64,000 bases of DNA from Cyprinodon diabolis (taxonomy: Eukaryota > Chordata > Actinopteri > Cyprinodontiformes > Cyprinodontidae): NCBI GenBank assembly GCA_030533445.1, contig CM060075.1, positions 38,831,219-38,895,218 on the forward strand, in the 5' to 3' direction. Made by a program: the position numbers and the translations under genes. This document shows, in pieces, positions 1 through 64,000 of this stretch; the stretch's first letter is position 1, and every line of letters starts with the position of its first letter. The notes under the pieces are model-generated. The model searched no databases and had not been told where the DNA came from. It saw only the letters and a list, made by a program, of their open reading frames with translations.

Positions 1-78
1 AGCCCATGGATGGGACCTCAGCCCCCTACTGCTGGACCAGCCACCTATGGAACGGGACAGGACATATACTGGCTATAG
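1..78 (+). CDS. gag: Retroviral gag, 3' end only (partial)
   Basis: The first 25 codons are in the same frame as pro-pol and end at a TAG stop at 76-78. What is visible is proline- and glycine-rich and carries no zinc knuckle, so only the extreme C-terminus of Gag is in the window. Gag and pol sharing one frame across a single TAG is the arrangement of gamma- and epsilonretroviruses, where a few percent of ribosomes read through the stop. The call rests on position and frame, not on recognised Gag motifs. The rest of gag and the 5' LTR lie to the left. Confidence 0.6.
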   Translation, partial: SPWMGPQPPTAGPATYGTGQDIYWL

Positions 79-3000
79 GGGTGCCCAGAGAAACCTGATG
101 GAGAGGCCATTCTACCTGTATTAACCCAACGACCACAAACAGAACCCACCATTGATGTCACTATATATGACAGCCATCATCGTTTCATGATTGATACAGG
201 AGCGGCCTACTCCTGTATAGGGAAAAGTGGAATTGGCCTGCCTCTCTCAGCATCAAAGATTCGTACAGTAGGTTTCTCTGGGAAAACCCAAATAATACCC
301 ATGACTGAGCCAGTTCCCATGATCATAGGTGAAAAGACTGTGTGTGCACCTCTGCTTTACTCAGAAGATACGCCCATAAATCTGCTGGGTAGAGATGTGC
401 TGTGCCAGCTCAATGCTAAAATCAAATGTACCCCGAATGGAATTTCTTTTGAAGCAATAGACGACAATGAAGCCTACATGATGCCACTGGGTCTACAAAA
501 GACCCCACAGACAACAAGTCATGAACCAGAAGACCAAGTATTTTGGCTGAAACTCACATCACCAACTTCCTTCCTCCAACTAGAGTGGGAAACATGGAGA
601 CCCCTGATAATGAATCACTATGAGAACTCCAAAGAACCCTTTCTCCCCCTCCATTGTACCATGTTTTATGACAAAGAGAAAACACATGAAGACTACGAGA
701 AAAGCTGGGATGAAGAAATTAACAACAAAACAACTGTCATCCAATATGCTGACATAGTGGTGGGACCACAAGGAGCTGCAGCTGTTGTCACATTTCCTGA
801 TAAAGATGTAGCAGAATGGTTCCAAGTTACCAACTCAGCCCCACATGTCACGTTACTGATTGCAGACGAGTATGAGTCACATGATCTAGGACCCATGGTT
901 CAAAAAGCAAAGCAAGTCACTGAATGGGTCAACACAGCATGGGACTGCATTAAGTTATCCAAAGATGGACTGTTCTTTAAGATCTCATTCTCACAAGCTG
1001 ATGAAGCCATAGCAGAACACATTAAAGTTCCTGGGAAAAAACAAATGGCAGTGGCAGCAGAACATGAATCCCTATTAGAACAGGTCCCAGAGCAAGTATG
1101 GTCTAAAAGTAAAACAGATGTAGGATTAGTGAAACCAGCAGACCCCATCAAATTCACCATCAAACCAAATGCTAAATTGCCCTTCCAAAGACAATACCCA
1201 CTTAAAAGAGAAGCAGTAGAAGGAATACAGCCTATTATTACAGGATTAGAAACAGCAGGAGTTCTTAAACCAACAGCAAGTCCCTGTAACACACCAATTT
1301 TTCCCATCAGAAAACCCAACAGTAATGACTATAGACTAGTCCATGATTTAAGATTAATAAATGCCATAGTAGCAGAAGAGATACCAGTAGTACCAGACCC
1401 ACACACATTACTGAGTAATATACCCCCAGGTACCAAATGGTTTACTGTGATAGATCTGTGCTCAGCATTTTTCAGTGTACCGGTCCATCCAGATTCTCAG
1501 TATTTGTTTGCATTCACCTATAAAGGCCAACAATACACTTATTCACGATTACCACAGGGTTTTGTACACTCACCATCAATTTTCAATCGAGTGTTGGCAA
1601 ATGACTTAAATCACCTTGACATACCATCTACAATGTTGATGTATGTTGATGACATTTTGATTTGTTCTGCTTCCAAAGAGCAGTGTGAAAGAGACTCCAT
1701 TACAGTGTTGACTGCTTTGGCAGAAGGAGGACATAAAGTAAGTAAACAAAAATTGCAGTTCTGCCAGCAAACAGTGGAATATCTCGGCAGGCAACTCAGT
1801 GGGGACAAGAGGTGTATTGCACCGTCCCAACTGGAAGCCATAACTCAAATGCCCAAACCTCGGACTGTTGGTCACATGTTGTCTTTCCTTGGCATGGCAG
1901 GATACAGCAGACCGTGGGTGTGTGATTATGCCATCAAAACGGCTCCACTGAGAGCACTGATTAAAGCCGCGGGTCAAGGACACCAGTCGGCTCAATTGCA
2001 ATGGACAGATGAGGCAGAGGGTGCGTTCCAGCTGCTGAAACAAGATCTCCAAACTGCTCCTGCTCTGGCCAATCCAGATTATGGCAAACCATTCCATCTC
2101 TATGTGGCTGAGCGACAAGGGTATGCATGTGCAGTATTGATGCAAGACACCCCAACAGGTAAACAGCCAATTTCTTATTACAGTACAAAATTAGATGGTG
2201 TCGAAGAGGGTTTGCCTCCCTGCTACCAGGGCTTGGCAGCAGCAGCCTTCGCATACAAAAAGGCCTCAGTTATTACTATGGGCCACCCTATCATTTTGTA
2301 CACATCACATCAATTACATGCACTGCTCACCAGTCCACGTTTTGTGATAACACAAGCTCGTCGAACAGGTTATGAAGTTCTGCTTTCAGGACCTGACTTA
2401 ACAATACAACGCTGTACCACCATTAATCCAGCCACAAGAATGGTACTGCCCACAGAAGGTGAGCCCCATGATTGTCTCCAGGAGACGGACACCTTCATGA
2501 AGGTAAGAGAGGACTTATACAATCATCCAATCCCATCTGATTTGACACTGTTCGTAGACGGATCATGTGTCAGAGGTGAGACAGGTAATAGAGCGGGATA
2601 TGGAATAGTCCAACTTAACCCTGATGGGACCTTTACCAAAGTACAATCAATGAGCCTAGATCAACCTTGCTCTGCCCAATTGGCGGAGATAAAAGCATTA
2701 ACAGCAGCATGTAAATTGGCTACTGGTAAAAGAGTGACAATCTATACTGACAGTGCATATGGCTATGGGGTATGCCATATAAATGCTAGCATCTGGAAAC
2801 AACGAGGGTTTGTTAGAACAGATGGCACCCCAGTAACACATGGGCAAGCTGTAGTAGAGTTAATAAAAGCTATGCAACTTCCATCTGCGTTGGCTATTGT
2901 AAAATGTGCAGCCCACCAAACAGCAAAAACACCTATAGCCATAGGAAATAACTTAGCAGATGAGGCAGCTAAAGAAGCCACAGGATCAGCAGTGCAGGGA

Positions 3001-3612
3001 CCAATGATTCATGTAACTGAGTGTGAACCCATTACTAATCTAGCCTCATTAATAGAAGCCCAAAACAACGTCTCAGAAGCAGAAAAACGTCTCTGGGTGC
3101 AAAGGGGGGCGGCTCGGTTAACACACCCTCACGCTGGGTTGTGGCGTAGTTCTCGAGGACATTTTGTATTACCTTTGTCCTTATTACCAACGGCGATTAA
3201 AATAATGCATGGACCTGATCATTGTTCACGAGCCCAAGTTGTTCAAAAGTTACAGGCAGTCTGGTGGTCACCGTATATGACACCAATGGTAGACAGAGAA
3301 CTGGCCTTATGTCCGCATTGTCCTAAATATAATGTGCGTAAGATGTTCACACAGCCCTTAGCACATATTCCCGTGCCAGACGGTCCGTTCCGCCATCTGA
3401 TGATGGATTATGTTGACATGATAACTCGGGTTCAGGGAAAGAGATATATGTTGGTGGTTGTCTGTAGGTTTAGCAGATGGGTGGAAGCATGTCCCACTGC
3501 TCATAATGACCACAAAGCTGCAGCAAGATTTTTGTGTAAAGAAGTTTTTCCCAGATTTGGCATGCCTGATACAATATCATCTGATAATGACCTCATTTTG
3601 TTTCACAGGTGA
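79..3612 (+). CDS. pol: Endogenous retrovirus pro-pol: protease, 2H-like domain, RT, RNase H, integrase N-part
   Basis: This is a polyprotein for proviral maturation, reverse transcription and integration. Residues are numbered from the Met at 187, but the frame is open from 79, just after the gag TAG, so synthesis by readthrough is likely. Protease has D-T-G-A at residues 3-6 and L-L-G-R-D at 66-70. Residues about 117-283 form an extra domain with H156-C-T158 and H220-V-T222 (see the separate entry). Reverse transcriptase has the motif A aspartate at 423, LPQGF at 455-459 and YVDD at 486-489. RNase H has D791, E834, D855 and D925. Integrase has an HHCC zinc site (H1008, H1012, C1042, C1045) and the catalytic aspartates D1074 and D1133. 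The frame shifts by one base near 3588-3590, just after D1133, and stops at 3610-3612. The remaining integrase continues in the next frame. RT and integrase look class I (gamma/epsilon-like). Confidence 0.93.
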   Translation, partial: GCPEKPDGEAILPVLTQRPQTEPTIDVTIYDSHHRFMIDTGAAYSCIGKSGIGLPLSASKIRTVGFSGKTQIIPMTEPVPMIIGEKTVCAPLLYSEDTPINLLGRDVLCQLNAKIKCTPNGISFEAIDDNEAYMMPLGLQKTPQTTSHEPEDQVFWLKLTSPTSFLQLEWETWRPLIMNHYENSKEPFLPLHCTMFYDKEKTHEDYEKSWDEEINNKTTVIQYADIVVGPQGAAAVVTFPDKDVAEWFQVTNSAPHVTLLIADEYESHDLGPMVQKAKQVTEWVNTAWDCIKLSKDGLFFKISFSQADEAIAEHIKVPGKKQMAVAAEHESLLEQVPEQVWSKSKTDVGLVKPADPIKFTIKPNAKLPFQRQYPLKREAVEGIQPIITGLETAGVLKPTASPCNTPIFPIRKPNSNDYRLVHDLRLINAIVAEEIPVVPDPHTLLSNIPPGTKWFTVIDLCSAFFSVPVHPDSQYLFAFTYKGQQYTYSRLPQGFVHSPSIFNRVLANDLNHLDIPSTMLMYVDDILICSASKEQCERDSITVLTALAEGGHKVSKQKLQFCQQTVEYLGRQLSGDKRCIAPSQLEAITQMPKPRTVGHMLSFLGMAGYSRPWVCDYAIKTAPLRALIKAAGQGHQSAQLQWTDEAEGAFQLLKQDLQTAPALANPDYGKPFHLYVAERQGYACAVLMQDTPTGKQPISYYSTKLDGVEEGLPPCYQGLAAAAFAYKKASVITMGHPIILYTSHQLHALLTSPRFVITQARRTGYEVLLSGPDLTIQRCTTINPATRMVLPTEGEPHDCLQETDTFMKVREDLYNHPIPSDLTLFVDGSCVRGETGNRAGYGIVQLNPDGTFTKVQSMSLDQPCSAQLAEIKALTAACKLATGKRVTIYTDSAYGYGVCHINASIWKQRGFVRTDGTPVTHGQAVVELIKAMQLPSALAIVKCAAHQTAKTPIAIGNNLADEAAKEATGSAVQGPMIHVTECEPITNLASLIEAQNNVSEAEKRLWVQRGAARLTHPHAGLWRSSRGHFVLPLSLLPTAIKIMHGPDHCSRAQVVQKLQAVWWSPYMTPMVDRELALCPHCPKYNVRKMFTQPLAHIPVPDGPFRHLMMDYVDMITRVQGKRYMLVVVCRFSRWVEACPTAHNDHKAAARFLCKEVFPRFGMPDTISSDNDLILFHR
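535..1035 (+). other. 2H phosphoesterase-like (CNPase-like) domain embedded in pol
   Basis: Between protease and reverse transcriptase lie about 165 residues not expected in a standard retroviral pol. They contain L-H-C-T at residues 155-158 (His codon 652-654) and P-H-V-T-L at 219-223 (His codon 844-846), 64 residues apart. Two H-x-[ST] motifs are the catalytic signature of the 2H phosphoesterase superfamily (LigT, AKAP7, USB1, coronavirus ns2, CNPase). The wording of both motifs, the strand-rich segment between them and the helix after the second recall the CNPase catalytic domain as I remember that family. The spacing is somewhat shorter than the roughly 80 residues usual in the superfamily. 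Function is inferred only. Possible substrates are 2',3'-cyclic phosphates or 2-5A. A lineage-specific linker that merely resembles a 2H fold cannot be excluded. Confidence 0.6.
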
Positions 3613-4730
3613 TCCAGCAAATGTTTAAACTGTTGTGCATAACACAGAAGTTTGGTTGTGTGTATCATCCCCAGTCACAGGGATCCGTGGAACGAGCTAA
3701 CGGAGTGCTGAAATCAAAGATCGCTAAGATAATAGCTGACAGCAACAACCGTTTGACTTGGGTGGATGCCTTGCCTGTTGCATTGATGGCAATGCGCTCT
3801 CAAACTAACCGAATAACCCATCTTACTCCCCATGAAATGCTTACAGGTCGACCAATGCCTCTCCCACAGGTTCGTGGACCCCTGCTGCAGGAGGTCTCCT
3901 TGGCACAGCTTGAACGTGAAATGGGGGACTATCTCAGGTCCTTAACACGCATTCACAGGCTTATATTTCAACAGGTGAAAGCAGCTCACGGCCGAGACGA
4001 GACACACATTCCAGTGGACGTCAGGGACGTTCAAGTTGGTGACAGTGTGTTCATACGCGTCTTTAGACGTCAGTGGAACGAGCCTCGTAGGGAAGGCCCG
4101 TTTAAAGTTGTGCTTACCACTCCCACTGCCTTGAAAGTTGAAGGTAAGCCCTTCTGGTTTCATAAAAACCACTGCACCAGGCATCGGCCTCCAGACCCAC
4201 CTGGCCTTGCTCCAGGACCGACGGGCTCTGCGCATGCTGACAGGGCAGCAACAAGTCTCCCTCCGCAGCACCCCTCCACTAGCTCACAGACTGTAGATGT
4301 TGCACCGATGTCGGGCACTGATGCGCACCCACTCCCCTCCACGTCCGGCGTCCAAAGACGTTCGGCACGTTTGGCAGCCCGCCAATCACCACTGCCAGGG
4401 GACTCTGAGGATGACAGTGTTCATTCTTATGCTTCCTATCCGCCTTCTGATTCTGGTGGCAATGATGATGATCTTGCTGCCACTGAGACTTCTTCTGGTT
4501 CTGACCCAGATCCATCCTTCGTTCAGGCACTGGACCAACTTCTTTCTTCTGACCCACCAGATGCTGGTGGCGTCCTGTCCCCTTCACATTCCTCACCTGT
4601 ACCTTCCCCTTTCTTCCCCTCCCTCTCCCCTTCCTCCTCCACGACGAGTGGGCCGTCGATCGACTCGGTCCCGCCCACCCCATCGCCGTCTGGGCATCTC
4701 TCGGATGCGCATTCTCCCGACTCTGACTAA
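3609..4730 (+). CDS. pol: Retroviral integrase C-terminal part in shifted frame, with long acidic Ser/Pro tail
   Basis: This continues pol after the frameshift. It carries the catalytic-core glutamate (S-V-E-R-A-N-G, residue 28 of this frame) and the usual C-terminal beta-barrel region, ending near W-F-H-K-N-H-C about 190 residues in. GTG at 3609 is only where the frame opens, not a real start. Beyond the barrel come about 180 residues rich in Ser, Pro, Asp and Glu, with a basic R-R-S-A-R-L-A stretch. That tail is much longer than in a minimal integrase. Its last 26 bases overlap the probable env start at 4705. The break at 3588-3590 is a single-base length change, so this provirus copy cannot make full-length integrase unless the ribosome slips. 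Confidence 0.85.
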   Translation: MIQQMFKLLCITQKFGCVYHPQSQGSVERANGVLKSKIAKIIADSNNRLTWVDALPVALMAMRSQTNRITHLTPHEMLTGRPMPLPQVRGPLLQEVSLAQLEREMGDYLRSLTRIHRLIFQQVKAAHGRDETHIPVDVRDVQVGDSVFIRVFRRQWNEPRREGPFKVVLTTPTALKVEGKPFWFHKNHCTRHRPPDPPGLAPGPTGSAHADRAATSLPPQHPSTSSQTVDVAPMSGTDAHPLPSTSGVQRRSARLAARQSPLPGDSEDDSVHSYASYPPSDSGGNDDDLAATETSSGSDPDPSFVQALDQLLSSDPPDAGGVLSPSHSSPVPSPFFPSLSPSSSTTSGPSIDSVPPTPSPSGHLSDAHSPDSD

Positions 4731-6639
4731 TCTGACTAATCTTCTTGTAGTGTTAACCCTTTGTGGGTTAACAAGGGGGGATCTGATTAAGGTTACTACT
4801 AACACGACACACACACACTTAATGCGTCACACACAAACATGTGCACTAGCAATGGTAACACTAGCTACTAACCAAGGGGTAATCAGTAATAATGATGGAA
4901 AAGATTTATCACTAATGCATGTGCAAATCAAAGGATATGATTATGTAATGTCTGAAGAAATTTTAGGGAAGTCAATGGGGAAACATTGGCTTGGAATTCC
5001 ACGAAGCATGGACTGCCGTGGGGATGGGATGGTGATCATTGAGGTAAGATGCAGAACAAACATATGCCAAAACACACTAACAGGACAAGTAATGACAGTA
5101 AAAAGAGCACATAAAGTGGTGCAACTGATAAACAGAAGACAGAAAAGAGATCTAGACAAATTAAAGACTGCACACTGGGAAACCAACATGTTCCAACAAT
5201 GGATTCAGTACTCTGTCCAGACAATGTTCAAAGCCAAAAAGCGCCCGAAAGATGATTGTATAGCCTGTTATAATGTTAAAAAATTACCAGCCCTTCAGAT
5301 TATTCCAGGAAGTAAAATAGGCGACTGCCCAGATGTAACGGAGTGCTTTGCTCATTGTGCCATGCAGATGGCCGGAGGTCTTTCATCCTTGTCAGAAGAC
5401 CACACAATATGCCCCAGAGCACTGAACTCCTCAATCAATGAGGTGATGAGCACTTTCTCCCTTCCACCCGTAGTACGAAAACCAGCTGAACTGATTTTTC
5501 CATTCTGTATAGCCCGAGGGAAAGAATTAGAAGAGGTGACCAAGAGAACCTCTAGACAAATGTGGACAACGGATGGATTGGTGACATGTAGTAATAGAAC
5601 ATGGTACCCACCAACAGCAAATGGGAACCTCACCCACCACATTAAGTTTTGTAAAACAAGCCCCAATGCGACCATACGCTGTGAACAGGTAGTACCAGAT
5701 GGGGGACATGTTATTTATGAGTTCCAACCTTCAAGTGTATCTCAATACCGAATACTGAGCCTGGTAAAGGGATCTGTCCCTTTAGGTGACATTTTTTGGA
5801 TGTGTCACAATGAAACACAGATGTTGGCCACATTGCCCCCTCAGTGGGAAGGTATCTGTGCACCAGTAATGCTGACAGGACAACTAAAGTTAATAGTAAA
5901 TAACCCAATAGACAGTAATGTAACATCTAACGACATAACCAACCGCATTAAGAGAAGTGCTCCTGTTAAACATGAGTGGAAGACCTCAGATGAAGTATAT
6001 ATCTCTTGGGATCAGGTCCCATATGGGGTACCTGAGGAACAGGCTGCTATAGGGAGTGATTGGATAAAAAGCGGGAGGGGGGCTGGTTCAGTACCAATCT
6101 ATGGAACCATTGTTAATGCTCAGTATATAGCTCGCAATAGTAGATGGGTAAATCTCTTATGGTATAATCAACAAAGATTTATAAATTTTACGATAAAAGG
6201 TATGGATCTGGTGAAGGATCAATTGCATGCAACGTCACTAATGGTTCTACAACATAGGTTCGTGTTAGAGTCTCGCATGGCTGGGGACCAAGGAATATGT
6301 GATTATATAGGAGAAGATTGCTGTACTTTAATTCCCATGCACACAGATGTTAACGGTAGCCTCACAGGAGTCCTACAGGAAATGAAACGAATGAGGGAAG
6401 AACATGTACTGCAGTCCAATTGGAACACTCAATTGAAGGGATTCTGGGACTGGTTTAATAAGCTTGGATGGGGAAAGTATCTTAAAGCAGCAGGGATGAT
6501 TTTAGGAGCAGTAATATTGATCATATTAGTAGTCATTTGTTGCATCATACCCCTTGTGCGGGGATTGGTCTCAAGACTTGTTGTAAGTGTAACTGGTCAG
6601 TTCCCAGTTGTAGAGATACAATTGGACCAAGTAATGTAG
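4705..6639 (+). CDS. env: Endogenous retrovirus envelope glycoprotein (gamma-type, CX6CC)
   Basis: The open frame starts at 4297, but ATG 4705 is preferred: it gives 644 residues beginning with a good signal peptide (L-T-N-L-L-V-V-L-T-L-C-G). The upstream part simply shadows the pol frame. A furin-type site R-R-Q-K-R lies at residues 144-148 and a second, R-I-K-R, at 414-417. The surface subunit has C-I-A-C (185-188), like the CXXC isomerase motif of gamma-type SU. TM has C at 532 and CC at 539-540, the CX6CC pattern of covalently linked SU-TM. It also has a membrane-proximal Trp-rich stretch, a transmembrane helix at about 595-620 and a short tail. Many N-x-S/T sequons are present. The whole frame is open, so this Env could be intact, although expression is not shown. 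It is presumably made from a spliced mRNA. Confidence 0.9.
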   Translation: MRILPTLTNLTNLLVVLTLCGLTRGDLIKVTTNTTHTHLMRHTQTCALAMVTLATNQGVISNNDGKDLSLMHVQIKGYDYVMSEEILGKSMGKHWLGIPRSMDCRGDGMVIIEVRCRTNICQNTLTGQVMTVKRAHKVVQLINRRQKRDLDKLKTAHWETNMFQQWIQYSVQTMFKAKKRPKDDCIACYNVKKLPALQIIPGSKIGDCPDVTECFAHCAMQMAGGLSSLSEDHTICPRALNSSINEVMSTFSLPPVVRKPAELIFPFCIARGKELEEVTKRTSRQMWTTDGLVTCSNRTWYPPTANGNLTHHIKFCKTSPNATIRCEQVVPDGGHVIYEFQPSSVSQYRILSLVKGSVPLGDIFWMCHNETQMLATLPPQWEGICAPVMLTGQLKLIVNNPIDSNVTSNDITNRIKRSAPVKHEWKTSDEVYISWDQVPYGVPEEQAAIGSDWIKSGRGAGSVPIYGTIVNAQYIARNSRWVNLLWYNQQRFINFTIKGMDLVKDQLHATSLMVLQHRFVLESRMAGDQGICDYIGEDCCTLIPMHTDVNGSLTGVLQEMKRMREEHVLQSNWNTQLKGFWDWFNKLGWGKYLKAAGMILGAVILIILVVICCIIPLVRGLVSRLVVSVTGQFPVVEIQLDQVM

Positions 6640-6843
6640 AGCATAGCCATGATCTCCTCCCACCCCCACCAGGTACGTGCCTTTCTTTATTAATCAAAAT
6701 GTATACTAAATTGCACAACAATGACTCACATACTTATTTACGTAGATATAGTATTTTGCATGCAGATTCATTTAGAAGAAAATATGCCTCAAGATGATAC
6801 CTAAAAATGCCCCATTATGTCTCTGAATGCAGATTAACTGACA
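6640..6843 (+). other. env to accessory-ORF junction with candidate splice sites
   Basis: The short interval after env holds a good 5' splice donor, AG|GTACGT, with the exon ending at 6672. It also holds a candidate acceptor, TGCAG with AG at 6831-6832, only 11 bases before the ATG of the next ORF at 6844. A small frame over 6537-6797 overlaps the env end but has no recognised features. The acceptor could serve a subgenomic mRNA for the downstream ORF. Use of either site is inferred. Confidence 0.4.
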
Positions 6844-7677
6844 ATGGAGAGAACTCATGAGGAAAAATCTTATGAGGAAAGCTATTACCCCGAGGAATGG
6901 CAAGAAAAGAATAAAAAGAGATGTTACACACAGGCGTCAGTAGGCACACACGTAGAGATAGCCGCAGGCTCCTATGTTCCCCCTAGGCAGCCGGAAGATC
7001 CTGCAGAGGGGCCGAGTGCTGCACCTACAGAGTGGAGCAAACCGATGAGGACACCCAGAAGGCAGCCTGATGATCAACCGCGACAGCCTACTGGGAAGCC
7101 ACTGTCCATCTTGATGTCACCGGGGGACCTCAGTATTGATCTCGGCCCAACCAGCACCCCTGCCAGTCCTGAGAATCCCGAGGATCGCCGACCACCGTCA
7201 CCTTGCCATCATAATTATCCGCCACCATCCATTCCAGGCGTACTGGCCATCTTTGGGGTCCTAGCAGATGACATACAGCTTGATCTTGCCGAAGCTCATC
7301 ATGTTGCAAAGTTCTTGGCTCATCCGCTGGAGTCATACAACACCAACAGTGATCTCAAGCCTGAAATCACCTCTATGACCAAAACAGTTTATGCCCAATT
7401 CATGAAGGGTCTGATGCACCCCGAGCCACGACGGTCTTTTGCACGGATGCGTCGCACCATATACAAACGCAAAGTACAAGCTGGGAAACGGCAGTTGACC
7501 ACGGACAATCTGGGACTGAGACAGGACCTTCAGAAAGCTCATCAGACCATCATCAGCCTACAACAGCAGGTGATGCAGCTGACTACTGATCTGCAGAACG
7601 TGGCTCCATATATGCAGGGGGGCCCAAACGGAGGGCAGAATTATGAACAGAATTATGGGGGCCATCCTTATCATTGA
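6844..7677 (+). CDS. Retroviral accessory ORF downstream of env, basic plus leucine-zipper protein
   Basis: An intact 277-residue frame lies between env and the 3' LTR, where complex retroviruses carry regulatory genes. Residues 1-30 are charged and rich in Glu, Lys and Tyr. Residues 45-130 are proline-rich and probably disordered. Residues 130-190 look ordered and helical. A basic stretch (R-R-S-F-A-R-M-R-R through K-R-Q, 196-217) is followed by a regular heptad array. The d-type positions are L218, L225, A232, L239 and L246; the a-type positions are N222, L229, I236, V243 and L250. This resembles a basic-leucine-zipper layout, but the basic part lacks the usual N-x2-A-x3 signature. The C-terminus is Gly, Asn and Tyr-rich. 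I do not recognise the protein. A nuclear regulator or an oligomerising accessory factor would fit. A splice acceptor sits just upstream. Confidence 0.7.
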   Translation: MERTHEEKSYEESYYPEEWQEKNKKRCYTQASVGTHVEIAAGSYVPPRQPEDPAEGPSAAPTEWSKPMRTPRRQPDDQPRQPTGKPLSILMSPGDLSIDLGPTSTPASPENPEDRRPPSPCHHNYPPPSIPGVLAIFGVLADDIQLDLAEAHHVAKFLAHPLESYNTNSDLKPEITSMTKTVYAQFMKGLMHPEPRRSFARMRRTIYKRKVQAGKRQLTTDNLGLRQDLQKAHQTIISLQQQVMQLTTDLQNVAPYMQGGPNGGQNYEQNYGGHPYH

Positions 7678-8333
7678 TATCAACCTCAACGCCATACTGG
7701 ATATAAGGACAATGCTGATAATTACTGATTATATATACCTATGTTAAAAATAATTGACATAATCACTGTGTATACTACATGTGACAGTACACGTACTGTG
7801 CAGGAGAGTGCCACTTGGATACTCCTATGTTGGTTGTAATGACGGTCATTGACCATTAGATGACGTGCGCGCCTGCCTTAGTCCAGGCATGATGTGGCTT
7901 TTCTTGGTTATTTATGGGTGTGTCTTGACACCTATGCAGAGGGGGATGCGATGACTTCGCAACACAAGATGCTGCTTGGGCATTGGAATTTTCCTCTGCT
8001 GAAATAATAAACAGAATTAGAAAACTCATTCTATAAAAAAAGTAAGCAACGAGGAGCAGATCCTCTCAAGTGAGCCAAGAGGGGGATCCCTCTTAGTTTG
8101 AGATGTTCTTGATTTTACATTCTACTTTTTGCTTTTTGTCATTTTACCAGGTACTCACACTTACAATTTTTTATATACCAGTCACTAGCACTATAGGGTA
8201 TGTGTTTGGTCTCACTTTTGGTTTGGGGTGCACAATATATATATATATATATAACCATCAGTTACTTTTTAAGATTTCACTTTAATGGGATAATCACCGG
8301 CATAGCAACTTAGTGTTGATCCTTTTTAGGATC
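7678..8333 (+). other. Proviral noncoding region between accessory ORF and polypurine tract
   Basis: I see no convincing coding frame here. A 60-codon hydrophobic frame at 8103-8285 runs into a TA repeat (8226-8252) and is probably chance. There are short GATCC-containing repeats around 8057-8095. This appears to be the 3' untranslated part of the proviral transcripts. Confidence 0.5.
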
Positions 8334-8345
8334 AAAGGGGGGAAA
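8334..8345 (+). other. Polypurine tract (plus-strand primer site)
   Basis: AAAGGGGGGAAA lies directly against the TG that opens the 3' LTR, as expected of a retroviral polypurine tract, which primes plus-strand DNA synthesis. Confidence 0.85.
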
Positions 8346-9185
8346 TGTAGTGTATTATTTGTCATAAATGATTAGAATAAAACAAGAATTAAAAGTTTTA
8401 AATGATTAAAGAGAGTTGTGTTCATGAATACATTTATGTAGGCCAAGAGGAGAAAAACAGAGCAATGAGTGTGTGTAACTGCTGCACCTGACTGTAAGAG
8501 GAAGAAAAGCACACTCATCTGCTGGAAAGCACAGGATTAAGGCCCTTAGTGATAAGAAAAAGCACCCTCATAAAAATGAAGTATTTGACATATCAAGGTT
8601 AACCAGCTCAGCAAAATTTGGCCATACAACTTGTGATAAATAGAGTTGTTATTTTCAAGGCACAATGTGCAGTACTGATCCCAGAAGGGGTGATGCTTTG
8701 ACTGAGACACAAAGAGGAACACTAGGCCAGACTGACATGGCTTAAAGTAGGGAAAGGATAAGTTTCAACATGTTTGTGATTAAACTGTCATAAGTTTCTG
8801 ATTTAAGTGCACTAAATGTCATCATGATTTGCAAAGAAATGTCACAATGACCTGTAACAAAGACTGTTGATTAAATATATAAAAAATATGCTGTCAAAGG
8901 GATTTTCCACCGGTAAGATAAAAATAATTGGTTTTACCCGAAGAAAAAGTACCTAGAATAGTGAAAAAAGGAGGGGGCCTGTAGGAGGAGCTAACAGGCC
9001 CCATGAAATGTATAAAAGAGGGCCATTTTCATTATTTGTTCAGTTGCACGCCGGCGGTCAACTCGTGTGTGATTCTTTGTATGTTGCAATAAATTGCATT
9101 GGACCTGGACTTCAGCTGCTTCTGCCTGATTTTTGGATCATTGTTTGCAATTTTTCTGCCTTTTAAAAGACTTTGAATTTTTACA
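8346..9185 (+). repeat. 3' LTR of the endogenous retrovirus
   Basis: The LTR starts TGTAGTG directly after the polypurine tract. A TATA box (TATAAAAG, 9011-9018) and a poly(A) signal (AATAAA, 9088-9093) stand in the right order, so U3 is about 665 bp, R begins near 9040 and U5 is short. The right edge is placed at TACA (9182-9185), which pairs with the opening TGTA. The 5' LTR and target-site duplication lie outside the window, so this edge could be off by some tens of bases. Confidence 0.8.
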
Positions 9186-12100
9186 AAAACTTAGCTCTAA
9201 TTTTAAGTCGCTGAGGAGATTTCCAACGACAAACAGAGCATCGCTTTGGACAGATACGCTGCACAGGTTTCACCAGCAACTTCCTCCTCACACCCCGCTC
9301 TCTCTTTTGGTCTGCGCATCGCAGTAGTTCTAAACCACACATGATGCATGAATTATTGCCCACCCGCTCTCACTCGCATTAAAAAAACACCACCTCACAT
9401 AGTCTAAAATCAGCGATGAATTATCCGACTCGCGGGCTTCCGTGAACAACTATCTATATCAGGGAGACTCCCGGAATTCGGGAGACTTGGGATGTTTGGG
9501 TTTTATAGCAGATAGGGTTCTGTTAGGTCGGGATCCTGTGCTGCTCTATAACCGTTAACTATGCGTGCCAGTCAGGTGTGTCGTCCTCTGTGGCCTTAAG
9601 CTGTTCTGCTTAGTGGAACCGCACACAGCACTGCTAAACCGATCCTGCTCCATCATACTCTCTGCTCTGTGGTTGCCTGAGGAGGAGGAACTCCTTTGGC
9701 TCCCTTTTCACACAACTTCTTTAACGCAGGAACGGTTTCACTCTTCCTCTTCCTCTGTCCCTTCAACCAGTGAACAGGGGGCCTTCCCCCTTTCGCCATC
9801 CGTCCAGGATGGTAGATGTCACCTTTCTACACTCTTCTACCTTTCTAGCTCTTTGTTCAGCCTTCAGACACAGTTCTGTTTCTGTGACTTTCTCTGATCA
9901 AACACATCAACAACCAGCAGATCTTTTCTAGGATTTCTAGTTGACTCAACCACTTTCTGAATCTCACTTTCACAAGCCTCTATGCTGAGACTAATTATCG
10001 CTTTATGCTCTTCTGTGGACAAAGAGATTAATATGCTAATTAGAGCTCAGGGCCTCCATCTCTGCTAAAGCTGCCGAAGCTCCCTCTGCTACCTTATCCT
10101 GTTCCCTCTCCATTATGTTCACTAGGAAAGGATGAAGCAGGAAACGTAGCACACAGGCTACAAATCACTAACCCTTTTAGAACCACACACACAAAGGCTG
10201 ATACACTCCATTTGCTGTAGGTCTGTTTACCTACAGGGCAGGGGTACAACATGTGCAGACAGTTACGATACGCAGGTTATCTTTAAAGCATCTTTGTTAA
10301 AACCATCAGCAGTTGAACCAGAAAGCTTATTTCACATAAAAACACAAACACATTTATTAATTCTACCTAGTTAACCCAAGCAAAGCACTTATTAAGCATC
10401 AGATGGAAAGGGGGAATGGTGGATGTTACTGTTTGGCTTGGTGGAGTGGAAGGCCTTCCTGCCTCGGTATGGTTCTCTTTTGCCCAGTCTGTTTGTCCAA
10501 CAGCAGCTCTTAAAGATATTTGGATTAATCCGATCCAATAACAAGAGGCAACTTTGCAGGGGGGTTATTTTTATAACTCATAATTGGCATTGACATCTCC
10601 CTTTAACTACAGCGGTTAGCTGGCAGCCGCGACCTTGCAGCAACCCGGAGGCTTCTCTCAGGCAGGACCAGTATGGCACCGGTTGACGGCTTCTAACGGG
10701 TCCTCGTTACCGGGATCGGCCCCCCCGTTGCTCCTTTGACGGTTACATTTAAGTTACCAGAGCTGGATTAGCTCTCCCTCTCTCTGCTGCAGCAGACGGT
10801 TTCAGGAAACACTGCATTTAACTCTGTTTGAATCGCAGGAAAAAGGACAAAACACTACGATCAGCTCCTTCTGAATCATTGGAAAAAAGGTAGTCTGACT
10901 CGGTCCAGCGAGCACAGATCTCTCGAGAGAGATTTGGTTACCAAGTAACGTAAGGTCACCCCCTCAGGGCCACCGTAGCTTTCAGCTGAGAAGCGATTAG
11001 ACGAGACTTTAGTAGCCGGGGGCCACTGGAAACAGGAAGTTGAATGAGAGAGTTTCTTTTCTAAACTCAGTCCAAGAGATGTGCCTTCAGAGGGGAGTAG
11101 TAGAGTAGACCATTGTTAAATATGGAAGTTATGTTCCCCTGAAGGCAGCTGCGCCTCGGAACTTCCCTACCACTTCTTTACCTGGGAGCAAGTTATTTAC
11201 TACTCTTAACTCAACTGGGTAAAACCATATAAAAAAGGACTAAAAAACAGGAGTAAAAAATAACAGAGTTTATGCCAGATCAGGTCGTTACCGGACAGAG
11301 AATTTGCTTGGAGTTGGCACAGCTGTGGGCTCAGAAAACGTCAGCGAGCGTCCAGCAAAGATTGAGCCCCGAAACAAGGTCATCTCCTCCTTCTTATAGC
11401 TCATGAGTCCATGTGTTGCACCAGGTGGATTCTCAGCTGTCCGTATCAGAAACTGACACGCCATCCATGCTCTGACCTTTATGCATCTTACCTCTTTACC
11501 CCAGGATTCAAATAGCTCTCCTTTATCAGTCCGGCTCCAAGATGTGCCCATATCCTGTGTATTTCTAAAGACACGAAGGCTGTCCTGATTATATGACCTC
11601 CGTACACACAGCGACATCCACCATGTGAAGGAAGGCCTTCTACTCTGTCTAATCTGGCTAACAAACTAACAATGCACATGATGTATAAAGAATAAACCTA
11701 ACACCGTTGATCCCAACATCACTCAAAATACACCATCATTTTCACCAGATGCAAAAAAATGCATAAGTGTGTTTCTGGATCTTCTTATCCACATTAAATA
11801 ACAACAAAAGGCGGCAGGGATCACAGAAAAAGTGAAACCTTTGATCCTTTTCGAAGTTTCGCTTTTAAAAAACTCATCACTTCAACAAAGAAATCAGATT
11901 GCGTAATTATTAAGAATGATGCTTGGAACTCATCCACGTGGCTTATTAGGTTACAGAAAGAGACACGCTGCAGCTTCCCTTCCAGGTTCTACGATCTTTT
12001 CCAAAGCCAGCTACATCAAAAGCAAAACTGGCTTTCAGCAGTTGGTATTTTTTTCTTGCAATTAGTTTCATAAACATCATACTGTGCTGTGTTTTATGCA

Positions 12101-12990
12101 GACATTCAAAGTAATGTGAGGTGCTTTGTCTAAAATTAATTATACTAGAACTTGAATTTATGCAAAACAGTGTCAGTGAATCAGACTCGGAACGTTTTTT
12201 TCCATCTACACCGGCCCACTTATGCCACACAATACGAGTACACATTTTGAATTACCCCATCTATATTCAAGCATCACACGACAACCATCACCGAGACTTC
12301 TATGATGTGGTTTTACTGGCTTTGGTTACGCGTCAGTGACTGCTGCTGCATAACGTCGACAGTCACCACATCTGCATCAGTTGCCAGATGTCACTTACTT
12401 ACCTTTTTCCAGACTAAAACATTTTCATAAACCGCCAAAGTCTATTGATCTCTTAAGCCATAAATCTAAAGAAAAACATTTTTTACCCAAAGACGGCCAT
12501 CCTAAACTGACAGATTGGGAAACATCCAAACCTGACGACAATGCACGTAAGACGGGAAACGGTAGCCTCTAGATGCAAAACCCCATCATGCACCGCAACA
12601 TATTTTTGCAAAATATAAATTTGCCACATATAAGAGAAACATCTTATTTTGGTTTAAAGAAAGCATTTTAGTTTTATTATAATTTTGTTTGTTGCAAGGA
12701 TTTTACAGTTTAAAGAAATAAAAAATGACACCATATGCCAACCGTCACCAGGATGTGCATGACAAGGAAGGACTATGTATACTACATGCATCATTTAGGT
12801 AGTTAAGATTGGATTACTTTTTAATCTCCTTAAGTTATTTACTGTCACAGGTAAGAGCTTCGTCCAGAGAGTAATTTTTGGGGCCGGTATGATTTATTGA
12901 GGGCCCTCGCACTCTGAAATTAGGACCGGCATCACAGATTACCAGTCTGAGCCTGCAGTGAAGGAATATGTTAAAGAGGACTGAACTTAC
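9186..12990. other. Intergenic stretch, nothing recognised
   Basis: There is no coding frame with recognisable domains, no RNA gene and no clear terminal repeats. The region is mixed in base composition and parts (9.5-11.6 kb) look like unassigned old repeats. A short block near 9455-9495 (gggagactcccggaattcgggagac) is partly palindromic. Confidence 0.4.
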
Positions 12991-12999
12991 ATCCAAACA

Positions 13000-13006
13000 T
13001 ATATAA
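13000..13006 (+). promoter_or_regulatory. Candidate TATA box for the lectin-domain gene
   Basis: TATATAA lies 76 bases before the ATG at 13082, so transcription would start near 13030. A splice-acceptor-like TTCCAG ends at 13074, so an upstream noncoding exon is an alternative. Confidence 0.4.
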
Positions 13007-13081
13007 CTCGAGGACGGAGGGATCAAAGAGGAACTCTTTGGTTTTAACCTGAATGTGTTCTGTTTGTGTTCCAGCTGGAAA

Positions 13082-16000
13082 ATGCTACGTCTGTATCTTT
13101 GTCTGCTTATTTGGTCCTTGTCTGAGGTTTCTCTAGGTAAGCAAGATTTTTAAGTTCCCTTTGTTTAGTTTTGTTGCTGCATCAAGTATAGGAAATATAA
13201 GACTTTTTATTTTTTGTGTATTCACAGTTTCTTCAGAGGTGGTAGCCCCTGCTCCTCTATGCCAACCATCATGGCTCCTTTTTGGAGAGAGGTGTTATGC
13301 TTTCTTCCCCGTGTGGAGCTCCTGGAGCACTGCTAGAGTAAACAAGAATTAAAGTGGTTTTTTTTCACAGATGTCGCACGTTGTCCCTCATGGTATAATC
13401 AGAACACTCTCGCCTTAGACTTTGTGCTCTCAGACTGGTGGGACCCTCATGCTGCTCAACACACCAGAAGAAAAGAAAATTATCAATCAGCTGACAAACA
13501 TCAGCACACCTGTGTGGCTGGGTGGATACAAGGTGAGGGGGCGGGTCAAAGCATGTGTCATGGCCTTTTTTTAAATATATATTTACCTCTTCATCTTTTT
13601 TGTCTTATCTCTGTAAGAATGACCCTCAGCTCTGGAGCAACGACGACAACTGGACCGACCAGGCTGAGGGAAAGACCAAAGGGTGCAGGGCCTGTATGCA
13701 AATGACACCAAAAAGTAAAGTTATTCATTCAAGAAGCAGCCAGTGTTCTGTTATCTTGCTGTTAACATTAAGCAGTTAAATGTTCATTGACCGCCTGTGG
13801 GCTTTGAAGGCCAAGGTCGACCTTTTGAAGGTTTTTATTCTGTTTTACGCTGGAAAAATGTTCTAGAAATAAGTAAAAATGTCTTAAATTAAGTGTATTT
13901 ACCCTTAATTTGATTAGGTAAGTGAGATAGTTTGCCAATGGAATGAGTATTTTTACTCTTAAAATAAGAAACTTAGATAATATGCACTTAAAAGAAGACA
14001 ATGCAATTGTGTTTTCTTATTTTAAGTGTAAAGAGTCTTGTTCCATTGGCGAAATGTCTCTTTTACCTCCTCAATCCAAGAACAGATGCACTTATTTTAA
14101 GAAAGAAATTTCTTATCCAGATTTAATTTTTTTCCAGTGTAGAAAAGTATTTGAACACCCTGCTACACTACAAAAACGATCTAGAATTAAGTAAAAATTT
14201 CTTAAATTAAGTGTAATCACCATCAATTTGAGTATGTAAATGAGATAGTTTGCCAATGGATTGAGTAATTTTACTCTTAAAATAAGGCCCCGTCCACACG
14301 AAGTCAAAACGAACACGAAACGCTAATATTTTCCAGAACGTTTGTCGTAAAGACGGAGACGTAAAATAAATGTGATCGACCACACGAATGCATGAAAATG
14401 CTGCAAAATGTATGCCAGGCCTGTAAGTGGCGCTGTGGTGCCAAAGCAAAAATAGGCGACGAAATGTTGGGCATGCGCACTAATATTTATACATGGTTGC
14501 CCTGCGGGTCCATTTTCGTGGTTCAGTCAAATTCAGGTGCTGAACTATGTCATCTATATTGCTCTGTTCTTCCTGGAGATATTCCAGAAGATTCTGTTGT
14601 AAGCCCAACAGCAGGGTGAGTAGCATGAGCAGCAACCATTCAACACAGTACGGCGCCATTGTTGTTGTGATACTGTGTCGCGCATGCGTGTTTAGAGGCG
14701 ACGCTATGACGCATGCGTGTAAAAAAAAAATGCGGTTAGAGCTTAAAGATGGAAACGCGAAAACGGCGTTTCAAAATCTTCCCACTCTGAAGGCTTAATA
14801 AAAAAAAGATAGTTTACAGACCCCCGAAACGCCGGCTTCGTATGGATGAGAGGCTGGTTTGGTGAAAATTTTTTGAAAAATTTAAGATTTTAATGGCTTT
14901 TTGAAATGTATTTTCCCCACATATTCTTAGTTTTTGTTTGATCACCAACAAGTTTTTCTCAATCTTTTTGGCACAAAACTAACTCCACAGTAAACCATCT
15001 TGTGACCTCAACCTGGCGTCTCCTGACCCCCCACTAAACTGAGCCTCCCATATATTGCTGCTAAGATGCACCTCCAAATTGTGCCAATACTCCCCATTTT
15101 GCAGGTGTGAGGAAAGATGGGTGTACAGATTTCAATCAAAATGTCAGATATATGTCAGACTAGTACAGTTACAGCTCCAAAATGTCTTTAGCACTGAACA
15201 GGGCATGGAGATGAAGGAAGATTTAAATTACTTTGAGGTTTCGGGAATGGACTGGCTTATCAGTAAATATTACAGTTTCCTTGTTCATTGCTACCTAACA
15301 AAAGGTGTCCAATTTGCTTCCCCAAAAGGTGGATATTATGACACGTTAGAATATACAAAGTGTACAGAAAACCCACTCGCTTTGATCATATCACACGGCT
15401 GAAAGTTAAAATACTCTCTTTCCTCCTCCACAGCACAGTTGAAACTAATTGGATAGGAGCCGAATATAAAGGAATTTTTTATATTGATAAAATTTAGCTT
15501 TTTTAAATTGTTCATGGTTAAATGGGGATGCAGTGAAGAAATATAGTATGAAAAATTTTAATGTGGTAATATTAAAATAGCAGCACTGGCCAGTTTTATA
15601 CAGTTTACATGCACACAAAAAAAAACAGATATTTATTCTGGTGAGTTACACTTTAAGAAGGCAGCTGCATTCTAATTACCAAAATACAGAAAATATTATT
15701 TTGAATGTTAAAAGCTTACAATGGTCCCATTGTAGTGTTATCGGATCCTCAAATACCTGTTTCTTTTGTAGCTGGAGAGCTGCTGAGCGCCCCCTGTGGA
15801 GAACTTATGTTCTACATCTGCACCTCTTCACCAAGGTAGGCCAGATGACGATATCTGGGGGAGGAATTAAAAGTGCTTCAATTGAGGGGCTTGAGTTTTA
15901 ATGTCACTGAAAATTCAAGAACTGAGCCTGGTTCACTTTATATTATGGAAAAAAAAGATCCCCAAATGGTCTAAAGCGGAGACACAGGACTTTAACTTTC

Positions 16001-19000
16001 TATGTAAAGTTAAAGCTTAGTTTAAAGCCACTCTAATCCCTTCAATAGTTGGATCTGACACACAATAATAACACTTAAACATCATTATATACAACCAAAC
16101 ACTGGAGCTCTGGGTGAACAGAGTTCATGGCAGCAACATTTTTCTCTCTTTACTTTCAGGTTTAACTCTCCTGACCTGAAAAACCCCAGGATGCTCCAAC
16201 CAGGTGAGTTTGTTATGAGAGTTGTAATATTTGGTTAAAAAAAACTGATTCCAGATGGGTTGGTTTGTTAGAGTTGATGCAAACAGTACAGTGCAAAAAT
16301 CTTGATCCATCAGTGATTTTTTTTTTCACAAAGAGCCCAATAGATAAAGAGACATGTCAATCAATCCAGCCGTGGGGGCCTGAACTAAGACACTCAGATC
16401 CCAAGGGCAATGCCACAACCACTAGTCCAAGGCAGGCATTAGCATGAAGGGTCTTGCCTAAGGAGCCAAACTGGTAGCTCATTGCCCCCAGCTGGGATAC
16501 GAATCCAGGCTTCCTGTTTGCATGATGGGTGCCTTACTTTAGCTAGCCAAGTACGTGGAGATCATTGTGACCCAGAAGTCGTCCTTATCAGCTGAATAAA
16601 AGTCGGTCCTTGTGTTCTTGTCCAGCAGCAAACTGAAGTAGGGGTTGCTCCCGTTTTCAGGGATGGAGCCTGGGTTTCTGATTGGTGGGAACACAAAAAC
16701 CTGGTCCTTAGTGAGCAGCAATACCCATTTTAGTATTAGAACTTGTTAAGTGGAAAAGGGCCCTAAAACTCTTAGGCTATGTGTTTTTCATTAATGATCA
16801 TAATGCATTTCAGAGGGATTTGGCTGCATTGTAAATTTATTTTAACCAGATGTGTCTTTCCTGTTATTTAGACTATATAATTTGTTTTCTAAAAATTGAT
16901 AATTATCTCACATTATTTTGAAAATCTGACATTAAAACATTAAAGTCATACAGAAGTCATATTTAAATTTCAAATCATTCTGGCTTAAACATGTATATAA
17001 ATGTACTCTTTTTCAGACAATATTGTCCCAAAAGTTAGAAAATGTTTATAAAAAAAAATCTGTCTTAAAACCTGTGGGGGTTTTCATTATCTTATGCAGG
17101 CCAGTTAGTTATATGTCAGCTTGTACACCTAAATTCGGCCAATCATATATCAACGGTCATCTGTCAGGTAAATTGTTTCGGTCATAGCATCTTGAGTCAA
17201 ATGTTGCAGCAAATATACGCAACAGTTGAAATAAGAAAACAGAATAATTTCCTTTCCCATTGAGTTCTGATGGAGGAGACTCATCCACGACCGCCGACAC
17301 AAAACTTTCCTCCTCTTGCATGTTTCCTCTGTCCATAGCGTTCCTTAACAGTGTCGTTGCTAAGTCACCAATTTAGTGCTACTGGGCCCCAATGGAATTT
17401 CCCATTGGGAACCTACTAGCACAAGATGCTAACTGGTTAGCAAGATGCTTCAGACAAACCGGCCACAACCAAACGTGCTTGCGAACCTTCCGCCACAACA
17501 ATCCCACCCTCTTGATAATCGACCAATCCCATTCACTTTATTCACTCGTGTAAAATTGTGCAACACTTGGGAAAATAAAGAAATGCAACAGTTGGAACAG
17601 CCGCTTCAATATGACTTTAAGATATCAGAGGGATTTTAAAACAAAATACTGAGAATTAGCCCTAAAAAGGGATTTAAGTTTTGTTAAATCAGCACTACGT
17701 CAGGCTGAAGTTACATTTAGTCACTAAAGAGTTAAAGTTCAGTGAGAATAAGTGATCAGTAGGGAAACTGCTGCTTGACAACATGTCTCAGATCAGCCTG
17801 TTAAATTCTAATCTGCATCTCCTCCTTGCCCAGGGATTGTCCCCGGAGTGCTTCTGTTTGACCTCATGTGGGATTCCAGCTCTGTTGAAGCTGAGGGGAT
17901 TTTTCACTCCTCCTCGCTCCTCAGAGGATTGATGTCTGGAAATTTGACAGAACGCTGCTATACCACATTCATCCAGCTGGAGGAGCTCTACCTGCACAGA
18001 GTTACAAGCACCCTTGAGGTCAGAGGTCACCACTGTTATGCTGTTCACAAGAACAGAAGAGAAAGGACAAAGTCCCTGGATGTTGTTAGGCCCCTCCCTC
18101 TTTAGCGAGCATCCATCAGAGCAGAGTTGTCCGCTCTCCTCCTGTGTTTTGGAGTTTCCTTTTAGCTTCAGTTAAATAGCTTAGACCAGAGGTCACGGAT
18201 TAGCGAACCTGATTTTCAATTGGTGTGCCCTGGCTTAGACTGTGGTCCAGATAAGAAAACTCTGCCAGAGTCTAAAACAGGGTTTTGTGTATGGAAGAAA
18301 AACAGTCTCATTGGAATCTGCCTTTTTTTAACACAAAATTTTAAACACTGAATTTTTTTAACACCGAATTTTAAACACTGAATTTATTTAACACCGAATT
18401 TTAAACACTGATTTTTTTTTAACACCGAATTTTAAACACTGATTTTTTTTAACACCGAATTTTAAACAATGAATTTTTTTAACACCGAATTTTAAACACT
18501 GATTTTTTTTTAACACTGAATTTTAAACACTGATTTTTTTTAACACCGAATTTTAAACACTGAATATTTTTAACACCGAATTTTAAACACTGATTTTTTT
18601 TAACACCAAATTTTTAACACTGATTTTTTTTAACACGGAATTTTAAACACTGAATTTTTTTAACACCGAATTTTAAACACTGAATTTTTTTAACACCAAA
18701 TTTTAAACACTGAATTTTTTTTAACACTGAATTTTTTTAGACATTGAATTCCTTACACTCAATTTAATTTAATTTATCTGGTAAAAATTCATCAAAAAAA
18801 AATTCAGCTGCAAAAAAGTTCAGCAGCAAAAAAATTCAGCTGTAAATGTGTTGTCCTTTTGGTGAACTTAAGCCAAAGCAATGTACACTCGATAGAGTCA
18901 AGCAGCTGTTTTTCTTCTTCATTTCGGCCAGCGGCTGGTTTGCCGCCGGCCGCTTCTTCCGGATCAAACCAAGAACCTTGGCAGACAGGGGTGCCGTACT

Positions 19001-22000
19001 AGCTGTGATCGGCTCAATTGTTACACCCAGTCTGATAAGAGGAAAAACTCTAATAGCTGTCTGTTAGTAGCTAACTTAGAGTACTGCACGGGTCGAGTTT
19101 TACCAACCCGCACCCGCCCGAACCCGTTAGGATGACTACCGAACCCGACCCGTCACCCGCGGATATCTTCAATTCAAATTCGAACCCGACCCGACCCGTT
19201 GATATTTAACCCGCAACCCGACCCGTTAACACATCAAGTAATAGGCTATAGTACGCTGCAGAGCAGCGCCATTAACCCTGCAGCAGACGTGTATGCACTG
19301 ACTGTGGCCTTTTTGGAGGGAAGCCCACACTGCCAGCAGGGCTTTAAGCTACAACAAGGGTGACCCCAGTGCTTGATTAATATAACATTTCTGATGTCCA
19401 TAACAACACACACGCATAAAAAAAAATCACCAACTACCCGCCCGCACTAAAAAAATATCCGCCCGACCCCTTTATTTTTATTTATGTATTTTTCACCCGC
19501 AAAAGAGCATTTTAGCGGGTGACCCGTCGGGGACCCACGGGTACCCGACCCGTTGCAGGACTCTAAGCTAACTGACGTTTTGTAATTCTGTTTAACAAAA
19601 AAAATTCCTCATTCAGCTTTATTCAGCCCTGAGCCCAGCCGTTGTGTCACGTGACCAAATGAGCTAATTTCATTGGCAAGAAGCTGCTCGACTCTATCAA
19701 GTGTAGATTGCTTTGGCTTAAGTTCACCAAAAGGTCAACACATTTGCAGCAGAATTTTTTGCAGCTGAATTTTTTCTGGTGAAATTTTACCAGATAAAAA
19801 TTGAGTGTAAGGAATTCAATGTCTAAAAAAATTCAGTGTTTAAAATTCGGTGTTTAAAAAAAAAGGCAGATTCCAATGAGACTGTTTTTCTTCCATATTT
19901 GTGCCCCTAACTTCCAACTTACTCCCCAACTTGTCCGTTTGTCTAAATCACTTTGCTGTTTTCATTCATTTCCACACTTTATTTTCCATGTTTTAAGGTC
20001 TAAAGATCACAATCAGATCTTTACAAACTCTTCTATAGGTTTTTAAATGTCTTATCACCTCTTCTTTCCGTAAAAATTCTAAAAAAATATCCACTGGGCT
20101 TGGTTTCCAAGAATTGGAACGTTTCGCCACCTTTCCAGGAAGCTTTCAATTGAGAAAGCGGTCTCCTCTCATTCTTGTTTTAAAACGTCGCTTTAATTCA
20201 CATGCATTGAACACGCTGAACCTCGTTGTGCTTTTATTATTCTTGTCATTACTTTCTTACCAGAGTTGGATTATTTGCTAGATTCTGTGTTCTCTTGTTT
20301 ATCTCATTGCCCTGCACTTTGCTGCTCTTGTTGCCTTTAAAGAGGGATTTTTTTCTATATTTTTTTTCTATATTTTTAAGTTTTCTGATCTTTCATTAAA
20401 TATTTTGAACATTTACTATCTTAACCAGAGGCTATTGAGGTTTTCCTCCTTTGATCATTTGAAAAATGTCCATCATCTTTTTTTTTTTTTTTTTTGCATT
20501 GTGTAGGTCCTGATCAATGCTCTTCATGAAGACAATGATTTAAGGTCACTGCTGCTGGACATACTAAGACAGTACAGGAGAAGAAAGCAGGTAAAACACA
20601 CAGCCACTAATTTTCATATTTTCCATGAACTTTCTGAGTCAGATCTTGACCTTCTCCTCCTGCAGGGCCTCCAGCCTTCTTCTCCTCCCCCACAGTGGCT
20701 GCAGTGGTCCCTGCAGTCGTTCCACCGGGTGGTTCTGGAGGAGCCTGTGTACTGGCTCGTGGCTTTGTCGGCCCGGGCCTGCCTCCAGAACTTCTTGGTT
20801 AAGAGGCTGCATCAGGAGCTCGGGATGCAGCCTCCAAGCTTAAGATGGAACCACTTCTACCAGCAATGGATGATAGAGAACATGAATTTTGTTTGGGTAA
20901 AGCGGTAAGTCCGAACTGCTTTGAGTAAAATGGAATCGGTTAACTTTATTTTGACCCATTCTTCTGTAAAAAAACGACAACATTAATGGTAAAAACACAG
21001 AGCGCACATGAATACGGGGATATTTTTTCTAACCTACAAATTGCTATAAAATGTGACTAATAGCGCTTGTTAATTTTTTTTTTCCTTTCGATCTTTCTTT
21101 ATCAAAAGCACAGTTGATGTTTCCTGTAAAAAGGTCTTTCATAAGTCATTTATATTCTAGAATAAACCAATAGTTTTATTACTGATTAACAGTTTTATAT
21201 AAGAAAGGGGCAGTGATGTCTTTTCAGGTCAGCTTAGAAAAATTCTGATCCGGTGTTTGATCAAAGCTACCCACCTGTAGAGTGTAAACCAATAACTGTA
21301 ACTGCTTTGTAAGGGGATGTATTCAAACTAACACAACATTGTGCTGGATATTGACTAAAGGTGCTGGAGATCCTGTTATATCAAAATAGATTAAATAATG
21401 ACGTTTTACCAGGAAAAAAAAGGTGGAAGTGATTCTGTCGTGTGTAAAGTTGGCTTATCTCAAAGTGTTTGCTGTAGCAGGCTGCATGCATTTCATTCAA
21501 ATACTTGGAGAACTCATTTTTCTTCTGCTTCCACCATTGGCCACGACTATGGGTCAACAAGTCTATATTTTTTGAATCAAAACTTTTAAGGATTTGTTGT
21601 GTTTTTGTACATTTAAGTTAGAATCCTTTTAGAGCTCAGTTTAATTGTCTACAGATTAAAGACTAAAACTGAAAGAGTTTAGATCTGCTGTACAGGACCG
21701 AAGGGCAGACAGACACTGAAAAGCAACAAAGTTAGAGAATTTAATGAAAAACTGGAGCAAGTAAACGAGAGCGGGACATAGAAATGTGGACCCCATGAAC
21801 AAAGGAACCTAACAGAGGGGTCGATGTAACGCAAACAGGTAAATGAAGAGATATGTTGCATCTACTGTAATAATTAACAGATGGCTTTAATAAGGAGGGA
21901 ATGATTATAAATAAAGGAAAAACGTGAGGGACGGATGGAGTGTGAGATTGTTAGATGGATGGGTGCAGCATCGGCAGTGATATGGTCGCTGTATAGGACT

Positions 22001-24920
22001 GTCAAGGTGAAGAGGGAGCTGAGTTTGAGGGCAAAGCTCTCGATTTACCGATCGATCTTCGTTCCCTCTCTCACCTATGGGCATGAGATCTGAGTAATGA
22101 CCAGATCGCGAATACAAGCGGCTGAAATGGGTTTCCTTCGCAGGGTGGCTGGGCGAGGGTGAGGAGCTCAGTTACCTGGGAGGAGTTCAGGGTAGAGTCG
22201 TTGCTCCTCCACGTCGAAAGGAGCCAGATGCCTCCTGGTGGCCTCCCTCAGGAGGTGTTCCAGGCATGTCCCATTGGGAGGAGGCCTGATGGAAGCCCCA
22301 GGACATGCTGGGGGGACTATGTCTCTGAGCTGGAATGGTGTTGCCTTGTAGAGCAGTCGGAGGAGGTGTGTGCATCTCTGTTAAGACTGCTGCCTCAGTG
22401 ACACGGCCCCTCAAGCCGGGCGTACACTGTACGTTTTTTAGGCTTTTTCGGGACGAATTTCCAGTTGTGCGAGAATTTTTTGATCAGCCAGACTTTCTGC
22501 CTAATCGTGTTTCGTTTAGTGTACAGGGGGTTAGGAGGGTCGATTAGCCTCTCACGACCACATCCCGTTCAGGAATCGTAAGGTCGGTAGATAATTAAAC
22601 ATGTTTGAAATTCAGTCGGCCGTCGTGGGCAAATCACTCTGCGCAAACAAGGACTCCCCTCCTTCTTCTTCCTCTTAGAGGAAACAGCATGGCGGGGGTG
22701 TGAGTGAAATGGACTTCTTTCTATAACATTGCCAGGCCGTAGTAGCTACATTGGCTCAGCCTTGTCTTTGTCCAAATACGTTTTAGGCTTTTCTTTTTAG
22801 GACTTTCAGAACACAACATTGCACAAATTACCAAGGCAGCGTGTTTCTCTCTTGTGAGCTTAATTTTCCTCTTCAACTGGTTTGGTTTCTGGATAGATGA
22901 GTCCGATTGGTGCCATCTCACCACAAAGTTTAGTCCGACATGGTTTTTAGATGTTCAGTGTGAGCAGGTAGATCGCGCCAGAGCGTCACGCTGCTCCGTG
23001 AGCATCGTGAGCTGTGAACTCACACTGTTCGACGAAACCCTGTGGTGTCTTTACACAGTGTGAGCTGTACTTGTAACCAAAGAATAGAACTTAGTTGGGT
23101 TCAGATAGCAGTTTACTATCAACCAGTTTGTTTAATACAAATGACTGGACTGAAATACATTCAACATAATCTCAACTCGATCAGAGAGTATACCTGAAAA
23201 CAACAACAAACAACAACAACAAAAATTCACTCCAAACATGAGTGTAACAAAAAAGAAAGAAAGCTGGCCAGCAAGAAAAAAAAGTTCATATAGAACTCTA
23301 TATTTGTACGTGTGTCTGGTGCATACGAATGAAAGGCTGTCTTGACTGTAATAGGGACCCAGAAAGATGGTGGCAGCCGGTGTCCAAAAGCACGGAAAAT
23401 ACTCAACAGCCTCTCCTTCCTCCTCTGTAGGCACACAAACACCCTCCCAACGTTCCTCTTGTCATGATTTTACTTAAGTTCAGACCCAAATGCAGAAGAC
23501 CAAAACAGGGAGACCAGGGAAAAAGGTTTAACAGGTTTTATTGAAGAGATAATGCAGAGATAAGTGTTGCTCTGAACACTGCTCAACCGGAACTGAAAAG
23601 TGAGGGGAAGGCACGGCGATTAGTTCAGGCTCAGTGGGAAAATAGATTTGTGAACTTGGAGAAGAGGATTTGGTTGCTGACTCACGTTTCCAGAGAAGTT
23701 GTTGAATCTTTGATTCCAGTCTGTATGCTGTTGTTCCAGTGTTTGTCTGATTCAGTGGAGGGCAGACAGGGTTTACCCAGAAAGCGGTTGTTTGTAGGCG
23801 AACGGAGAAACTGACTGCCACTCAGATTTCCTGCGGTACTTGAACGTGTTGTAATGGAGATGAATCCCTTTCTCAGTGTGAAGCTGAAACGATCTTTTGG
23901 GGAAAGTAGATCTAAACCTCCTGTTTGAATCCCAGCTCAGTTTGAAGTTCAGTTGATCCTTCCAGGGAGAGAAGGTCCGAAAAATCCAGTTTGCAGGATG
24001 GCGTCAAGGTAGTGGCAGTCAGCAGCTTAAGAACACTCCGTTTAACGAGGAAACCATCAGCAGGTGTGTGAGGAGGCGGACCAGAACCAGGCGCTTCCTG
24101 GTGGAGGAAGGGAGACAAAAACAGAAAACACAAACACACAGACAGGAATCCTGACACCTCTCACAATAACACAAAATATAAAAATACAGCAGGGTTACAT
24201 ACGCATAGTGTATAACTGGCTTTATAAAGCGGGGAAAAGATGGATGGATGGATGGATGGATGGATGGATGGATGGATGGATGGATGGATGGATGGATGGA
24301 TGGATGGATGGATGGATGGATGGATGGATGGATGGATGGATGGATGGATGGATATGGATGGATGGATGGATGGAAAAAAACTAAGGAAAATGGTCCAATA
24401 CAGAAATAATGACTAGAGAAAGTAAATAACAAAGCAGCTAAAACACTAAGAAACACAAAAGAGAAATGAGCTAGAAATCCCCTGGCAGAAGTTTGGCAAA
24501 CCTAAAACAGCAAAAAGAACAGAGTACTGCTAGCCAAAAAAAAAAACATAGCTAAGCTATAATATAACCTGCAAAAAGAGGGTACAAGAGGATTTTTTTA
24601 ACTCCTAAAATGTTTAATAGAAAAATTATATTTCTTTAATTTGTTTCTTAATTTTTTTCTTGTTTGATGTTTTGTTTGGCAGGTACAGCAAGCTGATCAA
24701 GGCGTATCAAGATCAGATGGACCCCTACAAGGCGATCAACATCTTCAGAGAACATATGATGAATCAGAAGAGCCTCCATAAAGCTCTGTAAGAACCGAGC
24801 ACGTGTCTGTTCACTGATGACCTGGAGAGTCTTTAAATCTGATGGTTTTTCTTTTTCCACTGCAGGAACTGTGAGAATGAAAGAGATGAAGAAGTCCACA
24901 GCAGGACTTATGTTTTGTAG
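13082..24920 (+). CDS. Secreted C-type lectin-domain protein with unrecognised, largely helix-like C-terminal extension
   Basis: I assembled eleven coding exons: 13082-13136, 13228-13337, 13419-13532, 13618-13714, 15772-15835, 16160-16203, 17834-18018, 20507-20590, 20666-20904, 24683-24787 and 24866-24920. All introns are GT-AG, all phases match, and the total is 1152 nt (383 residues plus stop). Residues 1-18 are a signal peptide. Residues about 30-142 are a long-form C-type lectin-like domain with the expected cysteines (C30, C41, C58, C116 or C119, C134, C142), W-L-G-G and F-Y-I-C motifs. The EPN/QPD and WND calcium-sugar motifs are absent, so classical carbohydrate binding is doubtful. 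Residues about 148-383 form an extension that is largely helix-like, with many Leu, Arg and Trp and one sequon (N-L-T). I recognise no family for it. It looks like a fish secreted immune-type lectin. The first introns are short (81-91 bp); later ones are swollen by transposons. Confidence 0.82.
13847..14141. mobile_element. Small TIR element (MITE) in lectin-gene intron 4
   Basis: The ends TACGCTGGAAAAA and the reverse complement TACACTGGAAAAA form terminal inverted repeats around about 295 bp with no coding capacity. Characteristic internal text (stretches like cttattttaagtg and ttgccaatgga) recurs in a second truncated copy at 14164-14285 and in an eroded relative near 32850-33110. Confidence 0.65.
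14164..14285. mobile_element. Truncated second copy of the 13847 MITE family
   Basis: The sequence follows the left part of the 13847 element (end, then aattaagtaaaaatttcttaaatt-type text), but stops abruptly where the next element begins at 14286. Confidence 0.55.
14286..14854. mobile_element. Non-autonomous TIR element, GGCCCCGTCC-type
   Basis: The left end GGCCCCGTCCACACGAAG matches, with several changes, the reverse complement of the right end (GCCTCTCATCCATACGAAG). There is no transposase. It has inserted into, and truncated, the neighbouring MITE copy inside lectin-gene intron 4. Confidence 0.6.
14855..15771 (+). other. Remainder of lectin-gene intron 4
   Basis: AT-rich intron sequence with no recognised element. 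It ends in a usable acceptor (ttcttttgtag) before exon 5. Confidence 0.5.
16204..16940 (+). other. Lectin-gene intron 6, first part
   Basis: Mostly unassigned. An open stretch on the minus strand (16539-16721, 60 codons) has protein-like composition but no neighbouring support, so no gene is called. Confidence 0.35.
16941..17620. mobile_element. TIR element family A, copy 1 (AAAGTC ends)
   Basis: The ends TAAAGTCATACAGAAG and ...ATGACTTTAA are inverted. The internal text is shared with 42258-43033 and, in reverse, with 34498-34760. Relative to the 42.3 kb copy, it lacks about 120 bp in the middle. It has no coding capacity. It sits in lectin-gene intron 6. Confidence 0.6.
18291..19896. mobile_element. 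Long inverted-repeat element with tandem array, in lectin-gene intron 7
   Basis: ATGGAAGAAAAACAGTCTC at the left is mirrored at the right end (19878-19896). The inner inverted block around 18858-18910 pairs with 19683-19735. The left arm holds about 13 tandem units of roughly 31 bp (18330-18735; core TAACACCGAATTTTAAACAC), while the right arm holds only one or two, so the left array has expanded. There is no transposase frame. A separate hAT element lies in its centre. Confidence 0.7.
19077..19565. mobile_element. Non-autonomous hAT element with perfect 8-bp TSD
   Basis: The termini TAGAGTACTGCACGGGTCG and the inverse of ...TTGCAGGACTCTA bound 489 bp. AGCTAACT occurs directly on both sides (19069-19076 and 19566-19573), the 8-bp duplication typical of hAT insertions. 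The interior is rich in ACCCG units. It is nested inside the 18291-19896 element and so is younger. Confidence 0.85.
19897..20506 (+). other. End of lectin-gene intron 7
   Basis: Unassigned T-rich intron. A fragment near 20085-20165 (cttggtttccaag, gaaacg-like text) recurs near 33840-33930 and 34815-34872, so it is a dispersed repeat fragment. A long poly(T) tract precedes exon 8. Confidence 0.4.
20905..21950 (+). other. Lectin-gene intron 9, first part
   Basis: AT-rich intron sequence without recognised elements. Confidence 0.4.
21955..22402 (+). mobile_element. LINE reverse-transcriptase C-terminal fragment (RTE/Rex-like), decayed
   Basis: Broken frames read [15 protein letters not shown], then S-L-T-Y-G-H-E, then [15 protein letters not shown], with a [10 protein letters not shown] type segment. 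This is the end of the RT protein of a common teleost non-LTR retrotransposon. In-frame stops and shifts make it dead. A relative lies inverted at 54545-55325. Confidence 0.75.
22411..23075. mobile_element. MITE family B, copy 1 (AAGCCGGGC ends), right-truncated
   Basis: The left end AAGCCGGGCGTACACTGTACG and the interior match the copy at 59778-60397, including a shared stretch around catgtttgaaattcagtc. The right terminal repeat seen in the other copy is not preserved here. Confidence 0.6.
23460..24156 (-). repeat. Solo LTR with 5-bp TSD, copy 1
   Basis: It starts TGTCATGA and ends CCTGACA, and is flanked by CCTCT on both sides (23455-23459 and 24157-24161). An AATAAA poly(A) signal reads on the minus strand near the left edge, so the LTR is oriented minus. 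A second copy lies at 62137-62936. There is no internal retroelement sequence. It lies in lectin-gene intron 9. Confidence 0.75.
24239..24373. repeat. (GGAT)n microsatellite
   Basis: About 33 tandem GGAT units with one interruption near 24351. The long frames across it on both strands are artefacts of the repeat. Confidence 0.95.
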
Positions 24921-25287
24921 ATGCATACTTTAAATACCTCATCCTTATTAAGATTATCTAAGAGATAAAAAATGATTTTGGTTTTGTGGGATTAAAAAAA
25001 AAACTTTAAAACACTTTGGGAAAATCATAACTGCTATAGTAAAGTCTTAGAAGAGACACTAAATACTGCAGTCAGCTTAGCAGGAAGTTACCACTATAAT
25101 AAAAGCACTTTACTGCAGTTTACCACCACAAAGGTCCTGGACTTTTGGACTATTTACAGGAATATTGTGTGTTTTTTATCTTGAACATCTAAATGGAAAG
25201 TACATCCATGTCAGTTTTTTTTTTTTTTATCATGTTTGTATGAAGTCTGTGCACAGGTTTCTTGGTGATGCTACCTTATGTTATTTA

Positions 25288-25293
25288 AATAAA
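25288..25293 (+). terminator. Poly(A) signal of the lectin-domain gene
   Basis: This AATAAA lies 368 bases past the stop at 24920, downstream of a plausible 3' UTR. A hAT element begins about 100 bases later. Confidence 0.6.
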
Positions 25294-25391
25294 CTCTTCT
25301 TCCCTCTTCTTCTACCACATGAATAATGTTAAAATCTAAGTTCTAGGATTCATTCAGTTGGTGTCTAAGAAAAAATGTCTTGCATGCCTTT

Positions 25392-26840
25392 CAGAGATGG
25401 GAAGTAACGAAGTACAAATACTTCGTTACTGTACTCAAGTAGATTTTTCTGATATTTTTACTTTACTTTACTACTTATTTTTATGGCGACTTTTTACTTC
25501 TACTCCTTACATTTTACACAAATATCTGTACTTTCTACTCCTTACATTTTAAAAAATTGTATCGTTACTATAGTTTTGAATCATTTCAATGGAACAAGAT
25601 AAACGGAGCCGTTTTCCCCCTCTGTTCCCAAAGTGTAGCCGCCGTCTATCACACACAGCGTCACATCCTTCACTACATTTCCCAGCATGCACCACAGACC
25701 GGCCGTCATGGCGGTGGCAGTTCCAAACAATTCACCCGGTAATTCACACTAGTTCCGAAATTACAACGTCACCTTTCATTCAACACTTCACTTACTCACC
25801 AGCGTAGCAAACTCTGAAGGTACCCACTGCGACAGCTTCAGTATACATTCCGTAGTCGGCAATAAAACTTCCCAGTCAAATTACACATTCTCGCCCTTGG
25901 TCCGTCAGCATACTGGTCCGTGTGGAAACACGTACCGCATCGGAGCCAGTCTCTTATCCATTGTCCCAGGGCATTGGAAAATACTTTGTGGGGACAGGGG
26001 TGTTAAGTGGGATTTCAATGTATGTAATAATTGTTAGCATGGTAATTAGTAGATGAATTGGGACTGTTAGCATAGTTAAACTATTTCATAATTATGTATG
26101 TTTTTTGTATGAATGATGCTATTGTCAGTATTTATTTTTCTACAATGTTAACTGTGCTTTATTGGGGCGCACTCCCAATGGCTTGGGAGGGCTGCTTGGA
26201 GAGACTGGTTGGAGAAGCTGCTTTTGAAGGTCTGCTTAGAGAGACTATATTTAAAGTCAGCTTGCTGTGAGGCTGTCAGTGTTTTGTATTGCCTGCAATG
26301 GCCGGTTTTGTTTTCTTTATTTGAAAGTATTTTGTTTGTTTTGGTTTTTTTTTGTCTTCACCATCACACCAGTAAATAAACCGCTACACGCTTTTGAACT
26401 GGAATTTTGTCGTCAGCTGGTTCTTACCACCTTTTTGCAAGTCATCTGCTTACACCTCCTCTAACGTGAGACGGGAGCTGGCGAGCCGTTATCTCACAAA
26501 GATGAATCGACAGATTTGGCGGTATTCATTCGCGGCAAATCATTGCAGCTTGGTGGCGGTGGCGTTAGCATAGTAGTATGGACGACGAGATGATTGAAAA
26601 TGAACACAACGGAGATCTAGTCCTATTGGCAGACATCCATTTAAAATGTAGGCAACGGCATGAAAAAAGTGGTTTCTACTTTTACTTTTATACTTTAAGT
26701 AAATTTACAAGCCTGTACTTTGTTACTTTTACTTGAGTAAAGAAGTTTAATCAGTACTTCCACTTTTACCAGAGTATTTTTTAACACAAGTATCTGTACT
26801 TTTACTCAAGTACAGAAAGTGAGTACTTTTGCCATCTCTG
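25392..26840. mobile_element. Non-autonomous hAT element, 1.45 kb, perfect 8-bp TSD
   Basis: The ends CAGAGATGGGAAGTA and ...TACTTTTGCCATCTCTG are inverted, and ATGCCTTT is duplicated exactly on both sides (25384-25391 and 26841-26848). The subterminal regions are rich in short acttttact-type repeats. No transposase is recognised inside. Confidence 0.85.
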
Positions 26841-26848
26841 ATGCCTTT

Positions 26849-27290
26849 AAAGAAAAGTATATGTTACAAATTCTTTCTTTTATTTTTCTGGATACGTTTT
26901 GCAGTACTTTAGAAATTATTCACTCTGTCTCCCTCTGCTGCCTGAAACTGGGAACTTCAGTCACCCAGCCATTCATACATGTACTAAACAGAGCAGGGGT
27001 CTACTGTAAACCTTTAAAATACAAAGTTTTTCTCTGGGTTCAGCTGAGTAAAAATTAAGAGCCCCAAATCTTTTATAGCACTTTAATGAAACAAAGCTTT
27101 ATTTTTGTTTTTAATATCTGTTATAGGAAATCTGTTGCCATTTCAAACAAGCAAAGGTGTATTTGTATTTCTAGATTTTATAATGAGGAAAAGCATAAAA
27201 TGTGTCATAAATATGAAGCATGGATATTATTTGATTAAAACATCCTCACAAAATTTCCAACTTTTTACAAGATAAAGTAGTTCTAAAAAG
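26849..27290. other. Unassigned sequence
   Basis: AT-rich DNA between two elements. I see no gene or repeat boundary. Confidence 0.4.
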
Positions 27291-27296
27291 ATATTT

Positions 27297-28195
27297 GTGG
27301 TTCTTTTAATGATATGCTGTTGTGATTATTCTATCAAACATTCTATTAAAAAACTTTACAAAGCTTCTAAAACTGTTATTTGTTATGAGACTACATTATC
27401 TGATTACATCGTCGACTACATCGTCTATTATTGTGGAGTCCCTCAGGGTTCTATCCTGGGACCGTTATTGTGTGTGCTATACCTTGCCTTTCAAAGAGAT
27501 TTCTACTGAATATGGCATAGCTTACCATTTCTATGCAGACAATGTTCAAATTTATTTGCCCATTGCAATAAACAGCCACTGCCCCCTGACACCCCTAATC
27601 GACTGTCTGTGTGACGTCAAGGCTTGGTTATCAAAGATTTTTCAGATTTTTTCATTTTCTGAATAAGAGCAAGACAGAGGTGATGGTGTTTGGCAGTGCC
27701 ATCTCTGACTTGAGTCCTTTTCAAGGATTTTGTACGTTCCAAAGCATCCAGCCTTGGTGTCACCATAGACAGTGATTTTAAACTGGACAAACAAATAACG
27801 AGCCTTTTAAAATTGTGTTTTTATCATCTTCTTTATCTAAGGTAAAACAGATTCTATCTTTAAATGCCTTTGAGCAGGTTTTACTCTCTTATTTCTAGCC
27901 ATCTGGACTACTGCAATATGCTTTATTCAGGCAACAAACTGGGGAAAAAGCTTGGTTCTGCTGCATGTATCTTCCTGTTAAAAGGGAGTTTTTCCTCTCC
28001 ACTGTCACTACAAACATGCTTAGTGTGAGGGATTGCATTCGAGTCAATGAGTCGATGCAATCAACTGGTTTTCCTTAGATAGAAAACTGAATCAATTTGA
28101 CTATATGATCTGATGAACCTTAAAGTGCCTTTAGGTGACGTGTTATGAATTGGCGCTATAGAAATAAACTGAATTGAAAATTGAATTGAATTAAT
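27297..28195 (+). mobile_element. L2-type LINE 3' fragment (RT and tail), dead
   Basis: Broken frames show G-V-P-Q-G-S-I-L-G-P-L-L, then Y-H-F-Y-A-D-N (the RT YADD position, changed), then K-S-K-T-E-V-M-V-F-G and L-G-V-T-I-D-S-D. Next comes the typical teleost tail (ggcgctatagaaataaactgaattg). 5'-truncated and frameshifted. The same tail lies inverted at 38722-39450. Confidence 0.85.
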
Positions 28196-28199
28196 CCAC

Positions 28200-30721
<2,522 letters not shown>

Positions 30722-30788
30722 TATGTGGTTTCGTAAACAATATACTTTTATAATAAATTAATATGAATTCCGTTACTTGTGTATTATA

Positions 30789-30996
30789 CACAGGGAAATA
30801 AGTATTGGAACACCCTGGTATTTTGCAAGCTGTCCCACTTAGAAATCATGGAGGTGTCTGAAATAGTCATCGTAGGTTCATGTCCACTGTGACATAGTTA
30901 AGACATAATCTAAAAAAAGAAGAATCAAGAAAATCACAATGTATGATTTTTTTTAAACTATTTGTATGATACATCTGCAAATAAATATTTGAACAC
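30789..30996. mobile_element. Solo terminal repeat of another Tc1-like element
   Basis: The text (cagggaaataagtattggaacaccc, then ttagaaatcatggaggtgtc, ending aataaatatttgaacac) follows the terminal inverted repeat of a different Tc1-type family. No transposase or partner repeat is nearby. Confidence 0.6.
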
Positions 30997-31639
30997 AGAC
31001 ATTAAAAAGAAATTGAAAAGTGAAATATTTCACCTTTCACTTTTCAACTAACTCTAGATATCGTTTAGACGTAAATTACTTGATATTTTCAACCCATTTT
31101 TGCTCGGTGGTTACCTGCTCCAAGAGCTGCATGTGGATGATAGTCAGATTGAGTAGTACTTCCTTTTATCTAGCTGGGCAGAGAGCACCAGTGCTGGGGA
31201 GAGGCAGCGGCTGACCGGGGTCCCCGCTGGAGCTAGGACGACAAATGATGAAGGATCAACAGTCGTTTAAACCAGCTTTTTTAAAAGCCACCTAAAAACC
31301 TCTTAATAGCGTTCCTTATTTCATCCTTTGTCAAAATAATTTTTTTCTTTATTCCATTTGAATTGAAACATTTTTTTGTCCCCTCTGCAATCCTTATGCC
31401 TGGTAGACTTTTTGTGCTTTTGTAGTTTAGAAAGTCAAGTCTTTCGAGATGCCTGCTTTGCTCAACCAGACTGAATTTCTCAGCCATTGTTTTCTGCAAA
31501 GACTCTCCAGCTGAGTCAGATTGGATGAAGATTATCTTTGAACATCAGTTTCCATGTCTTTCAGGGGTGATGCACAATTATAATTTTCCTAATTGCATAA
31601 TATTTTGGTGGTAGGCAACAAAGGTCAGTTTTTGTCTCA
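30997..31639. other. Unassigned sequence
   Basis: No gene or element recognised. A 72-codon minus-strand frame at 31281-31499 lacks support. Confidence 0.4.
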
Positions 31640-31930
31640 AATAACCAGCGTCTTCTTGAAACTTTTGCGGCGTTCTCCCCATATGGCAGAATAGAAGAGA
31701 AATCCCTTTATTGGCCCACAGTGAGGAAATTCTGGGGTTTACAGCAGCAAAAGGATTATAGAAAAAAATCTTCACACAAATGTGGACCTTTGAAAATGTA
31801 TAAGAATAACACACTAGTGAAGAGTTAAAAGATAAACAATTAAATACTGACATGTAGAGTGCTTTAACTATATAAAACAGTGCATCTGGAGAATAAATAA
31901 CCAATATACAGCTAAGGACATACAGCTATG
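31640..31930 (-). mobile_element. LINE 3' tail fragment (ATTCTATT-type), copy 1
   Basis: Read on the minus strand, this matches 41090-41300, including caataaagggattt and the ggttatttattctccag-type text. It is a 5'-truncated retroposon tail. Confidence 0.6.
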
Positions 31931-32339
31931 ATGTGGGATTGAATCACAATAGGATGTTTTAGGCCTTTGTTCCAGACTCTCTTCCATAAAAATCAGATAT
32001 GTAGATTGAAAAACTAACAGTCGTCCTGTCTGTTGACCTTCCACTTGAATAGTTAAACTCTGTGCTTTCTCCTCGTCTGATTGATGTTCTCCTCCCTGTG
32101 CAGCTTATCAGTTTAGATGTGGAAGGTAGGTTCAGGGTTTTCACGCTCTACCACACTTAGTTAGATTACACCAACAGTTATTATTCAGTCCTACGTGCAA
32201 AACATCTCGCCCTTCCATATTAAAGTTGCTTATGCGTGGTTATTTTCAACAATTACTGTCTTTTAATGGACTTTTAATAGAGACCAGATATGTGGATTTG
32301 GGCATGAAAATGTATCCCAATCTGAGTTGCGGATCTTAA
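31931..32339. other. Unassigned sequence
   Basis: No supported feature. Confidence 0.4.
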
Positions 32340-32600
32340 TGGTGCCATGCACCATCCATTTTTAGATTATTCCATCTTCCCATCAACTCTGAACAGTGTT
32401 GAATCGAATTATACCCCACAGCGTGATCCAGCCACCTTCTGCCACCTTCATGATGCTGCCATCCTAGTTTTGCATCTGTACCATCTAGTTCTATTTTGGT
32501 CTCTTCTCCCACATTTGCTGTGATCTCTGTAGACCTTGTGGCAAATCTAGAGGGGATTTCTCATTGCCATTATGCCAATATTGCTTTCTTCTTTAGAATT
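32340..32600 (-). mobile_element. Strongly decayed Tc1-like transposase fragment
   Basis: Degenerate text in the order expected on the minus strand of a Tc1 transposase gene (the gtgatccagccacc, ttttggtctcttctccc and cttgtggcaaa blocks) indicates a fossil. No open frame remains. Confidence 0.45.
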
Positions 32601-32849
32601 ATTTTGGATTTATACCGAGATTAAACTACAAATTGCATGGACTCTATTTACTAACTGGAACGACTCTGGTTGGATTATATTTGATGGTTTCAGAAACATA
32701 CAATAGCATACTTCAAAATATATTTGTTTATTTTAAAAAAATCTTTAACACAATGCATCATTTTTTCCGTTTCACAATTATCCACTTCCTAGTGGCTCAC
32801 ACAAATTCCAAATAAAATTCCAAGAGTTATTTGCAACATTTTGCTGCTT

Positions 32850-33110
32850 TTACACTGGGAAAGCTGACGTGAAATTAGGTTTAAAAAATAATTAAAATAA
32901 ACTGAGAAATTAAATAGATGATCTGCCAAAGGAATTAATATTTTTGCCTCTTAAATATGATAATAGAAAAAATATAATAGAAAAAAGATAACAGTTTTTT
33001 TTTTTATGTTCGATGTAAAGCATCTTATTCCATTGGTTAACAGTCTTACCTACCTCCTAAAAGATCAAGGGAAAATACACTTAATAAAGGTATAGAGGAT
33101 TAACTTTTAT
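32850..33110. mobile_element. Eroded relative of the 13847 MITE family
   Basis: A TTTTACACTGGGAAA-like left end and shared internal blocks (tattccattggttaac, agaaattaaat) suggest a diverged copy. The right end is unclear. Confidence 0.4.
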
Positions 33111-34497
33111 TTCTGGTTGGATCATCTAAATAGGTGGTCCTCCTTATTGTCAATCATTCTGGTGATATGTTTATGTAAGGTCATCCTACGTGCTCTTCCC
33201 GTTAGCTATCTTTTTCTGTCCAAGCGCACTTTCAGGCGTATAACTGTGGTGAGCTCCGGTGTTAGACAGTCATTGAAGCTCACCTTTATCACCGCGGTTC
33301 TTTGAAAAAGTGTCTACGAAGTGTATGAGAAAAAAAGAAAGGCCTCAGAAGAGGCAGATATATCTCAGAATGCTTTGCGTGGAGCGCTCTCCACGCAAAG
33401 CATTATGGGATTTGCTGTTTGGCAACTAATAACAAAGATTGCACTGTGGAGGAGGAGTTACGTGACCAACGGGTAGCAAAAAGCATTGATCATCTGTCCG
33501 AACGGTCATTAACTGAGTTTACTATAGAGCCTACTATTTAGTCCCTGCTCTATACAGTGATTGAGGGATTTATATTTCAGGTTTCAGGTATTTGTAATAC
33601 CTAAAACCTGTCTATGATTGTTAAGGGTCGGTTTCAGACAGGTTTCAGGTATTACAGGAGACAATCCCCCCTTTAACGACAATCCCCCCCTTTAACGACC
33701 GACCTTCAGAATCATAGACAGGTTTAAGATATTACAGGATAACAATGGAACCAAACAACCCACTCATCGGTTACCATTTGCATGTTTCCAAGCGATACAA
33801 GGCCTTGTCTATATAAAAACTCAAACTCACTGCGGATCCAGACATTTGAATTGAGAAAGCTTCCTGGAGGGGAAGCGAAACGTCTTCAAATCTTGGAAAC
33901 CAAGTCCAGTGGATTGTTTTTTAAACTTTTATGGAATGACTATGACCAAGTAACGTCTTCCTATCCGGAGGCAGCCCGGGCCACAGGCGGCTACGCTCTA
34001 CCCCTTCTATTTGCTAGGCTAGCTAATCTGAATTGTTCAATTCCATTTCGAGAGTGATATCATCTGTGGTAGTAGCACTAGACATCTTCCAGGCATGTGA
34101 GTAAAAGTAGCAGCAGTTCAGCAGACAGGATGAGTGAATGGTAGCCTGCGGCGCGGATGACGTCATACACGCGCCACTTTGTTTTTTAAACATATAAATA
34201 TAAAAAATATAACCACGGATGTCTGGGGGACAGTGATTCGCTTACAGGTTATGAATGCTGGCGTACCATAAATGATAAATTATGAACAATTTAGTTTGTG
34301 CATTCATTGCCCATAGGAAGACGTTACTTGGATATAACCTAACCGAATATCTTCATAACAGCTCCAAATGACACAAAACTAATGTAGGTGAGTAGAACAT
34401 GATGTAATAACGTAAAATCAAGGGCCCAATGTAAAAAAAAAAACGGTGTTCCCCTTTAAGTAAACACCTACTCATATCTTGTTTTATGGTGTGATTT
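33111..34497. other. Intergenic mosaic of short repeats, with one perfect hairpin
   Basis: There are repeated ggtttcaggtatt and caatcccccctttaacgac blocks at 33580-33740 and a dispersed fragment at about 33840-33930. A 16-bp perfect inverted repeat with a 4-base loop lies at 33369-33404. No gene is recognised. Confidence 0.4.
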
Positions 34498-34760
34498 TTA
34501 AAGTCGTAGGGAAGCATCTGTTCCAACGGTGGCAGTTCCGAATTCTCCCGAGCGGTGCACGACTTTACACGAGGGAATAAAGTGAATGTGATTGGTTGAT
34601 TATCAAGAGGGTGGGATTGTTGTGGCGGAAGGTTCACAAGCTGGTTTGGTTGTGGCTGGTTTCTGGAAGCATCTTGCTAACCAGTTAGCAACTTAGTGCT
34701 AGTAGCTTCCCAATGGGAAGTTCCATTGGGATAAGTAGCACTAAATTGGTGACTTAGGCT
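34498..34760. mobile_element. TIR element family A, copy 2, truncated, inverted
   Basis: It starts AAAGTCGTAGGGAAGC and reads as the reverse complement of the right part of the copies at 16941-17620 and 42258-43033 (gattggttgattatcaagagg text). The other end is missing. Confidence 0.6.
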
Positions 34761-35250
34761 ACTGCAGGCCTTGATGCTCAATTCCGATTTTTTTGTGAAA
34801 TCTGATTTTTTTCGCATTATGTAAAAATTCAAAAAATATCCACTGGACTTGGTTTCCAAGTTTTGAAGACGTTTTTTTCGCAATACCATTCATATTTCCA
34901 AATATATGCGACTTGTATATGATATTCTGTGTGAACTGCAGTCATATAACGCAAGTGTCCCGCATGCGCAGTAGAGGATGCAATGATTTTTAGTGAGGTG
35001 CCACTGAGTGTTTGCTGTCAGTACAGGGACCCTAACAGGGACCAGGACAAGTTCTACCGGGGCAGTGGCCATGTTGGCCTCTGTCCTGAACCACCTGGTT
35101 GCATCATGACAAAAAGTTCAACATGTATAAATACTTTTCCAATGTATCCTTATATATATATATTGGCATCAATTTCATGCAGAACCCCCTTTGTAATAGA
35201 GTTGCACTGGATGTAATGCTTATAAAGGGCTTCAGTGTCTTCTTGATGTA
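34761..35250. other. Unassigned, probably old MITE sequence
   Basis: T-rich text (ccgatttttttgtgaaatctgatt) looks like a diverged fish MITE, interrupted near 34815-34872 by the dispersed ccactggacttggtttccaag fragment. No ends were confirmed. Confidence 0.35.
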
Positions 35251-35350
35251 GATGTTTTAGTGCTGCTTGGCTCTTCATGCTTTCTACTGCTGGAACTGTA
35301 TGAACCCAGAACTACATGTACAAGAAACACTGCTTCTCCTCCTCTCTGTT

Positions 35351-35374
35351 ACACACACACACACACACACACAC
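35351..35374. repeat. (CA)12 microsatellite
   Basis: Uninterrupted CA repeat upstream of the CpG-rich promoter region. A GT tract follows at 35853-35870. Confidence 0.95.
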
Positions 35375-35639
35375 TTAGAGAGACAGAGAGAGAGAAAGAG
35401 AGGAGGCGGAAACCTCCATCTGCCCTGCTCGGTGACCGACCCGTCATCCTCAGGAACCGGGAGGAGACGGATCATATCCTCGCTTCTCCTCCTTTTATTC
35501 TCTCGACTTTACATAACACTGGGTGCAGAAGGGAGAGTGGTTTCGGTGCAAGGCTAATGTGAAGAATTAAAAACAGCAGATTTAATGAGGATGGGATCTA
35601 TAGTCTATATATAGGCTGTGCCCCGGACTGCACCACCAC

Positions 35640-36260
35640 CAGAAGCAGCTCCACCGCCACCAGCTGCCCCCATGGTACCGGTAAGTCACGGAGGGAACAG
35701 CGGGGGAGGGAACGGCGGTGGGGGGCTCTCGTCCCGGGGCGGGTTGGTCCGACCGGTCCGATGAGAACTGACCCGTGAAAAGGACTTTTGAGGTCTTGTG
35801 AGGTCGGGTTACCGTTCAGCCATGTTGATGGAGAGGGGGCGGGAGGGAAGAGGTGTGTGTGTGTGTGTGTATTCGGTCGCGCGCTGACACCTGCCCCTGT
35901 TCCCGGTAACGACAGGCGGCGCGAGCGGAAACCGTTGGAGCTGTTCAAAACTGAGCCGAGCATCGCTCCGACATCCCACCCCAGGAGGGGGGGGGATGAC
36001 TTTCTGACTCGGTGGGCTGAAGAGTCTGAGCGCCGTTCAGCCATGTTGCAGCAGGGGGGCGGCTGTGGAGGGAGGGAGTTGAGAGGTAACCGAGCTAACA
36101 CACAGCAGGGCTCCGGGGGGCTCTGACACCGACCGACCGACCGACACCGGGAGGAGGGAGGGGGGGTCGGTGTCCGGTGAATTGTCGCTCCACTGCCGGA
36201 TGCGGCGGCAGCAGCCCGCGTGGTGTCGCCTAGAGACGGGGGCGAGAGGCTGAAAGAAAC
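35640..36260. promoter_or_regulatory. CpG-rich region over exon 1 of the second host gene
   Basis: This is the most GC- and CpG-rich stretch of the window (repeated ccgaccgaccg, gcggcgcgagcgg, cggcggcagcagcc). It covers the first exon and its GTAAGT donor at 35681, as expected of a CpG-island promoter. Frames on both strands across it are composition artefacts. Confidence 0.6.
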
Positions 36261-36869
36261 GGGGTCGAGGGTAGCGAGTACACAACGTGCTCCACTTATT
36301 TTCATTTATACATAAAAATTAATTATTTAGAGGTTCAGTTGAAATAAATGTAAATGTGGTGTGAGTTCTCTTTATTTTATTTTATTTTTTTATAATTAAA
36401 AAAATTAAAATACTAATTGCTATTTGTATAATATGAATTTTTCTCAAAATTATTTGTATGATTAAGAATTAAAATAAAAAAATATTTATTTACCTTTATT
36501 AAACTGTCTAAGCTTTGTTTTTATATAAGCTTTTATTAACTATATTTTTATTTAATCCATTCTAACATATTTATTAATAGAATTTTGCTAATTCATCTCA
36601 CAATGAAACTTTAATGTTTTGATAACAGTAGCCTGTAAACATACGATTTGCCCAATGTGTAGTTTTTGTATGTTTGTATAAATAATAAAGGATGTGAATT
36701 GGGTCTGTTTTTTTTATTTTATAGGTTTATTACTTCAGTAAAAATTCAAATATTTATTTCATATGTATTTATTTAAACAATTAGTGTTTTAATCTATTAT
36801 ATTACTTTATATCAGAATATTAGGTAATCATTTTTCCTGATGTAATTTTCTTTTATGTTTATGTTTTTT

Positions 36870-36902
<33 letters not shown>

Positions 36903-39900
36903 GGGACACAGTCAGGGTATAAGTGAATGAAGAGATCTAGACTGAGATGGTGGCAGGCTGAAGTCACGATTATTGATTGTAATTGATGATTGTTTGTCGG
37001 TGGGAAGGTCAAGGCAGGAGATGACACAGCAGGGTTTGTTACCATGGTGGTAACGGGAAAGATTTATCTTATTATTATTATTAGGCTCTATCTGTTCAAT
37101 AATTTATTCACTCACAGATTCACTTTGTTCGTGTTCCTCTTCTCCTCCTCCCTTCCACTCTGTCTCACCCTTGTCCTCTCCCACCCGTCCTCCTCGCCGT
37201 TTTTTTCTTCCTCTCCCCCTTGTTTCACCTCGTTCCCCTCCATCCGTCTCTCTTCTTCTGTCTTCCAGGTCAACGAGAGGCAGCAACAGCTCGCTGTGAA
37301 GAGCAAATCCTCCCTCTGCAATCCCCCTTCTCTTCTCTCCTCCACCATGATCTCCTCGCTTCCATACGTTAGGAACCGCAGCTCTCTTATTTTAGCAACA
37401 CTGCCTTCCTCCTTCTCTTTTTCCTCCTCCTCCTCCTCTCTTGCCCTTCTCTTTCTCTGAGTTTCGACTCTTGATATTTCTTTACTTTTTTTGTCAAACG
37501 CACACGAATCCACGCTGTAAGATGAAGCGTGGGTCGAGTGTGTTGCAGCCTCCCTCTGATGCAGCCAAACGACACACACACCCCACACTCACAAAGACTC
37601 CCTCTGGTGATGGTGCTTTCTCGCTGAGAGTGTCCGACACGCAAGTGGAGAGCACGCTGGGCACGCGTGCCGCAGGTTCGAGTCCCTTCCCCTCAGCCAC
37701 CTCTCTGTTCAGCCCTGATGTCAGCACCAAGATGGCGTCTGACCTCCTCATCAGGCTTTCAGGTAGTCCCACAAACACATCCCACTTTACTTAGCTGTTG
37801 CATCAGTCATACGGAGATGATCAGCAGGAAAGACTCTCGTGATAGCAGATCTGTTGAATGTTTTTACAATTAGGCATGTATGGGCAAAGGGAAGGGTTTA
37901 CCCTTTTTGCTGCAGAGCTGCAACAGATGGAGGAAAAAATGGAGAAAAAAAGACTTTTCATCTTATTCCAAACAGGTAAATGCAGATACCCATGCAACCA
38001 ATTTATTCCATCTGCATCTGATAAATGACCCTTTACACAGGTCATTTAGCAGCTGCTGCAGACTCCAAGGATCCAGGCCGACCATCATATAAACCGAGCA
38101 CATGCAGATTCTTTAGACTCAAGGATATTAAGAGAAAAACGCAGCTTACCTTTGATCCAGAGCCGCGTTTAATTGCCGACCCATGCCATTATGTGTGGAG
38201 GCCTATTGTAACCCTGAAATAACTGAGCCCTGATTCGTTCTTTTCAAAATTCTTGGATCCAGTAATGCCAGCTAAAAGAATTCAGCAGATTCAGAAGTAT
38301 GCTCTTTGATTATGTCTATTCTCTGTGCAGCCACCTTGGGTTCTTTTAGCTTTGAAAAGCTGCAGATTCTTTGGAGAAAAAAAGATTCTTGTGAAAATAT
38401 TCACACCCCTTAAAGTTTTCCAACTATTTTTGAGAAGTTTTTATCAGGTATACTGGCACAAAGTATTGGGTAATAGTAAAATGGAAAGAAAAACACACGG
38501 AGGGCATTTAATTAGATGAACAGGTAGGTGACCCATGGGGATTAGATAGACTTAGACTTCCTTTATTGTCATTGCACAAAAAAAACACAAGGTGAATCTT
38601 GACAACGAAATGTCGATTACTTGGCTACCAGTGTAACAGAGCTAGGATCTTATTCCTGCACAATAAATATGTTTTCTATGAGTAAGAGCTAGCTATATAC
38701 AGGGTAAGAGTATATATTCAATTCAATTTCAATTCAGTTTATTTATATAGCGCCAAATTCACAACACATGTCATCTCAAGGCACTTGAGATGACATGTGT
38801 TCAACCAGATCATAGTTCAACCAGATCATACAGTCAAATTGATACAAAGTTTTCTATCTAAGGAAAACCAGTTGATTGCATTGACTCATTGACTCAAATA
38901 CAATCCCTCACACTAAGCATGCTTGTAGCGACAGTGGAGAGGAAAAACTCCCTTTTAACAGGAAGAAACCTCCAGCAGAACCAGGCTCAGTGTGAGCGGC
39001 CATCTGCCGCGGCCGACTGGGGTTCAAGGAGACAGAAGCAGAGATACAAAAAGCAGCTGTAAAAGGCGGCCCCGTCCAGGAAACACAAAGCCAGGCAGAC
39101 GAGCTCCAAGGCAGCTCCCATGCCAGAGGATGAAGAGAGCACATCCACCCAGCCACGGCCAGAGAAACAGGACCACACTGGAAAACAGGCCGATCTCCAA
39201 CATCTACAAACAAGGGTGTTGATGGAAGCAGCACAGCTGATGTTTCTTTCCTGGGTGACGTCACAGCCAAACAGGAACAGACGAGGCAAAGCTACTCTGA
39301 GGAAAAGCAGAGAGAGCAGAAGGTTAGAGATTGAACAAACAGATTCTGCAGAATAGAAGAACAGAGAGAGAATGAAGCAGAATGATGAAGTGGGGGTCCC
39401 TATGTCCTCCAGCAGTCTAAGCCTATAGCAGCATAACTTTAAAGACAGCTCCGGATATCCAGGTTTTTATGTCTTCAAGACATGCCTGTAATCTATGTAA
39501 TATGAGCTTCAGATATCCTCAGCTCTGTCGGGAGAACAAGGCCTGACCATGTTGAAAGAAGACCCTGAAGTCCTCGTTGCATTTAGAAAATGCAACAAAC
39601 ACCTGAAAGATCTTCTGATGAATTGAGCCAATTATTCAACTTTCTGACTAGCCCTACACCTGATTAGCCTCGTGAGACCATCCTGATCTCGCGAGCTTTC
39701 AAGGTTTCACTCGCAGATCAGTCTGGAGACTCTCCGTTAAAGAAAATTTGGAGCCGTTCACCAAACGAAAGTCCAATCAGCGTTGGCTTTTAGGCGGGTT
39801 GAGGTGTTACGCAACGAGAAACGTGACAGTTCAGTCTAAAGAACATGGCGGCTTCAGCCGATGAAACTAGCGTTAGCGGGGCTATCGAGCAAGTTTTATC

Positions 39901-42900
39901 GGAATTACAGAGTATTTCTTCACTGAAAGAAGAGCAAAACACTGCTCTGGAGGCTTTTCTCAGAGGAAAAGATGTTTTTGCTCTTCTCCCGACTGGTTTC
40001 GGCAAGAGTTCGATCTATCAATTGGCTCCTCTTCGTCGTCGCTCTGTTAGTACGTCATATGCTTCGTTGATCTGATTGGTGTATTTGGCCCGTCTATCAC
40101 CAACATAGGCCAATCAGCTAACCAGTATTTTCGCCCCTTCCCAAAATTACTTCAACGGAAGGTTTCCAGATGGATATGCGGAGCAAATCCATCTGGCAGA
40201 GTCAGGTTAACACCTGATAACACCGTCCTATTGTGGAGGAACGGTGGTGGCAGCCTTATGGTGTGGGAATGTTTTTCTTTAGCAGTAACGGGGAACCTGG
40301 AAAGAATTAAGGGGAAGATGGATGAAGTCATGTGGGGGATAATATAGGAAGGAAACCTGTTCAAGGCTGGAAAAGATTTGAGAGGAGGGTGGTGGGTCGC
40401 CGTCCAGGAATGCAACAACTCTTAATATACAGCCACTCTATGCGGAAAAAAACACCTTTTTTTTTGTTGTTTTTGTATTAACCTGAAAACCAAAGTTTTT
40501 TATCTATGCAAAACTTTGGTGAACTGTAAAGTGCTTGGAGATGACATGTGTTGTAAATTAGCACTATTTAAATAAATAAACTCAACTGAAAATGATATAG
40601 TGACAATAATTTAAGTCAGTTCAGAAAATTAGGAAAAAGATAAGAAGTCAGTTAACTTTCATGTTTATGCTGTGAAATGGCAAAAACCAACTTTTAGAGT
40701 TTGCTTTTGAGTTAAAGACTCAATGCTCTTTTAATGTACAATTTTAACAATACAAATTGATGCCAATCAAAGTAACTGCTCTGTACAATGACAGTGAAGC
40801 CTTATTTAATTCTTATTTTAATCTAAAGTTGACCTTTAGTTAAACCACCAGTAATCAGGGTAATCTATAGTGGTAAATCAGCACAGTTCTTGCTTCTTGA
40901 AACAACCGTAAATGTTGGGAAAATAAAAAAAAGGTGGAAAGCAATCATATCACGTTACAGTAACATATAATTCAAAGTTTGGCAAACTACTTAAATGATT
41001 AAATTAAAATCCAAAACTTGAAAATTTGCTAAGTATATCAGCTTAACATTGTGAGTTGCTGCTATTTTCAGACATTCATTACTTTAAAAATGTCCATAGC
41101 TGCATATTGGTTATTTATTCTCCAGGCGCACTGTTTTTTATATAGTTGAAACACTTTACAGTACAGTATTTTATTATCTTTTAAATCTTCAAAAGTATGT
41201 TATTCTTATACGTTTTTCCAAACACCAGAATATCTCCTTTGTGGGACAATAAAGGGATTTTCTATTCTATTCTGTTGTGTTCTATTCTATTCTGCCAACT
41301 TTCCCTTTTTTTTTTACACTTGACTTTTTCCATGACTAATATTAAAGTAAATCTTTGTGTTAGAATGGCCTAGTCAAAGTCCAGACATGGATACAAAGAA
41401 ATAATAATTATATTGGAAGACTTGAAAACCAATAAGATGAGTTGTGCATTCAGTCTTATTGAACATTTGGTCATACTATCTGTTGCACCTGGAGCCTTTA
41501 AAGGCATAAAGAGATGATTAAACACAAATATTAAGTCAGTTTTATTTTCCATAGGTCTATGACTGTATAGTCACAGCAGTGGTTCAACAAGTATTGAGAT
41601 CTTTACAAAAATCTATGACGATCTCTCAGATTTGATTAATGAGTATAGATGTTAATAAGTGTTGGTAGAGAAATACATAAAAAAGATCAATGATGGTTTA
41701 TATAAAAAGGAAATCATTGTCCCATGAAAGACGGTGAGTGTCTTTGCTGGGAGCAATAAGCCGATATCTCTCTAATCAGAGTTCCCATCCATCCACCTTA
41801 GACAACTCAAACAAAAAAAAATGGAACCTGTCAGTCCATTCAAGAGGGAAGCATTCAGATAAGATGTAGTTCTGTCCATAATGTGGTAAAATGTTTGCGG
41901 ACCTGATGAATTCCTCCCGTGTGAGGCCAGCTGGAAACACAAATAAAATCACTCTTTGAATAAAAATAATTTAATCTGTTATGATGAGATGAACCATGAG
42001 GGAAAGATGGATGCAGGGCCTCATCTGCAGTGACGAAGGAATTCCTCTGGTTAATATTAGACAGAGGTTTTTTTTACAGACAATGATTTTATATTTGAGA
42101 ACAAAAAATGCATCTTTTAGACTTTGGATTGTGGTTAAATAAGTTTTGATTAATTTTGAACAATTGGAATTAGTTCAAACCAATTCACAATGCAAATCCA
42201 TGAGGTAAATACATTTTTGCTTAATCAGAAACCAATAACCTTTAGTTAAAAGATTCTTAAAGTCGTAGGGAAGTCATATTTAAATTTCAAATCATTCTGG
42301 CTTAAACATGTATATAAATCTACTCTTTATCAGACCATATTGTCCCAAAAGTTAGAAAATTTCTATTTAAAAACATAAATCCTGTCTTAAAATCTGTGTT
42401 GTTTTTTTCGTTATCTTATGCAGGCCATTTAGTTATACGTCAGCTTGAACACCTAAATTCGGCCAATGATATATCAACGGTCATCTGTCAATCAAATTTT
42501 TTCGGTCATAGCATCTTGATCAATGTGTTACAGCTAATATACGCAACGGTTGAAATAAGAAATCAGAATCATTTACTTTCCCATTGAGTTCCATCCCAGT
42601 GTTCACGGGGATGGATGTCTGTGTCTTCAGCAGGCGTAGAGCTAACAGAACTGGCAGCGTTGCGAGGCAAGGGCTCAAACATGTACGGCTGGAAGCCTTC
42701 TACACCAAACCAGGAGACTCATCCACAACCTCTGACACTAAACTCTCCTCCTCTTGCATTTTTCCGATGTCCATAGCGTTCCTTGAGAGTGTTGTTGCTA
42801 AGTGCTACCAATTTCCCATTGGGAACCTACTAGCACTAAGTTGCTAACTGGTTAGCAACATGCTTCTGACAAACCGGCCTCAACTAAACTTGCTTGCAAA

Positions 42901-45900
42901 CCTTTCGCCACAACAATCCCGCCCCCTTGATAATCGACCAATCACATTCACTTTATTCACTCGTGTAAAGTCGTGCACCACTTGGGAGAATTAGGAACTG
43001 CAACCGTTGGAACAGCCGCTTCCCTCTGACTTTAGCTAGTAGCTAGCGGACATGAGGGGACTCCTCTTAATTGGCTCTTTGATCATATTTTGGCGATCTA
43101 ATTTTATGAGCATATGAGATATAAACGACTCAAAACATGTCAGCATGGTGCACCATGCAGCTCAACCTGTCAGCTCGTCTTACACAACAGTAAACACATT
43201 AACTGATCCAAAATCCTCAAAAAGAATCTCAATTGTTTGCTAGAAACCCTTCCCCTGAATTTTGCCTGACCTCTAACCTCTGCTGCTATTTAGCAGCTAA
43301 GCAAGTTTGTTCCACACCTTCAGTGTCCTTATGCAGCTGAAAGTTCTTGAAATGTTGCAGAATGCTGTTTTTGGGCAATTTGAAGTTAGCCACCAAGTCC
43401 ACACAGCCTTTGACAGGTCTGCAGAACTTGGAGCTGAGCATGTGACCTCCAATGATGGATCTTCTTCAATGCAGCTGGCCCTAAATCAGCCGTGCAAGAG
43501 AAAGAAGCGAGCATCAAGTCATTGCTCTGTTCTCAAACCACAGATTGCATATCCTGTTGGAGTGTCTTAAAGAGTTTGTTGGAGGGAAGGTTGCAGCAAT
43601 GAATAGTGGAGTTTAACAGAGCCAACTGCCTCATCCTACATTAATGATCATGGTTAAAATCAGCATGGATTTGGTCCCCAATGTCCAAAATTAATGTAAT
43701 GGTTTATGGCCCAACGTAAACGTCTACAGCACATATGTCAAAGTCAAGGCCAGATCCGGCCCTCAAATTCTTTATCCGTGGCCCCCTGGATGATATTTAA
43801 TTACCATTAGAACCGACCCACAGGCCACAGCCGCTTGTTCTTACTGCTGTGACTTCGCGGTCTACCGTTGCATTGTGGGGAATGTACTGTTGGTGTGGTT
43901 GTGTTGTGACCGTTTTCAGACCGTTCCAGCTAAAAGAGAGATGCAGGAAAACGCCAGCATCCCCGCACCAAGACCCAGTCGGAAGACGTATTTCCTATCT
44001 GTATTTTGATCGAGACGGAGCGCTACTTAGGGTGGCCAGATGTCCGGCTTTAGGGCGGACGTGTATTTGTCCTCCTTTATGAGGCACTAGGCTTGTAGAG
44101 CAGATTTTTATTTACCGTATTTTCACGACCATAAGGCGCACCGTACTAAAAGGCGCAGTCTCAGTTATGTGTGCCATTACTGTATTTAACACACACATAA
44201 GGTACACCGGACTATAGGGCACGGGTTTTATACACAGGTACATGTCCTCTACTACGTTTAAATACCTCTACTGCGAAAGCTCGAACAACAGCGCCAGCAG
44301 ACACCATCAACAATCCATCCGCAAACGGTGGCGTAACTTGCCCGGTGCTGCCTTCCACTTTTCGTGAAACTGTGGTCTCCGTCGGTCATCCATCGCTCCC
44401 ACGCCGCTCGCAGCCTTACTTTGAACGTCTGGTTCACACCGATTTCGAGCGGTTGAAGTTCCTTTGTCAGACGGAATAACAGCAAGCACAGCGTTCATTT
44501 GTTTCAGCATGTTTTTCACATCGGCTGTGAGATGGGCACGCATGGAGTCACAGATTAACAGCGATGGTGATGCGTGGAAAAAAACACCTGGTCTCCTTAC
44601 ATACACCTCCCTCAGCCACGCTTTCATCATCTCCTCATCCATCCAGCCTTTTTCATTTGCCTTAATAACAACTCCAACTGGAAAAGTCTCTTTAGGCAAA
44701 GTCTTTCTCTTAAAAATCACCATAGGAGGCAGTTTCTTTCCATTTGTGTGGCAGCCAAGCACAACACACAATCCACACCCACACTTCCTCCTTTAACGTT
44801 CTCATGGTGGTCTCAACAACGTCCGCAGTAACAACACACATAGGGCGCGCCGCACATTTTGAGCCTGAATTTATGACCAAAGGTAGTGGCGATTCATTCC
44901 ATGGTTTCTGCCAATTTGTCGATGCGATGTGGTCGCAGGAAAAGCTGCAAATGAACGGCGTGTGAGTACGAATTAACATAAAAGTAATAAACGTGCAGCA
45001 GCGAACTCTTCAATGTTGGCTTTTACATTAGGTTTTGTCGCCCCTGGATGCTAAAATAACTTGTGCAGAGCTGCAAGGTGGACTATACTATGAAACATCA
45101 CTAGTCTTATGGAAGTGTAGACTGTGACGTGAAAGTGGATTTCATTGATTCGCACATAGATAAAGGGATGACCATAAAGACAGGTCTGCTGCACACACAG
45201 ACACTTAACATAAGTTCCCAAAAGACTGAGGCTCTTAAAAATAAAGCTATACTTTTAGAGCAGTTGAATGTGTTTTCTACGAACTCTTTTGTTGTTTAAA
45301 AAATATATTAGGCTATTTTATTATGAATGTTTCTTTTTAAAAAGATTTTTTTAACGTTTAATTCAACACATCTTATGCTTTATGGTATACTGCACTTCAT
45401 TTCATCTTGGTGGTCACTTTTTAAACACCATAATGTATTAAATAAATACAAATTCTGGGAACCAATTCTTTTTTACATTTCTTTAATACTTTTTTCTATT
45501 CAGCTACACAAGCATCCTCTTTAAACTACTAAGAATTGTACTATAAATGTGACTTTACCTGATTCTTATGTACACCATAGTAATTTATTGATATGCGGCA
45601 CATTGTCCTCCTTTTTGGTGCTATAGAAATGACCACCCTAGCGCCACTTACAGGTGCTGACCTCTGCCCTGACTGTGCCGTCTGTTAACCTCCCGGTATT
45701 CTGCCCCTTCCGTCTTTATCACCTGCAGGATCAGCTCCCCTCTCCCTCCATCCAGGCTCCTTTTATTTTGGCTTCAATCAGCCTCTGGTGACACCTGCGC
45801 GTAGCATATGCGCAGCGCAGTTACTGCGCTCCGCCTCCTTACACCAGTGTTTTTCAATCCTGGTCCTCAAGGCATGGATGTTTCTGAGGTTCAGCAAACC

Positions 45901-48552
45901 TGATTCAGATTATTGCAGTTCAGCAAAGCCTGATAATCTGCTATCAATTGATAACAGGTGTGTGAAAGCTGGGAAACATCTAAAACATGCAGGGCAGTGT
46001 GCCTCGAGGACCAGGGATGAAAAACACTGCCTTAGACAACCGGCTTCAGTCCAGTGTGCTTGGATTGTTAAAGGACGGAAATCAAAAATCAAAGCAATCC
46101 AAACATGCAAAGCACAACAAAACAAAGAAAAATACAATCATATTATCATATAATATATTATCTTATTAAGTATCTTAATTATCTTAATAATTTTATTAAT
46201 ATAATAAAAGTTTATTAATAATATTGATATTAATTTTTTGTAAAAAAAAAAAACAATGTATGAGGTCTTGGTTCAATAGACTATGTTCATTTCAATATGT
46301 TTTAATAAACATTTAACCAGTTTGGCCCTCGGCTTGTAGCAAATTTGTTTTTTTGGCCCTCGGTTTATTTGACTTTGACATCCCTGATCTAGAGCCATCT
46401 TTTGATGTAGCCCATGAATACCACCACTGTCAATAGATAGTGTACAAATTGGAAAGAGATGACCGTCACTCTTGGACGGCATCATGGCATGTTTAAAATA
46501 AACATGTAAATGGTTGTTTTTATTACTTCCTCATGTAGTCTGGTGTTGTCAGCTCGTGGTTTGTGCGGTTTGAGCAGGTCCTATTCCAAACATCTTGTAC
46601 GTGCGTCAAGCATAACTCAACCCATACTGATTCCCAGAGTCAATGCTGAGGGGGGCGTGTGCCTTAATGAGCGCTATTTATACCCAAATACCCAAATTTA
46701 CTGTTTGGACCAACAGGAAAATGAACCGTAAAGGAGCAGCCCTAACATGGTTAAGACAAATATTACAGAACCAAAAAAACATCTCACAACAAAGTCTATA
46801 AAAGAAATAGATTAATAAAACAAAAAGGGAGCGCGACAGGAACATAGTGCCTGGGGTGAGTTAGACTTTAACATCCAAATTTCAATCTTGGACCAGGAAG
46901 ACATAAAAATAAAAGCAAAATAAATTGACTTTTAAATACCGGTAGGTAAAGAATATTCATGAGCCACAAATTTAGTAAAGCTAATGATGCTAACTGTATC
47001 AAATCATGAACGACTTAAAAAAACTTGATCCTTTATGTTTAGCATAAGGTTAACATCTCTGCAGACCTTTGACCGTTGGGGGGTAGAGTCTGCTTTGTGA
47101 TTTAAAGTCGTGTTTTGTTCCTTGCAGAGGCTACTCAGAAGGCCCAGTTGCATCCTGGGAGTGGAGAGGAGGGGGAGCAACAGGATGAACCTGGCGTGGC
47201 ACTCTCACCCGATGGCCCAGGGGCCAGTCCGGAGCCACCATCATTGACGCACACCCCCGAGGGAAACGCCGTCACAGACACTCTGGCTTCAGACCTTCTC
47301 AGGAAACTAGCAGGTACAGATAGCTAAATGATATGATCCAGAAATACATAAACTGCAATATTAATAATATTTTTTAAATGTCCAGAAATAAAAAAGACTG
47401 TATATCCGATATTTTCCCACCTGTTGCAGAGCGACAGGAAGTGAGTGGCAGCATTCTGAGACTCAAAGAGGAAGAGGAGCCACTGGAGGTCGACGCAATG
47501 ACCTCTAATCAGCCAGAGGCTACACATTGTACCTCAAGGATGACAAAACACCATCTTTTCACCGTTAAAACAGAAAAGCAGGGCCTCAACAGGAAAAAGA
47601 AAGCTGAACAATTGAACCCGGGAGCCAAAATGGTGGACAATTTTAACTTTGGTCTTAAAACAGAGGACGGATGCACTGCCTTGAAAACAACAGACTGCTT
47701 CATTAATCCTTCAAACAGTTGTCAGTTTCAGGTGAAAGTGGAGGAAATAACGGAGGACAATCAGCTCCATACCAGAGCCAAGATGGATGACCTTTCTCCT
47801 GTTAGAGCAAACGGTCCAGAGAAATATTTTTCTGAAGCCAACCTGAACGATAAGCTCTTCTGCGGTCTCAAGAAAGAGAACCAGTGTCCATCAGGTGCCA
47901 TGATGGAGAATGGGCTTATATCTGGAACCAAGATGGCTGCTCAGGTTTTCTCTGGAATAGAGGAGCCGTTTCTCTTCGGGGCCAAGATGGAGGACCAGTG
48001 CCTCAGGGCAGTTCTGTGGCAGGACATGTCCGTCAACTTGGCCTCAACATTGCTGCACCAGCTCTCCGGTAAATCAATTAATCACCTACTTTGGTTGTTC
48101 TAAAATAAATTTTCCAGGGTTGCGGGGAAACTAGTGCGACTAAAAAGAAAGGAGGACGAATTAATGAGAAGTTGAGAAAAATCAAAGTATGCAAGCCCAT
48201 TACTGCGGGTCATTAAAAACTATCCAGTCATTAAATTATAATTATAATTTTTTTTAAAGTAAGGTCTTAATTTGCATTAAAATTCATCAAATGTGATTAT
48301 CGTGGTATTTAAAATGCTTAATTAAAAAAAAAAAGTTTACAAAAAAACTTTCGGCCGCCATATTATATCAGATATAACTGGTTCCACATGTTTGCACGGA
48401 ACGGCCGTACGTTCGGAAAAGTACCTAGAGGCGGAGAAAACCCTAGAGAATGGGAAAATGCAAATTTCAACAAAAGTGGCTGGAAAATGAAAAATTCAGA
48501 AAAATGGCTGCAGCTTGTCGACGATAAAGATGAACAATTTTGCTGTGTTTTG

Positions 48553-48622
<70 letters not shown>

Positions 48623-49867
48623 GGATGGGACGATTTATGAAAACCGTCAGAACCGTTCGGTTCGACTGTCTCGGTTTGGTTCGCGCTGCTCGCGCTGCTC
48701 CTTTTTCTCATAGGCAAAGCGATTACACTCCAGAGCAGAAGGTGGCGACCACAGCCAACTACCAGTAGTAAACAAGAAGAAGAAGAAGCCAAGCAGGGAA
48801 AAAAATCAGTTGTTGTGGAGAGTTGTGTGGGTATGGCGAGTGGGAAAGAACAGGAGTTGGAAGACGCGCCAGCAGCACTTTATAGGTCTGCTGTATGGGA
48901 CCGCTTTGCATTTAAAGTGATCTACGATGACGGCGGAAAGAAAGTTGTGGATAAAAGTGCAACAGTGTGCAAGCATTGTGCAACACGTTTTGTTTATGCT
49001 AACAGCAACATGACCAACATGTCAGGCTAACACTCAACATATACCGAACCGAAAACCGTGACCACGAAACCGTCAACCAAACCGAACCGTGGATTTTGTG
49101 AACCGTTCCACCCCTAATATATATATATTAGGACTGTGAAATGATTAAAATTTTTAATCTAATTAATCACAATGTTTCTTGAAATAATTTCGATTAATCA
49201 CAAGCCTAAAAATTATTGAAAAATACAAATTTTCTGTGTACTCTTTTCAAAACAGAAGGATAAACAAGATGGGTATACATTTAGTTTTTATTAATGACAA
49301 ATCCAAAAAAAATAATTTAATTCTCAACAATTTTGGCAACTTAGCCATTGCTTTTTTTTTTAGGAAATACAGGATGGTTTAATGGAACGTTTTTTGTTTA
49401 AAACAAACAACTTGACTACATGAGGTCATTTTACCTATTATTTATTCATCTTTTAGCCAGTTGTTAAGGCAAACTAACTGGTTAACATTTTCTGAATGTA
49501 AAGCGGACTGTTACTTAATGCCCTGCGTTCGGTGAGGGTGGTCTGATGCATGCCAGTCATAACACCTGAAGTTGAAGCCCCAGCAAATGAATGCTTGGCA
49601 TTAAGATAATATTTAAGGTGCTTCGGTGAAACGAAAAGTCCTTCTTGCAGTGTGAGCAAACCACAACATGTTTATTTATTGTCCCGTCTTTGTTTTTTTT
49701 ATTCACGAACTGTCCATCCAACGGGCCAACGGGTTCTTCTGATTCCTCCATCTCGCTCATGTCGGACAATTGAATTGTGGGTAAAACAGGGCGGGACTGC
49801 GTTAAAAAAAATATCGCGCTAATTACAGAAATTAATCATCTTGCGTAAACACGTTCATTTTGACAGC

Positions 49868-49930
<63 letters not shown>

Positions 49931-52900
49931 ATATATATATGAGAGTCATGGGTACTTGTTGGTAGCATTACAATTATTTCTAAGCATTAAAAGAGCATTT
50001 AAAAGCATTAAATTAGAGTTACTTATTCCTGTATAAACCCTGCTATATCAAAACCCGGCAAGAGAAAACAGTTAATGCAGAAATATGTACATATCAAGCA
50101 TAACAGAATCACCAATTAAAACGTTGACCAATAGTGGGTAGAAATGTTTTTTACTCAATGTGTGTTTGAATGATTTCAGCTAATTTGACAAAAATAAGAC
50201 GATGATGTTTTAGAGGTCTGGTTCATAAACCCTCCAGAGCTTCCGCTCCTCTGGGATCTTCCTGGTCTGCGGTGGTCATTATATATTTCAAGAGTGAAGG
50301 AAGTGATTGAAGGAATGGAGGGGTAGGAAATGGGTGACAGGGTCACAGGCGGCTGAGGCTCCTTGATGTGTGCAGGGAGTGAAGTCTGGACCATGTGGGC
50401 CGATCCTACAAGACAACCTGACGTAGCTTAAACCGCACAAGAGCTTAATGGTTGGTTCTCGGAGAAAAGTGTCAGAACACACAGTGTGTCACATACTGAG
50501 TTTCACAGCTACATACCAATCAGGGTGGAAACAGTGTCTGATGCCTTTGACATCTTTCAGCAAGATGAAACACCCTGCCTCAAAGCAGAAATGGCGTAGG
50601 AATGCTTTGACTTGACGTTCCAATTCCCCAGATCCCCGGGCCCACAAACCCAACTTGAAGGATCTGCTGCTGACGTCCTGCTGCTAGAACTGCAGCACAT
50701 TTTCAGGGGTCTGGTGGCGTCCAGCCCTCAATGGGTCACTGTTAGATGTCTGCTTGGTGCTTACAGACAAAAGTAAACAAAGGAAGGGAGCCAATCAGAA
50801 AAGGAAACCAGGTATGCAATGACAGCCATAAGCAAAACTTACCTTAAAGAATATGCCAGAAGAAGTAAAATCCAAAGAATATAAAAGAATTAACACTAAA
50901 GTTGACTTAAAGACAGAACACACAGACTCATCACAAGAAACCACCATGAGTTCTGCTCATTTAGTTCCGTTGCAGTTCTGTAATAAAGCAGTTTTAGTTT
51001 TAATATAACCAATTTTACAGGTGTGCAAAGGAGGCTTTTATCCCAGGAGATGCCAGCCATGCATCAGACTGGGTTTTTCCATTATGTTTTTAACCTGCAT
51101 GAGAACCAATAATCTAGATTAGGGGTTCCAAAATGTCCCTGGGGGTCATGATACTCCATGTTGGGGTCATGAGATGGTTTCACAATCATGGTGATGTGAT
51201 TCCTTGGGCAGACATCCCAACTTCCAAAAACTCATTTCAGGGAGATGCATAACCCCCACCCCCGGGTACAATGGACCACAGCGTGCCCCATACATTCACA
51301 CTTAAGGCCAGCAAGTTCTCAACAACTATTTATTAACTAACAGTAATTTCTTAAACACAAAACAGAACAGTATTGGTCTTTTATTTTCAATTTTCAATAC
51401 TTTCAATCTTGTAGCCTTGAACATCGGTTGTTGCTTTCTGTTTTTCATGGGACTTCAGCACACAGTGCACCTCACGGTGTCATTCCTTAACATGGCCGGT
51501 TCTAGACAGGGGCCAACGTGGCCAGAAATTATAATGATAATGCGCTGGAACAGACATGGTTACTGAAAGGTCCTTTGAATCTATTTCATTCTTTTTCTTT
51601 ACAAATTCTGAATTCTTTACAAATTCACAACAAATGAAAAAAATCCTCTAATTTTTGAAGATGAATTTAAAAGTTTTTCTTGAGTTCTAATTCAAACTTT
51701 ATAGAAAACAGTAGTTTAAGTCAAAAATATGTAAAATTCTTAAATTATAAATGTATATTGACCTAATAAGTAATATAATTTTTATTTAACCTAATTGAAA
51801 AGAAATTTCACTTCATGCAGCTCACTTAATATATTTGAATCTCTTGTCCTGTTTTTTATTTCATGCGTTTCTGCGCCCCCATGAAAACACGTTTAAGGGA
51901 GAATTATCCTGCCATAATGCAAGAGCACATAATTTCAATTTGAGAAAAGAATTTCATCTTCTTGCACTCAAAACTTATAATGCTCACACTCAAAACATGC
52001 GCTCTCTCTCAAATATTTTCTCTTCTCTCTCAAATCTTTGTTTCTTCTCTCAGATTTAATGCTTCTTGCACAGATATTTTCTCCTCTTGCTTGCCTCCTT
52101 CTCTTCACGCACAACCCGCGCTCTGCTCGAGTCTCAGATACGCTCGCAAACCCGTAGGCTCTGCTTGCGGATTTTTTTTGCTTACTCTCAGATTGCAGTC
52201 GGATCGTCGCCTAGCAACCTTTCCAGCCAATAGAACGACAGCCTCAGAAAGGGTGCGCTTGTTTAACTCTACTGAGTGTGCAGGTAATTATCAGCAGTGT
52301 TGGAACTAATGTGTTATAAAGAAACTATGTTACTTTTATAGTAACTAGCGCTGTAACTAATTACTTTGTATAAGACAGGAACAGGTTAGTCATTACTACG
52401 CTTTAAACAGATTTATTATTCTTTACTTACGTTACTTACCGTGTATAAATAAGGACTACAATTTGCTGGTGTAAGCGAATGTGCTGCATGAAACAGCTAT
52501 GCACAGCTTCAGCACCAACATAGACGAAAGCGTAGAGCCACTGATTCAATGACAGCATTCCAAAGCTGTCAAGGTTCGGTTGAGGTTTTGAGGAACCAAA
52601 TGCAGAGGTAGGGAGACAGAGATGAGTTCTTGTAGTTTTAATGGAGTATTCACAAGCAACTGAGGCAGGAATCCAAAAATCCAACATAAAAGTGTAAAAC
52701 AAACCAGAACCATGGAGACATCGGGGAAAACATGAACGAGGCGCTGGGGAAAGACGAGGAACCAGCACTGAGGAACTGGACAAGGAGAGGATTTAAGGGA
52801 GACTGAACAAGGAGAGGGCTAATTGGGAGCAGGTGTGAACAGAGGATTCTAGAAGGGAGCTAGGGAAAAGGAGACCAACACCAGAGGGCAACAAAGAAAA

Positions 52901-55900
52901 ACCTAAGGACTCAAATACATCCAGAAAACACAACAAAATAGGAATTAAACCAATAAAACTAGAAAACATGGATCAAACTAAACTGAATACTCAAACAAAA
53001 ACTTAACAGAACCAAGACTGCGACAAACGCTCTCACTGAAGACCAAATATTGCTGTGTTTTGCTCCATATGTGCAGGACCAAAGACTTTATAAACGTAGT
53101 TAAGTTTTAAAGAAGCTCAGCACATTGTCTTAACAATGACTGACAGCAGTTGCCTTTAATCAACATGTTATTAACTTTCTCAGGTCTATAATGATTTTAT
53201 TTTTGATGGTTTTTGTTTTTTCATGCTAAATTCCTACATTCCTGCTATGTTTTTTTTCTAGAGTAGTCTAACCCTTGTTTAATTCTATTGCAAAGTTTAT
53301 ATTTTATTTTTGTTAAATTGCTTGAAAAGCATTATTTTTCAGCTTTAATCCTATTTAAAGCCAATTGAAGGCTGTCATTGTGCAAAAATATTGAGTTCTA
53401 AAACATCTTATTTTTCTTTTATTGTAAACAAGAAGCAGTATCATATGTACATTATTATGTTGCAACTCCCTTATCCAACCATACATACCAAATAGTGCAT
53501 ATTAGTTTTCATTGTTATCAGATGTGTATGAATTATTTATTTGATTTATTAATTACAAACACCTTATATTCCACAATAAAACCTCTGGTATATTTAAATT
53601 TCCAATAACACTTAAGATTAAGGGTAACCAATTAAAAATAAGCAGGGTCCAAATAAAGAAAATCATCAACATGTTTCTTTAAACAGCATTTAACACTGAA
53701 ATACAATGCAGGTGCTTATGCTTCCATGTTATACATTTACTTTTTAAATAGAAAATATAAAAAATAGAAAGTTTTTCCATTTCAAAATCTAAATCTTTTT
53801 TTAAGTAGAGAACAACAATCTTTTGGTTTGGTATATAGACAATTTCCTAATTCACATCTTTTATCAAACACCTGAACTGACTGTTTTGTTATTTTTTCTT
53901 TCTTTTTTCTGTCTTAATGTTCGCAGTGGGCTTTATGCTGCCCTGCAAGGCTTTAAACCTGGTTTGAATGGTGACTAAGCCATTCTAAAGCACACTTAAA
54001 GGTGCTCATTTTCGCCTGGATCTATATTTATTGTTTATTCTGTTCATGGTGGAGAATCCTGCTTCACAGCAGCAGGTTGAGCCAAACATCCTCTAAATGT
54101 GCAGGGTCATCTTTGAGCACCATTTCACTTTTCTTTCACCAGTTCCACACAGTTCTTCCAGCAGTCCACACTTTCTCTGTTCTCTTTTTCTCATCGTCTT
54201 CTCCTTCTTTTCCATCGTCCGGCTTGCCACAGGTTTGCCTGCTGTGTCTAAAAGTAGCAGCAGCAGCAACCCAGACTGAAAGCAGCTCATTAACTAATTT
54301 GTATCACATGTAGCCTGGTGCGGACACTCCGGATGGCTTTACCGTATTAACAGGAGAAGTGGCGCAAGTGAAGTTAGACACTGTTGCGGACAACATGCAG
54401 TAATTTATAAATTCTTTTAATCAGGTTGGGTCCAGATTAGCCAGCAGGTGGGTCTGGATCCGGACTGTGGTCCGCTAATCCGTGCCTCATATAAAGTAAC
54501 TGCAGTTACATTGGCTGCTAACTAGTTACTTTCACTGAGCCATAGTTTTTTGGTGAAGTAAGTTGTCTCGTAGCTTCCACATCATCCAGACCGGGCCGTT
54601 AGGCAGCAGTCTCACTTCCCTCTCTGCAGACAGCTTCTCCAGCTCTGATTGGGGAAGCCTGAGGAGCTCCCAGGCCAGCTGAGGGACATGGATCCTCCAG
54701 CGTGTCCTGGGTCCTTCCCTGGGTCTCCTGCAAGTGGGAAGTACCTGGAACACTGCCTGAGGGAGGCGTCCAGGGTTCATCCCAAAAAGATCTCCGAGCA
54801 ACCTAAGCTGACTCCTTTCAATGTGAAGGAGAAGCAGGTCTAATCCGAGCCTCTCCAAGACAGAGCTCCTCACCCTATCTCTAAGGGAGAGCCCAGCCAC
54901 CATGCGGGGAAAGATCATTTCAGCTGCTTGTATCCGCTTGGACTGGGGATCTCTTTCTTTCAGTCATGATCCAGATTTTATGACTATAGGTGAGGGCAGG
55001 AATGTGTTTCGACCTATAAATCCAGAGCTTTGATTTTTTGCTCAGCTCTCTCTTCACCTCGACAGACCGCTGGAGAGTTTATAACAGCAGCCACACGGAT
55101 CCGTCTATCGATCTCCTGCTTCATTCTCCCCTCACTCGTGAAAAGGATCCCAAGATACTTGAATTCCTCCCCTTAAGGTAGAAACTCTCCTCCAACCTGA
55201 ATAGAAGGAGACACCTTTTTTGGTCAAGAATCATGGCCTTAGACTTTCTGGAGCTGATTCTCACTCCAGCCTCTTCACACTCTTGGGGCTGCGAACCGCC
55301 CCAATGCATGCTATAGGTGTCGGCAGGAGGGAGAAGTGAAGTAACTAGTTCCCTTAACCAGTCAGTTACCTGTTTTCAGTAACCTGCCCAACACTGCTTA
55401 TCAGCCACAACAGCAGTGTTGATATCAGATATTGTTATCAGACCATATTTTCTTATCAGTGCAACCCTAATTTTCATAATTTATCGACATAATCAATTAA
55501 AGTGATTCAAACCCTGGACGTTTATGGTTTCTGCTTGTTTATTCCGACAAAAAACGAATAGAGTTGATATTATCTGACAAATGCTGCCACAGATAGTGAG
55601 ACTGGCCATCTTTATTTAAAAAACGTAGAAATACAAAGGATTTTTTTAATCATCTCAAGATTTATTGAGAGCTTCATATGCCTGGTGAGACTCTGTTAGC
55701 CTGCATTATTTCCTCTAACCAGTTTGCAGTGACCACCTAAAACCTGACTGGTTAATCTTTGTATATGTGAACTTGTTTTTGGTTCATAGGAGGTTATTTC
55801 TGCATTTATTTAACAACAAACTGGTGTTTTGCAATGAGCCTGATGAGGCCCACAGGTGAAAACATGTCTGTCTGCAATTAAAGTGGTTTTCTAGTAATTC

Positions 55901-58630
55901 AAGCTTTTCTGATTTGAAAATGCGTGGAATCAGGTGTGGAACATGCTTTTGTTTTGTCAGAACAAGGTGGTACATTTTTGATGATTAAAGAATCTTTGTT
56001 TTGTTTGCATGGGTTAACTTTTATGGACGTAAAAATATAATTCCCTGTTTGAGCCAAAAGATAAAAAATAAAAAAAGATTTTAGAATTGGCCCAGATATC
56101 AAAGAAACTTCTAGAGAATCGGCCTGATCCTTCGGGGCAGTTGTATTTAGTTTATAAATCAAAGTTAAGTTAAAAATATTTTGAATAGCAGAGAAGTATA
56201 CCCCTTTATGGCTGTCCGTCTTTGATTTCAGTCTGAAAAACCCAAACGGAAAGAAAAACACAATTAGAAGAATTTTATTCATAGTTATTTTAGTTTTTGA
56301 CGCTCAGACCTCAGCAGGAAACATAGTGATAGTGAGCTGATACTAGAGCTTCACTCAGGGACCTGGAAGATGGAAGTCCAGCTTGGATATTTTGGAGATT
56401 TTGAGAACCTGTCCATGATGAGCAAGCATGAAGCGACAGTGGAGAGGAAAAGCTCTGCATAGGGAAGAAACCTCTGGCAGAACCGGGCTTTATGTGGCGG
56501 TCTTCTGCTGGTTGAGATGGTCAGGGAACGCAGTAAGAGTCAGTGAGGAATGACACTGATTAAGCTTTAGCTACGATGGTGGAGGAGGGGATGGAGGTGG
56601 GTTGAAACGGTGTCATCTGAATGGAAGTCAGACATAGAGCATCCACTGCCCGCACTTTGGGTAGCAGACTGAGTTTTGGATTTGGAAACCTTTTAAGATG
56701 AACTCTGGATGCTGATTGGGCTTTCGTGGAGGTGTGTTTCAAAGCTGATTAGCTTGGCGAGTAATCCGTTTATCTAAATGATCTTCCACCTAGGCTCCAT
56801 TTAATAAATCTCTCTAAATTAAAAACATTACAGTTGAATATTGGTCTTTCCGGATATTCTTCACGTTTGCATTATTTACTGTTTTTCTTTTTTGGACTTT
56901 AAAGCAATCTCAGGTTGTCTTTTGGGTTATACATGTGTTCATTCTTCCATGTCATACTTGCTTGTAGGGGGAGTTCATAGCCCCATTTACACTACCCTTG
57001 ACAAACCGATCCATGCCGAGACGGGTCCAAGGTCAGATCAGTTAACCAGGCCGAGCTCGGTTCTGATGACCGTTTACACATCACGCTATCTCTGTTCCTC
57101 GACTCCTCGCCTCCTAGTGACGATCTGCGGTATTACTACCAGGATTGAAGGAGGAAATCAAGCAGTTGGTGGCGGTAATGCACCTAAAGTTGTTTGCCAA
57201 CCGCCATAAAACACAAGAAGAAGAAGACGAAGAAGGGGGGAATTGAGCAAATCAAAATGGCGGCGCCCGTCACATTAAGAAAGTTATGCTTGATTATTAT
57301 TGCTGTACTTCGGTGTTATTATTTAAAATGTTGTGTGGAGATTTCGATTGCTGTTTATAGTTGAAGAAGACGTTGTTCTTCTTCTTCTGTTTCTGGAGCG
57401 GCATTACCGCTAACTACTGGAATGGAGTGTGAATCGCGATGTGCAGCCAGACGGAGATGACGCGTTCTGTTCATGTGCTCTTGTTATCCGACCCCACCTC
57501 TGGAACTGGTCTGCAGTTATCTCGGTTCGGTTGTGTCTAGCTCGGTTCAGTTCAGTTTGCTTCGCATTTACACACAATAAGTTATCTCAGTTACTGAGCT
57601 CGGACCGGTCTCTGCACGGTTTTTCAAGGGTAGTGGAAATGGGGTATATGAAGTAGAGACTGACACGGGAGTGGATTTTCACTCCTGTCCCGTCCCACTC
57701 CCACAGAAAAAAATTGTGTCCCGTCCCGATCCCGGGCCAGACTACAGTAGAAATCTAAATCCTGTCCCGTCCCACTCCTGGTGAAATTACTCCCACTCCC
57801 ATCCCACTCCCATCCCGCTCCCATTCAGAATGACTCCCACTCCTGCTCCACTCCCATTCTTGTTTTTGAGCGCGGGTGAAAAACTCAGAGCGGAAGCACT
57901 GTTGGTTTTTGAGTCGTGTAGTTTTTTGACTCGTATTATAGTGTAGGCTTCAAGGAAAAAAAACTACAAAATGGCGGCGCCAGTACTGGATTTTATTTCT
58001 TTCTATTTTATTTTATTTTTTGGCATCGATCCTAGTTTTTTTTTTTTTAGTTACTATTGGTTTGCTCCCGCTCCCGTCTGCTCCCGTTAATGTTTAATCC
58101 TGTACCGTCCCAATCACGTGATCGTTACTAATACTGACTCCCATCCCACGGGAATCCCGTGACCCGTAGGATTCCCGAAAAAATGTCAGTCTCTAATATG
58201 AAGCCTCATGAAAAAAAATCAGTTGGAAACATACTGGGACAGATATACAAACTCAAGTATTGCAATTAAAAATTTAAAAGGTGTATCTATACTTTCAATC
58301 TAAGTATTATTATTAACCTTCTGTCAGTATCTTTAGCTGTTAAAACGACACATGCTGCTGTGGCTTTAATTGATTGTTGCGTTTGTGTTTTTTTGCAAAC
58401 AGAGAAGGTCAGTAAATCCAGCTGTCAGCAGGCAGCAAAGATGGCACCACCCATCAGAAACAGGTATTATAAATAACTTTAACCAATAATCCATCTAGTA
58501 ACAGATCAATCTGACATATGTACCTGACTCTGTGTATGTCTCTGTTGTCTTCTCTGCAGTCCTGTCTTGAACAACAATATGAACCATGTCCCCTCCTCTC
58601 CACTTTTGACTCCCCAAGAAGCTCCTCATG
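35672..58630 (+). CDS. Unrecognised host gene with sumoylation-motif-rich protein, partial (continues past window)
   Basis: Supported exons are 47128-47313, 47430-48068, 58403-58463 and 58560-58630, plus an exon ending at 37762. Phases agree at every junction from 37762 on. The 5' part is less sure: exon 1 may be ATG at 35672 with donor 35681, then an exon from 37269, then one starting near 37522 (ATG). Translation could instead start at 37522. Exons end in related peptides: A-S-D-L-L-I-R-L-S, A-S-D-L-L-R-K-L-A and A-S-T-L-L-H-Q-L-S. The exon 47430-48068 has repeated psi-K-x-E/D sites (V-K-T-E, L-K-T-E, V-K-V-E, L-K-K-E, A-K-M-E). No enzyme domain or zinc finger is seen. The composition suggests a disordered nuclear regulator, which is inference. 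Introns are transposon-rich. Confidence 0.6.
36300..37260 (+). other. AT-rich first intron of the second host gene
   Basis: Very AT-rich, with a TA tract at about 36875-36902. It ends in a long pyrimidine tract and acceptor (cttccag, AG at 37267-37268). No element recognised. Confidence 0.45.
37763..38540 (+). other. Intron sequence, unassigned
   Basis: Starts at the GTAGTC donor. No recognised element up to 38540. Confidence 0.4.
38545..38710 (-). mobile_element. Retroposon tail fragment (cctttattgtcattgcac-type)
   Basis: Text typical of a teleost LINE 3' tail (gacttagacttcctttattg) in reverse orientation, with no coding part. Confidence 0.45.
38722..39450 (-). mobile_element. L2-type LINE 3' region, inverted
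   Basis: Begins with caattcagtttatttatatagcgcc, the reverse of the tail at 28150-28195, and continues with sequence matching 27970-28140 in reverse. Only untranslated or terminal sequence is left. A smaller fragment of the same region recurs at 56410-56530. Confidence 0.75.
39665..40209 (+). mobile_element. TIR element carrying a RecQ-helicase-like gene fragment
   Basis: The flanks ACACCTGAT (39656-39664 and 40210-40218) are identical 9-bp direct repeats. The ends TAGCCTCGTGAGACC and the inverse of GGCAGAGTCAGGTTA are weakly inverted. Inside is a 76-codon frame (39845-40075) with L-K-E-E-Q followed by G-K-D-V-F-A-L-L-P-T-G-F-G-K-S, the motif 0 and Walker A region of RecQ/DEAD-type helicases, which then stops. 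It is not a working helicase. It looks like a captured first exon. Confidence 0.65.
40225..40430 (+). mobile_element. Decayed Tc1-like transposase fragment
   Basis: Text such as ggtggtggcagcc, gtgtgggaatgtttttctttagcag and ggggaagatggatg follows the middle of Tc1 transposase genes. No open frame remains. Confidence 0.55.
40431..41089 (+). other. Intron sequence, unassigned
   Basis: AT-rich, with no recognised element. Confidence 0.4.
41090..41300 (+). mobile_element. LINE 3' tail fragment (ATTCTATT-type), copy 2
   Basis: Ends in ttctattctattct-type pentamer repeats after gggacaataaaggga. It is the direct-orientation counterpart of 31640-31930. Confidence 0.65.
41301..42257 (+). other. Intron sequence, unassigned
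   Basis: AT-rich DNA without supported features. Confidence 0.4.
42258..43033. mobile_element. TIR element family A, copy 3, most complete
   Basis: The ends AAAGTCGTAGGGAAG and ...CTTCCCTCTGACTTTA are inverted around 776 bp. Compared with 16941-17620, it holds an extra block near 42590-42715. Frames across it are not protein-like. Confidence 0.65.
43034..43729 (+). other. Intron sequence, unassigned
   Basis: No recognised element. An 87-codon frame (43307-43570) has no support. Confidence 0.4.
44028..45640. mobile_element. hAT-like element nested in 43730-46386
   Basis: The ends TAGGGTGGCCA and the inverse of ...TGACCACCCTA are flanked by gcgctact (44020-44027) and gcgccact (45641-45648), an 8-bp TSD with one change. 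Subterminal tgtcctcctttt text appears at both ends in inverted order. A pogo-like transposase fragment lies inside. Confidence 0.7.
44110..44985 (-). pseudogene. Pogo/Tigger-like DDE transposase fragment, frameshifted
   Basis: On the minus strand, 44771 down to about 44470 encodes K-L-P-P-M-V-I-F-K-R-K-T and L-L-I-C-D-S-M-R-A-H-L-T, with the second DDE-type aspartate. The sequence then continues in another frame (44485-44258) as T-K-E-L-Q-P-L-E-I-G-V-N, the L-Q-P-L-D region. A third frame (44979-44710) holds upstream text. The left end carries ttttcacgaccataaggcgcacc, a common end of such elements. The right terminal repeat was not found. It is a dead copy inside the hAT-like element. Confidence 0.75.
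45845..46029. mobile_element. Short hAT-type MITE, 185 bp
   Basis: The ends CAGTGTTTTTCAATCCTGG and ...GATGAAAAACACTG are inverted. The flanks ccttacac and ccttagac form an 8-bp TSD with one mismatch. Noncoding. Confidence 0.75.
46387..47127 (+). other. Intron sequence before exon 47128
   Basis: No recognised element. It ends in a good acceptor (gttccttgcag). Confidence 0.45.
48069..48552 (+). other. Intron sequence after exon 48068
   Basis: Unassigned, with poly(A) and poly(T) runs. It leads into a TA repeat at 48553-48619. Confidence 0.4.
48553..48619. repeat. (TA)n microsatellite
   Basis: TA tract serving as the target of the adjacent hAT-like element. Confidence 0.95.
48620..49116 (+). 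mobile_element. hAT-like element with BED-finger transposase fragment, copy 1
   Basis: The ends TAGGGATGGGACG and the inverse of ...CGTTCCACCCCTA, flanked by TA repeats that hide the TSD. The frame 48833-49030 (from the M-A-S-G Met) reads S-A-V-W-D-R-F, then C-K-H-C-A-T-R-F, the first half of a BED-type zinc finger at the start of a hAT transposase, and then stops. The rest of the transposase is absent. Confidence 0.7.
49129..49872 (-). mobile_element. hAT-like element with BED-finger-like fragment, copy 2 (different family)
   Basis: The ends TAGGACTGTGAAATGA and the inverse of ...TCATTTTGACAGCCCTTA lie between TA tracts. A minus-strand frame (49769-49557) carries V-V-C-S-H-C-K-K-D-F, again a BED-finger start, without the catalytic part. 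The boundaries inside TA repeats are approximate. Confidence 0.6.
49873..49940. repeat. (TA)n microsatellite
   Basis: TA tract with one interruption (tgat) to the right of the hAT-like element. Confidence 0.95.
49941..52294 (+). other. Intron sequence, mostly unassigned
   Basis: It includes old repeat-like text at 50220-50760 and 51120-51260 and pyrimidine-rich ctctcaaat units at 51990-52060. No gene or confirmed element ends. Confidence 0.35.
52567..53035 (-). repeat. Probable solo LTR inside the 52295 hAT
   Basis: Starts TGTCAAGG and ends CTGCGACA. The flanks AAAGC and AACGC match at 4 of 5. The layout resembles the 23460 and 62137 LTRs, but the sequence is different. Confidence 0.5.
54545..55325 (-). 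mobile_element. LINE RT C-terminal fragment (RTE/Rex-like), inverted
   Basis: Minus-strand frames read K-S-K-A-M-I-L, then R-I-Q-A-A-E-M, then L-L-L-H-I-E-R-S-Q-L-R, then R-R-P-R-E-G-P-R-T-R-W-R, the same protein region as 21955-22402. Frameshifts break it. Confidence 0.8.
55397..56979 (+). other. Intron sequence with an L2 scrap
   Basis: Mostly unassigned. Positions 56410-56530 match the L2-type 3' region (gcgacagtggagaggaaaa text) in reverse orientation. Confidence 0.45.
56980..57645. mobile_element. TIR element with 30-bp-class ends
   Basis: The ends GCCCCATTTACACTACCC and the inverse of ...GGGTAGTGGAAATGGGGT are strongly inverted around 666 bp. Subterminal gagctcgg and gaccgg repeats. 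Noncoding. The TSD is uncertain. Confidence 0.65.
57654..58195. mobile_element. Non-autonomous hAT element, perfect 8-bp TSD, related to 19077-19565
   Basis: The ends TAGAGACTGACACGGGAG and the inverse of ...GTCAGTCTCTA. ATATGAAG is duplicated exactly (57646-57653 and 58196-58203). The interior is full of cccgtcccactcc units. The TAGAG-CTG-CGGG end pattern matches the 19077 element. Confidence 0.85.
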
Positions 58631-59777
58631 GTAATTGTACTCTGCATGTTTCTAAGGTTTAATTTGCACAACAGAGAAACATTTCTATCTGAGAATCTAG
58701 AAAGCAGCCTTGATCCACTGTAATGTTAACAATTAGGTTGTGGCTTTTATAAATGTTATTTTGATATGTTACCTTCATCCTGACATCCTGAACAAAACCA
58801 ATCCACTGCAACCCTTTAGTCTTACGCTGATTTGAGATCGGGTTGTTGAAGTAATGGTTCTAGGAGGGAAACCCAAGCATCTCTCTCCCCAGAGATGCTC
58901 GCCTGCTCAATTTGTGGGTTTGCTCCCATTTAACAGGAGGAAACCAGAACCAGGCTGAGAGGCGTCACGCCTGCAAAGGCTCAGCTTAGTGTGGAAACTC
59001 ACAACAGCACCGTCCTCATGTTTGCTTTTCTTTTGTCTTTCCTCCCTGATCGTTTCTGGGTTTATATTTGTCTGAAAGGTCTTGCCGTATCCCCTGGTTA
59101 ATTATTGTCATTAGCGTTTTGCCAGACCAGCCCATTCATTTGTGTTGCTTTTCTCTTTTGGTTTGTTTCCCTATGATACTTTCAGGCTTTCTCCCCCTTT
59201 CTTTGTGGAACCCTTTCAGTTGTTGCTGAGCTCTCTTTGTATTAATTAGTCTTCCTTCCTCAGTTTCCTTGCTTTCACTCTGTCACAGCTGTTTCACATT
59301 TCCTTCCATTCACTCACCTGGCTGCTACCTCTGGCTCAGTGTTTAATCTTTCTAGCTTTTCATTGTTCATTTCTACTCTTTGTTTTTATAATAAATTCCT
59401 CTGCTGATCCATGCGATGTGGTCCTGCCCACATTTTTGGGTCCACCCAATAACCTGACCAGTAGTATGTTTTACGAAATGTGGAGCCCTGAGCGAAGGCA
59501 GGTATCAAATCCTCTGAATAAGAAGAAAACGCTCAAAACAAGAGGTCAATTATAAACATTTTAATAGAATCGACGTGCATTATTAGTTTTACCTTCTGTT
59601 TTCCCTTTTTCTTTCTTCTTTTTGTCCTCCATTATTTTTTCCATCTCTTTCTATTTATCTCCCTTTTGTTTTTGTCTTTATTCCTTTTTGTCTCTTTTTA
59701 TCAGTTTTAAAATTTTCTCCATTATTTCCCTGGAATGCAAATTCTGCAAATTTGTCAAACCAGAGGTCCACATTGAC
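58631..59777 (+). other. Intron sequence after exon 58630, unassigned
   Basis: Starts at the GTAATT donor. Unassigned T-rich sequence with an L2-like scrap near 58930-59000. Confidence 0.4.
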
Positions 59778-60397
59778 TAAAGCCAGGCATATACTGTACG
59801 ATTTTTTGCCCTTTTCATGCTGACTTTCCAGTCATGCGAGGATTTTTTGTGCAGTCTACATGGGGATAACGAGGGGCGATCAGCCTCTCACGAACACCTG
59901 CCGATCAGGAACCGTAAGGTCGGGAGATAAATTAAACATGTTTGAAATTCAGTCAGCCGTCGTGGGCAAATCGCTCAGTTGGCATGCACAAACAAGTATT
60001 CTTTTTCTTCTTCCTCTCAGATGAAAACACAGAAGCATGGCGGGGTGCGACTGAAATGGAGTCCTTTCTGTAACATTGACAGACCGTAGTAGCCACGTTT
60101 GCTCAGCCATGTCTTTGTCCAAATAAGTCGTCTGCTTTTTTTTTAGGGCTTTCAGAACACAAAATTGCACAAAATTGCACCAACTCACTGCGGGGCTGAG
60201 TCTGATGTGGTTTTTAGATGTACATTATGAACAGGTAGATCGCATCAGAGCGTCGGGCCGCACAGTGTGAGAACATACATCATGAGCTGTGAACTCACAC
60301 TGAATCATATACACCAAAATCTGCAGATTCCTCGTACATTGTGAGCTTTAGTTGCTTGCAACGATAGAAGAAATCATACAGTGTATGCCCGGCTTTA
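59778..60397. mobile_element. MITE family B, copy 2, complete
   Basis: The ends TAAAGCCAGGCATATACTGT and the inverse of ...ACAGTGTATGCCCGGCTTTA. The interior matches 22411-23075. Noncoding. Confidence 0.65.
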
Positions 60398-61000
60398 CTC
60401 GACACCCCCAAGAAAGAAAACCAGAGACTGAGGTTTTACTCAAAATATTATCTGAAGAAGCAACATCTAAAAAAAAATAAGACTGATTACCAATTCTCTG
60501 TAGCAACACAAGCTAAATTTGAAGCTGACCCACAAGTTTCCTGGTGTTGGGACAAGGAGAATCATATCAGTATATGGGAGAAAGCCTCTAATACTCGGTA
60601 TTTGTTCATCTCCACACATGTCATCCTTGTGCTTGCTGCCCATTGTGGTTTCCTAACTTTAGCTGCTGCTAGCAGCAAAGAAGCTGGTCACTTTAGATTG
60701 CTTTGTGCTGCTCTCAGCTTTCCTCTTTCTCTCTCCTCTTTCCAGCATTTGTTACATTCTTTTCCATTTTAATTTCTCTTCTTTTCTTGCCTCTTTTCTC
60801 TGTTTACTTTCATATGTTTGGCTGCTGTCTTCCTGAATTAGGGTTGCCACCTGTCCCTTGAAACACGGAATCGTTCCATATTTAGAAATAAAAGTACCTG
60901 TCCCGTCTTTAGTGGAAAAGGGACCCACTTTGTCCCGTATTACTGTGAGTAAAAAATAGTCAGTAAAAAGCTAATGGAAAATGACGAATAAGGGCATGTT

Positions 61001-61545
61001 TACGGAGCCCCTAAAGGGACATGGAGAGAAAAAATAAACTTTTGTGAGATCCCACAATACTTTTGCGAGATCCTGCAATACTTTTGCGAGATCTCGTAAA
61101 ACTATTGCGGGATCTCGCAAAAGTATTGCGAGATCCTGCAAAAATATTGCGGGATCTCTCAAAAGTATTTTGAGATCCTGCAAAAGTATTGCGAGATCCT
61201 GCAAAAGTATTGCGAGATCCTGCAAAAGTATTGCGAGATCCTGCAAAAGTATTGTGAGATCCTGCAAAAGTATTGCGGGATCTCTCAAAAGTATTGCGAG
61301 ACCCTGCAAAAGTATTGTGAGATCCTGCAAAAGTATTGCGAGATCCTGCAAAAGTATTGTGGGATCTCGCAAAAGTATTGAAGGATTTTGCAAAAGTATT
61401 GCGAGATCTCACAAAAAATAATCTTTTGAGAGATCCCGCAATACTTTCGCGAGATCTTGCAAAACTATTGCGGGATCTCGCAAAAGTATTGCGGGATCTC
61501 GCAAAAGTTCTTTTTTCCCCTCCATGTCCCTTTAGGGGCTCCGTA
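61001..61545. mobile_element. Foldback TIR element built from 21-bp tandem repeats
   Basis: TACGGAGCCCCTAAAGGGAC at the left is inverted at the right end (61526-61545). CATGTT flanks both sides (60995-61000 and 61546-61551). Between them runs an array of about 20 units with period 21 (core GAGATCCTGCAAAAGTATTG), with the first few units in opposite orientation. Long frames in every phase are artefacts of the period being a multiple of three. Confidence 0.8.
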
Positions 61546-62136
61546 CATGTTAGATACAAAACTCACGGTAAACTTGTTCCTGTCCCTGTCCTGCGTTGTG
61601 ACCAATGAGCTGACAACATATATGTAACGATCCAGAATACCCTCATCCCATTGGTTGAGCCAAGTGTTGCTCAGAGAGCAGTATGGGAGATGAACGGAGT
61701 AATTTAAATCCTGGCGCTGCTTTTGGGGGCAGACACCTCCTCATTTCTGCAAGAGCTCAAAGGACATACAGGTGGAAAAAAGTAGGCCATTACCACATAA
61801 TGTGGCATTGAGCAAAAGTGTTGTTTTCTTTTTTTAAACTGTAGCCTACATTCATTGCACACCAAAAAAATAATGCAATCGTTTTGGGCTATTACTTAAT
61901 CATATTTAGTTACTTTATCCCAATTGTTTTATGTCCTACCGTGCTAACATGAACAATTGCGTTAAAGTAACTGAATAGGATTGAGTACATGTCAAAAATG
62001 GTTGCATTATTTGTTTCAGTGCATTTAAGGCACAAATATGTTTACAAGTTTGCACAAGTTTGCTGTTGCACCAAAAGTGTGCACTATTTATGTATTGTTT
62101 TACATTCACTTTTACAGTTTCAAATTAAATAGAACA

Positions 62137-62936
62137 TGTCATGGTTTTACTAAAGTTCAGACCCAAATGCAGAAGACCAAACAGGGAGAACAGGAGAAAA
62201 GGTTTACAGGTTTTATTGAAGAGATAATGCAGAGAGAAGTGTTGCTCTGAACACTGCTCAACCCGAACTGAAAAGTGAGGGCAAGACACAGCGGTTAGTT
62301 CAGGCTCAGTGGGAAAGTTGATTCGTGAACCTGGAGAAGAGGACCTGGTTGCTGACTCATGTTTCCAGAGAAGTTGTTGAATCCTTGACTCCAGTCTGTG
62401 TGCTGTTGTTCCAGTGTTTGTCTGATTCGGTGGAGGGCGGAACAGGGTTTACCCAGAATGTGGTTGTTTGTAGGAGAACGGACTGCCTCTCAGGTTTCCT
62501 GCGGTACTTGAACGGGTCATAGTGGAGATGAATCCCTTTCTCAGTGTGAAGCTCAAACGATCACTGGGGAAAGTGGATCCAAACCTCCAGTTTGAATCCC
62601 CAGCTCAGCTTGAAGCTCTGTTGATCCTTCCAGGGAGAGAAGGTCAGAAAAATCTAGTTTGCAGGATGACTTCCTGCCGAGAGGCAAAGACAAAAACAAT
62701 GTTAAAACTAAGGTTGACAAGAACTCAGTTTGACTCAGCAAAACGCAGCTTGGCTAGAGTACCCATAACTGGCAACACTCTGGCATCGAGGTAGTGGCAG
62801 TCAGCAGCTTAAGAACGCTCCGTTAACGAGGAAACCATCAGCAGGTGTGTGAGGAGGCGGACCAGAACCAGGCGCCTCCTGGTGGAGGACGGGAGACAAA
62901 CACAGAAACACAAACACACAGACAGGAGTCCTGACA
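62137..62936 (-). repeat. Solo LTR with 5-bp TSD, copy 2
   Basis: TGTCATGG to CCTGACA, flanked by GAACA (62132-62136 and 62937-62941). Same family as 23460-24156, but about 100 bp longer owing to an extra block near 62665-62785. Oriented minus by its poly(A) signal. Confidence 0.75.
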
Positions 62937-63200
62937 GAACAGATGTTAATTCAACAAAGTTTATTATTTTGCATTAAAGTGAATTGCTGGATAATAATTT
63001 GCTTTCCATGTGTTCATGTCACTGACAAATATGCATATAATTCAATGCATATTTGACTCAAATAGTTAAAAAATATTGTTTCACACACAAAGGGGGACTT
63101 AGATAAAAAATCACCACACCAGGAGGGGTCAGGCAATCGGGTCAGCTGGCACGCATATGAGGTGTCCCTTTTTTTTTCAGTTGGCGACCCTATCCTTAAT

Positions 63201-64000
63201 TCTTTCCTCACAGGCACAGTAAGCTCAACTGATCCATAGTAGTGGAGACAAGTATTTTGACGGAATCTTACATCAGGATTTTAATCAAAAACATAGTTAA
63301 TGTGCTTAAATAAGTAATGGCTTTATTAAACATACATGTATGAGTAATTTTATGGGGCTCTGAGGAACTTGTGGCCCTAGGCCACTGCCAGTTTTTACCT
63401 CATGATAACTCCGCCCCTGAACCTGACGTCACATCTGTGATCGGAGGCCAGTTTGATTTAATAACATCCTTACTGAAGCTCGTTAGATCTTTACTGACTC
63501 ATAAAGAAATCCTACCAGTGCAGCATATGCAAGCATTTATAAGCAGCCCTCATCTGTGATGGTGATATTCACAGGGTAGATCACTGATAAAGCTGTAATG
63601 TTTTTATTTTAAATACAGCCCTCACATGCAAACACGCATTAGGGATACAGATCACAGAACTGAAGCCCTCAGTTCCTCCTGCTTTGATTTAGTGTGCGTC
63701 AATCCTCTCTCATAGTGTTATTGGGTTGTTTACTTTTTAATTCGACATGGAGTCACTGTGTCAACGTCACCACCTGTTTCACCTGCCACCTACTCACTTA
63801 ATTTGAGTTTTACAAATTGTTCCAGATAGTCGGCCTGAGAAGAGCTAAACTATTGATGGATGGGAATCTAATGTGAAATCAGCCTGACTGAGGAACCATG
63901 GGAGCTGTAAAGACGTTTGTTGAAACGGCAAAACAAAAGAAGAGCAGTGGAGTCTGTAGGATAGGAATAAACAGCAGCTGGCAAAGTCTTAGACGGAGGA
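63201..64000 (+). other. Intron sequence to the window end
   Basis: Unassigned. A hAT-end-like block (catgataactccgcccctg) ends near 63419, without a found partner. No further exon of the second host gene was identified. Confidence 0.35.

Follow-up and report, generated by a model that had tools for sequence, protein, structure and literature searches.

The locus described here raises the question of what is encoded by a long stretch of Pol that lies between protease and reverse transcriptase (RT), and of what use it would be to a retrovirus. Retroviral Pol usually consists of protease (PR), RT/RNase H and integrase (IN), with the addition of a dUTPase in some lineages. The window, that is, the whole 64,000-nucleotide stretch of Cyprinodon diabolis DNA that was analysed, includes an endogenous fish retrovirus with a Pol frame of 1177 residues open at 79-3612 (+). 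The reading that we prefer, with a probability of roughly 0.6, is that the extra block is a CNPase-like 2H phosphoesterase domain inherited as a Pol enzyme by a large group of fish (epsilon-like) retroviruses, for which we propose a role at RNA ends.

The organization of the provirus is summarized in Table 1. The residues preceding the in-frame TAG were taken as the end of gag because P0002, a relative, reads from gag into pol without interruption at this point. Readthrough of gag/pol TAG junctions of this kind is a trait of gamma-type retroviruses. The pol frame is broken right after the PF00665 part, and the integrase resumes in another frame from position 3591. Downstream of env there is an ORF of 279 residues (6838-7677, +), perhaps an accessory gene of the provirus, with no convincing match in Pfam, NCBIfam or PDB. 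A direct-repeat search of 6600-12000 yielded no LTRs, and the 5' part of the provirus is outside the window. The presence of PR, RT, RNase H, an MLV-type integrase C-terminus and the TAG junction, together with the fish relatives of the RT, identifies the element as an epsilon-like fish retrovirus, a designation by features rather than a formal assignment to the genus Epsilonretrovirus; WEHV1 falls on the opposite side of the RT tree. The RT relatives, and a Tc1-like transposase-like frame elsewhere in the window, are in keeping with a fish genome.

Table 1. Features of the provirus in the window (nucleotide positions of the window; aa, residues of the Pol frame counted from nt 79)
Feature	Position	Strand	Evidence or remark
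In-frame TAG followed by G, between presumed gag end and pol	76..78	+	readthrough-type junction
Open part of pol: protease, 2H domain, reverse transcriptase, RNase H, integrase start	79..3612	+	
Retroviral aspartyl protease PF00077, aa 21-115	139..423	+	Pfam E 1.6e-7
Predicted CNPase-like 2H phosphoesterase domain	529..1032	+	residues 27-194 of predicted model of window 451-1038
First putative catalytic motif H-C-T, aa 192-194	652..660	+	conservation in relatives
GPQG stretch, aa 229-232	763..774	+	invariant in 17-row alignment A1
Second putative catalytic motif H-V-T, aa 256-258	844..852	+	conservation in relatives
Reverse transcriptase core PF00078, aa 410-572	1306..1794	+	Pfam E 2.5e-31
RNase H PF00075, aa 821-967	2539..2979	+	Pfam E 4.9e-19
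Integrase core PF00665, first part, aa 1102-1170	3382..3588	+	Pfam
Integrase continuation in another frame: MLV-type C-terminal domain PF18697 and Pro/Ser-rich tail	3591..4730	+	
Envelope ORF	4297..6639	+	weak GP41 / TLV_coat matches at the C-terminal end, below Pfam cut-offs

The block, as delimited at 535-1035 (+), consists of 167 residues without a stop inside the Pol frame. From the end of the protease match (aa 115) to aa 321, taken as the start of RT, there are about 205 residues, and Pfam gave no match for the Pol stretch between the protease (aa 21-115) and the RT (aa 410-572) domains. HCT (from nt 652) and HVT (from nt 844) are 64 residues apart, with GPQG (nt 763) in between. The two motifs had been pointed out in the earlier note as starting at H156 and H220; both are there, but counted from nt 79 the residues are H192 and H256, and a Met located 36 residues further on had seemingly been used as the start. 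A motif pair spaced by 50-95 residues was found in 5.4% of 20,000 shuffles of the block, so the pair is by itself weak proof, and the case rests on conservation and fold.

A search with the block identified four proteins, from Takifugu rubripes, T. flavidus, the pipefish Festucalex cinctus and one more; the search with the fourth of them added 13 further relatives, including P0018, which begins inside the block and was left out beforehand from the first alignment. This alignment, A1, has 17 rows (the window and 16 complete relatives), its pieces having been cut by a pattern demanding HCT and PH[VMI]T that was fitted by all 16 complete relatives; both His, both Thr, GPQG and the Pro before the second His are invariant in it. 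An RT search found 222 proteins, the best 120 of which were used, bringing the number of proteins examined to 123. With an HMM grown from A1, 72 of the 123 proteins showed a complete or truncated block at E below 1e-9; the window brings the total to 73 blocks.

Over the rows with a letter at the site, the first motif has H in 61 of 66 and T in 64 of 66, and the second has H in 65 of 70 and T or S at the third place in 63 of 70. The four lowest-entropy columns among the 142 scored are, in order, the Pro before the second His, T194, H256 and H192, while the position of the second Thr, which alternates between T and S, is outside the best 14. An aromatic residue (Y or F) five positions after the first His is present in 48 of 67 rows and missing in 19. 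The earlier note had named two refuting outcomes, a structure prediction lacking the 2H fold and related proviruses in which the His and Thr residues are not conserved, and neither came about; all four catalytic residues are intact in 54 of the 66 blocks that have both sites, but the motif is broken in the other 12 (P0027, P0037, P0057, P0060, P0062, P0063, P0072, P0082, P0085, P0092, P0097 and P0123). Seven of these (P0057, P0060, P0062, P0063, P0072, P0082 and P0092) fall in a single clade of 12 rows, the one with the tunas and a croaker. Either the activity is dispensable in some lineages or those copies have decayed. A larger alignment of 36 rows chosen from the 73, A2, contains none of the 12 broken rows, so that conservation looks higher in its invariant columns than it is; counts over all 73 rows are preferred.

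Pairwise identities of the block and of RT are correlated over 65 rows (Spearman 0.735, compared with a maximum of 0.12 in 200 shuffles), and the median pairwise identity over the same rows is 21% for the block and 44% for RT. These values indicate that the block was inherited with Pol and that it changes faster, except at the active site. Of the four catalytic residues, all but one rank with the least variable columns of a domain that has as a whole diverged widely.

Both predicted models have the 2H fold, and for both the nearest solved structure, among the best 50 PDB matches listed, is CNPase, matched over the whole domain. The block almost certainly has a 2H/CNPase-like fold, as judged from these models, and the proposal of the earlier note that a CNPase-like 2H domain lies in Pol between protease and RT is borne out by predicted fold and conservation. 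Comparisons at the level of primary structure were less telling. The block of the window used as query had no match in Pfam, PDB (phmmer) or IMG/VR (protein search), and profile A1 had none in IMG/VR. The window was unmatched at the Pfam gathering threshold of PF05881 (CNPase family), for which one of 36 relatives gave E 0.21. When single relatives were compared to Pfam, unrelated families reached E-values similar to those of PF13563 (e.g., DUF4058, 0.0021), and therefore only the best PF13563 match carries weight. With the 17-row profile A1 against PDB a plant WRKY domain (E 0.0063) was ahead of CNPase (E 2.4); with the 36-row profile A2 CNPase was first, weakly and over the first half of the domain only, and WRKY (0.089) fell behind it. 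The likeness to WRKY was taken as a chance match.

The CNPase catalytic domain (mouse and human; goldfish RICH) shows about 18% identity to the block. As in CNPase, HCTMFY and HVT of the window provide both His, both Thr and the aromatic residue five positions after the first His, and full CNPase activity requires both His, both Thr and Phe235, which occupies the latter position, according to passages of PMC4643303. The same passages describe Tyr168 as also important, and a mutation of Arg307, two positions before the second His, as mainly raising KM; this Arg is Ala in the window. Unlike CNPase, the block is adjoined by a retroviral protease and RT and is without the N-terminal kinase-like domain. 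The CPDase domain of fungal tRNA ligase (6u05) is a close system too, but there it is one part of a cellular protein for RNA repair that also has kinase and ligase domains (passages of PMC5434554). The viral 2',5'-phosphoesterases (coronavirus ns2/NS4b and the rotavirus VP3 C-terminus) and the LigT-like phosphodiesterases of poxviruses and phages share with the block the 2H motifs, the general fold and a location in a virus; the block differs from them in being part of a retroviral Pol. Chains of AKAP7, ns2 and VP3 were absent from the best 50 PDB matches listed for either model, an absence that does not count against those families. Their matches in BFVD were weak: the best coronavirus match to the model of the window had E 7.7e-3, with no rotavirus among the best 50 listed, and the other model gave 9.9e-4 for coronavirus and 0.20 for rotavirus.

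The three best BFVD matches of both models were Q2VF30_1, a protein of 1072 aa that has 30% identity to the model of the window, and WEHV1 and WDSV proteins labelled Envelope polyprotein. For the latter two (Q9WHI8 and A4GTG3) the E-values with the model of the window were 8.0e-12 and 5.3e-10, the fourth-best match being 3.9e-4, and the superpositions on the walleye proteins were loose (rmsd 5.6 and 10.2). The pol record of WEHV1 (P0094) has a spacer of 28 and no block between PR and RT. From the Envelope polyprotein labels, and from the lack of room in WEHV1 pol, the predicted fold seems to be located in Env in the walleye viruses, if the labels are right, in contrast with its location in Pol in the window.

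Among relatives whose block is complete, those in which the protease was detected mostly have a spacer of 198-235 aa between protease and RT; the exceptions, P0031, P0033, P0035 and P0119, with 90-97, are rows where the protease motif call is seemingly inside the block. In relatives without the block the spacer is 26-44 aa (17 of 17). The observation of the earlier note, a 165-residue block not expected in a standard retroviral Pol, is confirmed. Six of these 17 rows, with spacers of 35-40 aa and an undetected protease DTG motif, were assigned to this group by hand. In an amphibian row (P0122, Bombina bombina) the spacer measures 133 aa, intermediate between the two common lengths, and gives no HMM match; it may be a decayed or a different insert. 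The RT table includes 121 rows, the window and 120 of the 123 proteins, since P0006, P0007 and P0099 have too little RT. After dropping 31 cut or unclear rows the RT tree has 90, of which 65 have the block, 8 have it in cut form and 17 lack it. Three of the cut-block rows are weak (P0029, P0058 and P0059, about 25 residues, E 5e-4 to 1e-3).

With the root drawn at the midpoint, the window shares its side of a well-supported branch (100/98) with 42 rows, every one of which has the block (complete in 37 and cut in 5, among the latter P0029 by a weak 24-residue match only). Wherever a host is named for a row with the block, it is a fish in the broad sense, i.e., hagfish (P0068), shark (P0043) or ray-finned fish. 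P0023, which has the block, bears a Mustela putorius label and was taken as contamination. The named rows without it, 9 of the 17, are three turtles, five lizard proteins and WEHV1. Named fish hosts with the domain, named reptile hosts without it and walleye viruses that apparently have it in Env thus offer a natural comparison. Presence and absence of the block require two changes on the RT tree; a tree with the 17 rows without it forced to one side of a branch was not rejected (p-AU 0.592) and was 6.25 log units better. A single gain or a single loss is possible, a history that is compatible with the RT tree but unproven because the tree has no root.

Domains of this kind in fish retroviruses are already in print, and the find is less new than the earlier note suggests. 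In passages of PMC9503650, citing Mazumder 2002, 2H domains are said to be present in some retroviruses, Walleye dermal sarcoma virus (WDSV) being the example given, and in passages of PMC4977317, citing Basta 2009, fish epsilon-like ERVs are described as having occasional extra ORFs, e.g., CNPase or macro domain proteins. These belong to the same superfamily and to fish retroviruses, and the passages give no place in the genome. The main texts of Nomburg 2024 (PMC11410667) and Goldstein and Elde 2024 (PMC10835031), which deal with viral LigT-like/AKAP7-like phosphodiesterases, do not contain "retrovir" or "CNPase". The literature search, in a collection outside which most subscription papers lie and hence no proof of novelty, found no paper on the spread, the age or the Pol location of the domain. 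The kind of domain is known; what the analysis adds is that many fish retroviruses share it with the active site mostly kept, a wider spread than could be seen from the one sequence. A putative extra Pol enzyme with a predicted fold for RNA-end chemistry is found across large parts of the RT tree built here.

The domain is very probably active as an enzyme in the intact relatives. Judging from fold and motifs, catalysis would be metal-free, with one His as the base and the other as the acid, and 2',3'-cyclic phosphates would be opened to 2'-phosphates with a free 3'-OH, the conversion for which CNPase is known (passages of PMC4643303); passages of PMC5434554 report that CNPase rescues a yeast tRNA-ligase CPDase mutant. 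We lean, with some reserve, towards this chemistry rather than that of 2'-5' linkages; that RNA ends are the biological target we hold at slightly under even odds. Its place in Gag-Pol, after the gag stop, suggests that the domain would be produced in the same amount as the rest of Pol and enter the particle along with RT. Packaging together with RT in turn makes RNA with a 2',3'-cyclic-phosphate end, met by the incoming core, the likeliest candidate substrate: it could be viral RNA or tRNA that has been cut, or pieces of RNA by which the host is alerted. RNAs that carry such ends are able to stimulate innate sensors, and viral 2',5'-phosphoesterases, on cutting 2-5A, leave 2',3'-cyclic phosphate ends (both from passages of PMC8406329).

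The domain might instead be an immune antagonist that cleaves 2'-5' linkages, in 2',3'-cGAMP or 2-5A, as other viral LigT-like phosphodiesterases do. Cleavage of 2',3'-cGAMP, which cGAS would make on seeing retroviral cDNA, is the main rival. Against an antagonist of either type, CNPase fits both models better than any other 2H structure among the matches listed, and a dosage at Pol level would be low for clearing a cytosolic messenger; we consider it unlikely. Its 2-5A version is further weakened because OAS genes were not found in some teleosts, according to passages of PMC2852836, and with CNPase as the best fold match the 2-5A/RNase L role put forward in the earlier note is not favoured.

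A non-catalytic domain, a decoy or interaction module directed, e.g., against host CNP, or a structural spacer of RT, would agree with the retention of the block in spite of a broken catalytic residue in 12 of 66 cases, and host CNP is interferon-stimulated (PMC3832489) and inhibits HIV-1 particle formation via Gag MA (PMC7471995). Such a module would have no need to keep catalytic residues, whereas both His and the Thr of the first motif are among the four least variable of 142 columns, in a block with a median pairwise identity of 21%, and the second Thr is T or S in 63 of 70 rows; we hold this reading to be improbable. That the two motifs look alike to a 2H pair by chance, in a mere linker, is a reading for which the shuffles speak; its probability is close to nil in view of the predicted fold, the conservation over 73 blocks and the co-inheritance with RT, and it was rejected.

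A tentative and rather doubtful history would be that the CNPase-like domain is an ancestral extra enzyme of fish retroviral Pol, gained once before the spread in hagfish, shark and ray-finned fish and lost or never gained in reptiles, which would repair or mask RNA ends bearing a 2',3'-cyclic phosphate near the core during reverse transcription. The Env copy of the walleye viruses would then be one module moved between genes, or the two would be separate captures of one fold. Capture of the domain from a host CNPase gene is plausible. Elsewhere in the window two frames were identified by eye: an uninterrupted Tc1-like transposase-like frame of 361 aa (29292-30377, −) and a frame resembling a fragment of a pogo/tigger-type DDE transposase (44307-44792, −).
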